From contig CANDCH010000013.1 in the NCBI GenBank assembly GCA_947383145.1, forward strand, positions 1 through 55,334: DNA of 55,334 nucleotides. The letters are read 5' to 3'. This document shows positions 1 to 55,334 of this stretch, piece by piece; within the stretch, counting starts at the first letter, position 1, and every line of letters starts with the position of its first letter. Position numbers and translations under genes: made by a program. The DNA comes from an uncultured bacterium. Its GTDB lineage: Bacteria; Bacillota; Clostridia; Oscillospirales; Oscillospiraceae. The notes beneath the pieces are model-generated. The model saw only the letters and a list, made by a program, of their open reading frames with translations. It was not told where the DNA came from and did no database searches.

Positions 1-69
1 AGCGGAATGAGAGAGCTTTCGCCGCAGGCGGAAGCGAAGGATATGGAGCTTGCGGCGACGAGGAGGTGA
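1..69 (+). CDS. 3' end of an upstream gene, possibly flhB
   Basis: The frame starting at base 1 is open for 22 codons and ends with TGA at 67-69. The tail is rich in Glu, Ala and Arg. The AGGAGGTGA that ends this gene also serves as the ribosome binding site of flhA seven bases on, so the two are probably in one operon. In Clostridia the gene before flhA is usually flhB, whose last residues vary in sequence. That assignment rests on position only, because the fragment is too short to recognise. Confidence 0.45.
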   Translation, partial: SGMRELSPQAEAKDMELAATRR

Positions 70-75
70 CCACCC

Positions 76-2181
76 ATGCTCAAACGTATTACCGATAATG
101 CCATAGCGTTGTTTGTGGTGGTTGTGGTCATGTTCCTGTTCGTCCCCTTGAACCCCGCCATCCTGGACATCCTGCTGGTGGTCAACATCGGGCTGTCCAT
201 CATGATTCTGATGATTACCATGAACATCTCGGAGGCGCTGGATTTCTCCATCTTCCCCTCCCTGCTGCTCATTACCACCCTGTTCCGGCTGGGCATGAAC
301 GTGTCCAGCACCCGGATGATCCTCACCACCGGCGACCCCGGCGTGGTCATCCGCAACTTCGGCCAGCTCATCACCCAGGGCGACATCGTGGTGGGCTTCG
401 TGATCTTCTTCATCATTGTGCTGGTCCAGCTCATCGTCATCACCAAGGGCGCGGAGCGCGTGTCCGAGGTGGCCGCCCGGTTCACCCTGGACGCCATGCC
501 CGGCAAGCAGATGGCCATCGACGCCGACCTGTCCTCCGGCCTCATCGACGAGCAGCAGGCCCGCACCCGCCGGGAGAAGATTCAGAAGGAGGCCGACTTC
601 TACGGCGCCATGGACGGCGCCACCAAGATCGTCAAGGGCGACTCCACCATGTCCATTATCATCACGGTGATCAACCTGGTGGGCGGCCTGCTCATCGGGA
701 TGCTGGGCCGGGGGATGGAGCCCATGGAGGCCCTCAGCTCCATCTGTATCCTCACCATCGGCGACGGCCTGGTGTCCCAGATCCCCTCCCTGATGATCTC
801 CACCGCCACCGGCATGATCGTCACCCGCTCTGTGTCCGACGGCAGCCTGAACGCCGATGTGATGGGCCAGTTCAAGGCCCAGCCCCGGGCCATCATGACC
901 ACCGGCGTCATTCTGGTGATCCTGGCCGCCATCCCCGGCACGCCCACCGTCCCGCTGTTCATCGGCGGCGCGGCCCTGCTGGGCGGAGGCTTCTTCCTCA
1001 CTCGCCAGATGGACGCCCAGCGCCAGGCGGCCGCCGCCGCGGCCCAGGCCCCCGCGGAGCTCCCGGAGGAGGCGGCCCCCAGCGAGAGCGACTTCTACAA
1101 GGATATCAACAACGTGTACACCCTGCTGTCGGTGGAGCCGGTGGAGATGGAGTTCGGCTACAGCCTCATCCCCCTGGTGGACGAACGGCACGGCGGAAAG
1201 CTCATCAGCCGCGTCATCATCTTCCGGCGGCAGTATGCCCAGGATATGGGCTTTGTCATCCCCTCCATCCGAATGCACGACTCGTCCACGCTGGGCACCA
1301 ACCAGTACTCCATCCGCATCAAGGGCGAGGTGGTGGCCCAGGGCGAGATTCTGGTGGACTACTACCTGGCCCTGGAGCCCCCCAACCCCCTGGGGGAGAT
1401 CGACGGCATCGAGACCATCGAGCCCGCCTACGGCATCCCCTCCCGTTGGATTCTCCCGGAGAACAAGGAGATGGCGGAGATCTACGGCTACAATGTCATC
1501 GACCCGCTGTCCGTCATGCTGACCCATCTGGCGGAGACGGTGAAGAAGCACGCCTACGAGCTGCTGGACCGGGCGGAGACCATCCGGCTGGTGGAAAACC
1601 TGAAGCAGTCCTCCCCCGAGCTGGTGGAGGAGGCGGTGCCCGGCATCATCCCCTATGCCAAGCTGGAAAAGCTGCTGCGGAGCCTGCTCCAGGAGGGCGT
1701 GCCCATCAAGGACCTGGGCACCATCATCGAGACCGCCGCCGACGCCTTCTCCCAGGGCCGGGACCTGGACATGGCCACCGAGCAGGTCCGGGGCGCTCTG
1801 GCCCGCACCATCACCAGGCGCTTCTGCGAGGACGGCCAGCTCCGGGTCATCACCCTGGACGCCGAGGTGGAAAAGCGGATCATCTCCTCCCTCACCCGCA
1901 ACGAGCAGGGCGTGTACCTGGCCATGGGCCCCGACCTGATGCAGTCCATCATCGCCCAGATGGCCGAGCACCTGAAGAAATTCGGCGATCTTTCCCAGAC
2001 GCCGGTCATCCTGGTCAGCCAGGTGATCCGGGGCTATTTCAGCCGGATGATTACCCAGTTCTACCCCAACGTCTACGTGCTGTCCTTCAATGAGATCACC
2101 AACAGCGTGCAGATTCAGGCCCTGGGCAACATCACCGCCGAGGTGCCCATTCAGTCCCAGCGAAGGGCGGTGGCCACATGA
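76..2181 (+). CDS. flhA: FlhA, flagellar type III export gate protein
   Basis: FlhA forms the membrane ring of the flagellar protein export apparatus and docks chaperone-substrate complexes. The 701-residue length is normal. Residues 1-330 carry the hydrophobic helices, including the FHIPEP-family stretch FRLGMNVSSTRMIL near residue 76. An Ala-rich linker near residues 315-335 precedes the cytoplasmic domain. The ATG follows AGGAGGTGA by six bases. The stop overlaps the next gene as ATGA, which suggests translational coupling to the sigma factor. In many Firmicutes flhF and flhG come next; here they do not. Confidence 0.97.
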   Translation: MLKRITDNAIALFVVVVVMFLFVPLNPAILDILLVVNIGLSIMILMITMNISEALDFSIFPSLLLITTLFRLGMNVSSTRMILTTGDPGVVIRNFGQLITQGDIVVGFVIFFIIVLVQLIVITKGAERVSEVAARFTLDAMPGKQMAIDADLSSGLIDEQQARTRREKIQKEADFYGAMDGATKIVKGDSTMSIIITVINLVGGLLIGMLGRGMEPMEALSSICILTIGDGLVSQIPSLMISTATGMIVTRSVSDGSLNADVMGQFKAQPRAIMTTGVILVILAAIPGTPTVPLFIGGAALLGGGFFLTRQMDAQRQAAAAAAQAPAELPEEAAPSESDFYKDINNVYTLLSVEPVEMEFGYSLIPLVDERHGGKLISRVIIFRRQYAQDMGFVIPSIRMHDSSTLGTNQYSIRIKGEVVAQGEILVDYYLALEPPNPLGEIDGIETIEPAYGIPSRWILPENKEMAEIYGYNVIDPLSVMLTHLAETVKKHAYELLDRAETIRLVENLKQSSPELVEEAVPGIIPYAKLEKLLRSLLQEGVPIKDLGTIIETAADAFSQGRDLDMATEQVRGALARTITRRFCEDGQLRVITLDAEVEKRIISSLTRNEQGVYLAMGPDLMQSIIAQMAEHLKKFGDLSQTPVILVSQVIRGYFSRMITQFYPNVYVLSFNEITNSVQIQALGNITAEVPIQSQRRAVAT

Positions 2182-3017
2182 GCCCCACACTGGAACGGCG
2201 CTTCACGGAGGGCGAGATCGAGGCGATGCCCACCCCGGACCTGCTGGCCCTGTACAAGGCCACCGGGGAGGAGGAGCTTAAGTGGCCCCTGGTCCTGCGG
2301 TACGAGGGGCTTATCAAGAGCGCTGCGCTCCAGATCCGGGGGGTGTATAGCAGCTTCGCCCAGGTGGACGACATTGTCAGCGAGGGCATTCTCACGCTGC
2401 TGAGCTCCATCGACAAGTTCGACCCGGACAAGGGCATCAAGTTTGAGACCTATGTCTCCAAGCGCATCCGGGGGATGGTCATTGACCTGGCCCGAAAGCA
2501 GGACTGGCTGCCCCGGAATATCCGCCAGCGGGCCAAGGAGATCGACGCCGCGGTGTCCGCCCTGGCCAACGAGCTGGGACGGTTCCCCACCGACCAGGAG
2601 GTGGCCGGCCATCTGGGGGTGCCCACGGACAAGTACCAGAAGGACGCCGCGCGGGTGGCGCTGAGCAACACCCTGTCCCTGGACGCGCTGATGGACGCCC
2701 GGGACATGGAGGGCTACCGCTTCGAGGTGTCCTCCGAGGACCCCTCCGTTCAGCCTGAGCTGGTGCTGGAGGACCAGGAGCTCCAGGAGACCCTGGCCCA
2801 GGGCGTCGCCGCCCTGCAAAAAAACGAACAGATTGTGCTCTCCCTCTATTACGAAAAAAACCTGCACATGAAGGAAATCGCCCAGGTGATGGGGGTGAGC
2901 GAGCCCCGCATCTCCCAAATCCACTCCCGGGCCATCCAGAAGCTGCGGGATCACATGAGCGGATACCTGAACAGCGAACCCCCTGCAAAAAACTCGAAAA
3001 AGCGGAAGAAGGCATGA
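2178..3017 (+). CDS. fliA: FliA/WhiG-type flagellar sigma factor (sigma-28)
   Basis: This is an alternative sigma factor for late flagellar and chemotaxis genes. Region 2 is clear around residues 55-115 (DDIVSEGILTLL, then FDPDKGIKFETYVSKRIRG and a DWLPRNIRQRAKEID segment, the family hallmark). Regions 3 and 4 follow, with a C-terminal helix-turn-helix (MKEIAQVMGVSEPRISQIHS). At 279 residues it is slightly longer than typical SigD, with a Lys-rich end. Its likely antagonist FlgM is encoded at 27570-27887. Target promoters can be read before fliD, flgM and cheA. The start overlaps the flhA stop. Confidence 0.93.
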   Translation: MSPTLERRFTEGEIEAMPTPDLLALYKATGEEELKWPLVLRYEGLIKSAALQIRGVYSSFAQVDDIVSEGILTLLSSIDKFDPDKGIKFETYVSKRIRGMVIDLARKQDWLPRNIRQRAKEIDAAVSALANELGRFPTDQEVAGHLGVPTDKYQKDAARVALSNTLSLDALMDARDMEGYRFEVSSEDPSVQPELVLEDQELQETLAQGVAALQKNEQIVLSLYYEKNLHMKEIAQVMGVSEPRISQIHSRAIQKLRDHMSGYLNSEPPAKNSKKRKKA

Positions 3018-3023
3018 TGCAAG

Positions 3024-3776
3024 ATGTTTAAGGGCTTTTACAACCTCACCTCCGGCATGGTGACCCACCAGCGCAACCTGACCGTGGTGGGCAACAACAT
3101 GGTGAACATCTCCACCGCCGGCTTCAAGGAGAGCCGGTATATCGCCAGCACCTTCGACGACGTGATGTACTCCCGGGTGGGCAACGAGGAGAAGATCTAC
3201 ACCGAGATCGGCCGCCAGAGCTACATCCGCGCCAACAGCGAGATTTATGTGGACTACAGCCAGGGCATCCCGGAGCCCACCGAAATTCCCCTGGACTTCG
3301 CCATCATGGGGGACGGGTTCTTCGCCATCCAGCGGGAGGACGGGGACATCGTCTACACCAGGGCGGGCAGTTTCTCCCTGGACGAGGAGGGCTTCCTCTG
3401 CTTCCCCGGCGCCGGCCAGGTGCTGGACCCGGAGGGCAATCCCATCCAGCTGGGCACCGACAAGCTGGCGGTGGACGCCCAGGGAAACATCTCCACCCAA
3501 GACGGCGCTTACCTGGGCCAGCTGGGGGTGTACGTCTTTGAGGACCCCCAGCAGCTGGACCACGACGGCGAGGGCTTTTTCACCGGCGAGGGCGCCCAGC
3601 CCGCCCAGCTGCCCCAGGTGCTGTGGAAGTATCTGGAGCGGTCCAACACCGACATGGTGCGGGTGATGACGGAGATGCTCACCAGCCAGCGGGCGCTGCA
3701 AAGCGCGGCGTCGGTGACCAAAATGTACGACGAGGTCATGGGCCACGCGGCCAGCGACGTGGGCCGGATGGGATGA
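3024..3776 (+). CDS. Flagellar rod/hook-basal body protein (FlgF/FlgG family, copy 1)
   Basis: This is a 250-residue axial protein. The N-terminal rod motif (NNMVNISTAGFKES, residues about 25-38) and the C-terminal heptad helix (NTDMVRVMTEMLTSQRALQSAASV) pair to form the rod coiled coil. The middle domain contains MGDGFFAI, typical of FlgE/F/G proteins. It lies six bases after the sigma gene and 11 before a second family member, like the flhO-flhP pair of Bacillus. Which copy is proximal and which is distal rod cannot be decided from sequence alone. Confidence 0.92.
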   Translation: MFKGFYNLTSGMVTHQRNLTVVGNNMVNISTAGFKESRYIASTFDDVMYSRVGNEEKIYTEIGRQSYIRANSEIYVDYSQGIPEPTEIPLDFAIMGDGFFAIQREDGDIVYTRAGSFSLDEEGFLCFPGAGQVLDPEGNPIQLGTDKLAVDAQGNISTQDGAYLGQLGVYVFEDPQQLDHDGEGFFTGEGAQPAQLPQVLWKYLERSNTDMVRVMTEMLTSQRALQSAASVTKMYDEVMGHAASDVGRMG

Positions 3777-3787
3777 GGTGAACGGAG

Positions 3788-4531
3788 ATGAATCAATCCT
3801 TTTATATCGGCGCGGTGGGCGCCCAGCAGCAGCTGCGCCGCCTGAACGTCCACGGCGACAACATTGCCAACCTGAACACCGTGGGTTTCAAGGCGGACCG
3901 CTCCGACTTCAGCGCCCTGATGTTCCAGAACCACCGGGGAATCGAGGAGGAGCTGCCCATGGGCGTGGGCGCGCGGCTGCTCATGACCGCCACCGACTTC
4001 TCCCAGGGCCCGGTGGAGGACAACGGCCGGTCCCTGGACTACATGATCGAGGGGGAGGGCTTCTTCGGGCTGGTGGATCTGGCCACGGGAGAGGTCACCT
4101 ATACCCGCAACGGCGCGTTTGTCATGTCCTCGCTGGAGCGGCCCACCGGCCAGGTGGATGAGAACGGCCAGCCCATCCTGGAGACGGTGTTCTGCCTGGG
4201 CGACGGCACCGGCCGCTTTGTGCTCAGCGAGTCCGGCGGCCTCATCGAGGTGGAGGACCCCGCCCAGAAGCTGCCCATCGGCATTTTTGACTTTTCCAAC
4301 TATAACGGCATGATCCAGCTGGACGACACCCGCTATCTGCCCGTGGATAAAAACGGCAACCTGTGGTACGGCGCCGGCGTGCTCCGCCAGGGCGTGCTGG
4401 AGGGCTCCAACGCCGACCTGGCGGAGGAGTACACCAAAGTGATCGAATCCCAGCGGGCCTACGGCATGGCCCTGAAGATGGTGCAGACCTCCGACGAGAT
4501 TGAGAACACCATCAACAATCTGCGCAGCTGA
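3788..4531 (+). CDS. flgG: Flagellar rod/hook-basal body protein (FlgG family, copy 2)
   Basis: This is a 247-residue paralogue of the preceding gene. It has the N-terminal GDNIANLNTVGFKADRSDF motif, the EGEGFFGLVDL central element and the C-terminal NADLAEEYTKVIESQRAYG helix. The C-terminal helix is closer to the FlgG consensus than copy 1. It would polymerise in the distal rod beneath the hook. cheC follows 12 bases downstream with an AGGAGG site, so rod and chemotaxis genes appear co-transcribed. Confidence 0.9.
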   Translation: MNQSFYIGAVGAQQQLRRLNVHGDNIANLNTVGFKADRSDFSALMFQNHRGIEEELPMGVGARLLMTATDFSQGPVEDNGRSLDYMIEGEGFFGLVDLATGEVTYTRNGAFVMSSLERPTGQVDENGQPILETVFCLGDGTGRFVLSESGGLIEVEDPAQKLPIGIFDFSNYNGMIQLDDTRYLPVDKNGNLWYGAGVLRQGVLEGSNADLAEEYTKVIESQRAYGMALKMVQTSDEIENTINNLRS

Positions 4532-4543
4532 GGAGGAAATTGA

Positions 4544-5170
4544 ATGTCGATTAAGAACTACGACGAGCTGAACTCCCTGGAGCTGGATACCCTCCGGGAG
4601 ATCGGCAGCGTCGGCACCGGCAACGCCGCCACCGCCCTGTCCCAGATGCTGGGCAGGCAGGTGCGCATCACGCTGCCCGAGGTGCGGATCATGGGCTATA
4701 ACGAGGCCATTGAGTGGATCGGCGGCCCGGAGGAGATCACCGCCGGCGTGCTGGTGAAGCTCAGCGGCCAGGTGAACGGCATCATGCTGTCGGTACAGCC
4801 GCTGGAGTTTGTCAACATCGTGCTGGAGAGCGTGATGGGGAAGACGGTGACCGATTACGCCCAGCTCACCGAGATGGAGCACTCCGCCCTGGTGGAGGTG
4901 GGCAACATCATGATCTCCACCTTCATCAATGCCCTGAGCGGTCTGGCCGGCATGGACGTGAGCCTGACGGTGCCCGCCTTTACCGTGGACATGCAAGGGG
5001 CGATTCTCGCCGTGCCCATGGCGGAGTACGGCGGACAGTCCGACTACATCATGACCATCGGAGGAAACTTTGTGAGCGAGGACAAGCAGGTTCCCTGCCG
5101 CCTGCTGATGTCTCCCGACCTCCGGTCTCTAAATGCTCTTTTAAGGAAGCTGGGCGTGAGCGATGGCTGA
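4544..5170 (+). CDS. cheC: CheC, CheY-P phosphatase
   Basis: CheC dephosphorylates CheY-P and binds CheD in the Bacillus/Thermotoga adaptation system. Both pseudo-repeated active-site helices are visible: E-x-GSVGTGNAATALS at about residues 16-30 and EVGNIMISTFIN at about 110-125, each with the conserved Glu and Asn pair. The length of 208 residues is normal. The last eight bases overlap cheD, so the two are likely translated together. No cheY is seen in this window; the nearest receiver domain is in the CheV-type protein downstream. Confidence 0.93.
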   Translation: MSIKNYDELNSLELDTLREIGSVGTGNAATALSQMLGRQVRITLPEVRIMGYNEAIEWIGGPEEITAGVLVKLSGQVNGIMLSVQPLEFVNIVLESVMGKTVTDYAQLTEMEHSALVEVGNIMISTFINALSGLAGMDVSLTVPAFTVDMQGAILAVPMAEYGGQSDYIMTIGGNFVSEDKQVPCRLLMSPDLRSLNALLRKLGVSDG

Positions 5171-5642
5171 CAAGATCACGATCGGTATTGCGGACATGAA
5201 GCTGGCCAAAGGGGAGGGCATGTTGGTCACCTACGCGCTGGGGTCCTGCATCGGCATCTGCCTGCATGACCCGGCCCTGAAGCTGGGGGCCCTGGTGCAT
5301 ATCATGCTGCCGCTGAATATGGAGACGGGGCGCAAAAACCCGATGAAGTATGCCGATACCGGGATCAAAGAGACCTTGAAGCAGATGGAGGCCAAGGGCG
5401 CCAGCCGCTCCAGGATCACCGCCAAGATCGCCGGCGGGGCCATGATGTTCAAGGACGGCAGCGGTTCGCTGGGCAACATCGGCCAGAGAAATATCGAGAG
5501 CGTCAAGCTGAACCTGAAAAAGGAGGGCGTCCGCCTGCTGAAGGAGGACGTGGGCGGCACCGTGGCCCGTACCCTGCTCTTTGATGTGAACAGCGGCCTG
5601 GCCTGCATCCGCAGCTATGGCCGTCAGGAACTTATCATTTAA
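5163..5642 (+). CDS. cheD: CheD, receptor glutamine deamidase
   Basis: CheD deamidates glutamines of chemoreceptors and switches receptor activity according to CheC binding. The catalytic triad is present: Thr23, Cys29 (in ALGSCIG) and His46 (in GALVHIMLP). The 159-residue length fits the family. It overlaps cheC by eight bases. A chemoreceptor that could be a substrate is encoded at 15347-17146. Confidence 0.95.
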   Translation: MADKITIGIADMKLAKGEGMLVTYALGSCIGICLHDPALKLGALVHIMLPLNMETGRKNPMKYADTGIKETLKQMEAKGASRSRITAKIAGGAMMFKDGSGSLGNIGQRNIESVKLNLKKEGVRLLKEDVGGTVARTLLFDVNSGLACIRSYGRQELII

Positions 5643-5672
5643 CACCGCGCAAGCGGAGAGGGAGTGTTGGCA

Positions 5673-6605
5673 ATGATGGAAGATAACAAACAGGGCATCC
5701 TGCTGGAATCCGGCACCAATGAGATTGAGATCATGAAGTTCACCATCGGTGGGAACCTGTACGGCATCAATGTGGCCAAGGTCCGGGAGATCATGATCTC
5801 CGCGCCGGTGAAGCCCATGCCCATGGCCCACCCGTCGGTGGAGGGCATCTTCAAGCCCAGGGACACCGTGCTCACCGTGGTGGACCTGCCCAAGTACCTG
5901 GGGGTGGACAGCCCCAAGGACCCCAAGGACATCTTCATCATCACCAACTTCAACAAGATGTTCATCGCCTTCCGGGTCCACGCCGTGGACCGCATCAGCC
6001 GCATCTCCTGGACGGACATCCAGAAGCCGGACAAGACCGTGTCCGGCGGGGCGGAGGGCGTGGCCACCGGCATCGCCCAGTGCGACGGCGAGCTGGTCAC
6101 CATCCTGGATTTCGAGCGCATTGTGGCCGAAATCGCCCCGGAGACCTCCATCCAGATGTCCGAGGTGGAGCAGCTGGGCCCCCGGGACCGCAATGAGAAG
6201 CCCATCTGGGTGGCGGAGGACTCCATCCTGTTGAGCAAGATGATTGAGGACTCCCTGCGCCGCGCCAACTATGTGAACCTGCACATGTTCTCCAACGGCC
6301 TGGAGCTGTGGGAGGCCCTGTCGGCGCTGCCCCAGGAGGGCGAGCTCACCCGGGACGTGGCCCTCATCATCACCGACATTGAGATGCCCCAGATGGACGG
6401 CCACCGGCTGACCAAGCTGGTGAAGGACAACGCCCGGTTCAAGCAGATCCCCCTGATTATTTTCTCCTCCCTCATCAGCGAGGAAATGCGGCGCAAGGGC
6501 CGGGACCTGGGCGCCGACGAGCAGCTTACCAAGCCGGAAATCGGCCATCTGGTGGACGTGATGGACCGCCTGTTGGCCCGCCAGGAGAAACAGGCCAAGG
6601 GCTGA
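5673..6605 (+). CDS. cheV: CheV-type coupling protein (CheW domain plus receiver)
   Basis: This is a coupling protein with a phosphorylatable domain. A CheW-like domain fills about residues 20-155 (KFTIGGNLYGINVAKVREI). A receiver domain follows at about 175-305, with acidic residues in WVAEDS, the phosphoacceptor Asp near 235 in ITDIEMPQMDG, and the conserved Lys in LTKPEIGH. A GTG at 5664 directly abuts the GAGAGGGA ribosome binding site, so the ATG at 5673 is chosen for its spacing; ATG at 5676 is also possible. It sits 30 bases after cheD. Confidence 0.9.
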   Translation: MMEDNKQGILLESGTNEIEIMKFTIGGNLYGINVAKVREIMISAPVKPMPMAHPSVEGIFKPRDTVLTVVDLPKYLGVDSPKDPKDIFIITNFNKMFIAFRVHAVDRISRISWTDIQKPDKTVSGGAEGVATGIAQCDGELVTILDFERIVAEIAPETSIQMSEVEQLGPRDRNEKPIWVAEDSILLSKMIEDSLRRANYVNLHMFSNGLELWEALSALPQEGELTRDVALIITDIEMPQMDGHRLTKLVKDNARFKQIPLIIFSSLISEEMRRKGRDLGADEQLTKPEIGHLVDVMDRLLARQEKQAKG

Positions 6606-6680
6606 CAGGACCGAACGGTTCGGCAGACGCCATCGCGCGATGCCGCCCAACCATAGGATTTAGTAGGAGGCGCTTAGCAT

Positions 6681-7970
6681 ATGAGCGGCAAGTATATCGT
6701 GCGGCAGCCCATCCGGGACGCTGCTGGCAACACCATCGGGCATGAAATTCTCTACCACGGGGCCAATCAGGCCTTCAGCAGCGACAGCTCCACCTCCAGC
6801 GCGGAATTTGCCGCCGCAAACACCATCTACAGCTTTCTCACGGAGAACAGCCCCAAGGTGCTGAAGGGAACGCTGAATTTCATGACCTTCACCACCATGC
6901 TGCTGATGAAGAAAACCCCCAGGCTCTTCGACAAGAGCGACCTGGTGATTCAGATTGACGACGCGGTGATCATTCACCCGCTGTCCATGCACCTGGTGCG
7001 GCAGTATGCCAAGGAGGGCTACCGGGTGGCGGTGAACGACTTCCAGTTCACCCCCCGGTATCTGTCCCTGCTGGACGACATCAACTTCATCAAAATCAAT
7101 GCCAAGACCGCCACGGAGATCACCATCCGCAACACGGTGGAGATCGCCCACAGCATGAATATCAAGTGCATCGTCACCAACATCGACGAGGAGAAGCTCT
7201 ATCAACGGGCGGTGACCCTGGGGGCGGACGCCATGGAGGGCACCTATGTGGCCGACAAGTTGACCACCAAGGCCCATAGCAGCGCGTACATCCAGAGCAA
7301 TTTCTTCCAGCTCATGGTGGCGGTCACCCGGGACGAGCCCAACGTGGAGGAGATAGAGCAGATGATCGCCGCGGACGCCAGCCTGTCCTACGGCCTTCTG
7401 AAAATGGTCAACTCCGCCTATTTCGCCCTGCGCTACCGGGCCACCACCATCCGGCAGGCCATCATGACCCTGGGTCTGGGCCAGCTGAAGCAGTGGATCT
7501 ACCTGCTCAGCGCCAGCAACGCGGAGAACGAGGTGGACCCCGGCTCGGAGGAGTTCCTGAAGCGCTCCTTTATGCGGGCCAACTTCTGCAGCGAACTGAT
7601 GAATTACGCCAAGGATATGCCCATATCCAAGGCGGAGGCCTATCTGATGGGCATGTTCTCCACCCTGAACTACCTCATCGACGCCCCCATGGAGGATATT
7701 CTGGAGGAGGTGCCGGTGGCCGACGAGATCAAGGCGGCCCTGCTCAGCCACGAGGGGCGCTGCGGAATGCTGTACGACCTGGTGCTCAGCTACGAGTCCG
7801 CCGACTGGGAGAAGATCACCGTGTTGGCCGAGGAGCTGAAAATCCCCGACAATATGATTACCAGCGTGTACTTTATCTGCATGGAAAATGTGAACACCCT
7901 CTGGGAACAGCTCACCAACCCCTATCCCCAGCAGGTGCCCGCCCCCGAGGAGGAGGCGCCCGCGCAGTAA
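6681..7970 (+). CDS. EAL-like/HDOD signalling protein (YuxH family)
   Basis: This is a 429-residue protein with two parts. Residues 1-205 resemble an EAL phosphodiesterase fold (IVRQPIRDAAGNTIGHEILYHG and INAKTATE), but the signature is HEIL rather than EAL and other metal ligands are not evident, so cyclic-di-GMP hydrolysis is doubtful. Residues about 210-400 look like an HDOD domain (DASLSYGLLKMVNSAYFALR, TIRQAIMTLGLGQLKQW). Such proteins are regulatory or scaffold-like. It closes the plus-strand operon, with an AGGAGG site before ATG 6681 and a strong hairpin just after the stop. Confidence 0.83.
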   Translation: MSGKYIVRQPIRDAAGNTIGHEILYHGANQAFSSDSSTSSAEFAAANTIYSFLTENSPKVLKGTLNFMTFTTMLLMKKTPRLFDKSDLVIQIDDAVIIHPLSMHLVRQYAKEGYRVAVNDFQFTPRYLSLLDDINFIKINAKTATEITIRNTVEIAHSMNIKCIVTNIDEEKLYQRAVTLGADAMEGTYVADKLTTKAHSSAYIQSNFFQLMVAVTRDEPNVEEIEQMIAADASLSYGLLKMVNSAYFALRYRATTIRQAIMTLGLGQLKQWIYLLSASNAENEVDPGSEEFLKRSFMRANFCSELMNYAKDMPISKAEAYLMGMFSTLNYLIDAPMEDILEEVPVADEIKAALLSHEGRCGMLYDLVLSYESADWEKITVLAEELKIPDNMITSVYFICMENVNTLWEQLTNPYPQQVPAPEEEAPAQ

Positions 7971-7979
7971 GCAGCGTAA

Positions 7980-8016
7980 AAAATCTCTGGCGGAGCACCG
8001 CTCCGCCAGAGATTTT
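7980..8016. terminator. Bidirectional terminator hairpin
   Basis: A perfect 17-bp stem with a 3-base loop lies between two convergent genes. T runs flank both sides (TTTT after the stem on plus, TTTTTT after it on minus), so it can end both the flhA operon and the parA-comFB operon. Confidence 0.85.
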
Positions 8017-8029
8017 CCGTTTGTGCGCT

Positions 8030-8683
8030 TTACCGCGCGTGGTGGGGGCGCTCCATCACCAGCTTGCAGGCCTGGAGAAGCTGGGCGGTGATATCGCTGT
8101 TGAACTTGCCCTCGTACACCGTCAGCCGGGGCACCCGGTCGTTGGGCTCCAGCACCACGTACTTGGGGGGCAGGTGGTTCAGCGTGATGGCTTTCACGTC
8201 CTCCATGCACCGTTTGCAGGTGCACAGGCCAAACATTTCCACGTACTTGGGGGCCTTCTCCTCCACCAGCACCTGCATCACGTTGATGTAGCCGGGATTT
8301 TCCGGCTCCGGGAAGGTGCGCTCCTCCTGGGCAGAGGCGGCGGGCTGCTCCTGGACCGGGGCGGGCTCGGGCTGGGGCTGGACAGGCGCGGGCCGCTCCT
8401 GGACCGGGGCGGACTCGGGCTGGGGCTGGACAGGCGCGGGCCGCTCCTGGGCCGGGGCAGGCTCGGGCTGGGGCGGAACGGAGGCGGCGCCCAGCTCGCC
8501 CTCCAGCGCGTCCTCCAGGGCGCTGCGGATCTGCACGGAGGCGGCGGCGTCCGGAGCCATGGAGGTGACGATGGGGGGGACGGGCGCGGCGGGTGCGGGC
8601 GCGGCGGCCTCCCCGGCGGGGTCGGCCTTTTTGCTCAGCAGGTTCATCACCCGCGCGGTCTTACTGGTTTTGTCCTTTGCCAT
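8030..8683 (-). CDS. ComFB-domain protein with a long Pro-rich N-terminal region
   Basis: The last 85 of 217 residues match the ComFB (late competence) family: YINVMQVLVEEKAPKY, the cysteine cluster CTCKRCMEDV, then ALTLNHLPPKYVV-like sequence (here AITLNHLPPKYVV). Residues about 65-125 hold repeats of VQPQPE-APVQERPAP, a flexible linker. ComFB proteins have recently been described as cyclic-dinucleotide receptors affecting motility or competence, so a link to motility is plausible but inferred. The gene starts 17 bases after the ParA-type gene and has its own AAGGAG site. Confidence 0.75.
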   Translation of the reverse strand: MAKDKTSKTARVMNLLSKKADPAGEAAAPAPAAPVPPIVTSMAPDAAASVQIRSALEDALEGELGAASVPPQPEPAPAQERPAPVQPQPESAPVQERPAPVQPQPEPAPVQEQPAASAQEERTFPEPENPGYINVMQVLVEEKAPKYVEMFGLCTCKRCMEDVKAITLNHLPPKYVVLEPNDRVPRLTVYEGKFNSDITAQLLQACKLVMERPHHAR

Positions 8684-8700
8684 GATGCGATACTCCTTAC

Positions 8701-9513
8701 TCAGTTAAAAAATTTAGAGATATACTTCTGCCGGAAGGTGGGTTTTGGCCGGGGGAAACGCGTTCCGGCCACCGCGTCCACGATCTCCTGGAAGTCCTGG
8801 GCGGGGCGGGAGTCCGGCTGGTAGGTGAGCACGGTCTGCCCATGGGCCGGGGCCATGGCCACGCCCACCCCCCGGTGGATTTTGGCCTGGAACACCCGGC
8901 TGCCCAGCTGCTCCGCCACGTCCTGGGCCAGCTCCAGGATGTCCTTGGACAGGGTGAGCCGGCCGTTGTACTTGTTGATGAGGATGCCGATCACCTTCAG
9001 ATGGGGATTGAAGCTGTCCCGCACGGTCTCGATGGTCTCCTGGAGCTGGGTGACGCCCACCAGGCTGAGCACCTCCGCCTCCATGGGGACGATGAGGCCG
9101 TGGGAGGCCACGTAGGCGTTGACGGTGAGGATATTCAAAGCCGGCGGCGTGTCGATGATAATGAAGTCATACCGGGAGCGCACCACGGACAGCTGCTCGT
9201 CCAGCATGAACTCCCGGCGGGGCACGGTGAACTCCACCTCGGCGGCGGACAGCATGATGTCCGAGGGGAGTACGTCGCCGTACTCGGTGGACTGGATGGC
9301 CTCCTCAATGGTGCAGCTCCCCTTTAACACGTCGTAGACTGTGCTGCCCGAACCGATGTCCAGCCCCAGATTGAAGCCCAGGTTGCCCTGGGGGTCCAGG
9401 TCCACCCCCAGCACCCTGGCCCCGCGCTGATGGAGGCCGCATACCAGGGCGGCGGCGGTGGTGGTTTTGCCAACCCCCCCTTTTTGGTTGGTGACGGTGA
9501 TGATTTGAGTCAA
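8701..9513 (-). CDS. ParA/Soj-family ATPase
   Basis: This is a 270-residue deviant Walker ATPase: KGGVGKTT at residues 11-18, DLDPQGNLG near 40, and DTPPALNIL near 125. A GTG at 9534 would overlap the AGGGAGGGA ribosome binding site, so the TTG at 9513, seven bases beyond it, is preferred; the protein then begins MTQIITVTNQKGG. ParA relatives position DNA, chemoreceptor arrays or flagella. No ParB or FlhF is adjacent, but the gene sits between two flagellar blocks and is coupled to a ComFB gene, which hints at placing the motility machinery. It resembles Soj/ParA more than FlhG. Confidence 0.88.
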   Translation of the reverse strand: MTQIITVTNQKGGVGKTTTAAALVCGLHQRGARVLGVDLDPQGNLGFNLGLDIGSGSTVYDVLKGSCTIEEAIQSTEYGDVLPSDIMLSAAEVEFTVPRREFMLDEQLSVVRSRYDFIIIDTPPALNILTVNAYVASHGLIVPMEAEVLSLVGVTQLQETIETVRDSFNPHLKVIGILINKYNGRLTLSKDILELAQDVAEQLGSRVFQAKIHRGVGVAMAPAHGQTVLTYQPDSRPAQDFQEIVDAVAGTRFPRPKPTFRQKYISKFFN

Positions 9514-9554
9514 GGAACATTCCCTCCCTTTCACAAAAACTTGGGGAAAAGTCT

Positions 9555-9581
9555 TAAGTTTAATATACTACAGGTCGATAA
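9555..9581 (+). promoter_or_regulatory. Sigma-28 (FliA) promoter for fliD-fliS-fliT
   Basis: TAAG at 9555-9558, a 15-base spacer and GTCGATAA at 9574-9581 match the sigma-28 consensus TAAA-N15-GCCGATAA at 10 of 12 positions. A weaker sigma-A-like pair, TTGGGG (9541) and TATACT (9564) with 17-base spacing, overlaps it, so dual control is possible. Confidence 0.75.
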
Positions 9582-9697
9582 AAAAGAACAGAGGTACAGC
9601 GAAAAAACTGCAAAAAATTTTTAAGAAAATTTTCCGCCGAATGCGCATGGGACGGGTCATTCCGCCCATAAGCCCGGACAGAAAGGAGCGGTCCAAT

Positions 9698-12532
9698 ATG
9701 GCGTCTATCACCAGTCTGAGCAACAGCAGCTACAACACCAGCAGCATCTATGGCAATCGGAATGTGCTCAGCGGTCTGGCCAGCGGCATGGATACCGAGA
9801 CCATGATCGAAAACGCGGTCTCCGGCATCAAGATGAAGATCGAGAACCTGCTCAAGAAGCGCACCAAGGTTGAGTGGCAGCAGGAGGCCTACCGCAGCAT
9901 CATCGACAAGGCGGTGAACTTCAACAACAAGTATACCTCCTACTCCTCCAAGACCAACCTGCTCAGCCAGAGCTTCTTCACCAGCGCGGTGAACACCACC
10001 ACCTCCGGCACCTTCAAGGACAAGATCTCCGCCAGCGGCAGAACCAGCAGCGACGTGAAGATCAACGCGGTGAAGCAGATGGCCCAGGCCGCCACCTACA
10101 CCGTGTCCGGCATGGGCGGCCTGGGCGGAGAGGTGGGGAGCATCACCGGCGGCGCCTTCGACATTTCCGGCACCACCAAGGTGAGCACGGTGTCCGGCTC
10201 CCTGACCTTCCAGTACGGCGGCACCAACGGCACCACCTTCGACATCAAGTTTGACGAGCTGGAAAACCTGGACGAGGTGAAGGTGTACGACGCCAACGGC
10301 AACGTGAAGGAGAACGCCTCCAACGCGGAGAAGCTGGCCCAGGCCATCAACAACAAGCTGGGCGAGATCACCTACAGCTACACCAGAAACGGCTTCAAGG
10401 AGACCACCACCGCCGATAAGGCTATCAAGGTGGAGGCCAAGAACGGCGAGATCACCTTCTCCGACGGGCTGGGCAACGGAAATAACGTCACCATCAGCTC
10501 CGCCTCGGGCAAGATCAAGAGCAGGTTCGGCCTCTCCGGCAGCGACAACAAGGTGCTCAAGGTGGGCAGCGCCGCCCTGGTCAAGGACACCCCCACCAAG
10601 AGCTACCTGTCCGACGACAAGCAGCTGGGCGTCACCTTCAACGGCAGCTCCAAGAGCATTGACATGTCCGAGGTCATCAAGAACGCCGGGATTCTGGACA
10701 GCGACGACAGCGCCACCAGCAACATGAAGTTCCGCGTGGCCCTGCAAAACCAGCTGAACGACGCCTTCGGCAAGGGCAAGATCAAGGTGGGCAAAACCGA
10801 CGATGGCGGGCTGTCCCTCACCGCCGCGGGCAAGGGCGACGTGCTGAGCGTGGGCGGCTCCGCCGTGGAGGCCATGGGCTTCGAGAGCGGCGACTCCAAC
10901 TTCATCAATCCCAGCAAAACGCTGTCCGACCTGTTGGGAGAGGACAGCGAGCTGCTCAGCAAAAACCGCCTGCGGGGCACCTTCCTCACCTACGACAGCA
11001 AGCCCATTGAAAAGACCGACAGCAGCGGCGCAAAGTATTACCTGGACCACAAGGGCAACCGGGTGGACAAGGACGGCTTCCGCGTCACCGACACGGGCAA
11101 GGCCATCTATGACCTCCAGATCAACGACGCCCACATCGAGGTCACCGGCGACACCACGCTGGAGAGCATGATGAACTCCATCAACTCCAACCCCGACGCC
11201 GGGGTGAAGGTGAGCTATTCCAAGCTGACCAACGAGTTCAAGTTCACCGCCACCGAGACGGGAAGCACCAGCAAAATTGAATTCGGCGGGCTGGGCAAGG
11301 ATCTGTTCGTGACCCATAACCACAGCGCCAGCGATAAGTTCTCCGATGTCTATGGCTTCCAGGCGGGCGACAATTTGCAATTCAGCTTCGGTTATTCCTT
11401 CATCGGTAAGTTTGACGAGAACAGCACGGTTCAGGATGTTATGGACGAACTGAACAGAGTTCTTGGAAATCACGATCGGACCGCTTCCTTTGACGAGCTC
11501 ACGGGCCAGATTAAAATAACCGACGACAACACCGGCAAGACGGTGGACTTCAAAATGCTGGACACCAGCAATAACAACCAAGAATTCGAGCTCCCCGACT
11601 TTGGCGTGTCCTATACCGAAGGCCAGGACGCCATTCTGGACGTGGAGATCAACGGGGTGCGGTTTGAGAATCTCACCCGGTCGGGCAACAGCATTGACAT
11701 CGACGGCCTCACCGTCAACGTGAAGGGAACCTTCAACGAGGACGGCAAGGGCGTGGACAAGGACGGCAACGCCATCGAGCCCGTCACCTTCCAGTCCACC
11801 ACCGACAGCGACAAGATCGTGGACACCATTCGGGAGTTCGTGGACGACTACAACGCCATGGTCACCGAGATCAAGAACGCCTACTCCACCCTGCCCGCGG
11901 AGAAGCGCAAGGGCCAGCGCTATGAGCCCCTCACCGCCGAGCAGGAGGACCAGTACTCCGAGAGCGAGCTGAAAGCCTATAACGAGAAGGCCAAGCAGGG
12001 CATCCTGTTCGGCGACTCCAACCTGTCCAGCATGTACGGCAAGCTGCTCAACGCCATCAGTCCCGGCGGCGCCGACGGCCAGACACTGCGGGAGATCGGC
12101 ATCAGCACCAGCTACAGCGACGGCCTGACCACCCTGAGCCTGGACGAGGACAAGCTGCGCAGCGCCCTGGAGAGCGACCCGGACAAGGTGCGCACCGCGT
12201 TCACCAAGACCAAGGAGGGCGGCGCCGCCAGCGACGGCCTGATGCAGACCATGCAGAACACGCTGAACACCTACGTCAAGACCGTGGGCGAGCCCAAGGG
12301 CGTGCTGATTACCCGGGCCGGCTCCGTCAAGGCCCCCAACTCCCTGAACAGCAACAGCCTGAAGAGCCAGATCGACAGCATCGACAAGCAGATCGACCGC
12401 TGGCAGGACAAGATGTCCGACCAGATCGACCGCTACACCACGCAGTTCAGCCGCCTGGAGCAGCTGATCGCAGAGATGAACTCCCAGGCCTCCGCTATGG
12501 CCGGCCTGATGGGCGGGCAGGGCGGCTACTAA
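9698..12532 (+). CDS. fliD: FliD, flagellar filament cap (enlarged)
   Basis: FliD caps the growing filament and guides flagellin assembly. The N-terminus has the conserved SGLASGMDTETMIENAV-like segment and the WQQEAYRSIIDKAVNFNNK coiled coil. The C-terminus has SDGLTTLSLDEDKLRSALESDPDKVRTAF and a final helix pair rich in Gln and Asp. At 944 residues it is about twice the size of Bacillus FliD; the extra mass lies in the surface-exposed middle (about 110-680). ATG 9698 follows AAAGGAG, whereas the ATG at 9641 lacks a site. The chaperone fliS follows 29 bases on. Confidence 0.93.
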   Translation: MASITSLSNSSYNTSSIYGNRNVLSGLASGMDTETMIENAVSGIKMKIENLLKKRTKVEWQQEAYRSIIDKAVNFNNKYTSYSSKTNLLSQSFFTSAVNTTTSGTFKDKISASGRTSSDVKINAVKQMAQAATYTVSGMGGLGGEVGSITGGAFDISGTTKVSTVSGSLTFQYGGTNGTTFDIKFDELENLDEVKVYDANGNVKENASNAEKLAQAINNKLGEITYSYTRNGFKETTTADKAIKVEAKNGEITFSDGLGNGNNVTISSASGKIKSRFGLSGSDNKVLKVGSAALVKDTPTKSYLSDDKQLGVTFNGSSKSIDMSEVIKNAGILDSDDSATSNMKFRVALQNQLNDAFGKGKIKVGKTDDGGLSLTAAGKGDVLSVGGSAVEAMGFESGDSNFINPSKTLSDLLGEDSELLSKNRLRGTFLTYDSKPIEKTDSSGAKYYLDHKGNRVDKDGFRVTDTGKAIYDLQINDAHIEVTGDTTLESMMNSINSNPDAGVKVSYSKLTNEFKFTATETGSTSKIEFGGLGKDLFVTHNHSASDKFSDVYGFQAGDNLQFSFGYSFIGKFDENSTVQDVMDELNRVLGNHDRTASFDELTGQIKITDDNTGKTVDFKMLDTSNNNQEFELPDFGVSYTEGQDAILDVEINGVRFENLTRSGNSIDIDGLTVNVKGTFNEDGKGVDKDGNAIEPVTFQSTTDSDKIVDTIREFVDDYNAMVTEIKNAYSTLPAEKRKGQRYEPLTAEQEDQYSESELKAYNEKAKQGILFGDSNLSSMYGKLLNAISPGGADGQTLREIGISTSYSDGLTTLSLDEDKLRSALESDPDKVRTAFTKTKEGGAASDGLMQTMQNTLNTYVKTVGEPKGVLITRAGSVKAPNSLNSNSLKSQIDSIDKQIDRWQDKMSDQIDRYTTQFSRLEQLIAEMNSQASAMAGLMGGQGGY

Positions 12533-12561
12533 AACCAATTACCGCACGGAAGGAGTCAAAA

Positions 12562-12984
12562 ATGGATATCAAAGGCTTCCAGGGATACCAGGGCTACAAG
12601 GAGCAGGGTATCAACGAGTTGTCCCAGGGGGAGCTGCTGTTGCTGCTGTACGATGAACTGGTCAAGCGCCTGCTCCGGGCCGACCTGGCCTTGGGAAAAG
12701 AGGACTATCCCCTGTTCGAGGCCAGTGTGGACCGAAGCCTGGATATCATCCGCTATCTGGACGATACCCTGGATATGCAGTACCCCATCAGCCGGAACCT
12801 GAACCGCCTGTATGAGTTTTTCAGCTTTGAGCTGAACCGGGTGAAGGCCGGACGGAACAAGACCGAGCTGGACCGGGTGAAGTCCATGGTTGGGGAGCTG
12901 AGGGACACCTTCCGCGAGGCACAGAAGAACATCCGGCAGGAGGCTGCCGCCCAGGCGCCGGCGGGCGCAGGCACGCAGGGCTAG
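12562..12984 (+). CDS. fliS: FliS, flagellin chaperone
   Basis: A small helical chaperone of 140 residues that binds flagellin in the cytoplasm. The hallmark ELLLLLYDELVKRLLRADLAL, the IIRYLDDTLDMQYPISRNLNRLYEFF segment and the terminal helix fit FliS. The last 15 residues are a low-complexity Ala/Gly/Gln tail. It follows fliD, its usual partner, with an AGGAG site. Confidence 0.92.
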   Translation: MDIKGFQGYQGYKEQGINELSQGELLLLLYDELVKRLLRADLALGKEDYPLFEASVDRSLDIIRYLDDTLDMQYPISRNLNRLYEFFSFELNRVKAGRNKTELDRVKSMVGELRDTFREAQKNIRQEAAAQAPAGAGTQG

Positions 12985-12993
12985 GGTGGAGCG

Positions 12994-13392
12994 ATGGACG
13001 AAAAATCAGTGATGGACGCCCTGGTGCAGATGAAGCGCACCGGCAACCTGCTCAACGAGCTGTGGGACCTGACTCAGCAGCTGGGGCAGGCTATAGACCG
13101 CAGCGACCAGGTGAGCATTCAGATGCTCCTGGCCATGCGGGAGGAGCCCCTGGGCAAGCTCCAGGCGGCGGACCAAGCTCTGCGGGAGCAGCTGGAGGCG
13201 CTGCCCAACCGGGAGAGCGCGGCCGCGCTGGCCGCCATGCTCAACGGGGGCCCCCCCGCGGACCCCGCCCAGCGGCCGCAGGTCATGCTGTGCGAGCAGG
13301 TGGGCTCCAACAACCGCCGCCTCAAACAGGTGATGGAGCTGGACCGGGCGCTGAACCAGCGGCTGGGCCGGGAAAATTCAGCGTACCGTTAG
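12994..13392 (+). CDS. FliT-like flagellar chaperone (position-based)
   Basis: A 132-residue, mostly helical protein starting nine bases after fliS and sharing its operon. Its helices (DALVQMKRTGNLLNELWDLTQQLGQAI and VGSNNRRLKQVMELDRALNQRLG) recall FliT/FlgN-type export chaperones. The fliD-fliS-fliT order supports FliT. Sequence alone is weak evidence, so an unrelated small flagellar protein is possible. Confidence 0.6.
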   Translation: MDEKSVMDALVQMKRTGNLLNELWDLTQQLGQAIDRSDQVSIQMLLAMREEPLGKLQAADQALREQLEALPNRESAAALAAMLNGGPPADPAQRPQVMLCEQVGSNNRRLKQVMELDRALNQRLGRENSAYR

Positions 13393-13407
13393 GGACCGGA
13401 ACAACAA

Positions 13408-13440
13408 AATATCGGCCCGGCAGACCGCCGGGCCGATATT
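13408..13440. terminator. Hairpin between convergent fliT-like and C39 genes
   Basis: A perfect 14-bp stem with a 5-base loop. There is no T run on plus and only TTGTTGTT on minus, so it is a strong structure with imperfect terminator features. Confidence 0.6.
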
Positions 13441-13459
13441 CCGCGACCATACATAAGTA

Positions 13460-14422
13460 TCAGGAATCGGACGGGAAGAGCGCCCACAGCGGCGCGCCGT
13501 TGTCCCGGGCCGAGGAGAGCTCGTCCAGAATGATCTGGGGGTCCCAGGCCGTCAGGCTGCGCTCCAGGCTGTTGGGGTCGGCCACCAGCACGTCCCCGGT
13601 GAGGGTGGTGCCCCGCACCAGAATGAAGTGCCCGCCGTCGGTGAAATGGCCGGGGCCCACCAGGGCCACCACCAGGCCGCCGTCCCGCAGGGCCCGGCGC
13701 ATCCCCTCCGGGGTTCGGTCGGCGAGGGCCTCCGCCTTCAGGCCGAAGGCCCGGGCGGCGCCCTGGACGATGGAGTGGTAAGAGCCGCTCCTCCGGGCCC
13801 AGTAGCCGTGCTCCGCGGCCCAGGCGGCCATTACGGCGGGGTCGGTCTCCGTGTCCGTCATGCTGGCCACGGCCATGGCCATGGCCGTGGGCCCGCAGCC
13901 GTAGGGCCCGATGGGGTCCGTGCCGTAGAGCTGCTCCGCCCACTCTTCGTCGGACTGGCAGAAGTAGGTGACGTCCACATGGCCCCCGGTGAGGATCTGT
14001 TTGCCGTCCTCCTCCAGCAGTATGGTAACGGGCGGGTCGCTGGCCGGGGGAGGGGATGCCTTTGGCGGCGGTGAGGCCTCTGGAGTGGGGGTTGGCTCGG
14101 GGGGCGGAGCGGTGAAATTCTCCCAGGCCTGGGCGGCCTGGGCGGCCAGCCGTTCCGCCTGGCGGGCGGCTCCCGCCGCCAGCTGGGCGGCTGTGTCCGC
14201 CGCCGCCCGGAAGAACCGTCCGGCGGCGTCCAGCGCGGCGCTTCCGGCGTCCGCGGCCGCTCCGGCGGCGTAGCGGACGGGGGCCACGATGCGCTCATAG
14301 GCGTCCGGGGCAAACCGGCTGCAGGCGGCCAGCTCCGCCGCGCCGATGCACAGCAGGGCCAGCAGGACCGCCAGCACGATTGTCCGGCGCCTGCGGCCTC
14401 CGCCGCGGTCGTTCCAGTTCAC
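13460..14422 (-). CDS. Membrane-anchored C39-type cysteine peptidase
   Basis: This is a 320-residue protein. One transmembrane or uncleaved signal segment (residues about 14-34, VLAVLLALLCIGAAELAA) follows a basic start. An Ala-rich helix and a Pro/Glu linker lead to a C-terminal C39/papain-like domain with the catalytic Cys in IGPYGCGPTAMAM, His in DGGHFILVRG and Asp in VADPNSLE. It probably acts outside the membrane on a peptide or wall-linked substrate. GTG at 14422 is chosen because it lies about seven bases after GAGAGGGGG; the upstream TTG and GTG overlap that site. Confidence 0.78.
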   Translation of the reverse strand: MNWNDRGGGRRRRTIVLAVLLALLCIGAAELAACSRFAPDAYERIVAPVRYAAGAAADAGSAALDAAGRFFRAAADTAAQLAAGAARQAERLAAQAAQAWENFTAPPPEPTPTPEASPPPKASPPPASDPPVTILLEEDGKQILTGGHVDVTYFCQSDEEWAEQLYGTDPIGPYGCGPTAMAMAVASMTDTETDPAVMAAWAAEHGYWARRSGSYHSIVQGAARAFGLKAEALADRTPEGMRRALRDGGLVVALVGPGHFTDGGHFILVRGTTLTGDVLVADPNSLERSLTAWDPQIILDELSSARDNGAPLWALFPSDS

Positions 14423-14454
14423 CGGCACACCCCCTCTCAATTGAAATCCTCTTC

Positions 14455-14482
14455 ATTATACCAGATATCCCGCCGTTTTCAA
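14455..14482 (-). promoter_or_regulatory. Sigma-A promoter for the C39 peptidase gene
   Basis: On the minus strand, TTGAAA (14477-14482), a 16-base spacer and TATAAT (14455-14460), about 33 bases upstream of the chosen GTG. Confidence 0.7.
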
Positions 14483-14533
14483 TGGAAAGAACTTCGGAGC
14501 CGCGTTTTTTCGCGTAGGAGTCAGGAGAAGCCT

Positions 14534-15310
14534 ATGCCGACGATTCAATTGGATCATGTTTCAAAATTCTATAAGCCTAAGCGGAGACGGAAGGGCCCGG
14601 TCCATCAGGAGATGGGCGTGGAGGATGTGGACCTGACCATTCACCAGGGGGAGTTCATCTTTCTGGTGGGGGGCAGCGGGGCGGGGAAGAGCACCCTGCT
14701 CCGGCTGATTACCGGCCAGGCCAGACCCACCCGGGGTAAGGTCTATGTGAACGACAAGGATTTGAACCGGGCCATGCTGCTCAGCCGCAACCGGGCGGCG
14801 GTGATGTTCGGCCAGATATGGCAGGACCCCACCCTCATCCGCAAGAAGACCGTGGGGGAAAATCTGGCCCTGGCCTCCCACATCGCCCTGGGGCGGGAGC
14901 ACCCCCGGATGGTGGACATCCGGGTGAAAAAGGTGCTGGGCCTGGTGGGCATGAAGGGGGTGGAGGCCAAGTACCCTGTGGAGCTGTCCATCGGCGAGTG
15001 CCGCCGGGTGGAACTGGCCCGGGCGCTGATCGGCAGCCCGCCCATCCTGGTGCTGGACGAGATCACGGCCAACCTGGACGACGACTGCATCTGGGACACG
15101 CTCCACCTGCTCAACGACGTGAACCGGCGGGGAACCACCGTCATCATGGCCACCCATGACAGCCAGTATGTGAACATCCTCCGCCGCCGGGTGGTCACCA
15201 TGTCGGAGGGCCGGGTGGTGGGCGACGAGAAAAAGGGAAAATACGGCGATGTGCTGGAGAGGGACAGGAAGCCCCTGGTCTTCACCAAGCTCAGGACCGA
15301 TTTCATATAA
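14534..15310 (+). CDS. FtsE-like ABC transporter ATPase
   Basis: A 258-residue nucleotide-binding subunit. The Walker A motif GGSGAGKST ends at residue 54, the Q-loop is near IWQDPTL, the signature is SIGECRRVELARAL rather than LSGGQ, and Walker B is ILVLDEITANLD. The order and the HVSKFY start resemble FtsE, which with FtsX activates wall hydrolases. No membrane subunit is encoded nearby; the next gene is a chemoreceptor. ATG 14534 follows AGGAG. It diverges from the C39 peptidase, a possible functional partner. Confidence 0.78.
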   Translation: MPTIQLDHVSKFYKPKRRRKGPVHQEMGVEDVDLTIHQGEFIFLVGGSGAGKSTLLRLITGQARPTRGKVYVNDKDLNRAMLLSRNRAAVMFGQIWQDPTLIRKKTVGENLALASHIALGREHPRMVDIRVKKVLGLVGMKGVEAKYPVELSIGECRRVELARALIGSPPILVLDEITANLDDDCIWDTLHLLNDVNRRGTTVIMATHDSQYVNILRRRVVTMSEGRVVGDEKKGKYGDVLERDRKPLVFTKLRTDFI

Positions 15311-15346
15311 AAATCCACAGTCAAGAAATTTTAGGAGGAAGAGTCC

Positions 15347-17146
15347 ATGATCAAGAACATGAAGATCAAAAAGAGCCTGATCCTGGGGTTCGGCGTCACA
15401 ATCGTTGTCTCCGTGGCCATCATCATCGCGGCCATCGTTCTGATGACCATGCAGAAGGGCCAGTACAACGATATCCTTGACGACTACGTTGGCGCCAACA
15501 GCATCGTGTTCGAGTGCCGCGTTGACTACAACATCGCCGGGCGCAGCCTGCGTGACGCGGTGCTGGGCGGCGATCTGTCCAACCTGGACACCACCACCCA
15601 GAAGGTATCCGAGCTGAAGGAGCGCCTGAATGAGCTGGAGAAAATTTATCCGCTGGACAGCAAGACCGAGCTGAACGCCTTTGTGGATACGGTGGAGGCG
15701 TGGGAGGTCGAGGCTGAGAAGATTGTCAGCGTGGCCCGGGGCAACACCGCCGAGAGCCGCACCGAGGCCGCCGCCATGATCGCCAGCGACTGCTCCCCCA
15801 GGCTGAAGGATGCCGCCGAGAAGGGCGACGCCCTGGCCGCTACCCTCCAGAAGGCCCAGAATGACATCATTGCCCGGCAGGATCTCACCTCCAATATTGC
15901 CATCGGCATTATCCTTGGCGTGATGGTTATCGCCACCATCATCGTGATGCGCATCGCCCTCATCATCATCAAGAGCATCGTGGTGCCCGCCGAGCAGGTC
16001 CATGTGGCCCTCACCGGCTTCAGCGAGGGCAAGCTGGACATCCCCGTGGACTACCACAGCACCAGCGAGCTGGGCGATATGTGCGACGCCCTGCGCACCA
16101 GCCAGCACGTCCTCAGCGAGGTCATCAGCGACGAGTGCCGCCTGCTGGAGGAGATGGGCAACGGCAACTTCGATGTGCGCACCAAGGACGAGAAGATGTA
16201 TGTGGGCGCTCTGAGCAGCGTGCTCACCTCCGTCCGGGCCATCAACCGCAGCCTGAGCGACGCCCTGACCCAGATCAACCAGAGCGCCGAGCAGGTGTCC
16301 GCCGGCGCCGAGCAGGTGTCCACCGGCGCCCAGTCCCTGGCCCAGGGCGCCACCGAGCAGGCCAGCGCCGTGGAGGAGCTGTCCGCCACCATCGCCGAGA
16401 TCGCCAACAACTCCCGCAAGAACGCCGAGAACAGCGAGAAGGCCGCCGCCCACTCCCAGGACGCCGGCCAGTGCCTTAGCGAGAGCTCCCAGTACATGCA
16501 GCAGATGGTCACCGCCATGGAGAAGATTTCCGAGTCCTCTTCTGAGATCGGCAAGATTATCGCCACCATCGAGAACATTGCCTTCCAGACCAACATCCTG
16601 GCCCTGAACGCCGCCGTTGAGGCCGCCCGGGCTGGCAGCGCCGGCAAGGGCTTTGCCGTCGTCGCCGACGAGGTGCGCAACCTGTCCGCCAAGTCCGATG
16701 AGGCCGCCAAGGCCACCAAGGAGCTCATCGACCGCTCCATCGTGTCCGTCAAGGAGGGCAGCGAGATCGTACAGAAGGTGTCCGCATCCCTCCAGGCCAC
16801 CAACGAGCGCGCCGGTCTGGTGATGATCTCCGTCCAGCAGATCGCCAAGGCCGCTGAGGAGGAGTCCGAGGCCATCGCCCAGGTGACCGAGGGCATCGAC
16901 CAGATCAGCTCCGTGGTGCAGACCAACTCCGCCACCAGCGAGGAGTCCGCCGCCGCCAGCGAGGAGCTGTCCAGCCAGGCCGCGCTGATGAAGGAACTGC
17001 TCAGCCGCTTCAGGCTGCGTCAGGACGGCTTTGCGCCCAAGGCTCAGCCCGCCTACAGCGCCGCTGCCGCCTCCTCCTATGAGGACAGCTACGACGCCGC
17101 GCCCAGCCGCGACACCTCCGCCGGCAGCGTGTTCAGCAAGTACTGA
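15347..17146 (+). CDS. Methyl-accepting chemotaxis protein
   Basis: A 599-residue receptor. TM1 is residues about 10-34, a helical four-helix-bundle-like sensor fills 35-180, TM2 is 184-208, a HAMP-like region follows, then a long signalling coiled coil. The hairpin tip [21 protein letters not shown] is intact, so it can bind CheW and CheA. Several Gln/Glu pairs in the helices are candidate methylation or deamidation sites for CheR, CheB and CheD. The sensor gives no clue to a ligand. The C-terminus is an Ala/Ser/Tyr-rich tail. TAGGAGG precedes ATG. Confidence 0.93.
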
Positions 17147-17162
17147 GAAACAAGAAAGGCTT

Positions 17163-17200
17163 GCCGGGAGGCGGTGAACGCCGCCTCCTGGCTGCTTTTT
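17163..17200 (+). terminator. Rho-independent terminator after the chemoreceptor gene
   Basis: A 12-bp stem (one G-T pair) at 17163-17174 and 17181-17192 with loop TGAACG, followed by TGCTTTTT. It ends the FtsE-like/receptor transcript. Confidence 0.85.
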
Positions 17201-17237
17201 GCTTGAGACTTGATCCCCCCAAGAGAGGAGCGGAGCT

Positions 17238-19142
17238 ATGGCAGACATAAAGGCTCAGGACAAGGACCTGGTTTTTGCCTTGGATATCGGCACCCGCAGC
17301 GTGGTGGGCGTTGTGGGCCGCCCGGTGGGAGACCGGCTGAAAATTTTGGATGTGGAGATGGCGGAGCACGGCAAGCGAGCCATGATGGACGGCCAGATTG
17401 ACGACATCCGTCAGGTGGGCGCGCTGGCCAGGACGGTGACCCAGCGGCTGGAGGGCCGGCTGGGGGTGCGCCTGGAGCGGGTGTGCGTGGCCGCCGCCGG
17501 ACGGGCCCTGCGCACCCAGAAGGGCTCCTTTACCCTGGAGCTGCCGGAGGAGCAGTCCATTGACGCCGAGCAGATCAGCGCGCTGGAGGCCGGGGCGGTG
17601 TCCGCCGCCGAGGAGTCCCTCCAGGCCGATGGGGACAGCCGCCGCCAGATGTTCCTGGTGGGCTATACGGTGGCCCAGTACCGGCTGGACAACTACCCCA
17701 TGGCCAATCTCCAATATCACACCGGGCGCAAGGTGGAGGCCGACGTGGTGGCCACCTTCCTCCCCGGAGAGGTGGTGGAGAGCCTGTACGCCGCCATGCG
17801 CACGGCGGGCCTTCAGGTGGCCAGCATGACGCTGGAGCCCATCGCCGCCATGAACGCCGCCATCCCCGCCGAGCTGCGGCTGCTGAATCTGGCTATGGTG
17901 GACATCGGCGCGGGCACCACCGACATCGCCCTGTGCCGGGACGGCAGCGTGGTGGGCTACACCATGGCAACCGTGGCGGGGGACGAGGTCACAGAGGCCA
18001 TCATGCGGTCCTTCCTGGTGGATTTCCGCACCGCCGAGCAGATCAAGCGGAGCATTGGGGAGAGCGACGAGCTCATCCGCTGCCGCAACATCCTGGGCCA
18101 GGAGGAACGGGTGTCCGTGGACGAGGTGGTCCAGGTGATCCAGGAGCCCATGAATAAGCTGGCGGACGCCGTGGCCAAGCAGATTCTGAGCGTGAACGGC
18201 GGCGCCCCCTCCGCCGTGTTTCTGGCGGGCGGCGGAAGTAAGCTCACCGGCCTGCGGGAAAAGGTGGCCGTCCAGCTGGAGATGGACGAGAAGCGGGTGG
18301 CCATCGCGGGCAACAATTTCGCCCTGTCCGCTTTCTCCGACAACCTGGAGCTGGAGAAGCCGGAGTACGCCACCCCTCTGGGTATCGCCATCTCGGCGGG
18401 CCTTGGCCTGCTCAACGACAGCTATGTGGTCATTTTGAACGGCCAGAGCGCCAAGCTGTTCCGAAACGGGGTGCTTACCCTGCGGGACATCCTCCTGATG
18501 AACGGCTACACCTACGCCGACATGGTGGGCAAGACGGGCAGGAGCCTCACCGTCACCCTGGACGGAAAGCGGCTGGCGTTCCGCGGGGAGCCGGCGGTTC
18601 CCGCGGTATTGCAGGTGAACGGCGAGGACGCCGCCCTGACCGCGGTGGTCCACGCCGGGGATGAGATTCGGTTTGTCCCCGCCGGACGGGGCGAGGACGC
18701 CCGCCGCACCCTGGGCGAGCTGCTGGGGGAGGATTTTTACGGCAAGGCCATGGTGAACAACGCCATTGCCCCTCTGGACCGCCCCCTGGCCCAGGGCGAC
18801 GTGGTGCTCACCCTGCGCCAGACCCCGCCCCCCCGGCCGGAGGCCCCTGTGGCCCCTCCGGCGCAGGCCTACAGCGCCCCGGCTCCCCGGGTCCGCGGCG
18901 CTGCCCCGGAGGCTGTCCGCCCCCTGCGGCCCCGGGAGGTGCACCTGTTTTTAAACGGAGACCCGCTCACCCTCCCGGCCAAGGAGGATGGCGCCCCCTA
19001 TTATCTGATGGACCTGCTGGAGTATTCCGGCATTGACTTTGAGCATCTGGACCGGGCGGTGCGCCTGGAGGTCAACGGCGTGGAGCGGGGCTTCCAGCAC
19101 GCGCTGAAGGAGCAGGACTCCGTGACCATTACCTTGAACTGA
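17238..19142 (+). CDS. FtsA/PilM-like actin-fold protein with a long C-terminal extension
   Basis: This is a 634-residue protein. Residues about 10-400 are an actin-like ATPase of the FtsA/PilM group: phosphate 1 motif ALDIGTRSVVGVV, phosphate 2 VDIGAGTTDIAL, and adenosine motif LAGGGSKLTGL. FtsA and PilM are usually 350-440 residues. The remaining 230 residues include VILNGQSAKLF...-VQVIVHAG-like and VHLFLNGDPLTL...ITLN stretches, each reading like a small beta-grasp unit, separated by a Pro-rich linker. A membrane-anchored partner follows. A role in division or in wall/appendage assembly is inferred. Confidence 0.8.
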   Translation: MADIKAQDKDLVFALDIGTRSVVGVVGRPVGDRLKILDVEMAEHGKRAMMDGQIDDIRQVGALARTVTQRLEGRLGVRLERVCVAAAGRALRTQKGSFTLELPEEQSIDAEQISALEAGAVSAAEESLQADGDSRRQMFLVGYTVAQYRLDNYPMANLQYHTGRKVEADVVATFLPGEVVESLYAAMRTAGLQVASMTLEPIAAMNAAIPAELRLLNLAMVDIGAGTTDIALCRDGSVVGYTMATVAGDEVTEAIMRSFLVDFRTAEQIKRSIGESDELIRCRNILGQEERVSVDEVVQVIQEPMNKLADAVAKQILSVNGGAPSAVFLAGGGSKLTGLREKVAVQLEMDEKRVAIAGNNFALSAFSDNLELEKPEYATPLGIAISAGLGLLNDSYVVILNGQSAKLFRNGVLTLRDILLMNGYTYADMVGKTGRSLTVTLDGKRLAFRGEPAVPAVLQVNGEDAALTAVVHAGDEIRFVPAGRGEDARRTLGELLGEDFYGKAMVNNAIAPLDRPLAQGDVVLTLRQTPPPRPEAPVAPPAQAYSAPAPRVRGAAPEAVRPLRPREVHLFLNGDPLTLPAKEDGAPYYLMDLLEYSGIDFEHLDRAVRLEVNGVERGFQHALKEQDSVTITLN

Positions 19143-19161
19143 CGCAAGAGGTGTGATTCCT

Positions 19162-20229
19162 ATGCCATTTGGAAAACCCAAGGCGCCCAAAGAGCCCAAG
19201 GCGCCCAAAGAGAAGAAACCCAAGCCGCCCAAGGTGAAGAAGGGCAAAAAGGGCCAGGAGCCGCCGGTGGAGGCGGAGGGTCAGGAGCTGGAGGAGCAGA
19301 AGGGGAAGAAAAAGAAGCTGCCTCTGCCGCTTCTGCTCCTGCCGCTGGCGGTGATCGCGGCGGCGGCGGTGATCATCTTCGTGTTTGTGCTGCCCCGCCT
19401 GCGGGGGGACGCGGACCCGGAGGCCACCGTCTCCGTGGAGCCGGAGCCCCCTGTCCTGCCCACCGAAATCCCCATCGGCGAGGACGTGGTGATTGTGGGC
19501 ATGGCCTTGGGATCGGATGAGAGCGAGGCCCTGGCCCAGAAGGCCAAGACCATCACCTATGTGTACACTAACCTGAATGACGCAGGCAAGGCTGCCCAGA
19601 CCTACGCCGCTCAGCTGGCGGAGGAGGACCCCGCGTTCCGGGTGGTGGATGAGGAGCTGGTCCGCCAGCGGGAGAAGCCGGACTATACCACCGCCGAGGG
19701 CATGGTGCTGCTGGCCCGGAACGTGCCGGTGGAGAAGCCGGAGGCCACCCCGGAGCCCACGGCGGCGCCCTCCGAGGAGGGGGCGGAGCCCACGCCAACC
19801 CCGGAGCCCACCCCCACGCCCGAGCCCACCCCGGAGCCTGTCACCTATGTGCACACGGTTCGCATCACCTGGTCGGAGGGCAAGTGTGTGGTCACCGCCG
19901 ACGAGGTGGAGGGAAAGGTCACCTCGCCCCCGCCCAGTACCACCCGGCCCGGCCAGTCCGTCACCCGGCGGGGGGCCCAGGAGATGCTGGAGGCCATGAC
20001 GCCGGAGCAGCTGGGCCTGCCCGGCGCGTCCATGGAGGAGTACGAGGTGCTGGCCATTGAGGGGACCGAGATGGTGGACGGCAGGGCCTGCTACCGCATG
20101 AATGTGTACGGCAGCGGCGGTCAGGCCGGTCCCGAATTTGTGGGAAGCTACCTGATGAGCCTGGACGGCGAGCATCTTTACCAGCTGGACCCCGTCACCG
20201 ATGGAATTACCGAACTGAAGAAGCCGTAG
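19162..20229 (+). CDS. Membrane-anchored protein of unknown function with a PTPEP linker
   Basis: The 355-residue product has a Lys/Pro-rich cytoplasmic start (KAPKEPKAPKEKKPKPPK), one transmembrane helix near residues 55-78, and an external part split by a PTPTPEPTPTPEPTPEP linker at about 205-225. The C-terminal 110 residues (VHTVRITWSEGKCVV, EMVDGRACYRMNVYGSGG) form an unrecognised domain. ATG 19162 is preferred over GTG 19153, which is too near the AAGAGG site. It follows the FtsA-like gene by 19 bases, so the pair could link a cytoplasmic actin-like protein to the membrane. Confidence 0.7.
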   Translation: MPFGKPKAPKEPKAPKEKKPKPPKVKKGKKGQEPPVEAEGQELEEQKGKKKKLPLPLLLLPLAVIAAAAVIIFVFVLPRLRGDADPEATVSVEPEPPVLPTEIPIGEDVVIVGMALGSDESEALAQKAKTITYVYTNLNDAGKAAQTYAAQLAEEDPAFRVVDEELVRQREKPDYTTAEGMVLLARNVPVEKPEATPEPTAAPSEEGAEPTPTPEPTPTPEPTPEPVTYVHTVRITWSEGKCVVTADEVEGKVTSPPPSTTRPGQSVTRRGAQEMLEAMTPEQLGLPGASMEEYEVLAIEGTEMVDGRACYRMNVYGSGGQAGPEFVGSYLMSLDGEHLYQLDPVTDGITELKKP

Positions 20230-20236
20230 CGTGCGC

Positions 20237-20271
20237 AGCCCCCGCCGGGAGTCAGACTCCGGGCGGGGGCT
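20237..20271 (+). terminator. Terminator after the FtsA-like operon
   Basis: A 16-bp stem with one internal mismatch and a 3-base loop, followed by TTGTTT. It lies just before the end of the convergent AAA+ gene. Confidence 0.75.
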
Positions 20272-20275
20272 TGTT

Positions 20276-21559
20276 TCATATGGGCAGCAGGCGCAGCGCG
20301 TCCGGCGTCCCCGTGAGCCGCAGGGCCGCGCCGCATCCGGCCCAGGGCAGCAGGAGGGGGGTGAGCAGTCCCTCCAGCAGGGGGAGGCTGGACCGGGGGG
20401 AGGGGGCCTCCCGGGGGGTGAGGGCCTGAGCGGTGTCCGGGTCCACCTGGGCGATGTCCAGGCCGTACTCCCGGCCCAGCGCGGCGATCTGCTTGACGGT
20501 GACCGCCTGCCGGGTGTCCCGGTCCAGAGGCTGGAAGCCGATGAGGCCGCTGAACCGTCCGGCGATCTCCCGCAGGACCCCGGTGCGCACCAGGGCCCGG
20601 CGGGCGGACTCGTCCGCCTGGTACAGCCGTCCGGCCAGCCCTGCGCACCCGGAGGGGACCTGACCCGCCGCTGCGGCGGGGGGCGGGGCAAAGCCCAGCC
20701 GGGGCCGCCCGGCGGACAGGTCGGTGTTGGTGGTGAACAGGAAGACGCACCGGCGGAAATCCAGCTCCCGGTTTCCGTGCTCGTCCTCCCGGCGGGCGGC
20801 GCACCGGCCCTCATCCAAAATAGACATAAAGACCTTCAGCACCTCCGGGTGGGCCTTATCCAGCTCGTCGAACATAAACACGGTGTGGGGACACCGGCGC
20901 ACCGCCTCCAGCACGGGGGCGTCGTCGTAGCCCACGTAGCCCGGCGGCGCGCCGGTGAGCCGGTACACCGAATGGGCCTGGGTAAAGGTGTTCAGCTCCG
21001 TCCAGACCGGCCGGAAGCGCTCCTCCCCCAGGCAGCGGTTCAGCGCCGGGGCCACGGCCTTGCCCAGCTCCGACTTGCCCACGCCGGTGGGGCCGTAGAA
21101 AATCAGGGACAGGGGCCGCAGCGGGTTCCGTTTGCAGACGTGGCCCCTCAGCTTGAAGGAGGCGGCCTCCACCGCCGCCTCCTGGCCCAGTACCCGGTTC
21201 TGGAGCTCTGACTTCAGCGCCCGGTACAGGTCGGGCGCGGGGGCGGTGAGGGCGGCGTCCAGCTTCCGCAGACAGTCCGCCATGGCCTGAAATCCGGCGT
21301 AGCGCTGGACCGCGCCCCGGGAGAAGAAGTCGCTGAGGGGAGCCTGGACGCCGTGATAGGCCACGGCGGGGCGGAAGTAGAGCAGATAGTCCTCTCCCCG
21401 GCGCCAGAAGCCCACCTGGGCCTGGGCGGGACGGCAGCCCGGGGGAAGGGCGCAGGCAGGGAACTCGTAGCTCCGGCCCAGCCGGGCGCAGGCGTCCACC
21501 CGCTGCTTCAGCTGGGCGTAGCCCGACGGCCCGCAGGCGCAGAATTGGGAAAACTCCAT
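20276..21559 (-). CDS. Lone ClpB-like AAA+ ATPase
   Basis: A 427-residue protein. Residues 1-115 are an unrecognised domain with several cysteines. Residues about 118-330 are a Clp/HslU-type AAA+ module: LGQEAAVEAA, Walker A GPTGVGKSE at 156-164, pore-like GAPPGYVGYDDA, Walker B VFMFDELDKAHPEVLKVF and sensor FTTNTD. The C-terminal small domain is present but divergent. There is one ATPase ring domain, no Clp N-domain and no obvious ClpP tripeptide. It probably unfolds or remodels a specific substrate. ATG 21559 follows AAGGAGG by six bases. Confidence 0.8.
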   Translation of the reverse strand: MEFSQFCACGPSGYAQLKQRVDACARLGRSYEFPACALPPGCRPAQAQVGFWRRGEDYLLYFRPAVAYHGVQAPLSDFFSRGAVQRYAGFQAMADCLRKLDAALTAPAPDLYRALKSELQNRVLGQEAAVEAASFKLRGHVCKRNPLRPLSLIFYGPTGVGKSELGKAVAPALNRCLGEERFRPVWTELNTFTQAHSVYRLTGAPPGYVGYDDAPVLEAVRRCPHTVFMFDELDKAHPEVLKVFMSILDEGRCAARREDEHGNRELDFRRCVFLFTTNTDLSAGRPRLGFAPPPAAAAGQVPSGCAGLAGRLYQADESARRALVRTGVLREIAGRFSGLIGFQPLDRDTRQAVTVKQIAALGREYGLDIAQVDPDTAQALTPREAPSPRSSLPLLEGLLTPLLLPWAGCGAALRLTGTPDALRLLPI

Positions 21560-21595
21560 GGACGGCCTCCTTGCGGCTTTGCGCGTTTTGAACGC

Positions 21596-21622
21596 ATTAT
21601 AGCCAGCTTAGGGGCTTGTCAA
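21596..21622 (-). promoter_or_regulatory. Sigma-A-like promoter for the AAA+ gene
   Basis: On the minus strand, TTGACA (21617-21622) and TATAAT (21596-21601) are both perfect hexamers, but the spacer is only 15 bases instead of 17. It lies 37 bases upstream of the gene. Confidence 0.6.
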
Positions 21623-21640
21623 CCCGGTCCAAAATAAAAA

Positions 21641-21660
21641 AGCCGGCCCATGGGCCGGCT
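21641..21660. terminator. Bidirectional terminator of the flgM-yjfB operon
   Basis: A 20-base perfect palindrome (GC-rich stem) lies just after the yjfB stop. On the minus strand it runs into TTTTTTATTTT; on plus into TTTTTG. It also insulates the AAA+ gene from read-through. Confidence 0.88.
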
Positions 21661-21670
21661 TTTTGAGGCG

Positions 21671-21853
21671 TCAGGCGTATACGTCGATATACTGCCCCTT
21701 GGCAGGAGTGGGGACGGCTTCCAGCATTTTCATCAGCTCCTGGCCCGCCAGCTCCTGGCTGTCCATCATCTTCTTGGTGACAGCGATGGAATAGTTGTTG
21801 GCAAAGGACGCCGCGCTCATGCCCATAGCCATGCTGGCGATGGATTCCATCAT
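21671..21853 (-). CDS. YjfB-family putative motility protein
   Basis: A 60-residue helical protein: MAMGMSAASFANNYSIAVTKKMMDSQE followed by GQELMKMLEAVP matches the small YjfB family, found near flagellar genes and often sigma-D controlled. Its role is unknown. The ribosome binding site AAGGAGG is formed by the last codons of csrA, three bases before which it starts. It is the last gene of the operon. Confidence 0.8.
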   Translation of the reverse strand: MMESIASMAMGMSAASFANNYSIAVTKKMMDSQELAGQELMKMLEAVPTPAKGQYIDVYA

Positions 21854-21856
21854 AGG

Positions 21857-22156
21857 TTACTCCTCCTTTCTCTCCGGCGGCGCCGGAGACTGGGTCTGGG
21901 CGGGGCCGGAGGGCCCCTCCCGTTTATGATCCAGCACGCCGCCCAGCAGGCCCAGAAGCTCGGAGGGAGCGGACTCCTCCATGGCGGAGTCACGGTTGGC
22001 GGCGGTGGCGGTGACCAGCTCACTGCGCAGGATGGGGACATCCTCAGGCGCAGCGATGGCCAAGCGCACCCGCGTGCCGTCCACCGAGACGACGCGGATG
22101 GTGATGTCCTCGCCGATCATCAGGGCCTCGCCGGCCTTGCGCTGCAGAATCAGCAT
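21857..22156 (-). CDS. csrA: CsrA, RNA-binding translational regulator (extended)
   Basis: CsrA binds GGA motifs in mRNA leaders, classically repressing flagellin translation in Firmicutes. Residues 1-55 are a normal CsrA core (MLILQRKAGEALMIGEDITIRVV, then VRLAIAAPEDVPILRSE). The ATG at 22156 is the natural start; the longer open frame upstream runs through fliW. The protein is 99 residues because of an unusual 35-residue Pro/Glu-rich C-terminal extension. It overlaps the end of fliW by seven bases, and FliW is its protein antagonist. Confidence 0.93.
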   Translation of the reverse strand: MLILQRKAGEALMIGEDITIRVVSVDGTRVRLAIAAPEDVPILRSELVTATAANRDSAMEESAPSELLGLLGGVLDHKREGPSGPAQTQSPAPPERKEE

Positions 22157-22602
22157 AGTCCGCCCTCCTCCGCGCCGAACTGGGCCAGGGGATGGCGCAT
22201 CTCGTAGGCGTCGGTATCTAAAATGACCTGACGGGCCATCCGGGTCTCCGGATGGATGGCTACCGGGCATTTCAGGTTAACCGTGCTGTCGGATACGGGC
22301 TTTTTCACCACGCACAGCACATAGAAGCCCAGCTCCTGACTGTCCGCCACACCCAGCTCCTTCAGCTCCTGGGGCTGGAGGACGGGGGCATAGCTGGGCA
22401 GAAGGGAAAAAGGGTCCATGGCCACAAAGGCCAGAGCCGGGGTTTGGACGCTCTGGAAGCAGAGCAGGGACCCGGCGCTGCCCTCGAAGGGCAGAAGCAG
22501 AAATTCCCGCTCCTCCTCAAAGCCGAAGAGACCCACCGGAAAGGCGACGATGTCCTCCGCCTCATAGTCAATCTGTCCAAAGTATTTGGTCTGGAGCTTC
22601 AA
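22150..22602 (-). CDS. fliW: FliW, flagellar assembly factor and CsrA antagonist
   Basis: A 150-residue FliW: FGQIDYEAEDIVAFPVGLFGFEE at the start, then SVQTPALAFVAMDPF and a final NLKCPVAIHPETRMARQVILD block. FliW binds flagellin or CsrA, linking secretion of flagellin to relief of CsrA repression. It lies between the DUF6470 gene and csrA, the same order as in Bacillus subtilis (flgL-yviE-fliW-csrA). No flagellin gene follows here. Confidence 0.95.
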   Translation of the reverse strand: MKLQTKYFGQIDYEAEDIVAFPVGLFGFEEEREFLLLPFEGSAGSLLCFQSVQTPALAFVAMDPFSLLPSYAPVLQPQELKELGVADSQELGFYVLCVVKKPVSDSTVNLKCPVAIHPETRMARQVILDTDAYEMRHPLAQFGAEEGGLC

Positions 22603-22632
22603 AGCAACGCCTCCTGTCAGAATGAGGCCGGA

Positions 22633-23241
22633 TCAGGCCTCCACATCCACCGGCTGATAGTCCGGGTCGGCGGAGGGGGGCACGTACAGCGGCCCGCCCA
22701 CGTATTTGATGACCACATCGGGCTGCTGGGTGACGGACAGCTCGATATCGCCGGGGGTGAACTCGAACTGGGGCTGATTCACCCGCCAGTCAAAGTTCAG
22801 TTTGTCCATTTCGTAGCGGATATGCATCTCGCCCGGGTCCCAGGTGATTTCCGGAGGGACGGAGGGGAGAAATTCCAAGCCTACGTTGGGCTTGTAGTTC
22901 TTCATAGTGGCGTCAGCCGCAAATTGAGTAACCATATCCTGTCCGATTTTCGCCTCCAAAAGCATTTGGCCCTGCTGGGCAAAGGTGGCCGTGGCGGTGT
23001 AGGATGCCTGCTGGCCCTTCTGCGCGTACTGCTCGATGGAGCGCACGGCGGTGGGGACCACAGAATTGCGGGCCTCAAAGGTGTCGATGTTCAGCTTGAT
23101 GGGCCGGCTCTTGATGCTCAGGCCTCCATCCCCTCGAGAGATCTCCAGGTCGGCCGTCCCGCGGCTGTACTCCAGCTTGGCGTGGGAAACCTTCATCTCA
23201 ATCTCAATAGGGACAGTTTTGATCTCAATCAGGGGATACAT
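22633..23241 (-). CDS. DUF6470 (YviE-like) flagellar-operon protein
   Basis: A 202-residue protein of unknown function. It starts with PLIEIKTVPIEIEMKVSHAKLEY, includes an IEQYAQKGQQASYTATATFAQQGQ helix, and ends in a Pro-rich beta segment (EITWDPGEMHIRYEMDKLNFDW). This pattern and its place between flgL and fliW match YviE of Bacillus. No signal peptide or membrane segment is seen. A GGA-containing site (GAGGAGCGGA) lies upstream and could bind ribosomes or CsrA. Confidence 0.78.
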   Translation of the reverse strand: MYPLIEIKTVPIEIEMKVSHAKLEYSRGTADLEISRGDGGLSIKSRPIKLNIDTFEARNSVVPTAVRSIEQYAQKGQQASYTATATFAQQGQMLLEAKIGQDMVTQFAADATMKNYKPNVGLEFLPSVPPEITWDPGEMHIRYEMDKLNFDWRVNQPQFEFTPGDIELSVTQQPDVVIKYVGGPLYVPPSADPDYQPVDVEA

Positions 23242-23307
23242 AATGTCATTTTCCGCTCCTCTCTCAAGAACTAAACTAGGTTTAGATTATGCGCTGGGGA
23301 TATTTGC

Positions 23308-24852
23308 TCACTGTAAATAATCCATCAGGCTCTGGGACAGGATGCTGTTGCCCACCTTCAGGGCCGCGTTATAGCTGTACTGCGCCCAGATGAACGCGCT
23401 GATGGCCTCCGCCATGTCCACGTCCTCCAGCTCGCTGTACTGCTCCTGAAGGTTGTATATGTTGTCCTCCAGAAGCTTGGTGTTGTTCTTCAGCTTGGTG
23501 GTGCTGGCGTCCATATTGGTGAACTGGGTTTTGAACTCGGAGGAGGCGGCCTCCAGCTTGCCCACCAGGCCCCGGAACTCCTCGTAGACCTCCGTGCTCC
23601 ACTCGCCCTCCTCGGGCACGCCGTCCGCGATTTCGGTCAGCCGCTGGACGATGGAGTAGATGTTCCTGGGGTCGCCGTCCTCATCCAGGCCGTAGCCGAT
23701 GAAGGTGATGCCGTGAAGGGCGTCGTTATAGCCGCTGGACTCAATGAGCTTGCCGTCGTGCTCCTGGAAGCCCAGGCCCACGTCCACAAAGCGCTTTTCG
23801 TTCACCAGGGTCTCCAGCTTGGCGGCATCCTCGACGGCGTCATCGTACTCCTGCCGGGTCATGGCCTGCTCCTTGGGGTCGCCGTCCACAACCATTACGA
23901 AGGCGTTGGCCTTTTCCGCGTCGGTGGTGGGGGCGGGGATCACCTTGCCGTCCTTGTCCACGTACACCACGTTGCCGCCGGTGTCCGTCAGGCGGGCGGG
24001 GGCGTCATCGGCCTTTTTCACCGCCGCCTCATAGTCCTCCTTGGAGATGAGGCCGTCGGGAGCGCCGTTGGCGTCCACCTGCTGGTAATAGCCGCCCGTC
24101 TCCCCGGCCGCGCCGGTGAAGGCGCTGCCGTCGGCGTTGTACTCCTTGAAGCCGGTGGCGGGGGGAGTGTTGGCCTCCAGCGCGGGGGCTGTGTAGGACC
24201 TTTCATATTGGCCGGCCGACATCAGCTCAATGTTATCCATCTTGAGGTAGCTGCCGCCGGCGGGGTCGTATTGGCCGTTGGCGTTCACCTGCATAAAAGT
24301 GTTTCCGTCCTTCCAGACGTTGGGCACCGCCGCGTCCACGGACACCCCCCGGTAGTACAGCTGGTTGCGCCCGTTCACCGTTTTGACCTCAAAGGGGACG
24401 TTGTGGCCGTCCGCCCCGGCGAAAATAAAGGTGTCGCCGTACTTCGTGTTCAGGTTCTGGACAATGCCCTCCGTCATCACGCTCAGGGCCTTGCTCAGCT
24501 GGGTGCGGGCGTCGCCGGAGGGATCGTTGAGCATCCGCAGGGTGGTGTCCTTCAGGGTGCTCATCTGCTCGCCGCCGTTCTCCGTGTCGATCAGCTCGTC
24601 GATGGACAAAAGGCTGCTGAAGCCGGTCTGAAACTTCTGATAGGTGCTCTTACTGATGTTGTACTGCGTCTCCGCCATCATGCGGGACTTGCGCAGCCGG
24701 AAAGCCTTGGAGGCGGCGGCGGGGTCCTCGGCGTAGGAGTTGAACTTCCGCTGGGTGAGCACCGTATCCCGGGCATGGTTCTGGGAGATGAAGGAGTTCA
24801 TCAGGTTTTTGCGGTAGCTTCGCAGCACGCCGCCTGTGGTGGCACGGATCAT
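23308..24852 (-). CDS. flgL: FlgL, hook-filament junction protein (enlarged)
   Basis: FlgL joins hook to filament. The N-terminal helical D0/D1 region (residues 1-150) includes SFISQNHARDTVLTQRKFNSYAEDPAAASKAFRLRKS. The C-terminal helices (TKLKNNTKLLEDNIYNLQEQYSELEDVDMAEAIS) close the flagellin-like fold. The length of 514 residues far exceeds the usual 300, because of an inserted, acidic, Ala/Gly-rich central domain (about 190-385). It starts 18 bases after flgK. Confidence 0.93.
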   Translation of the reverse strand: MIRATTGGVLRSYRKNLMNSFISQNHARDTVLTQRKFNSYAEDPAAASKAFRLRKSRMMAETQYNISKSTYQKFQTGFSSLLSIDELIDTENGGEQMSTLKDTTLRMLNDPSGDARTQLSKALSVMTEGIVQNLNTKYGDTFIFAGADGHNVPFEVKTVNGRNQLYYRGVSVDAAVPNVWKDGNTFMQVNANGQYDPAGGSYLKMDNIELMSAGQYERSYTAPALEANTPPATGFKEYNADGSAFTGAAGETGGYYQQVDANGAPDGLISKEDYEAAVKKADDAPARLTDTGGNVVYVDKDGKVIPAPTTDAEKANAFVMVVDGDPKEQAMTRQEYDDAVEDAAKLETLVNEKRFVDVGLGFQEHDGKLIESSGYNDALHGITFIGYGLDEDGDPRNIYSIVQRLTEIADGVPEEGEWSTEVYEEFRGLVGKLEAASSEFKTQFTNMDASTTKLKNNTKLLEDNIYNLQEQYSELEDVDMAEAISAFIWAQYSYNAALKVGNSILSQSLMDYLQ

Positions 24853-24870
24853 GGGATACCCTCCTTATGG

Positions 24871-27054
24871 TCAGCGTCCGGCAATGCCGGTGTTGTTAAT
24901 CAGCCGGTCAATAGCCTCGTCAATGGCGGTCATCATGCGGCAGGCGGCGGAGTAGGCCTTCTGGAACTGCATGATGTTCATGGCTTCGTCGTTCAGGTCC
25001 ACGCCGGACACGCCGTCCCGGCTGGTGTCGATCTCCACAAGCTGGGTGTAGCTGGTGTTGAGCTGGACATTGGCGGAGCGCTGGCCCTCCCCCAGGGTGG
25101 AGCACATATTGTCATACATCCCGTTAAAGCTGCCTGTGTACAGCTTGGAGCTGACGCAGTCCTCGCCGATCAGATCCTTGGGGTTGTAGACCAGGTCCTC
25201 GTTCAGCTTGGAGATCATATGGTCCACGTTCTCGTTTTTGGTGGTGTTCTGAATGGTGCCGTCGTGGAGGCGGACATAGGTGGGAACGATCTTCACGTCG
25301 CCGGTGGACCAGCTGTGGGAGATGGAGATGTTGGAGGCGTTGATGCCGGAGGGATCGTCGTTGTCGTTGCGGTTGCTGAACAGGGGGCCCACGCCCTCCG
25401 GGGCCACGGTGGCGTATACCGTGAGGGGCTGGTCGGGGGGATTGCCCGCGGCGGCCACGCCGTGGCCGGGGGCGGCGCCCGCCTTCATGAAGGCAAGCAG
25501 AACCTTTTGAGCCTCGTCCTCGTCCACCGCGCCGTTCTCTCCGTTGGGGAAGAGGGCGGCCTTGTGCTGGTTATAAAACGCGGCGTCGGCGTCCTTGATT
25601 TTGAGCATGGCGGTTTTCATGTCGTCCCGCTCATTGATCTGGGCCTTGGTGAGCACGCACTGCCCGTGGGCGTCGTTGCCCACATAGTAGCCGCTGACGT
25701 CCACGTAGTAGCCGTTGGCAGCCTCCCGCAGGCCAAGGTCTTTTGGGGTGCCGGTCTGCTGCTCGTAGATCAGGTCGCCGTTCTCGTCCACCATAGCGCC
25801 CTGGTTCAGCTCGTTGTAGGTGTCGGCGAACTTTTTGGCCAACAGGTCCATGGACAGCTGGTAGTAGGGGATGCCCCGTTTGATGGCGGCGTTTTCGTCC
25901 ACGGCCACGTCGGCGGTGGTGGAGAACTCGCCCTTTTCGGTGAGCAGCTCCCGGATTGCCTGGACGGAGCCGAACAGGTCGTTGTCGTCCAGGGTCACCG
26001 GGCGGCCCTTGTTCATGTCCAGGTCCTTGGGCACGATGTTGCGCTGGTCCACCAGTTTGGACACCATGATGGTGTACTGGGGGTCATAGATCATCTTGGC
26101 GTCGGCCTCCGCGCAGGGGTTGCCGTCCTGGTCCAGGTAGGGCAGGTTGGTGGGGTCGGTGTTGTTGGGGTCGGTGTCAAAATCCGGGTTGGGCGTGGGG
26201 ACCTTCTTGATGGAGATCTGGGAGCCGTAGATGCCGTCCACCAGAACGGTGCTGTCCGTCTTAACCAGGGGGTCCGGGTTGGAGTCGCCCAGAGAGATGG
26301 TGAGCTTTTCCACCTCGATGCCCGCGCCGATGTCCTCCATGGTGTAGGTCACGTTGATGTGCATCAGCTGGGACAGCTCGTCGATCTGGCGGTTGCGCTC
26401 GTCCCGCATCTCCAGGGCGTTGTCGCCGTGGATTTCCGCCTCCCGGATGGACTCGTTCAGGTTGCGGATGTTGGTGAGGATCTCGTTGGTGGCGGAGACC
26501 TTCTTCTCCAGGTCGTTCACGGTGTTTTCCCGCAGCGTCTCCAGCTTGTCGGCGTAGGTGTGGAACAGGCCGCACAGCGCCTCGGCGGAGTTGCGCACCA
26601 GGGTGTCGTTGCCCTTGGTGGGGTTTTCGCTCAGCCCCTCCAGCTGCTTGAGCACATCCAGTATCTGGGCGTACAGAACGCCGTCGTCCTCGGTGTCCTT
26701 GGTGATCTCCCGGCCCACCTCGTCCAGGGTGTCGGAGATCTCGTTGAGGCCGGCCAGGGTGGTGTCGTGGTAGCCCACGCTGGCGGCGGTATTGCGGAAC
26801 CGAATGTCCAGATAGGGGTCCCGCACCTGGTTGATGCTGGTGACCAGGGCGCCGTTGCCCACGTGGTTGTCAAACTGGGAGCGGTAAACGTCGTTGCCGC
26901 CGGTTTTCAGGCTGACCTGATCCAGCCGCTGGCGGGTATAGCCCACCGTATTCAGGTTGGAAATATTGTTGCCGGTGACCCGCAGGCCGTGCTGGGCGGC
27001 GTAAATGCCCAGGCGGGCGGTGGTAAAGCCGTCGAAAGTGCCAACAGTGCCCAT
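24871..27054 (-). CDS. flgK: FlgK, hook-filament junction protein
   Basis: A 727-residue FlgK. The N-terminal rod-like motif is ARLGIYAAQHGLRVTGNNISNLNTVGYTRQR, followed by the QVRDPYLDIRFRNTAASVGY segment. The C-terminus GVSGVDLNDEAMNIMQFQKAYSAACRMM is diagnostic for the FlgK end. It is longer than the Bacillus protein (about 507) owing to a large central insertion (about 270-560) with Asp-rich calcium-like loops. It is the third gene of the flgM operon, 35 bases after flgN. Confidence 0.95.
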   Translation of the reverse strand: MGTVGTFDGFTTARLGIYAAQHGLRVTGNNISNLNTVGYTRQRLDQVSLKTGGNDVYRSQFDNHVGNGALVTSINQVRDPYLDIRFRNTAASVGYHDTTLAGLNEISDTLDEVGREITKDTEDDGVLYAQILDVLKQLEGLSENPTKGNDTLVRNSAEALCGLFHTYADKLETLRENTVNDLEKKVSATNEILTNIRNLNESIREAEIHGDNALEMRDERNRQIDELSQLMHINVTYTMEDIGAGIEVEKLTISLGDSNPDPLVKTDSTVLVDGIYGSQISIKKVPTPNPDFDTDPNNTDPTNLPYLDQDGNPCAEADAKMIYDPQYTIMVSKLVDQRNIVPKDLDMNKGRPVTLDDNDLFGSVQAIRELLTEKGEFSTTADVAVDENAAIKRGIPYYQLSMDLLAKKFADTYNELNQGAMVDENGDLIYEQQTGTPKDLGLREAANGYYVDVSGYYVGNDAHGQCVLTKAQINERDDMKTAMLKIKDADAAFYNQHKAALFPNGENGAVDEDEAQKVLLAFMKAGAAPGHGVAAAGNPPDQPLTVYATVAPEGVGPLFSNRNDNDDPSGINASNISISHSWSTGDVKIVPTYVRLHDGTIQNTTKNENVDHMISKLNEDLVYNPKDLIGEDCVSSKLYTGSFNGMYDNMCSTLGEGQRSANVQLNTSYTQLVEIDTSRDGVSGVDLNDEAMNIMQFQKAYSAACRMMTAIDEAIDRLINNTGIAGR

Positions 27055-27089
27055 AGCTAAAACTCCTTTATCATAACGCCGCGCCGCAG

Positions 27090-27569
27090 TCAGGCGCGGA
27101 AATCGGTTTTCATATTTTTTGGGGGCTCCACGCCGGGGGGCTCGTAGCCCGCGCCCAGCTCCGCCGGGTCAACGCCTGAGGCGGTGATCACCTTTTCAAT
27201 CTGGTGCAGATTGAGCTCCAGGGTGTTCCGGGCCATGTCCGCGTAGCCCCGGTAGTCCCGATAGCTGCGCCGGGCGGCCTCCGCCGCCTGCCGCGCCTCG
27301 TCCTCCAGCTCGGGGGGGACATGGCTGTGCAGCTGCGTCAGGGGGACGCCGTCCAGCCCCAGCGCGCTCAGCAGCTTGACCCGCCGCTGCTCCAGCCCGC
27401 GCAGGCTGAGCGCCACGACCTGCTCCTGCTTGAGCACGTCGCCCAGGGCGGTGAGGTCGTCCTGCCGGACGGCGTCCGCCTTCTCCTGGGCCAGAGCGGA
27501 CAGCCGGTCCAGGCAGCCGCTCAGCTCCCCGAGCAGGTCCAGGTAGGACCGGTAGCCGGCCGCCGCCAT
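27090..27569 (-). CDS. flgN: FlgN-like export chaperone
   Basis: A 159-residue, strongly helical protein: YLDLLGELSGCLDRLSALAQEKADAVRQDDLTALGDVLKQEQ is the FlgN pattern, which chaperones FlgK and FlgL. Its start codon abuts the flgM stop with no gap, and flgK follows. Sequence and position agree. Confidence 0.87.
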   Translation of the reverse strand: MAAAGYRSYLDLLGELSGCLDRLSALAQEKADAVRQDDLTALGDVLKQEQVVALSLRGLEQRRVKLLSALGLDGVPLTQLHSHVPPELEDEARQAAEAARRSYRDYRGYADMARNTLELNLHQIEKVITASGVDPAELGAGYEPPGVEPPKNMKTDFRA

Positions 27570-27887
27570 CTACCGCTCCCCCCCAAGGAACAAAATCCGG
27601 GCCGCGATGGCCATGGGATCAGGGGTGTATTCGCCGGAGGCCACCTGTTGGCGCAGGGCGGCGATGTCGCCGGTGGTGGTGGCGGTGCGCACTTCGCCGG
27701 ACAGCCGGCTGACCAGCCCCATGTGGAAGCGGCTGTCCTGGCTGGGGGCGGAGAGGGTCACGCTGTCGTATTTGTTGCCGCCCGGGAGTACCTGGGCCTT
27801 TTTGTCTCGGGCCGGCTTGGCCTGATAGACCTTGGCGGGACCGACGGGGGAAATTGCGCCGTATCCGGACGAGGTCAGCATAGTCAC
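27570..27887 (-). CDS. flgM: FlgM, anti-sigma-28 factor
   Basis: A 105-residue anti-sigma factor exported through the flagellum once the hook is complete. The C-terminal half (LVSRLSGEVRTATTTGDIAALRQQVASGEYTPDPMAIAARIL) is the sigma-binding FlgM motif; the N-terminal half is disordered and Ala/Pro-rich. The start is either GTG 27887 (five bases past AAGGA) or ATG 27881. A GCCGATAT -10 element stands upstream, so flgM is probably transcribed by the sigma factor it inhibits. Confidence 0.87.
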   Translation of the reverse strand: MTMLTSSGYGAISPVGPAKVYQAKPARDKKAQVLPGGNKYDSVTLSAPSQDSRFHMGLVSRLSGEVRTATTTGDIAALRQQVASGEYTPDPMAIAARILFLGGER

Positions 27888-27936
27888 TCACATCCTTTTG
27901 ATATCCGTAAGGTTTCTCACGTTACATTCACCTTAT

Positions 27937-27944
27937 ATATCGGC
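27937..27944 (-). promoter_or_regulatory. Sigma-28 -10 element of the flgM operon
   Basis: Minus strand GCCGATAT, identical to the Bacillus SigD -10 consensus, 49 bases upstream of flgM. The expected -35 position holds only TTAT, so the upstream element is weak. Confidence 0.65.
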
Positions 27945-27997
27945 AAAGCTGGGCGGAACATAAGAAAAAGGAGGAAATTTCTTTCTAAACGCAATTT

Positions 27998-28026
27998 GCC
28001 CGGAGCTTTTGCCAAAAGCTCCGGGC
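27998..28026 (-). terminator. Hairpin after cheB
   Basis: A perfect 13-bp stem with a 3-base loop, 48 bases beyond the cheB stop. On minus it is followed by AAATTGCGTTT, so the T run is poor; termination may be partial and allow read-through into flgM. Confidence 0.6.
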
Positions 28027-28074
28027 AGAATGGGGTATTTTTAAGTATTTCTGGACTTCCAGATTTTAGGCGAA

Positions 28075-29151
28075 TCAGCCCAGACTCTTCAGATGCCGCA
28101 GAAGAACGTTGGACACGTTGTCACAGGAGGCCTGTATGCACACCGCGCCGATATTCTGGGCCACGCCCGGCATTCCGTAGACCACGGAGGATTCCTTGTC
28201 CTGGCCGATGGTGTAGGCGCCCTTTTTCCGCATGGCCAGCAGGCCCACGGCGCCGTCCTGCCCCATGCCGGTCATGATGATGCCCACCATTTTGCAGTTG
28301 ACCACGTCGGCCATGGACTGGAACATGGCGTCCACGGAGGGGCGGTGGCCGCTGACCTTCTCCCCGGGGGTGCAGTTGACGGTGTACCGTGCGCCGATGC
28401 GCACCACCCGGCACTGGAGGTCGGCGGGGGCCACCAGGGCCAGACCCCGGTGGAGCTCGTCGCCGCTCTGGGCCTCCCGCACCTCCATGGCGCACAGGCG
28501 GTTGAGGCGCTCGGCGTACATTTTGGTGAAGCCGGGGGGCATGTGCTGGACGATGACCATGGGGGGAATGTCGGCGGGCAGCCGCTTCATCACGGCCAGG
28601 GTGGCCTCTGTTCCGCCGGTGGAGGCGCCCAGGCCGATGATCACCCGGTCCAGATTGGCGCTGGAGCCCAGGTTGGGGGCGGCGGAGGCGGGAATGGGCG
28701 CGCCGCCCGGCTGGATGGACGCGGAGGCGGGGACGGCGGTGCGGGGGCGGGCGCTGGCGGCGATGATGACCTTCTGGGCCAGGGCGGCCACAAAGGTGGC
28801 CTCGCTGGTGGTGCCGTCGGGCTTGCGGACAAAGTCCACCGCGCCCGCGGCCAGGGCGTCGAACACCTTCAAGTTCAGGGAGGACACAAGGATGACCGGG
28901 ATGGGGTGGGCGGGCAGGTACTGCTTCAGGAACTCAATGCCGTTCTGCCCAGGCATTTCCACGTCCATGGTGACCACGTCGGGCTGATACTGGGGAATCT
29001 TGTTTTTGGCGTCCAAGGTGTTGATGGCGTAGCCCACCACCTCGATCCTGGGGTGGGCGTTGAGGCCCCGGATGAGCATGCTGCGGGCCACCATGGAGTC
29101 GTCCACCACCATGACGCGGATTTTTTTGCTGACTGCGGCAGGGATCGTCAT
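28075..29151 (-). CDS. cheB: CheB, receptor methylesterase/deamidase response regulator
   Basis: A 358-residue two-domain protein. The receiver (residues about 10-125) has the acidic pair in VMVVDDS, phosphoacceptor Asp63 in VTMDVEMPG and Lys in VRKPDG. A Pro/Ala linker leads to the methylesterase domain with catalytic Ser in GLGASTGGTEA, His in IVQHMPPGF and Asp in TGMGQDGA. It removes methyl groups set by CheR. It is the last gene of the cheA-cheW-cheR-cheB operon. Confidence 0.97.
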   Translation of the reverse strand: MTIPAAVSKKIRVMVVDDSMVARSMLIRGLNAHPRIEVVGYAINTLDAKNKIPQYQPDVVTMDVEMPGQNGIEFLKQYLPAHPIPVILVSSLNLKVFDALAAGAVDFVRKPDGTTSEATFVAALAQKVIIAASARPRTAVPASASIQPGGAPIPASAAPNLGSSANLDRVIIGLGASTGGTEATLAVMKRLPADIPPMVIVQHMPPGFTKMYAERLNRLCAMEVREAQSGDELHRGLALVAPADLQCRVVRIGARYTVNCTPGEKVSGHRPSVDAMFQSMADVVNCKMVGIIMTGMGQDGAVGLLAMRKKGAYTIGQDKESSVVYGMPGVAQNIGAVCIQASCDNVSNVLLRHLKSLG

Positions 29152-29224
29152 AAGAGGGTGCTCCTCTCCTTATTTCATAGAGACGCCGGACCGACCGGCA
29201 GAGGTGATCGGCCCGGCTGTTCGC

Positions 29225-30064
29225 TTATTTTTGGAACGTGGACGGGGCCAGACGGCGGTAAGGGGCGTTGGCGCTGAGGTTTTCCGACTTGCTGATGAGC
29301 AGGTAGCCGCCGGGGACGGTGGCATCGTAGAACCGGCGAACCAGGGCGTCCTTGGTGGGCTGGTCGAAATAGATCATCACGTTCCGGCAGAAAATCACGT
29401 CGAACTTGCGGCGGAATTTGATGGGGTCCATCAGGTTGAAGGGCTGGAAGATCACATTGTCCCGCACCTTGGGGGCCACCTGGTACTGGCCGCCGGCCTG
29501 GGGGACGAAGTACTTTTTCTTCCAGTCGGCGGGGATGGTGTCCGGCAGCTCGTACACGCCTTTTTTGGCGGCGGTCATGGCCCGGTTGGAGATGTCCGTG
29601 GCCAGCAGCCGGCAGTCCCACTGGGCGGCCTGGGGGCCCAGATAGTCAAAGAGGAACATGGTAATGTTGTAGGGCTCCTCCCCGGTGGAGCACCCGGCGC
29701 TCCAGATGGCCAGGGTTTTGTCGCGCTGGTGCTTCTGCACGATGTCGGGAATGATCTTCTGGCAGAAGAGGTCCAGGTGCTCCTTCTCCCGCATGAAAAA
29801 GGTGTAGTTGGTGGTGAGCTTATCCAGCAGGAGGGTGATCTCGTCGTTGTCCTTGGTCTGGAGCACGTGGTTCACGAAGTCGGAGAAGCTGGTGTAGCCC
29901 CGCTGCTTGATGGCGGTGGACAGCCGCCCGGTGATAAGCTGGCGCTTCTGGGACAGGTCGATGCCGTAATTGGTCTGGACGAACTTGACCAGGCGGGTGA
30001 AGTCGGCGTCCGTGATGGTCAGGGCGGAGAAAGAGCCGCCCGCTCCGGTCCCCGGGCTAATCAT
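29225..30064 (-). CDS. cheR: CheR, chemoreceptor methyltransferase
   Basis: A 279-residue SAM-dependent methyltransferase. The N-terminal helical domain is ITDADFTRLVKFVQTNYGIDLSQKR; the SAM-binding loop is IWSAGCSTGEEPYNI; later motifs are ATDISNRAM and FDVIFCRNVMIYFD. It methylates receptor glutamates opposite CheB. The start overlaps the end of cheW by eight bases. Confidence 0.96.
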   Translation of the reverse strand: MISPGTGAGGSFSALTITDADFTRLVKFVQTNYGIDLSQKRQLITGRLSTAIKQRGYTSFSDFVNHVLQTKDNDEITLLLDKLTTNYTFFMREKEHLDLFCQKIIPDIVQKHQRDKTLAIWSAGCSTGEEPYNITMFLFDYLGPQAAQWDCRLLATDISNRAMTAAKKGVYELPDTIPADWKKKYFVPQAGGQYQVAPKVRDNVIFQPFNLMDPIKFRRKFDVIFCRNVMIYFDQPTKDALVRRFYDATVPGGYLLISKSENLSANAPYRRLAPSTFQK

Positions 30065-30536
30065 TGGGCATCAGCTGAGCGCAGTCCAACACCATCATGG
30101 TGCCGGAGCCGTCGGGCAGGGAGCACATGCCGGACACCAGCATCTGGGTGCTGTTGGCGGGCAGGGGATGGATGTTGACCTTGGGTATGTCCAGCATCTG
30201 GTCCACGCCGTCCACCAGAATACCCAGCTGCACCTCGCCCAGGTTGATGACCACCACCAGGTTGTCGCCCTCCTGGGGCGCCATGCCCAGCCGGGCGCGG
30301 ATGTCCAGAATGGGAATCATCTGGCCGCGCATATTGATGATGCCCTGGATAAAGTCGGGCACCATGGGCAGGTAGGTGATGACCTGGTTGTTCAGGATCT
30401 CCACCACGTCCTCGGCCACCACGCCCAGCTTCAGGTGGCCCGCCATAAAGATCAGGTACTTCTGGGAGTCCACCGCGTCGTCCAGATTCAGGGCCTCCAT
30501 CTCGTCCTCACGGGCGAACAGAATCTCTTCGTTCAT
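30057..30536 (-). CDS. cheW: CheW, receptor-kinase coupling protein
   Basis: A 159-residue single CheW domain with an acidic 25-residue N-terminal lead. Typical motifs are KYLIFMAGHLKLGVVAEDVVEIL, IQGIINMRGQMIPILDIRARLG and ILVDGVDQMLDI. It bridges receptors and CheA. It sits between cheA and cheR in the same operon; the CheV-type protein at 5673 is a second coupling protein. Confidence 0.95.
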   Translation of the reverse strand: MNEEILFAREDEMEALNLDDAVDSQKYLIFMAGHLKLGVVAEDVVEILNNQVITYLPMVPDFIQGIINMRGQMIPILDIRARLGMAPQEGDNLVVVINLGEVQLGILVDGVDQMLDIPKVNIHPLPANSTQMLVSGMCSLPDGSGTMMVLDCAQLMPND

Positions 30537-30554
30537 ATTCTTCCTCTCTCCTTC

Positions 30555-32639
30555 TCACATACCCCGGGCAGCGGAGTACAGGCTGGCCACGTCCAGGATG
30601 ATGCTGATGCTGCCGTCGCTGCGCAGGGTGCAGCCGTTGATGCCGTAGTGCTTCACGTTGAAGCTGTTCACGTAGGCGGGCAGCTGCTTGACCACCACCT
30701 GCTGCTGGCCCAACAGCTCATCCACGAACAGGCAGTAGGAGCGGTCCCCGGCCTCCAGCCAGATGAGCACGCCGTCCTCAATGTCGGCGCAGCCGCCCTG
30801 GAGCTGGTACAGGTCCCGGGCGCGGACGATGGGCACGAAATTGCCCTGCACCTTGATGATCTCGCCGCTGCTGGAGTCGTGGATGACCTCCCCGGCGGAC
30901 ACCTTCATGGTGGCCTGAATGTTGTTGATGGGGATGGTGAAGATGGAGTCGCCCACGGCCACCTCCATGCCGTCCATGATGGCCATGGTCAGGGGGATGC
31001 GGATGGTGGTGGTCATGCCCTTGCCCAGCTCGCTGGAGATGGACACGGTGCCGCCCAGCTCCTCCACGCCCCGCTTCACCACGTCCATGCCCACGCCCCG
31101 GCCCGAGAACTCGGTGACCTCGGTGTTGGTGGAGAAGCCAGGAGCCAGCAGGAAGTTGAGAATCTCCTTGTGGCTGTAGTCCACGTCGGGGGAGGCGATG
31201 CCCTGGCGGATGGCCTTGGCCAGCACGGCCTCGTCGTTGACGCCCCGGCCGTCGTCGATGATCTCGATGATGACCTCGCTGCCGGTGTCCCGGGCGGAGA
31301 GGACGATCTCGCCCACCGGGTCCTTGCCGGCGGCGACGCGCTCCTCCTGGGTCTCCTCGATGCCGTGGTCCATGGAGTTGCGGATCATGTGCATGATGGG
31401 GTCGCCGATGGAGTCCACGATGGTCTTGTCCACCTCGGTGTTCTCGCCGATGAGGGTGAGCTTGGCCGGACGGTTGAGCTTCTTGGTCATGTCCCGGACG
31501 ATGCGGGTCATTTTCTGGAACACGCTGGACACGGGCACCATGCGCAGGGACATGGACACGTCCTGGAGCTCGTCGGTGAGCTTGCGCAGCTGCCGGGCGG
31601 ACTTGGAGAAGGCGTCCAGCACCAGTCCCTTCAGGTCGGGGGAGGAGGTGACCATGGATTCGGTGATGACGATCTCCCCCACCACGGCGGACAGCTGGTC
31701 CAGCTTGCTCAGATTGACGCTGATCAGCGTCTCCTTGGGGTGCTGCTGCTGTTGCTGGGCCGCGGGAGCCGCGGGGGACGCGGCCTTGGCGGCGGGGGCC
31801 GCCTCGGCGTGGTCGGCGGCGGGGGCGGGGGCGGGTTTTTCCTCCGGAACGGGGACGTCGTAGGGCTGGTAGCCCTGGACGGAGCCCACCGTTTTGATGA
31901 CGGAGATGGCGCTGGACCGATCCTGCTCGTTCTTGAACATCAGGTGGAAGCCGTTTTCCACGATGCTCTCGGAGGTGGAGGGGTCGTTCTCCACATTGCT
32001 GGGCTGGAAGGTGAAGTCGCCCTCGCTGCACACGTCCTTCACCGCGGTGACCAGCATGAAGGCCCGCAGGCTCTCCATGCCGCAGCCCTCCTCAAAGTTC
32101 ACCCGCAGGGCGTGGGGGAAGCCGGCGGCCCCGGCTGCGGGGGCGGCGGCGGGCGCCGCCGCGCCGGACGCCGCCGCGCCGGACGCCGCCGCGGGCGCCG
32201 CGGGAGCGGGTTCCGGCTCCGGCGCAGGCTCTCCCTTGATTTTTGCAATCAAGGTATTAATATTTGCCATGAAGCTGTCGATATCCTTATCAAGAGGCTC
32301 GTCGGCCTCCACCTTTTCCACCTCGCCCCGGAAGAAGTCGATGGACTGGAACACCACGTCGAACAGGGCCGGCCGGTCCTCCTCGCGGACCACCGACATG
32401 GTGCCCTCCCGGATGATGAAGAACATGTCCTCAATCCGGTGAGCCACGGTGGCCAGGGTGTCGAACTCCATCATGGCGGAGGAGCCCTTGATGGTGTGCA
32501 TGATGCGGAAAATTTCATTCACGTTCTCCTGTGAGAAGGTGTCCACCTTTTCCGCCTCGAGGACGATGGTCTCCAGCTGTTCCAGCAGAGTGCCCGTCTC
32601 GTAAATGTACATATCCAGGATTTCGTTTCCGCTGCCCAT
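30555..32639 (-). CDS. cheA: CheA, chemotaxis histidine kinase
   Basis: A 694-residue kinase. The P1 HPt domain has phosphorylated His48 in IFRIMHTIKGSSAMM. A P2-like response-regulator docking domain (about 185-265) lies between two Ala/Pro-rich linkers. P3 dimerisation follows, then the P4 ATPase with MIRNSMDHGIE (N box), IIDDGRGVN (G1) and SGRGVGMDVV (G2). A CheW-like P5 ends the protein. A QQQQQH tract precedes P3. The gene begins its operon under a strong sigma-28 promoter. Confidence 0.97.
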   Translation of the reverse strand: MGSGNEILDMYIYETGTLLEQLETIVLEAEKVDTFSQENVNEIFRIMHTIKGSSAMMEFDTLATVAHRIEDMFFIIREGTMSVVREEDRPALFDVVFQSIDFFRGEVEKVEADEPLDKDIDSFMANINTLIAKIKGEPAPEPEPAPAAPAAASGAAASGAAAPAAAPAAGAAGFPHALRVNFEEGCGMESLRAFMLVTAVKDVCSEGDFTFQPSNVENDPSTSESIVENGFHLMFKNEQDRSSAISVIKTVGSVQGYQPYDVPVPEEKPAPAPAADHAEAAPAAKAASPAAPAAQQQQQHPKETLISVNLSKLDQLSAVVGEIVITESMVTSSPDLKGLVLDAFSKSARQLRKLTDELQDVSMSLRMVPVSSVFQKMTRIVRDMTKKLNRPAKLTLIGENTEVDKTIVDSIGDPIMHMIRNSMDHGIEETQEERVAAGKDPVGEIVLSARDTGSEVIIEIIDDGRGVNDEAVLAKAIRQGIASPDVDYSHKEILNFLLAPGFSTNTEVTEFSGRGVGMDVVKRGVEELGGTVSISSELGKGMTTTIRIPLTMAIMDGMEVAVGDSIFTIPINNIQATMKVSAGEVIHDSSSGEIIKVQGNFVPIVRARDLYQLQGGCADIEDGVLIWLEAGDRSYCLFVDELLGQQQVVVKQLPAYVNSFNVKHYGINGCTLRSDGSISIILDVASLYSAARGM

Positions 32640-32678
32640 AAAAAAGCACCACCTCAGTAAAATCTTTTATCCTTATTA

Positions 32679-32705
32679 TTATCGGCACGGCGCGGCGGAA
32701 AATTA
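32679..32705 (-). promoter_or_regulatory. Sigma-28 promoter for cheA-cheW-cheR-cheB
   Basis: Minus strand TAAT (32702-32705), exactly 15 bases, then a perfect GCCGATAA (32679-32686): 11 of 12 positions match the consensus. It lies 40 bases upstream of cheA, in the gap shared with the divergent FliK-like gene. Confidence 0.85.
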
Positions 32706-32742
32706 AGTAGCTTTTCTAAGTTTTATCGCAGGGGTGTGAAAA

Positions 32743-34167
32743 ATGCCTGATCTCTTGGGAGCGACCAACCCGGTACCGGGTTATGACAATACGGCGGCCA
32801 ACCGCAATATCACCATATCCCCCGGCAACACCCAGGTTCAGAACGTCCCGGACCTGAACCGGGTCACCGGCGCGGACAACCGCACCGAGCAGCAGGACGC
32901 CAGTCAGGCGGGGGGACAGATCCGGTACGACTCCAATTTCCAGACCTTCCTCCAGCAGCTGCGCCAGAACCAGGACGTCACCGGGACCATGGCGCGGCTG
33001 CTGCTGCGGGAGGGCACGTCGGTGACCTCCGGCATGAGCGAGGGCATCGCCGAGGAAATGTCCCGCGTCATGGAAATGCTGAAGATGGACCAGGGGCAGC
33101 TGCTCCAGTTCCTCAGCGCCCAGATGCGCTCCGGCACCCGCTTCGGCGGGGCGCTGTTCGCCCTGCTGCGCAGCGCCTATGCCCGGGCGGATTCGGAGGG
33201 GGTCCGGGCGGACATCCTCTCCTTTTTAAAGAGCTACAGCGATTTTTCCTCCACCGGCCACATCGAGGGCAACCTTCTGCGCAATCTGGCCTCCATGGCC
33301 AACGCCATGCCCGCCAGCTGGGGGGACCAGCTGCGCCAGCTTCTGGCCCAGCTGGAGAACGGCGTGGCCGCAGGGGACCGGCAGGGGAACATTGAGCTGC
33401 TCCAGCAGAAGGTGTTTCCCTTCATGTCCGACTACGTGAACGCCACCCACGACCTGGGCACCCCCCGGGAGCTGCTCAGCCTGCTGGCGCTGGACGTGGC
33501 CCGGTACGAGAACGGCTCGGAGGATAAGCTCCAGGAGGCGTTCCACCAGCTCAGCGGCTATGGGACCCTGAAGGGAATGCTGGGGGGGATCGACGGGGCC
33601 TCCCTGCTGAAGCTGCTCCAGCAGGGGCAGTTCGGCCGGGCCTCCATGGCCACCCAGTTCTCCGACCACCTGGCCGCCGCCGCCGCCCGGGCCCTCCGGG
33701 GGGAGGGCAGCGCCGAGGTGCAGCAGGCTTTTCGGAACCTGGTCAACGCCCTGCTTGTCAACGAGAGCGTGTACATGCCCCTGAACCACTACCTGATTCC
33801 CCTGGAGATGAACGGGCGGATGCTCTTTTCCGAGCTGTGGGTGGACCCGGACGCCGAGGAGCGGAAAAACGGTCAGGGAACCGGCGAGAAGTGCATGAAG
33901 TTTCTGTTCAAAATCGACGTGCAGGGCCTGGGCCTGTTCGACGTGATCCTCTCCAGCAAGGATAAAAACGTGGGGGTCATCGTCAGCTGCCCCGAGGGGG
34001 CGGCCCCTTTCTCCAAGGAGATGGAGCAGACCATCGGGCAGATTCTGGCCCGGAACGAGCTCACCTCCGCCGGGGTCAGCGTGCGGAAGATGGAGCGCCC
34101 GGTGACCCTCACCGAGGTGTTCCCCAAAATTTTTGAAGGGAAGAACAGTGTCAATGTCAAAGTATGA
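32743..34167 (+). CDS. FliK/YlqG-like flagellar protein
   Basis: This is a 474-residue protein. The first 65 residues are disordered and Asn/Gln-rich, the middle is helical (MARLLLREGTSVTSGMSEGIAEEMSRVMEML and LLSLLALDVARYENG), and the C-terminus (FLFKIDVQGLGLFDVILSSKDKNV through LTSAGVSVRKM) looks like the FliK/Flg_hook beta domain. FliK measures hook length and switches FlhB substrate specificity. The next gene is an FlhB C-domain homologue, like the Bacillus ylqG-ylqH pair, so the two may regulate export together. It lacks a clear promoter of its own. Confidence 0.68.
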   Translation: MPDLLGATNPVPGYDNTAANRNITISPGNTQVQNVPDLNRVTGADNRTEQQDASQAGGQIRYDSNFQTFLQQLRQNQDVTGTMARLLLREGTSVTSGMSEGIAEEMSRVMEMLKMDQGQLLQFLSAQMRSGTRFGGALFALLRSAYARADSEGVRADILSFLKSYSDFSSTGHIEGNLLRNLASMANAMPASWGDQLRQLLAQLENGVAAGDRQGNIELLQQKVFPFMSDYVNATHDLGTPRELLSLLALDVARYENGSEDKLQEAFHQLSGYGTLKGMLGGIDGASLLKLLQQGQFGRASMATQFSDHLAAAAARALRGEGSAEVQQAFRNLVNALLVNESVYMPLNHYLIPLEMNGRMLFSELWVDPDAEERKNGQGTGEKCMKFLFKIDVQGLGLFDVILSSKDKNVGVIVSCPEGAAPFSKEMEQTIGQILARNELTSAGVSVRKMERPVTLTEVFPKIFEGKNSVNVKV

Positions 34168-34507
34168 CGGCAGGCGGAATCCGTCCAAAAAGGCGGTGGC
34201 CCTTCAGTACGAGGCGGGGAACGGCGCGCCGGTGATCGTGGCCTCCGGCATGGGCTATATGGCGGAAAAGATCGTGGAGGTGGCCGCGGACAGCGGCGTG
34301 CCCATCTACGAGGACAACTCCCTGGCCACCATCCTCACCCAGCTGAAGCTGGGCCAGGAGGTGCCGGAGGAGCTGTACAAGGCGATTGTGGAGATCTACG
34401 TGTATTTCCTCCACTTCGACCCCAATAAGCCCAAGGAGAGCGGCAGAGCCCAGGCCAAGCCCGCGCCCGGGCCCCGGAGCGAAGCAGACGCGGAACAGGA
34501 GGCATGA
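34154..34507 (+). CDS. FlhB C-terminal domain homologue (FhlB/YlqH)
   Basis: A 117-residue protein matching only the cytoplasmic part of FlhB: KAVALQYEAGNGAPVIVASGMGYMAEKIVEVAADSGVPIYEDNSLATILTQL-type pattern, with the export-switch NPTH loop absent. Such stand-alone domains can partly replace the FlhB C-domain in hook-length switching. The ATG at 34154 overlaps the previous gene by 14 bases; GTG 34148 is an alternative closer to GAAGGGA. A Pro/Ala-rich tail ends it. Confidence 0.83.
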   Translation: MSKYDGRRNPSKKAVALQYEAGNGAPVIVASGMGYMAEKIVEVAADSGVPIYEDNSLATILTQLKLGQEVPEELYKAIVEIYVYFLHFDPNKPKESGRAQAKPAPGPRSEADAEQEA

Positions 34508-34509
34508 GG

Positions 34510-35109
34510 ATGGAACAGAGCATTTACCTGCTGTTGGACAGCAAGGGAACCCCCATCGCCCGGGGGAGAATACAGGGAAGCACCGGCGGGCCGTTCTGGC
34601 AGATTCAGGTGGAGGACGGCAAGATCGACGAGATTCTGGAGCACAAGCGGCTGAAGCTGTTGTCCATCACGGACGCCGGACCCTCCTACGAGGGGACCAT
34701 CGTGCGCAGCCGCAACGACATGATCCAGCTGGAGGTCACCAAGCTGAACCAGGACGCCGGGGATATGCGCAAGAACCTGCGGGTGGCGGTCCGCTTCCAG
34801 AGCCTGATCTACCCTCTGACGGGGGACTGGAGGGGCCGCAGGGCGGTGGAATCCAACGACCTGAGCTGCGGCGGCGTGGCGTTTTTCACCGACCACTCCC
34901 TCCAGGTGGGGGAGCAGCTGGAGATCGTCATACCCGTCACCAGCCAGCCCCTGGTGCTCAAGTGCCAGGTGCTGCGCCTGCGCCCCACCGAGCGGGCGTC
35001 CTGCGTGCTGTACGCCGCGAAATTCGTGGACATGTGCGAGGACGAGGAGACCCTTCTGCGGGAGGCGGTGTTCAACCTCCAGCTGCGGGGCAGGCCGAAA
35101 GCAAGCTGA
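34510..35109 (+). CDS. PilZ-domain protein (YcgR-like), copy 1
   Basis: A 199-residue protein with an N-terminal YcgR-like region and a C-terminal PilZ domain that should bind cyclic-di-GMP: R87-xxx-R91 in MRKNLR and D117-x-S-xx-G122 in SNDLSCGGVAF. YcgR-type proteins brake the flagellar motor. ATG 34510 is preferred because AGGAGG lies seven bases upstream; ATG 34504 would be one base from it and overlaps the previous stop. Two surface-protein genes follow. Confidence 0.88.
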   Translation: MEQSIYLLLDSKGTPIARGRIQGSTGGPFWQIQVEDGKIDEILEHKRLKLLSITDAGPSYEGTIVRSRNDMIQLEVTKLNQDAGDMRKNLRVAVRFQSLIYPLTGDWRGRRAVESNDLSCGGVAFFTDHSLQVGEQLEIVIPVTSQPLVLKCQVLRLRPTERASCVLYAAKFVDMCEDEETLLREAVFNLQLRGRPKAS

Positions 35110-35196
35110 GCGCCGCTCAGTTCATCATAATTCAGCTACTGGCAGAAACGGACAGACGCGGCGGCCCGCCGCGCCGGAAAGGAACGGTCACACAAC

Positions 35197-38100
35197 ATGA
35201 GCAAGCGTCAAACCAACCAAACGATCTGGAGCCGGCTGCGCCGGGGACTGGCTGCCCTGCTGTCCCTGGCGCTGCTGGCCGGACTGCTGCCCTCGGCGGT
35301 GATGCCCGCCCAGGCCCACTGGGCCGACTCCTACGTGAACACCCTGGTGGACTGGGGCGTGATGCGGGGGGACATCAACGGCAGCATGGCCCCTCAGCGG
35401 AACATCACCCGGGCGGAGTTCGTGGCCATGATGAACCGCGCCTACGGCTATACCCGGACGGCGGGCCACCCCTTCACCGATGTGAGCGTCCGGGACTGGT
35501 TCTCTGACGACATCGACATCGCCTATAACATGGGCTACTTCAAGGGGACCTCGGACACCACCGCCTCCCCCAACGACACCCTGACCCGGGAGCAGGCCGC
35601 CGTGCTGCTCAGCCGGAATATGATGCTCCAGCCCACCGTGGGCGAGACCCTGGGCTTCTCCGACACCCGCACCCTCAGCGACTGGAGCCGGGGCCTGGTG
35701 GGCGCCGCCGCGGCCAACGGCATCATCAGCGGCTACAGCAACGGCTCCTTCCAGCCAAAGCGCAACATCACCCGGGGCGAGGTGGCCGCCATGCTGGTGC
35801 GGGCCATCGGCACCCCGGTGAACACCCCCGGCGACCACCTGCTGGGGGATGTGTACGGCAACGTCACCGTCAACACCTCCGGCGTGAAGCTGCGGGACGG
35901 CACCATCGCCGGCAACCTCTATCTCACCGGCGGCATCGACCTGGGCGACGTGCTGCTGGAGAACGTCAACGTCCTGGGCGAGATCATCATCAGCGGCGGC
36001 GGCGAGAGCAGCTCCAGCCAGAGCAGCGTGCTGCTGCGCAACGTGACGGCCGACAAGCTGTTGGTGGACAGCATCAGCCAGCAGTTTGTCACCATCCGCG
36101 CCGAGGGCAACACCGACATACCCACCACCACTGTGCGCACCAACGCCTATGTGGACGACTCCTCCCTGCCCGGCTACGGCCTGAGCTACATTGAGCTGGA
36201 CGGCGCTCCCGGCACCCTGCTCCAGCTGGCGGGCAACGTGAAGGAGGTCGTCAACCGCACCCCCGACTCCAACCTTCAGGTGGTGCAGGGCTCCGCCGAC
36301 AAGATCACCATCGACGAGGACGCCACCGGCTCCACCGTCCTGGTGGACGGGGACGCCCGGGTGGACGAGCTGGATTTGGACGTGGCCACCAAGGTCACCG
36401 GCGAGGGCGACATCAAAGACCTGAACGTGGGCGCGGCGGGCTCCACCGTGGAGCAGCTGCCCGACAAGATCGTGATCCGCCCGGGCATCGACGCCGACAT
36501 CAACGGCTCCAACATGAACAGCAGTCAGGCCGCCGAGTCCTCCGCCGACCCCAGGCTGGAGGCGGGCTATCCCAAGGTGAAGAACATCGCCCCCACCTCC
36601 GCCGACCTTGTGTTCAAGGCCAATAAGAGCGGCACCATCTATTGGGCGGTGTCCGCCGTCACCGACGGCTCGGTGAGCGAGGACGACCTGATCGAGCCCC
36701 CCGTCTACGGCGGCAAGATTCTCCACTCCGGCAGCATCAGCGTCACCTCCTCCAAGGAGGAGTACACCACCTCCCTCAGCGGCCTGACTCAGGACGGCTC
36801 CTACTACGTCAGCGCCATCCTGGTGGACGGCAGGGGCAACCGCAGCCCGGTGAAGGTCACCGCCTTCAGCACGCCGGACGGCACCGTGCCCGCTTTCAAC
36901 ACGGGCTATCCGGTGATGACCATGATCACCACCGAGAACGCCCAGGTCACCGTGATGACCAACAAGAGCTGCCGCCTGTACTACGCCCTGCTGCCCGCCG
37001 GGAGCACGCCTCCCACCCCGGCCGAGCTCAAGGCCAACGCCGTGCGGGGCAATCTGGGCTACGGCGTGCGGGACACCGTGAAGAACGTCACCCAGCCCAT
37101 CAACGTCAACAATACGCCCCTCCAGGAGCTGACCAACTACACGCTGTACCTGTGGCTCACCGACTACGACGGGGCCAAGAGCTCCCAGGTGTACGCCCTC
37201 AACTTCCGCACGCCCGACGAGCAGCCCCCGGTGATTGTGGACCGGGAGCAGACCAACGCCGACGCCAACTCCATTGAGCTGACCTTCTCCGTCAACGAGA
37301 CGTCCACCCTGTTCTGGGCCATCATCCCCGAGGGCGAGGACTTTGAGATGGCCTTCGAGGGGGCCGACGAGGAGCACTACAAGCCCGGCGACGGCGAGGT
37401 GTTCGAGGGAGCGGAGGACGACGCCGCCCTGAAGGCCCTGCTGCGCAAGCTCCAGATCAAGATCGAGTCCGGCGGCGGCAATATCGTGAAGAACGGCCGC
37501 AAGCAGGTGAGCGCCGCCTACACCAGCACCAAGGTCACCATGAACGAGACCAGGCCCCTGGACGCCGGCACCTCCTCCTACACCATGTATCTGGTGGCCA
37601 AGGACGCGGCGGGCAACTACTCCAAGGTGGAGAAGATCAACGTCAAGACCCGGGACACCACCCCCCCCACCGTGAAGCAGGAGTTCACCAAGGTCAACGA
37701 CGCCGGCCAGCCCCTGGCGGACACCGACATCCGGCTGGTGTTTTCCGAGGGCGTCCGGCCGGGGATGAGCGACACCAATTACCTGGAGCTGTACCAGGCG
37801 GTGGAGGAGGCGGTGAACGCGGGCGACCCCAAGGCGGAGGCCGCCGCCCGCAGCGCCCTGGGCAAGGCCCTCCACGAGCATATCATGCTGAAGGACGGCC
37901 CGGTGGGCGTCAACCTGAACGATACCCCCTGGTGCGACAGCTGCACCTATAACCCCACCACGGACAAAATCGAGTACGCCAATGAGGACGGCTGGGTAAT
38001 CAACTACTGCAACGCCGTGGTGAAGATGGAGAGCGGCCAGATGGTGGTCACCTTCCCCACCACCAGCGACAGCCTCAACGCCCTGCGGCTGGTGAGCGGC

Positions 38101-40413
38101 TCCACCCACCACTTCTACCTCAACAACATCCGCGACAACGCGGACGAGGCCAACCTCCTGGATCCCAACCCCACCGAGCTGCCCGAGTTCATCGTCAGCT
38201 TCGCCGAGGTGGAGCTGTCCGTGGTGAGCCACCGCCCGCCGGTGATGACCAAGGCGGTGGACAGCGCGGGCACCCTGTTCGAGTACGCGGTCAATGACGA
38301 CGGCACGGGGACCTACAAGCCCGGTTCCCTGCCCCAGAACGCGAAAAATGAGAACCAGCGCATTGACCGCTCCTTCCGCGCCCACCCCATGTTCCTGCCG
38401 GACAGCGTGGACCCGAATATGTGCTACGACATCCTGATCTGGTCGGACTGCAACATGGACGTCACCATTTACTCCCGGGCCGCCGGAAGCTCCGACCCCT
38501 GGGAGAAGGAGGGCACCGCCGAGTTCCGGGGCACGGTGGACAACAACAGCCAGCGGCGTTTTGTGTACCGCAGCCTCACCGACATCCGGGGCGGAATGCG
38601 TCAGCCGGAGTGCCTGAAGGACATGGAGGACCGGGAGTACGTCATCCACGTGGACCGGCTGAATCAGCTGGGCGACCTGAGGGGCGAGTATGATTCCTGG
38701 AGCGACACCGTCAACCTGCGGGTGTCGGTGGTGGCCGGCTCGGACACCACCCTCCAGGAGCTCCAGGTGGGCGTGAACAACGAGGACCGCTATAACGAGG
38801 TGCTGGCCAAGGGCGTGTGGTCCATCGGCACCCCCGACCCCTTCCGCACCGATATGACCTTCACCGACCGGGCCGCGCCGGAGATCACCCAGATCCGCGT
38901 CACCCCCAGCGACACCAGCCCCGTGATTTCCATGACCATGAACCACCCCGGCCAGGTCAACTACATCATCTTCCCCCTCAGCGACCTGATGTACAAGGAC
39001 AAACCCACCGACACGGTCCAGAAGCCGGTGCTCAGCGGCACCCCGGTGACCAGCGTCATCAATTTGATCAGCAGCTACTTCATCAATGAAGAGGTAGTGG
39101 TGGACGGCAAGACCCAGGGCCCCCCGCTTTGGAGCGACAGCGCCAACCGGGGCGAGATGGTTGAGATCAACAGCGCCATTGGCGGCAAGGGCACCCTCCT
39201 CACCACCCCCAGCCGGGACCGGGTGGTGGACGGCGTGTTCAGCGACAGCTCCGGCGTCATCAAGGGCACCACGAACTTTGTGGGCGCGGGCAGCGCCCTG
39301 CGCATCGACCTGACCGGCCTGGTGCAGCCTAACACCATCTACTATCTCTGCGTGGTGCCCCAGGGCTCCACCCCCCAGTCCTACGCCAGTCAGGCCATGG
39401 GCTACTACTTCACCACCAACATGGCGGAGCGCCCTGTGCTGAAGCTGGAGAGCACCGGAAGCACCAACGTCACCGCCATCGTGGACCGCACCTCCACCGT
39501 TCAGTCCAAGCTTCTGATCATGAGCGGCCTGACCAAGCATATGCTCATGGAGCCCTTCAACAAGCATGTGGACACCACCCTGCACAGCGACTTCGGCGCG
39601 CCCTACAACGCCGCCAGCTACACCGTGCTGCAAGCCCTGTTTGACGACTACACCCAGGTGAACCCCGGCCCCAACGGCTATCCCTCCGTGTTCGACCAGT
39701 TCGCCGACGACGACACCAAGCGGGCGGTGCGCCAGCTGATCTCCGGCGGCGGCGTGGGCGAGCTGGTGAAGGCCAACTGGGGCCCCCGGGAGATCCCCGT
39801 CCGGGGCGGGGCCACCACCGGCAGCGGCGGCATGACCTACGCCTCCGACAACCTGCGGGAGAACGTGGACTACGTCTGTCTGGCCATGGCCAGCATCACC
39901 GACGCCCAGGGCAACAGCCCGGACGCCAGCTTTGCCTTCCGCGCCAACTTCCCCATCCAGCTGATGAACGATCAGGCCCCCAAAATCCTCAGCGTGGGCA
40001 CGGATCTGGCCTACGACGAGACCACCAAGAGAATCACCGGCCAGATCGTGCTGGTCTTTGACCGGGAGCTCTACCGGGAGCCCAGCGGATATCACCGCCT
40101 GCCGGTGACCCAGTCCAGCCAGTCGGCCATGAACGGCGCCACGGTGAACGGCGGCGGCACCCACTACGGCCTGGGCGGGGCGCTGAACGGAGGAACCGGC
40201 GTGACCATTCATGACAGCACGGCGGTGGGCAACACCAACTCCATCTATCTGGACGTGGACAAGGCGAACACCTCCGACATCACCATCTCCATCCCCAACG
40301 TGCTGTGCAACCGCTGGGGCACCCCCGTGACCGCCGGTACGGTGACGGTGTCCTACGACAAGGACAACGATTCCTTCAGCTATCGGATCAACCCGGCAGG
40401 CCTGCGCGCCTGA
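35197..40413 (+). CDS. Giant SLH-domain surface protein with N-terminal anchor
   Basis: A 1738-residue secreted protein. The signal peptide spans about residues 1-40 (LAALLSLALLAGLLPSAVMPAQA). Three S-layer homology repeats follow (WADSYVNTLVDWGVMRG, ITRAEFVAMMNRAYGY, FSDDIDIAYNMGYFKG, ITRGEVAAMLVRAIG), which bind pyruvylated wall polymers. Next is a beta-helix-like segment (GVKLRDGTIAGNLYLTGGIDLGDVLLENV). The remaining 1300 residues hold several fibronectin-like beta modules (for example NTDANS/IELTFSVNETSTLFWA). It probably forms part of the cell surface or an S-layer. The ribosome binding site AAAGGAA is 12 bases from ATG, farther than usual. Confidence 0.85.
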   Translation: MSKRQTNQTIWSRLRRGLAALLSLALLAGLLPSAVMPAQAHWADSYVNTLVDWGVMRGDINGSMAPQRNITRAEFVAMMNRAYGYTRTAGHPFTDVSVRDWFSDDIDIAYNMGYFKGTSDTTASPNDTLTREQAAVLLSRNMMLQPTVGETLGFSDTRTLSDWSRGLVGAAAANGIISGYSNGSFQPKRNITRGEVAAMLVRAIGTPVNTPGDHLLGDVYGNVTVNTSGVKLRDGTIAGNLYLTGGIDLGDVLLENVNVLGEIIISGGGESSSSQSSVLLRNVTADKLLVDSISQQFVTIRAEGNTDIPTTTVRTNAYVDDSSLPGYGLSYIELDGAPGTLLQLAGNVKEVVNRTPDSNLQVVQGSADKITIDEDATGSTVLVDGDARVDELDLDVATKVTGEGDIKDLNVGAAGSTVEQLPDKIVIRPGIDADINGSNMNSSQAAESSADPRLEAGYPKVKNIAPTSADLVFKANKSGTIYWAVSAVTDGSVSEDDLIEPPVYGGKILHSGSISVTSSKEEYTTSLSGLTQDGSYYVSAILVDGRGNRSPVKVTAFSTPDGTVPAFNTGYPVMTMITTENAQVTVMTNKSCRLYYALLPAGSTPPTPAELKANAVRGNLGYGVRDTVKNVTQPINVNNTPLQELTNYTLYLWLTDYDGAKSSQVYALNFRTPDEQPPVIVDREQTNADANSIELTFSVNETSTLFWAIIPEGEDFEMAFEGADEEHYKPGDGEVFEGAEDDAALKALLRKLQIKIESGGGNIVKNGRKQVSAAYTSTKVTMNETRPLDAGTSSYTMYLVAKDAAGNYSKVEKINVKTRDTTPPTVKQEFTKVNDAGQPLADTDIRLVFSEGVRPGMSDTNYLELYQAVEEAVNAGDPKAEAAARSALGKALHEHIMLKDGPVGVNLNDTPWCDSCTYNPTTDKIEYANEDGWVINYCNAVVKMESGQMVVTFPTTSDSLNALRLVSGSTHHFYLNNIRDNADEANLLDPNPTELPEFIVSFAEVELSVVSHRPPVMTKAVDSAGTLFEYAVNDDGTGTYKPGSLPQNAKNENQRIDRSFRAHPMFLPDSVDPNMCYDILIWSDCNMDVTIYSRAAGSSDPWEKEGTAEFRGTVDNNSQRRFVYRSLTDIRGGMRQPECLKDMEDREYVIHVDRLNQLGDLRGEYDSWSDTVNLRVSVVAGSDTTLQELQVGVNNEDRYNEVLAKGVWSIGTPDPFRTDMTFTDRAAPEITQIRVTPSDTSPVISMTMNHPGQVNYIIFPLSDLMYKDKPTDTVQKPVLSGTPVTSVINLISSYFINEEVVVDGKTQGPPLWSDSANRGEMVEINSAIGGKGTLLTTPSRDRVVDGVFSDSSGVIKGTTNFVGAGSALRIDLTGLVQPNTIYYLCVVPQGSTPQSYASQAMGYYFTTNMAERPVLKLESTGSTNVTAIVDRTSTVQSKLLIMSGLTKHMLMEPFNKHVDTTLHSDFGAPYNAASYTVLQALFDDYTQVNPGPNGYPSVFDQFADDDTKRAVRQLISGGGVGELVKANWGPREIPVRGGATTGSGGMTYASDNLRENVDYVCLAMASITDAQGNSPDASFAFRANFPIQLMNDQAPKILSVGTDLAYDETTKRITGQIVLVFDRELYREPSGYHRLPVTQSSQSAMNGATVNGGGTHYGLGGALNGGTGVTIHDSTAVGNTNSIYLDVDKANTSDITISIPNVLCNRWGTPVTAGTVTVSYDKDNDSFSYRINPAGLRA

Positions 40414-40436
40414 CCCTCCGCGATACCCAAAACCCC

Positions 40437-40464
40437 GGGAGCGGGCGGACCCCCGCCCGCTCCC
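40437..40464 (+). terminator. Hairpin between the two SLH protein genes
   Basis: A perfect 12-bp GC stem with a 4-base loop, followed by CTTTGTTGG. The T run is short, so read-through into the second SLH gene is possible. Confidence 0.6.
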
Positions 40465-40504
40465 CTTTGTTGGAACAAACTCACCGCGCAAAGGAGTACG
40501 AACT

Positions 40505-43500
40505 ATGAAGCATCGCGTATTGCGCCGCCTGGGCGCGCTGGTCCTGGCGCTGGCCCTGGCGGTCCCCATGGCGGCCGCGCCCGCGCAGGCGTCTCCGGGT
40601 CCCGTGGACGACCCGATTGTAAGAATTGAACTGAATGAAACCGCAGTCACCCTGACGACAGGCGCCCTCGGTACGGCCGGCTCCGAGGCTCCCACCGTTC
40701 AATTGATTGCGTACTCGATCAGCGCCGGCGGCGTGCGGACCCGGCTGATGGGCAATACCCTGCTCTGGAGCAGTGACCGTGAGGATGTGGCCACGGTGGC
40801 GGCCAACGGCAAGGTGACCGCCGTCATCCAGGACCCGCCCACCACCGCCGTTGCCACCGTCACCGCCAAGCTGAAGGCCGATGAGACGCTGACCGCCAGC
40901 TGTGTGGTGACGGTGACCACCCCGGGCGAGCCCGTCAGCAGCATCCGGATCGACCGGACGGACAGCCAGCGGCCCCAGCAGGGCGTATCCCAGATCAGCC
41001 TGAACCTGCCCCGGACCGTCACCAAGCCGGTCACGGCCCAGATTGACGCCACCGTGACCTATTCCAGCTACACCAACCACGATGTGGTCTGGGATGTATT
41101 CGATCCCAACGGCGCCATCACCTTCGACGGGGCCTCCGGCCTGATCACCGCCGTGGGCGGCGGCACCGCCGTCATCACCGCCAAGGCCAGGGCGGACGAG
41201 ACGAAAACCGCCTCCGTCACCGTCACCGTCACCGCCTACGGGGTGACCAACGTCACCGGCGTCACGGTGAGCAAGAAGGAGCTGAGTCTGGGCCTGGCGG
41301 AGAGCGACACCCTCACCGTGGCGGTCCAGCCCTCCGGCGTCAAGAACAAGGACGTGGCCATCTCCGTGGAGCCCCTGGGCGTGGTGGACGTGGTGGATAC
41401 CAACGGCAAGGGCCAGCAGTTCCGGGTCACCGGCACCGGCCTGGGCAAGGCCAAAATCACCTTTACCTCCGTGGCCGACCCCACCAAGTCCGCCGTGTGC
41501 GAGGTGGAGGTGACTCCGGCGCTGAAAATGCTCACCATCGCCGGGAAGAACTCCAGCAACGAGCTGATTTTGACTGGGGTGGGCCCCGGCGACCACAAGC
41601 TGATCCACGCGGTCCCCAGCTCCGGTGGCTACGGCGACCCCAGCTACAACCCCGCCAGCATCACCTGGACCAGCTCGGACACCAAGGTGGTCACGGTCCA
41701 GAAGGACACCGGCTATGAGAACGGCTGCTATGCCCGCATCACCCTGGTGTCCCCCGGCAAGGCCGAGGTCACCGTGCAGTACGGCAAGGACGAGAACATC
41801 AAGGACACGGTGGAGATCGAGGTGCCCGGTATCCTGCTGGACACCACCAGCGGCGTGCTCAGCATGGTGAACAACACCCTGACCATGCAGGTGGGCCAGA
41901 CCGAGCAGCTGGCCATCAAGCCCTTCGGCTCGGCCGGCAGCGACGGCGGGCTCAAGCCCGTGTGGTTCTCTCATGACACCTCCATTGTCACCGCGGACAA
42001 CGGCAAGCTCATTGCCCGGGCGGTGGGCACCGCCAAGGTGGAGGTCACCCGGGGAAGCTTCACCGCCGAGTGCACCGTCACGGTGAAGGAGGACACCTCC
42101 ACCCTCATCACCGCCTCCGGCACCTACAGCAACGCCAAGCCCCTGGGCCTGTCCTCCATCCAGAGCCAGCTGAACACCGCCTCCGTCACCAAAACCGGGG
42201 CGGGCCTGTCCTACGTCACCAACCTGTCCGTCCCCACCAACCAGGGCATCCTCCACAACACCCACCGCTCCGAGGCGGACACCGGCGCGGGCGTGGGCAG
42301 CACGGAGAAGTACTATCCCGGCGGCACCGGCCTCACCTCGCTCAGCGCCCTGTCCTTTGTGCCCCGGCCCGACTACAGCGGCACCGCCGAAATCACCTAC
42401 ACCGGGTTCAGCACCAACGGCAAGGCGTTCAACGGCACCATCCGGGTGGCGGTGACCGGCTCCGGCCAGGGCAGCGGAGACGTGTCCTATTCTTCCAGCG
42501 GGGACCCGGTGGGCTTCCTGTCGGACGACTTCAACAGCATCATCAGCGCCAAAACCGGCCGCAGCCTGAAGTATGTCACCTTTACGCCGCCCCAGTCCAG
42601 CGTGGGCACGCTGTACTACGGCTACACAGACGCCACCCATCCGGGGGAGAAGGTGCAGTCCACAACCCAGTACCGCCGTTCCGGCAGCCCCAGCCTGGAC
42701 CGGGTGAGCTTTGTCCCCGCCGACGGCTATCAGGGCACGGTTCGCATCAGCTACCGGGCTGTGGACACCTCCAACGCGACCCACAACGGCACGGTGACCA
42801 TCAACGTGACCCGGCAGAACGCGCCCAGAGATCCCGCGGACATCTACTACTACGCGCCCCAGGACGGCTGGGCGGTGTTCCAGGCCAGGGATTTCAGCGC
42901 CGCCAGCCTGCGGGTCATCGGTGAGACGCTCTCCTACGTGCGCTTTGAGCTGCCTCCCTCCAGCGAGGGCACCCTGTTTCACAATTACCGGGGCTACGGC
43001 AGCTATGACAGCGCGGTGGGCCCCACCACCGACTACCGGGTGACCGGCAGCCCGTCCCTGGACCGGGTGGCCTTCGTCCCCGCCACCACCTCCACCGGGC
43101 AGACGGCCATCCGCTACACCGGCTACAGCGTGCGGGGCACCACCTTCACCGGCACCGTGTACGTCAGCCCCGGCAACGGCTGGAACAACCCGGACCCCAC
43201 ACCTGTGGGGACCTGGTACACCGTCAACAGCGGGGCGTCGGTGACGCTCAACGCCGCCGACTTCAACAACGCCTGCGTGGCCGCCACGGGGGCAAGCCTG
43301 AGCTATATCCGCTTCACCCAGCTGCCCGCCATCGGCCAGGGCGCCCTGCGCTACCGCAGCGGAAACAGCAATATTTACGGCAGCGTCCAGGTGAACACCT
43401 CCTATTACCGCTCCAACGCCAGCGGCTGGAACGCGCTGATCGGCAGCGTCTCCTTCCTGGCCTCCAAGACCTATACCGGCACCGTGACCATCCCGTACAC

Positions 43501-44455
43501 CGGCTATAACACCAACGGCGCCTCCTACACGGACGAGGTGACCATTCAGGTCACGCCCAGCATCATCTCCCTCAGCGGCACCAGCTCCAGCCCCATCCGG
43601 CTGACCGCGGCCCAGGTGCGCTCCGCCCACAGCGGCGTGCTCACCGGCCAGCTGTCCTATATCACCTTCACCAGCCTGCCCAGCCCCAGCGCGGGCCAGC
43701 TGTGCCTGAACTACAACGGCTTCGGCACCGGCTCTGAGGTGAGCACCGGCACCCGGTACTACGCCGTGGGCAATCCCAACATTGACCAGATCAGCTTTGT
43801 GCCCAAGGGCCGCTTCCAGGGGGAGGCCACGGCCACCTATACCGCCGTGAGCGCCACCGGGGAGCAGGTGAACGGCCAGATCAACTACTACATCTCCGAC
43901 CCCGGGGGCTCCGGCTACTTCACCGACATGAGCGGCTATTCCTGGGCGGCGGCGTCGGTGGACTACCTGTATCAGAACGGCGTGACCAACGGCGTCACCG
44001 CCACGACCTTCGGGCCGGGGCAGCACATCCTGCGCCGGGACTTTGTGCTCATGCTGTGCCGGGCCTTCCGCCTCAGCGGCGGCAGCGGCAGCTCCGGCTT
44101 TGCCGACGTGCCCTCCAACGCCTACTACGCCCAGGCGGTGGCCACCGCCAGACGGCTGGGCATCGTCAACGGGGACGGCACCAATTTCATGCCCAACGCC
44201 AAAATCACCCGTCAGGACGCCATGGTGATGCTCTTCAACGCCCTGTCCCGCGAGCAGGGGGTGGGCGCCGCCTCCACCAGCGTTCTGAACCGCTTCCCGG
44301 ACGGCTCCGCCGTGTCCACCTACGCGAAGCAGGCCGTGAGCACCCTGGTGCAGCTTGGCGTGGTGAACGGCGACAACAACGGATATCTGAATCCCCGCGC
44401 CTATATTACCCGGGCGGAGGCGGCGGTGCTGTACCACTCAATTCTGACCATGTGA
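40505..44455 (+). CDS. Ig-like repeat surface protein with C-terminal SLH anchor
   Basis: A 1316-residue secreted protein. Signal peptide residues 1-30 (LGALVLALALAVPMAAAPAQA). Residues about 35-540 hold four or five BIG2-type Ig-like domains (VTVSKKELSLGLAESDTLTV, ITAVGGGTAVITAKA). Residues about 545-1140 hold five related repeats of about 115-120 residues, with signature LSYVRF...SPSLDRVAFVPA...IRYTGYS. The last 175 residues are three SLH repeats (WAAASVDYLYQNGVTNG, ITRQDAMVMLFNAL, ITRAEAAVLYHS). Its anchor is C-terminal, opposite to the neighbouring SLH protein. AAAGGAG precedes ATG. Confidence 0.87.
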   Translation: MKHRVLRRLGALVLALALAVPMAAAPAQASPGPVDDPIVRIELNETAVTLTTGALGTAGSEAPTVQLIAYSISAGGVRTRLMGNTLLWSSDREDVATVAANGKVTAVIQDPPTTAVATVTAKLKADETLTASCVVTVTTPGEPVSSIRIDRTDSQRPQQGVSQISLNLPRTVTKPVTAQIDATVTYSSYTNHDVVWDVFDPNGAITFDGASGLITAVGGGTAVITAKARADETKTASVTVTVTAYGVTNVTGVTVSKKELSLGLAESDTLTVAVQPSGVKNKDVAISVEPLGVVDVVDTNGKGQQFRVTGTGLGKAKITFTSVADPTKSAVCEVEVTPALKMLTIAGKNSSNELILTGVGPGDHKLIHAVPSSGGYGDPSYNPASITWTSSDTKVVTVQKDTGYENGCYARITLVSPGKAEVTVQYGKDENIKDTVEIEVPGILLDTTSGVLSMVNNTLTMQVGQTEQLAIKPFGSAGSDGGLKPVWFSHDTSIVTADNGKLIARAVGTAKVEVTRGSFTAECTVTVKEDTSTLITASGTYSNAKPLGLSSIQSQLNTASVTKTGAGLSYVTNLSVPTNQGILHNTHRSEADTGAGVGSTEKYYPGGTGLTSLSALSFVPRPDYSGTAEITYTGFSTNGKAFNGTIRVAVTGSGQGSGDVSYSSSGDPVGFLSDDFNSIISAKTGRSLKYVTFTPPQSSVGTLYYGYTDATHPGEKVQSTTQYRRSGSPSLDRVSFVPADGYQGTVRISYRAVDTSNATHNGTVTINVTRQNAPRDPADIYYYAPQDGWAVFQARDFSAASLRVIGETLSYVRFELPPSSEGTLFHNYRGYGSYDSAVGPTTDYRVTGSPSLDRVAFVPATTSTGQTAIRYTGYSVRGTTFTGTVYVSPGNGWNNPDPTPVGTWYTVNSGASVTLNAADFNNACVAATGASLSYIRFTQLPAIGQGALRYRSGNSNIYGSVQVNTSYYRSNASGWNALIGSVSFLASKTYTGTVTIPYTGYNTNGASYTDEVTIQVTPSIISLSGTSSSPIRLTAAQVRSAHSGVLTGQLSYITFTSLPSPSAGQLCLNYNGFGTGSEVSTGTRYYAVGNPNIDQISFVPKGRFQGEATATYTAVSATGEQVNGQINYYISDPGGSGYFTDMSGYSWAAASVDYLYQNGVTNGVTATTFGPGQHILRRDFVLMLCRAFRLSGGSGSSGFADVPSNAYYAQAVATARRLGIVNGDGTNFMPNAKITRQDAMVMLFNALSREQGVGAASTSVLNRFPDGSAVSTYAKQAVSTLVQLGVVNGDNNGYLNPRAYITRAEAAVLYHSILTM

Positions 44456-44495
44456 ACGCCGTCATTGAGATTTTGAAGCAGAGGAGGCCCGAAGC

Positions 44496-45164
44496 ATGAG
44501 CGTCGAGCAGCTTGTCACGGAGAACAAATTCGGCCTCGCCCCCGGCATGGTGACGGAGGTGATGACGCTGGAAAACCGCCTGATCTATGTGGGTAAGGTG
44601 AGCAAGGTGGGCGGCGGCGCGGTGTATATCCGGGAGACCAACGACGACGAGCTGCCCATGGTACTGGTGAACAAGGAACTGAAGATCCGCTTTTTCCGGG
44701 AGGAGGACAACGTGGTGCTCCGGGGGAAGGTGTGCGGCAGCACCATGCGGATGTGGAAGGTGGACCGGCTGGAGAGCACCTTTTTTAAGGAGCAGCGGGC
44801 CTTCTTCCGCCAGAGCATCAGCGTGGACCTGGGGGCCCAGTGCGGCCGCCGCGCCACCTGGGGCGGGCCGGTGGGGATGCTGTATCCCTGCCAGGTGCTG
44901 GATATCAGCGGCGGCGGCGTTTTCATCAGCTGCCACCAGGAGTACCGGGTGGGCAACCGAATGCTGATTACCAACATCCCCCTGGTGGCGGAGGAGCCCT
45001 CCTTCAGCTTTAACTGCTTTGTCCGCCGGGCCGGACTGTGGAAACAGGGCGTGAACCGCTACGGCTGCCAGTTCGAGGGCCTGTCCCCCAAGGAGCAGGA
45101 CCGGCTGCTCCGGGCCATATTCACCGTCCAGCGCATGGAAATCCGCAAGCGGAAGGCCCGCTGA
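44496..45164 (+). CDS. PilZ-domain protein (YcgR-like), copy 2
   Basis: A 222-residue two-domain protein. The N-terminal half (MVTEVMTLENRLIYVGKVSKV) is YcgR-N-like. The PilZ domain has R101-xxx-R105 in EQRAFFRQS and D136-x-S-xx-G141 in VLDISGGGVFIS, so cyclic-di-GMP binding is likely. Compared with copy 1 the sequence is clearly divergent. It starts 40 bases after the SLH gene with AGGAGG eight bases before ATG. With copy 1 it brackets the two surface proteins. Confidence 0.87.
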   Translation: MSVEQLVTENKFGLAPGMVTEVMTLENRLIYVGKVSKVGGGAVYIRETNDDELPMVLVNKELKIRFFREEDNVVLRGKVCGSTMRMWKVDRLESTFFKEQRAFFRQSISVDLGAQCGRRATWGGPVGMLYPCQVLDISGGGVFISCHQEYRVGNRMLITNIPLVAEEPSFSFNCFVRRAGLWKQGVNRYGCQFEGLSPKEQDRLLRAIFTVQRMEIRKRKAR

Positions 45165-45172
45165 ATGATCCG

Positions 45173-45218
45173 CGAAGCCCCGTCCCCGCGTCTGCGGGGA
45201 CGGGGCTTCGGCGTTTTT
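45173..45218 (+). terminator. Strong terminator after the second PilZ gene
   Basis: A 17-bp GC-rich stem with a 4-base loop (45173-45210), then GCGTTTTT. It ends the plus-strand flagellar/surface block. Confidence 0.88.
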
Positions 45219-45305
45219 ACCAACAGACGCTTCTTTTGAGGCTGACATTTGTATCATGAAGAGGAAGATAACTGGTAAACTTCCGATATCGAGGAGAAAA
45301 GCAAA

Positions 45306-45356
45306 AGAATTCTTGTTCAAAAATTCTCTTGCAATTATTTGCCGAGCCGCTATAAT
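45306..45356 (+). promoter_or_regulatory. Sigma-A promoter for the MATE gene with possible operator
   Basis: TTGCAA (45329-45334), a 16-base spacer and TATAAT (45351-45356). Just upstream, AGAATT (45306-45311) and AATTCT (45322-45327) form an inverted repeat with 10-base spacing that abuts the -35. It could bind a dimeric regulator, though AT-rich context makes chance likely. Confidence 0.65.
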
Positions 45357-45362
45357 AATGCC

Positions 45363-45473
45363 AACATAGGCCGGGGACCGGAAGGCCTGTGGACATGGCC
45401 GAGGGATAGGGAGGCCCGCTCCGGCCCTGAGGAAGTAGGAAACCGCGTCCCGCCTTGGAAGGAGGCATTTATT
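45363..45473 (+). ncRNA. Structured 5' leader of the MATE gene, unassigned
   Basis: The 110-base leader is GC-rich, unlike the AT-rich DNA before it. Pairings include AGGCC/GGCCT (45368-45372 with 45384-45388), AGGG/CCCT (45408-45411 with 45425-45428), and GCCT/AGGC (45452-45455 with 45463-45466), the last overlapping the AAGGAGG ribosome binding site. It could be a riboswitch or attenuator, but I match it to no known class. A plain leader is equally possible. Confidence 0.35.
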
Positions 45474-46889
45474 ATGACGAAAGATCTCACCTCAGGCAGT
45501 CCCATGCGGCTGCTCCTGGGTTTTACGCTGCCCACGCTGTTCGGACTGCTATTCCAGCAATTTTATAATCTGGTGGACGCCATGATTGTGGGGCGTCTGC
45601 TGGGCTCCCAGGCCCTGGGGGCGGTGGGCTCCACCGGCTCCATCAATTTCCTGGTCATCGGCTTCTGCCTGGGCATATGCAGCGGCTTCGCCATCCCGGT
45701 GGCCCAGCGCATGGGCGCCAAGGATTATCCCCAGATGCGCCGGTATGTGGCCAACGCCGCCTACCTGTCCGCCGCCATCGCCCTGGTGCTCACGGTGGCC
45801 ACCGGGGTGTTCTGCCGGGACATTCTCACCGCCATGGACACCCCTGCCGACCTCTTTGAGGACGCCAACGCCTATATTTTTGTCATCTTCATGGGAATTC
45901 CGGCGGTGTTTCTGTACAACCTGCTGGCCAGCGTCATTCGTTCCCTGGGGGACAGCCGGACCCCGGTGTATTTTCTGGCCCTGTCCGCCGGGCTGAACAT
46001 TTTGCTGGACCTGGCGTTTATCCTGATGTTCAACGCCGGGGTGGCCGGCGCGGCCGTCGCCACGGTGCTGTCCCAGGCGGTGTCCGGCTTGGCGTGTCTG
46101 GCGTATATGGTGAAAAAGTTCCCCATTCTCCGGATCACCCGGGAGGAGCGCCGCCCCGACTGGGAGGCGTGCAAGGGGCTGTGCGCCATGGGCCTGCCCA
46201 TGGGGCTCCAGTACTCCATCACGGCGGTGGGCTCCATCGTGCTCCAGACCGCCGTCAACGCCCTGGGCAGCGTGTATGTCACCGCGGTGTCTACCGGCTC
46301 CAAGGTGTACCAGCTGCTGGCCTGCCCCTTTGACGCCATGGGCGCGGCCATGGCCACCTACTGCGGCCAGAACGTGGGCGCGGGCCGTCTGGACCGCCTG
46401 CGCCAGGGGGTGCGGTCCTGCTCCCTGCTTGGGCTGTGCTACTCCGCTGCGGCGCTGGCCGCCATGCTGTTCCTGGCGCCCCAGTGCGCCATGCTGTTCC
46501 TCAACTCCGGGGAGGAGCAGTTCCAGCTGCTGGTGGGCCTCACCAGCCAGTACACCGTGACCCTCACCGCGTTTTTCTTCCCCCTGGCGCTGGTGAACAT
46601 TCTGCGCTTCTCCATCCAGGGCATGGGGTTCAGCACCCTGGCCATTCTGGCGGGCGTGCTGGAGATGATCGCCCGGGCCGTGGTGGGCCGCGTCTTTGTG
46701 CCCGCCGTGGGCTATACCGCCGCCTGCTTCGCCTCCCCGGCGGCGTGGATCTGCGCCGACCTGTTCCTCATCCCCGCCTGCCTGGGCTGTATCGCCCACC
46801 TGCGGCGGAGCAATCCCACTGTCGGCCTGGAGACCATCTCCAGGAATCCGGCGGGGCGCAGGGGATTAAAAAAGAGCTTCGGGACCTGA
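45474..46889 (+). CDS. MATE-family multidrug/metabolite exporter
   Basis: A 471-residue integral membrane protein with 12 predicted helices in two homologous halves. It begins TSGSPMRLLLGFTLPTLFGLLFQQFYNLVDAMIVGRLLG, the typical MATE start, and includes SVIRSLGDSRTPVYFLALSAGLNILLDLAFI. The substrate is unknown and the ion is probably Na+ or H+. ATG 45474 follows AAGGAGG by eight bases; the open frame upstream is the leader. Its last codons form the 5' arm of the terminator. Confidence 0.92.
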   Translation: MTKDLTSGSPMRLLLGFTLPTLFGLLFQQFYNLVDAMIVGRLLGSQALGAVGSTGSINFLVIGFCLGICSGFAIPVAQRMGAKDYPQMRRYVANAAYLSAAIALVLTVATGVFCRDILTAMDTPADLFEDANAYIFVIFMGIPAVFLYNLLASVIRSLGDSRTPVYFLALSAGLNILLDLAFILMFNAGVAGAAVATVLSQAVSGLACLAYMVKKFPILRITREERRPDWEACKGLCAMGLPMGLQYSITAVGSIVLQTAVNALGSVYVTAVSTGSKVYQLLACPFDAMGAAMATYCGQNVGAGRLDRLRQGVRSCSLLGLCYSAAALAAMLFLAPQCAMLFLNSGEEQFQLLVGLTSQYTVTLTAFFFPLALVNILRFSIQGMGFSTLAILAGVLEMIARAVVGRVFVPAVGYTAACFASPAAWICADLFLIPACLGCIAHLRRSNPTVGLETISRNPAGRRGLKKSFGT

Positions 46890-46906
46890 TCCCGAAGCTC
46901 TTTTTT
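46872..46906. terminator. Bidirectional terminator overlapping the MATE stop
   Basis: A perfect 13-bp stem; the TGA stop lies in the 5-base loop. T runs follow on both strands, so it also ends the convergent HENEH gene. Confidence 0.9.
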
Positions 46907-46907
46907 G

Positions 46908-47645
46908 TTACGCTACGGCGGAGAAGGGCATCTTGGGATCGCCCTGCCGCTGATCCTGCTGGTCCGCCTGCTGGCTGTCCCCGGCCTTGGTGACGGTGCG
47001 GGTGGTGCCGCCGGAGACGTATGCCTTGCCGCACTCGGGGCAGATGGCGGTGTGGTAAGTGACGGACTGGTTGACCACCTTGCGGTCCTCCCGCTGGGCT
47101 TTGGCCTGCTCGCGGACCACGTGCTCGTTCTCGTGGCCGCGCACGGCGGCGGCCGCCTGCTCGGGGGCCACGTTGGTGGGGGTTTTGAAGGACACGCCGG
47201 GGTCGTCGGAGCCGTCCTGATACTTGCGCTCCTTGCAGGTCTGGCACTCGCCCTCCTCCATGACCTCCCGGGGGCTCTGGGCGCCCTCTGGGGCGGCGGC
47301 GTCTTCCTGGCCCTTCAAGGGGCCGGCAAGGTCCTTCGCCTGACCCTTTTGGAGTCCGGCGGCGTTCTCCTCCTGACCGGGCTGGCGGATGCGCATCCGC
47401 ACCGCCATCTCCGCCGGGTCTGAGGCGAAGCGGAGCAGGCCTTGCTGGGCGGGGTCCTCCCGGCTGTCCACGGAGCGGACCGGCGTGACAGGCTGTACGG
47501 GGGTATCCGGCTGAGGGGCCTTTCGGGCGGTCATGACCAGGGCGGAGCGCTGGACCCTGTCCGCATCCTGGGGCTGGGCGGAGCGGGCGGCGTAGGCCGC
47601 GCCATAGGCGTTATAAGAGGAGTAGGGGGAAATTGCGTTCAGCAT
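46908..47645 (-). CDS. Protein with HENEH zinc-peptidase-like motif and two CxxC pairs
   Basis: A 245-residue protein of unrecognised family. Residues 1-125 are low-complexity and Gln/Ala/Pro-rich. The C-terminal half has a first CxxC (ECQTCKERKYQDG, residues about 134-137), then RGHENEHVVREQ with an HExxH motif at about 171-175, then ICPECGKAYVSGGTTRTV. This pattern recalls small SprA-like putative metalloproteases. There is no signal peptide. ATG 47645 is used because GTG 47654 overlaps the GAGGTGA site. Confidence 0.6.
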   Translation of the reverse strand: MLNAISPYSSYNAYGAAYAARSAQPQDADRVQRSALVMTARKAPQPDTPVQPVTPVRSVDSREDPAQQGLLRFASDPAEMAVRMRIRQPGQEENAAGLQKGQAKDLAGPLKGQEDAAAPEGAQSPREVMEEGECQTCKERKYQDGSDDPGVSFKTPTNVAPEQAAAAVRGHENEHVVREQAKAQREDRKVVNQSVTYHTAICPECGKAYVSGGTTRTVTKAGDSQQADQQDQRQGDPKMPFSAVA

Positions 47646-47692
47646 AGCGGTCACCTCGTTAAAGGGAAATCAGACGCAATGGTTCTATGCTT

Positions 47693-47720
47693 ATTATAGC
47701 AGACGGGGCGAAAAATGCAA
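47693..47720 (-). promoter_or_regulatory. Sigma-A promoter for the HENEH gene
   Basis: Minus strand TTGCAT (47715-47720), a 16-base spacer and TATAAT (47693-47698), 48 bases upstream of the start. Confidence 0.65.
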
Positions 47721-47823
47721 GCTATTTCCGCCTGGATTTGGGGTAGGGGTCCCGCCGGTCCGGTAGAGTGGGGAGGCACCGCCTTACCGCATTTCTGCGG
47801 CAGGTTTGCGCCACCCCCTCTCA

Positions 47824-47857
47824 GAACCGTGCTTACACCTCTCAATGTACACGGCTC
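47824..47857 (-). ncRNA. Group II intron domain V
   Basis: A 34-nt hairpin starting GAGCCGTGT and ending AGCACGGTTC, the canonical domain V length and ends, 17 bases after the protein gene. Confidence 0.88.
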
Positions 47858-47874
47858 GCCATCATTACTCCATC

Positions 47875-48849
47875 TTACAAAACTTTCTTTCCATGAATCA
47901 GCTTGTGGCAGCTTTCACAGACCACTAACGTTTTGCGCCGCTTGACAATCGTGATTTGCTCCCAGGGCTCTTTGCCCTGCAAATCCTTCACCTTACGGAC
48001 ATGATGGATTTCGTAGTGTTCTGCGTCAGTTGCCCCGCATAACTCACAGATTTTTGCGGACAGACGTTTCTCAAACGTTGTTGTAGTATACGCAAAGCGC
48101 ACAACGGCGTTTGATATTTGGCCAGTTGGGTTCCAAGCGTCCTTGCAATCGCGGTATTTGGCAAAATAACAACGCTTTCGGCCCTGTTTTGTCTCATAAG
48201 GCATGCCCCAATCGCCCTGGCTGTCTTTGTACTGAGCCATGATTTTACTGATTTTGCTTTTGTGCTTCCCCGCAAGGATTTTCAGACAGCTATACTCCAT
48301 CAAATATGCAAAGTAATTCAGTTTCCTAAAATTACTCGCTATAGAATAGTAATTGCAAATCCCCCTGAGTTCGGCATTATAGGCAGATACAATTTCAAGG
48401 TCAGTACACCGCAACAAGGATTTTCGGCGCTCCGGCTTGATTCTGCCATCCTCTGTCTGACGTATCACTTTGTTATCAAACAGAAAAGGCATAATTTTAT
48501 TATAAAATGGCACATAGAGTTCCACCATACCATTCAATGTCCTTTTGGTACGGCTTCCCGGCCCTCCGTGTTTAATCTGGCCATTGCGCCTGACTCGCAC
48601 ATCATAACCTAAAAATCTGGCATATTCATTGCTATGAGTGATAAGCGTCTTTTCCTTGCTAAGTTCCATTTTCAGCGTTCCCGCAATAAACTCCGACAAC
48701 TGGCGCTTGATTCGCGCACAGTCCCCTTTGCTCCCGTTCACTCCAATCAGAAAATCATCTGCATAGCGCACATATTTCAGCTTTTTGTCCGTCTGCGACT
48801 TGCAAGGCGTTTTAAGCAGTTCTTTCCGCAATACCTCCCGCCGATCCAA
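47875..48849 (-). pseudogene. Group II intron reverse transcriptase/maturase, C-terminal part
   Basis: The 324-residue fragment starts just before RT motif 5 (KYVRYADDFLIG). It has the maturase X domain (YNAELRGICNYYSIASNF) and an HNH endonuclease with two Cys pairs (CELCGATDAEHYEIHHVRKVKDLQGKEPW, CESCHKLIHG). The N-terminal RT motifs 0-4, about 250 residues, are missing. An internal ATG is open but there is no natural start. The protein is therefore inactive. Confidence 0.9.
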
Positions 48850-48901
48850 AGCTCCGATTTTTTATTAACCGCCGGACGGCATGAACATTTTCTTTTCTTC
48901 G

Positions 48902-49048
48902 AAAAATATAGTCCAGTAAAATATTTACGATCCCCGCGCTTACACCAAGCACCATACCCATTCCGGGACGTCCCGCCGTTACGATAAGATTTTGAAAAAG
49001 CACTCGCAGGATACTTGCGGGCGTGAATAACAGCAGGATAAAAAGGTA
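48902..49048 (-). pseudogene. MATE exporter remnant (49 residues)
   Basis: Open frame reading YLFILLLFTPASILRV then LIVTAGRPGMG and GIVNILLDYIF, motifs of MATE transporters. The middle of the usual sequence between TPASILRV and the TAGRPGM segment is missing, so it is internally deleted as well as truncated at both ends. It is more distant from the intact MATE gene at 45474 than a direct copy would be. Confidence 0.7.
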
Positions 49049-49052
49049 TTTT

Positions 49053-49160
49053 TTACACTATGGAAATAGAATACTCTCGCTGTAGAATACTCTCGCTGTC
49101 CCCTTGGGCCATGTCGTCTTTCGACAGGCGGCAGTAGAGGGCTGTCCGTAAAACACCCAT
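49053..49160 (-). pseudogene. Serine recombinase N-terminal stump (35 residues)
   Basis: ATG 49160 begins MGVLRTALYCRLSKDD with the catalytic-serine motif YCRLSKDD and GDSESIL, as in large serine recombinases. The reading frame stops after about 35 residues, shortly after a 16-bp tandem repeat. Its start directly abuts the preceding small ORF stop (TGAATG). Everything beyond the N-terminal strand of the catalytic domain is gone. Confidence 0.8.
49068..49099. repeat. Perfect 16-bp tandem repeat
   Basis: AGAATACTCTCGCTGT occurs twice in a row (49068-49083, 49084-49099), inside the recombinase stump just before its break. Confidence 0.97.
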
Positions 49161-49352
49161 TCAGATGACCTCCTTTTCCTGATTTCCGTCCTCATTGTAT
49201 TGCGGTTCTTTTAAATTCTCAAAGGTGCGAACAGGACATTTTCCCCGCCGCACAGCGTCCACCAACAGGGAGATGAATACCTCCCGCATATCCGCGCCGC
49301 CTGAATAGACCGGCTGTACTGTTATCTTTGGGCGCACCAATTTTTTTGCCAT
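49161..49352 (-). CDS. Small mobile-element accessory protein
   Basis: A 63-residue protein beginning MAKKLVRPKITVQPVYSGG and ending in an acidic Lys/Glu tail. No domain is recognised. Small proteins of this kind lie next to serine recombinase genes in Firmicutes elements. It is tightly coupled to the recombinase stump (stop TGA joined to ATG). Confidence 0.6.
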   Translation of the reverse strand: MAKKLVRPKITVQPVYSGGADMREVFISLLVDAVRRGKCPVRTFENLKEPQYNEDGNQEKEVI

Positions 49353-49416
49353 ATCCGTATATCCTCTCATCAAGCGCAGAGGGGGAGCGCCCGCAGGCGT
49401 TCCCCCTCGTAAAACA

Positions 49417-49643
49417 TCATTCAGACAACACTTTTTGCAGGGCCGGAAATAGGTTTTTTGCTTCACCCTGTGTCAGCACGATACCTTTGCCGCATTTTCC
49501 CGCCCTGGCGACCAACTGCGAATATCGTACTTCGGCTCCGCGCCGTTCCACGATACCAGATTGAATTCCTTGGTGTAGCCGCTGCCGCTGACTGACAGAA
49601 CGGCGATTTCTTCCGTGATTTTCATATCAATATTTTTCATCAT
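49417..49643 (-). pseudogene. YdbC/PC4-like protein, frameshifted
   Basis: The start MKNIDMKITEEIAVLSVSG with EFNLVSWNGAEPKYDIRSWSPGRE matches the YdbC single-stranded-DNA-binding family. This frame then ends at TGA 49473. The neighbouring frame continues the family pattern (KCGKGIVLTQGEAKNLFPAL) to TGA 49417. A one-base gain or two-base loss near 49500 explains it. AAAGGTGG precedes ATG. Confidence 0.75.
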
Positions 49644-49660
49644 CAGACCACCTTTTTTAA

Positions 49661-50515
49661 TTACCGGCTCTCCCGGTTCCGCTTGCGCTGCAATTCCCGT
49701 TCCAAAAGACGGATGATGGTTTCCTCCATCTGCTGGGGCGTCGTCCCCCTGGGGAAATACTTCCGCAGCTTGTCCATGCCGATTTTGACGGTTTCTTTCT
49801 GATTGCCCTTTTCCTCCGTCATAATGGCGAAAATGGCGTCCATATCAAGCTGTCCCGCCTGGCTCAGTTTCTTCATGCGCTGGGCCTGGGCCAGCGAGGG
49901 CGTGGCGTCCTCGCTCTCCATAGTGGTGAGCAGATTTTCCTGTTCCTCCTGGGTCAAAAAGGACAATTCCGCCCCAGGCGTGAGGGCGATCCTGCCCTCG
50001 TCCACCATCTGCAAAATAGGCGGCAATAACTCGGTCAGACGGATAAAGCGGTGTACCGTGGTCTTGCTGACGCCAAAGCCCCGCGCTACAATGTCATCCG
50101 TCTGTAACTTCGTACCAACTTGGTTGGAGGTTAAATCGGTGCGGTAGCCCTGCCGCTTCATGGCGTCCAGCTTCATCTTGTAGGCAAAGGCCCGCTCTGA
50201 CGGGAGAATGTTCTCCCGCTGGATGCTGCTGTCCACAAGGGTGATGATGGCCCGGTCGCAGTCTATGGGCAGAACAAAGGCGGGGACGCTCGCTATCCCC
50301 GCCAACTCCGCCGCCCGGACACGCCGCTGTCCCGATATGACCTCGTAGCCGCTTTTGTCATCCGCGGGCCGTGTGAGGATGGGCGCGGCCATGCCAAATT
50401 CCTTGATACTCTCCGATAACTCCATAAGCTGTTCATCCTCCACCAAATGAAAGGGATTGCCCGGAAACGGGCGCAAATCCTCTATTTTCAGCACAGTTAA
50501 TTCCTGCTTTTTCAT
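49661..50515 (-). CDS. ParB/RepB-like partition protein
   Basis: A 284-residue ParB-family protein. The N-terminal CTP-binding ParB domain has LVEDEQLMELSESIKEFGM and VISGQRRVRAAELAG (GxRR). The central helix-turn-helix is DDIVARGFGVSKTTVHRFIRL. The C-terminal 60 residues are a basic coiled coil. It belongs to a mobile-element block with the ydbC-like gene downstream and the fragment upstream; no matching ParA is adjacent. The ParA at 8701 is remote and unlikely to be its partner. Confidence 0.88.
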   Translation of the reverse strand: MKKQELTVLKIEDLRPFPGNPFHLVEDEQLMELSESIKEFGMAAPILTRPADDKSGYEVISGQRRVRAAELAGIASVPAFVLPIDCDRAIITLVDSSIQRENILPSERAFAYKMKLDAMKRQGYRTDLTSNQVGTKLQTDDIVARGFGVSKTTVHRFIRLTELLPPILQMVDEGRIALTPGAELSFLTQEEQENLLTTMESEDATPSLAQAQRMKKLSQAGQLDMDAIFAIMTEEKGNQKETVKIGMDKLRKYFPRGTTPQQMEETIIRLLERELQRKRNRESR

Positions 50516-50518
50516 GGA

Positions 50519-50728
50519 CTACCTCTCTTTCACTCTGCCCCTTCCGGACTTTTGCAGTTCTGCCAGCACTTCGGGCGGTATCAGCTTCACCAGCCGCTCC
50601 AGCTGCTGATTGGTGCGCTGCAACTCAAAAATGCGCTTGTTGGCCTCCTGCACCTTTAATTCCTCCGCATAGCGCCCATCCCGCAGATGGTCGGCGTACT
50701 GCTCCGACTGGCTATCATGGCATACTAT
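50519..50728 (-). pseudogene. 3' fragment of an unidentified mobile-element gene
   Basis: Seventy codons open to TAG at 50519-50521, three bases before parB. The translation (SQSEQYADHLRDGRYAEELKVQ, then ANKRIFELQRTNQQLERLVKLIPPEVL) is a coiled-coil C-terminus. A stop in frame at 50729-50731 and lack of a start show the 5' part is missing. A relaxase or replication-type tail is possible, but I cannot identify it. Confidence 0.55.
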
Positions 50729-50731
50729 CTA

Positions 50732-51200
50732 CTGCGGCAGGTATCTCTCTGACGGCTGCTATTCAGTTTTCAAAAAAGGAATGTCGTTCCGCCTGTTTAC
50801 TCACGAATAGCCGGTTTTGAAAGTCCACTCCGCAAAATTTCCAGAGGATATAGAAAAAGCGCCCGCCCGTGGCAGTAAGGCCAAAGGCAAGCGTCTGTTT
50901 CCTGTTTATGTTCTCTAAAGATTTTTTACATCGTCAAGTCAGCCCCATTTGGGGGGAAAGAAGGCATAGATATATAATACTCCATAGTACCGCCCTGGTT
51001 TCCCTTGGGGCGGGATGTGCGGCGAGGCCTCTCCGCCGCCGCTCCATCCTATGCGGCTGAAATCGTCCCGTTCTGCAGGGAACCGGCCGGACGGCTGGCA
51101 CATAGAATGCTGCGGGCGATTGGCCGGGAAGCCTCCGCTCCACAGCGCTGTTCCGGCGTGTCCGGCCCGCGCTCCAGGCTTGAAAGGAGACACGCTATTT
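50732..51200 (+). other. Non-coding gap and leader of the collagen-like gene
   Basis: No gene is recognised in these 469 bases. The left part reads as decayed mobile-element DNA. TTGGGG (50949-50954), 18 bases, and TATAAT (50973-50978) form a plausible sigma-A promoter for the collagen-like gene. About 215 bases of GC-rich leader separate it from ATG 51201. A sporulation sigma promoter was looked for but none is convincing. Confidence 0.5.
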
Positions 51201-52313
51201 ATGTCTATGCCAAGTTTCCCCAATATTGATCCGCCCATCCAGCGGGAGGACGCGGTTAACCAGATCCTCTCCTCCATTGCCATGGAGGAGTTGGGCCTGA
51301 GCCACATCCTCAACGCCGAGGGCGAAAAACTGCAATATATTCTGGGCACCATCCCTGGTCTCAGCGGCCCCGCCGCCACCGTGAGCGACGTGCTGTCCGC
51401 CAACAAGAGCGTCCGGGGCCTGCTGGAGACCGCCGTGCAGAATCAGCTCTTTTTGAAGGCCAAGATGCAGGGTGCGCTCACCGCCTCCCCCATGCAGGGT
51501 CCCACCGGCCCCACCGGCCCCACCGGAGCCGCCGGCCCTGCGGGCGGTCCCACCGGGGCCACCGGCGCTACGGGAGCCACGGGCGCTACGGGGGCCACCG
51601 GCGCTACGGGGGCCACCGGCCCTGCCGGAGCTGACGGCCTCACCGGCGCCACCGGGGCCACCGGTCCTGCGGGCGTTGACGGCGCGGCCGGGGCCACCGG
51701 GGCCACCGGTCCTGCGGGCGCTGACGGTGCCATCGGCGCCACGGGCGCCACGGGCGCCACCGGAGCTACCGGCGCCACTGGCGCGACGGGCGCTACCGGG
51801 GCCGCCGGTGTCAATGGCGCGACAGGCGCCACCGGCCCTGCCGGGGCTGTGGGCACCACGGGGGCCACGGGCGCTACCGGCCCCACCGGCCCCACCGGTC
51901 CCAACGTCACCGCCACCTCCGCCTACGCCGCCAACACCAGCGGCACGGTGATCACCGTCATTCTGGCGGGCACCCTGGTGCCCCTGCCCAATGCCCAGCT
52001 GCTCTCCCCGGACATCACCGTTAACGGGGCCAACACCGTGTTCACGGTGAACACCGCCGGGCGCTACCGGCTCTCCTACGACATCAACACCACTGTAGCC
52101 CTGGCCAGCGGCACCCGGCTGCTCATCAACGGTGCGGCCAACACCGCGTCCACTGTGGCCCCGCTGGTGTCCCTGAGCCACTTTGCCAACGAGATCCTGC
52201 TGGATCTGAACGCCGGGGATACCGTTTCCCTGCAAATGTTCGGCATCGCGTCGGCGGCCACGCTGCTGCCCGGCTCCGCCGGGGCGTCCCTGACCATTCT
52301 GCGTCTGAGCTGA
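51201..52313 (+). CDS. Collagen-like protein with BclA-type C-terminal domain
   Basis: A 370-residue protein in three parts. Residues 1-95 are a helical domain (SILLS-type helix [23 protein letters not shown]). Residues about 97-232 are about 45 Gly-X-Y triplets, mostly Gly-Ala-Thr, which usually carry Thr-linked sugars. The final 135 residues ([31 protein letters not shown]) resemble the TNF-like BclA C-domain that trimerises on spore surfaces. One extra Gly after GPA breaks the triplet register early in the repeat. The protein is probably exposed on the spore. AAAGGAG precedes ATG 51201. Confidence 0.85.
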
Positions 52314-52326
52314 GGAGGGGTGCGCT

Positions 52327-52674
52327 ATGTCTCAGCCCACATTCCCCCAGATTGCTCCCCCTCTGACCCGGGAAGGGAGCCTCAACGAGATCATCGCCTC
52401 CATCGCCATGGAGGAACTCAGCCTGAGCCACATCCTCAACGCCGAGGGCGAGAAGCTGCAATACGTCCTGGGCACCCTGCCCGGGTTGGACGAGGCGGCG
52501 GCCCTTGAGGAGGTCATCCAGGTCAACCAGAGCGTGCAGGACACCCTGTCCGGCATCGTGGAGCAGCAGATGGTGCTGTCCGCCAAGCTGAGCGCGGCCC
52601 TGAGCGCCCCCATCGCCCCCGGCCCCACTGGCCCTGCGGGAGCCACTGGGCCGCTTATTTATGCACAACAGTAA
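52327..52674 (+). pseudogene. Second collagen-like gene, cut off after its first triplets
   Basis: The 115 residues begin with the same helical domain as the previous gene ([22 protein letters not shown] shared pattern). They reach GPTGPAGATG, then switch to LIYAQQ and stop. The remaining collagen repeats and BclA-like domain are missing. The break lies near 52650, and a serine recombinase gene occupies the next 1.7 kb. It reads as an interrupted gene whose 3' half may lie beyond the window. Confidence 0.85.
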
Positions 52675-52704
52675 CTTTTGCTTGGTGATGGGTCGTTAGG
52701 CCCG

Positions 52705-54390
52705 CTACATCGCGGGCTTTCGCTCTATCACCGTAAGTATGTTGTGATTGTTCTCGATGTAATCAAGTATACGCTGATACTCGTCGGCAAAATTGAAGTC
52801 CACCGTGATCTCCCCGTTCTCATGCACCCAAACCGTATCAACCAATTCAACCACGATACCGCGATTGAGGGTTTGAATGTTCCTATGCTTTAGAAAAGCA
52901 GTAAGATAGGGGTCGTCGGTGTCGATACCGTCAGCCATCACTTGCATTTCCTCTTTCAGATAAGAAATGTTCTGTTCAAGCTGGGCGATCTGCTCGGCAA
53001 TTTTGCCTTTTAAGCGGCGGTATTCCTCTTTGGTAATGTCGCCACTTTTCCAGTCAAGGTACAAGCTGTCGGAAGCGTCATTGTATTGCTTGAGCTGTTT
53101 TTCTGCCTGTTTCAGTGCAAGGGTCAATCGCTTGTTTTCCCGATTGATAACAGGCGCGTTGTTTATCCGTTCAATTTCTTCTGATAGTTTGTCCACAAGA
53201 GCGATCTGCACTTGCAGGGCGGCTAAAACCGCTTCTTCTAACTTATCCTGCCGGATAGAATGTTTACTGCAAGTCTTTTTGTCGGTAAAGGTACGACAGG
53301 CATAGTAGGCGAGATTGCGGGCGGTCTTTCGCCGCATAGCCTTTTTGCAGTCAGCACAGCGGACAAAACCGGACAATAGATAGACTTCCTGCTGGCCCGG
53401 TGCTGTCCTTGTGTCGCGCTGATGCAGGGCTTGTGCCTTTTCAAAGGTTTCCCGGTCAATGATTGCTTCGTGGGTGTTGGGGACAACAAACCATTCATCT
53501 TCGGGGACAGCGATTTGCTTGTGTACTTTGTAGCTGATGATACGATGCCGTCCCTGCACCATCACGCCGGTGTAAATCTCATTCTGCAATATCCTTGCAA
53601 CCGTGCTGGCAGACCACAGGCCATCGTTTTTGCTGGAATTGGGATTATTGTACTTGAACCCCTTTTTCTTTTTATAGGCTTCGGGGTTCGGCTCTCCCAT
53701 GCTGTTCAGCCTTTTGGCAATCCCCATTTTGCTGTACCCCTCATGGACAAACCAGTGATAAATGCTTCTTACGACTTCCGCCGCTTCTTCATCTATCAAG
53801 AGGCTGTTTTTGTCGTTGGGGTCTTTCTTGTAGCCGTATGTGGCAAATGCCCCGATAAACTCGCCGCGCTCCCGCTTCATTTTGAATGTCTTTCGGATTT
53901 CTTCGGAAGTGGTAGCGGCAAACTGCTCGTTGAACATTCCCCTGATCGGCACTTCAAGACCGCTTGCAGAATGTGGGTTTGCGTAGGTGTCGATGAATGG
54001 TGTGCCTGTGCAGATAAACCTTGCGCCGTTGATTGGGATAAATTCTTCAAGAAACTTTTGCTGATCTGCAAGGTTGCGGAAACCGCGTGCAAGTGACTTG
54101 ATAATCATGCAGTTTACTTCCTTGCGAACGATACAGCCCTCAAGCCGCTTGAAGTTTGGACGTGCTGTGTCTGTACCTGTCAGTCCGTCGTCGGCAAATA
54201 CATCTACAATCACATAGTTCCCCGGCTCAAAGTAACCGTCTACAAAGTCACGCAGAATTTTTTCCTGATTGATAATGCTCTCGCTGTCGTCCTCGTTGTC
54301 GTCCTCTTTGGATAGTCGGATATAAAGCCCAATTTTCCAAAACGGCTCTGCGCTGGCGCGTACCGTTCTGGTTTTGCGCGTGCGGGGCAT
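52705..54390 (-). CDS. Large serine recombinase
   Basis: A 561-residue site-specific recombinase. The catalytic domain starts with IGLYIRLSKEDD (catalytic Ser in the RLSKED motif), then DDGLTGTDTARPNFKRL. The recombinase domain (YGYKKDP, IYHWFVHEGYSKMGIAKRLN) and zinc ribbon (CADCKKAMRRK, CRTF, CSKHS) follow. A coiled coil and C-terminal tail complete it. It appears intact. The gene reads toward the collagen-gene break, as integrases often do at element ends. AAGGAGG lies before ATG 54390. Confidence 0.93.
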   Translation of the reverse strand: MPRTRKTRTVRASAEPFWKIGLYIRLSKEDDNEDDSESIINQEKILRDFVDGYFEPGNYVIVDVFADDGLTGTDTARPNFKRLEGCIVRKEVNCMIIKSLARGFRNLADQQKFLEEFIPINGARFICTGTPFIDTYANPHSASGLEVPIRGMFNEQFAATTSEEIRKTFKMKRERGEFIGAFATYGYKKDPNDKNSLLIDEEAAEVVRSIYHWFVHEGYSKMGIAKRLNSMGEPNPEAYKKKKGFKYNNPNSSKNDGLWSASTVARILQNEIYTGVMVQGRHRIISYKVHKQIAVPEDEWFVVPNTHEAIIDRETFEKAQALHQRDTRTAPGQQEVYLLSGFVRCADCKKAMRRKTARNLAYYACRTFTDKKTCSKHSIRQDKLEEAVLAALQVQIALVDKLSEEIERINNAPVINRENKRLTLALKQAEKQLKQYNDASDSLYLDWKSGDITKEEYRRLKGKIAEQIAQLEQNISYLKEEMQVMADGIDTDDPYLTAFLKHRNIQTLNRGIVVELVDTVWVHENGEITVDFNFADEYQRILDYIENNHNILTVIERKPAM

Positions 54391-54422
54391 GATACCTCCT
54401 TTCCCCCTATAATTACAGGTCT

Positions 54423-54451
54423 ATTATACCATTTTCGACCCATAATCACAA
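54423..54451 (-). promoter_or_regulatory. Sigma-A promoter for the recombinase gene
   Basis: Minus strand TTGTGA (54446-54451), a 17-base spacer and TATAAT (54423-54428), 33 bases upstream of the start. Confidence 0.72.
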
Positions 54452-54488
54452 GGTCTTTGTCAAAAATGGCAGCGGGAAAGTCGGCAAT

Positions 54489-54743
54489 TTATTTCAGGCT
54501 TAAAAAGTAATCGCACAGGGATTGCTTTAAGGTTTTGCTTTCAGATACAAAGCGGATTTTGACCGGCGTATCACCGCAGAGAAAGCAGTACGGATTGCCG
54601 ATCTGTTCCAGGTAGCTTTGCATTTTCTGTACGGCTGGCAGCGCAGCGTCAATGTGAATATTGCGAATATCAACTAAAGTGCTGCGGTCAACCTTCGTTA
54701 TATCCACGCTTCTCATTTCTTGAAGCTGGGATTGGCTAATCAT
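54489..54743 (-). CDS. Small mobile-element protein (DUF6870-like)
   Basis: An 84-residue protein: MISQSQLQEMRSVDITKVDRSTLVDI, then an IHIDAALPAVQKMQSYLEQIGNPYCFLCGDTPVKIRF segment. Similar small proteins occur in Firmicutes conjugative elements and are of unknown function. The internal methionine at 54743 is chosen because the sequence before it is not family-like. It is upstream of the recombinase on the same strand. Confidence 0.65.
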   Translation of the reverse strand: MISQSQLQEMRSVDITKVDRSTLVDIRNIHIDAALPAVQKMQSYLEQIGNPYCFLCGDTPVKIRFVSESKTLKQSLCDYFLSLK

Positions 54744-55179
54744 CCTTATTCCCCTTTCCGGCATAGCGTCATACAATCAATATGCGCTCCGGCTTGTACG
54801 TTATGAAAAAAGGGGCATAAATCGGACGGCTGGCGGCGACCAGCACCACGGGACTTTCACCCCCGCGTGGTTCTCACGCGGCCCTACCCATTGCCTGCGA
54901 CGCTTTTAACGCTCGGACTGTGGCTGTAAGGGAGTATCGTTAGCGTATGCGCCGCTGATTATAAGCTGCCGGCTTTTCGGTGTAGGCGGTTCTCGCTCTC
55001 CCGCAGGATGCGGGGTTATGGCGCACCCACCGATGCGGCGCATACAGAATGTGTCCGTTGCCCTATGCTGCGCCGCCGTTATCTTGCGGGCTTTCTTTGT
55101 CAAGGTGCAGCGCCGGGCCGGAGGCGGGGGAACATGGAAAGGGTAAGGTGTTCCGCCTGCCCTGCCGGGCCGGTTGCCG
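54744..55179. other. 436-base gap without a recognised gene
   Basis: No convincing protein is seen on either strand; short open frames here have no domain pattern. The region holds the three-hairpin cluster at 54829-54881 and is otherwise unassigned element DNA. Confidence 0.5.
54829..54881. ncRNA. Three tandem hairpins, possible structured RNA
   Basis: Stems GCTGG/CCAGC (54829-54833 with 54840-54844), GGG/CCC around ACTTTCA (54850-54862 area), and a perfect 7-bp CCGCGTG/CACGCGG (54863-54869 with 54875-54881). On minus it contains GTGAAAGTCCC, a string often found in group II intron domain I. The identity is unknown. Confidence 0.4.
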
Positions 55180-55334
55180 TCAGTCTAAACCGACGATGGC
55201 CTGAATGAGCTTGTTTTCCAGGTGGTGCTTCATCCACTCGTCCAGGCAGACATAGGGGTTGCCGTACTCGTCATACAGTGTCCGGGTACACAGCTTGTTT
55301 ATGTAGCCCTCGTAGTACCGCAAGACCTGTTCCA
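55180..55334 (-). CDS. C-terminal part of a mobile-element protein (runs off window)
   Basis: Fifty codons are open from the window edge to TGA at 55180-55182: EQVLRYYEGYINKL, DEYGNPYVCLDEWMKHHLENKL. This looks like a genuine coding end with Tyr/Leu-rich helices and no stops. I do not recognise the family, and the start is outside the window. Confidence 0.55.
   Translation of the reverse strand, partial: EQVLRYYEGYINKLCTRTLYDEYGNPYVCLDEWMKHHLENKLIQAIVGLD

Follow-up and report, generated by a model that had tools for sequence, protein, structure and literature searches.

A BclA-like collagen gene split by an element whose serine integrase belongs to a lineage favouring collagen-like genes

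A BclA-like collagen gene at the end of the analysed contig is interrupted within its Gly-X-Y repeat, and we consider it very probable that a mobile element has been inserted there by its own integrase; the element is probably of the integrative and conjugative kind. The integrase lineage favours collagen-like genes, and the precise split described here is part of that broad pattern. The analysis established the two ends of the element with their matching cores, both halves of the gene, an intact orthologue and a target preference found across the whole family of integrases. No developmental control is needed to explain this anatomy, for which a mobile element that targets collagen genes and inserts reversibly is enough; whether excision is in addition tied to sporulation is weighed below.

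The window, meaning the whole stretch of DNA analysed (55,334 bases), is the entire contig C13; the draft genome to which it belongs has 58 contigs and is 85% complete. A genome search found spo0A and spoIVA in this host, and matches to the sigma-factor family appear, by our reading, to include sigE and sigG. The features of the collagen operon and of the adjoining element end are collected in Table 1.

Table 1. Features of the collagen operon and of the element end in the window (coordinates are window positions).
Feature	Position	Strand	Remarks
Sigma-K-like promoter candidate, collagen operon	51082..51108	+	AC, 17 bases, CATAGAAT
Collagen-like gene 1, intact, BclA_C domain	51201..52313	+	ORF and domain search
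Collagen-like gene 2, interrupted 5' part, 106 codons	52327..52644	+	89-93% identity to three intact orthologues
Core dinucleotide at the cut	52645..52646	.	AC on plus strand, GT in element orientation; same core on C32, 11186-11187
Mobile element, one end	52645..55334	-	Runs off the contig; 96.5% identity over 2690 bases to the end of the 47-kb Oscillibacter sp. 1-3 element
Recombinase-side end of the element; its 23-base arm ends in TTATGCACAAC	52647..52669	.	Conserved in relatives, inverted at far end
Large serine recombinase (integrase), 561 aa, intact	52705..54390	-	PF00239, PF07508, PF13408; phrog_95 integrase
Recombinase promoter, sigma-A-type	54423..54451	-	TTGTGA-17-TATAAT
Gene for an 84-aa DUF6870 protein, a candidate recombination directionality factor	54489..54743	-	PF21757
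CATANNNTA box (CATAACGTA), about 60 bases 5' of DUF6870	54797..54805	-	No AC -35 at 16-17 bases

Gene 2 begins 13 bases past the end of gene 1, with the ATG at 52327 as its start. Its Gly-X-Y run is lost after three triplets (GPTGPAGAT), in agreement with the first-pass annotation, which had placed a break early in that run, and its apparent reading frame extends into the element as far as a stop at 52674. The promoter candidate of the operon has AC 17 bases 5' of a CATA box, which is a sigma-K pattern; it matches once per strand in the window, both times at the position of the candidate, where shuffling expects 0.5 matches per strand. A CATA box, searched with a broad pattern, lies about 80-105 bases 5' of the start in 13/13 distinct upstream regions of the genus (23 regions were tried, of which 22 were readable and 13 distinct). 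This box and the BclA_C domain suggest that gene 2 is a sporulation gene. Shortly upstream of the operon lie a truncated group II intron maturase with an HNH domain (window 47875-48849) and a ParB-like gene (window 49661-50515).

The first-pass annotation had suspected that a recombinase-bearing element splits a BclA-like gene whose 3' half should lie in frame at the far end of the element. That half was located on contig C32 of the same assembly, and it joins in frame with the half in the window. A genome search placed BclA_C matches at four places in the host genome, one of them near the end of C32: here a stop-free collagen region followed by BclA_C (E 9.5e-40) lies in antisense and abuts an element end that is the mirror image of the window's. 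Joined at their common core, the two halves give an open frame of 392 aa with an unbroken Gly-X-Y register at the junction and with BclA-like architecture, that is, a Gly-X-Y region followed by the BclA_C domain contributed by the C32 half. The joined protein aligns with the intact 392-aa orthologue of genome G342 over 392/392 columns without a gap (77.8% identity) and is 82.5% identical to the orthologues of G321 and G332. Even an irregularity of the repeat immediately after the cut is conserved (GPAEGVTG, aligned with GPAQGVTG in G342), and the downstream gene, a glycosyltransferase, begins alike in C32 and in three sister species. Because the orthologue alignment is gap-free and the next gene is the same, C32 holds the missing half of gene 2 itself; the full-length alignment and the next gene common to three sister species likewise argue that the pairing of the halves is not chance. 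Clean removal of the element would rebuild gene 2 to the base. Within the genus, the N-terminal domain occurs in 17/42 genomes, with a close intact orthologue in three.

Two neighbourhoods elsewhere in the assembly are worth recording. On C32 (8690-10190), a second serine recombinase, itself truncated, breaks the glycosyltransferase gene beyond the 3' half; on contig C14 (2815-4015) this N-terminal domain is found in a third gene and, beside it, there is a divergent gene-1-like start that ends after about 25 codons.

C13 and C32 each end within the element and collagen DNA is repetitive, which could raise the suspicion that repeats led to wrong contig joins or breaks. We regard such an assembly artefact as highly improbable, as the same junction structure recurs in independent assemblies of other species, on contigs that are long or finished, including the complete Hungatella hathewayi DSM 13479 and Clostridium asparagiforme DSM 15981 chromosomes.

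The recombinase beside the cut was found, as first annotated, to be an intact large serine recombinase reading toward the break, and a domain search detected its Resolvase, Recombinase and zinc-ribbon domains, all above cut-off, in one protein. Its sigma-A-like promoter has counterparts in 11/14 loci; no sigma-E/K box was seen within 260 bases upstream of the recombinase in 12/14 loci, and a lone CATACTGT lies 202 bases upstream in L089 and L136. The small DUF6870 gene is a candidate for the excision factor (recombination directionality factor): 24/43 DUF6870 matches lie directly upstream of a listed recombinase relative, as matched by hand.

Both ends were read for 19 elements, with core offsets fixed by eye on the first outputs. 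The cores are equal at both ends in 19/19 pairs, with symmetric arms around the dinucleotide, which in element orientation is AC in 16 and GT in three (the window, Oscillibacter 1-3 and G301); the GT-core elements sit in the opposite orientation to the AC-core elements. Fifteen of the 19 pairs lie on a single contig, with elements of some 3.5 kb up to some 50 kb (sizes worked out by hand); once rejoined, the flanks of 14 read through as an open Gly-X-Y frame, and those of the remaining pair (G311) as a transporter-like frame. In 18/18 collagen pairs, the coding strand reads ACN GGN at the joint, a Thr codon, its AC being the core, and then Gly. In-frame joining follows from this motif and so is not by itself proof for the four pairs on separate contigs; likewise, conservative recombination at ACN GGN must be in frame, so that the joints demonstrate precision and not selection. 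TC/nn, and then AT or CG, had been tried by hand as the core and were rejected for unequal cores or for joins out of frame or out of register. A search of the fetched loci for an empty site by regular expression gave no convincing site. On a 6.9-kb contig (L082), two collagen-like genes flank a glycosyltransferase gene, and each of the two runs out into an element end, a near end in one case and a far end in the other.

A mechanism can be proposed from these joints. The partners that the integrase would recombine are a symmetric attP, built of 23-base arms around a dinucleotide core, and a short attB within the gene; since the core belongs to a Thr-Gly codon motif, every collagen gene would present many possible landing sites. 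Insertion separates a promoter-bearing 5' part from a promoterless 3' part, and the integrase together with an excision factor, for which DUF6870 is the candidate, would recombine both ends and restore the gene to the base. Both this excision activity and the part of DUF6870 in it are inferred.

The insertion may also have been a one-time inactivation, after which gene 2 is dead and the element stays; this is quite possible, though we lean somewhat against it. A circle present in an assembly would show a second far arm, and none was found in 15 genomes (one far end in 12, zero under the pattern in three); searches for the junction of an excised circle gave one loose match in viral contigs, and two further scans were empty. 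Also in favour of inactivation are the glycosyltransferase gene after the 3' half, broken by its recombinase remnant, and the split collagen gene of G074, where the frame check found a frameshift in the 5' part. Against this stand the window gene, which is open in its two halves, as are the two element ends and the recombinase, the other collagen pairs, whose frame is open across the junction, and the clear mobility of the integrase in its relatives. The frame change in G074 lies within the collagen repeat about 90 bases before the cut (L070, 12500-12800), so that the host gene looks damaged as assembled, and the idea that every gene half is intact was given up; in the same check, the 5' side of G075 and G309 extends beyond the DNA read.

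Whether the element is conjugative can be judged from the 47-kb relative in Oscillibacter sp. 1-3, which encodes a CD1115-type VirD4, a CD1110-type VirB4, CD1108 and a relaxase, as well as a MobA/MobL protein, a topoisomerase and a DUF6017 gene. By this gene content, the relative classifies as a conjugative element of the CD1108/CD1110/CD1115 type: it has the same conjugation proteins, above NCBI cut-offs, as the elements of that name, which we take to be of the CTn4/Tn1549 type. The element end on C32 is 97.7% identical to this relative over 442 bases. The host draft contains just the two ends of the window's element, on C13 and C32, and when 16 kb of the 47-kb relative were searched against the draft, a single match of 93 bases resulted. 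The two ends appear to belong to one element, and the window's own element is probably integrative and conjugative as well.

Relatives of the recombinase at E 1e-100 or better occur in 48/300 genomes of the same bacterial family. The seven nearest loci were read: five of them (91, 89, 75, 54 and 52% identity) adjoin collagen-like genes and the remaining two (51-53%) adjoin a Cys-rich gene, while collagen-like neighbours were present at 5/21 further, more distant loci. A scan of named genomes returned 416 relatives, and a tally was made on the best 80 of them; a collagen neighbour was scored where at least five Gly-X-Y triplets lay within 300 bases of the recombinase end. By this rule, 42 of these best 80 loci have a collagen neighbour, as against 26/1975 control windows taken from the same loci. 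Within the best 80, the counts by identity were 4/4 above 95%, 13/18 at 80-95%, 3/6 at 65-80%, 8/16 at 54-65% and 14/36 at 45-54%. Recombinase relatives thus scored often adjoin collagen-like genes in both Oscillospiraceae and Lachnospiraceae. The collagen preference of the lineage is strong but not absolute, some close relatives being found in non-collagen genes (L087, L090, L091 and L104).

Thirteen loci form a group, well supported in the tree, whose insertions instead fall at GLLGPxGA-type codons. For Lysinibacillus piscis, the site corresponds to the Walker A region in the gene of an ABC transporter; the other members were assigned by their like flank alone. The tree has 71 rows, namely the window and 70 of the 80 loci (omitting L125, L140, L145, L148, L151, L154 and L156-L159), and its 51 collagen rows, partly labelled by eye beyond the strict 42, are a softer count than the 42/80. 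A related recombinase group that reaches the Bacillaceae (L147, L150, L152 and the L116 group) inserts near the Walker A codons of an ABC transporter gene.

The recombinase proteins of Agathobaculum, Hungatella and Clostridium sp. chh4-2 are identical, as are those of a second set from Flavonifractor, Mediterraneibacter and C. citroniae; such identity across bacterial families points to recent transfer between them. Matches in plasmids (18 records) and phages (six) were all below 60% identity. Six small elements of 3.5-14 kb keep a full-length recombinase, DUF6870 and both ends and have lost most conjugation genes, judging from their ORF lists. Their use as proof of domestication was weakened by L094, L096 and L097, whose cargo differs (an antiporter, an AMP-binding enzyme and a collagen gene), so that the small elements may be mobile in their own right. 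The element of L097, only 3.5 kb long, sits inside a collagen-like gene and carries as cargo a collagen-like gene of its own, of 347 aa (L224, 3021-4064).

A programmed rearrangement could be added to the mobile-element reading: late in sporulation the mother cell would excise the element and so rebuild the collagen gene for the spore surface, as happens with skin in sigK or SP-beta in spsM, with the integrase expressed constantly and DUF6870 induced by a mother-cell sigma factor. We regard this as possible but less likely than not, odds that the frame check on the split genes left as they were. The conserved sigma-K-like box of the collagen operon agrees with it, as does a CATANNNTA box within 130 bases 5' of DUF6870 in 28/29 loci with a DUF6870 identity of at least 50%; the box was found in 6/43 other loci, one of which (L108) is a partial-match artefact and among which the ABC-gene group scored 0/13, and in 148/7200 control windows. 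These loci are kin and two records were counted twice, however, and the distance of the box varies (27-63 bases), the window having no AC -35 at the appropriate spacing. The small elements, their conjugation genes mostly gone, nevertheless retain recombinase, DUF6870 and both ends, and SP-beta divides labour alike in the available text of two sources (PMC4191935; PMC5595907), which also makes the vegetative promoter of the recombinase neutral for programmed excision. Speaking against the programme are the sporadic distribution of horizontally moving elements, some of them inserted in ordinary genes, the differences in insertion from gene to gene and the frameshifted collagen gene of G074. A little less likely is the general proposal that, across many gut spore formers, one integrase lineage uses collagen-like spore-surface genes as landing sites and that mother-cell excision, by a vegetative integrase and a sporulation-induced DUF6870, rebuilds the gene while the forespore keeps the element, a transferable version of the sigK/spsM trick.

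Comparison with the split sporulation genes compiled in the accessible parts of PMC10747680 and PMC5595907 places the locus, taken as a collagen-targeting mobile element, among known systems. It has in common with skin, SP-beta, gin and yin a split gene, presumed here to be a sporulation gene, whose halves are in frame. In Bacillus subtilis, SP-beta lies in spsM, its sprA being vegetative and its sprB having a perfect mother-cell -10 and an imperfect -35, according to the portions of PMC4191935 available to us. Our locus resembles that arrangement (SprA/SprB) in its large serine recombinase with a vegetative promoter and in the split, presumed spore-envelope gene; in SP-beta it is a small second factor that bears the mother-cell -10 box. 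SP-beta is, in the same portions, a phage with demonstrated excision at sporulation, whereas here we have conjugative genes (in the relative), a collagen-repeat target and a predicted excision. The gin element in gerE of Bacillus cereus ATCC10987 is similarly a non-phage element with a serine recombinase and a directionality factor (here a candidate) in a sporulation gene, but its GirC is expressed at sporulation and its excision has been demonstrated, as far as the available text of PMC5595907 goes, whereas the present family is widespread and hosted by collagen genes.

The available description of the CD1108/CD1110/CD1115 elements in PMC3158075 makes no mention of a preference for collagen-like genes. 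Multi-targeting large serine recombinases (available text of PMC10083194) are alike in that one integrase group enters many target genes through a short motif, and differ in that the motif of the present lineage is met chiefly within a single class of repeat gene; the word "collagen" is absent from the main text of that source. We found no description of collagen-like genes as targets of recombinase elements in the literature searched, including the available text of PMC3158075, PMC10083194 and PMC13188886, a search that lay mostly outside subscription papers.

A possible reason for landing in spore-surface genes is that the Gly-X-Y code repeats a short integration site many times over, and that the gene which contains it is probably not expressed during growth. 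We predict that the spore-coat collagens of gut anaerobes exist both split and whole, and annotation would call the split ones broken; DUF6870, for its part, gains a candidate function.

A further gene fragment was seen in the host draft (contig C53, 2793-3155): a sigK-like 3' part reads from ECIANEILMYF, with stops directly upstream and the contig end 38 bases off, and no separate sigK-like 5' part was recognised among the matches in this genome. The break resembles a split at what we assume to be the place where skin elements insert. The same draft, 2.5 Mb in size, contains 25 matches to the serine Recombinase domain.
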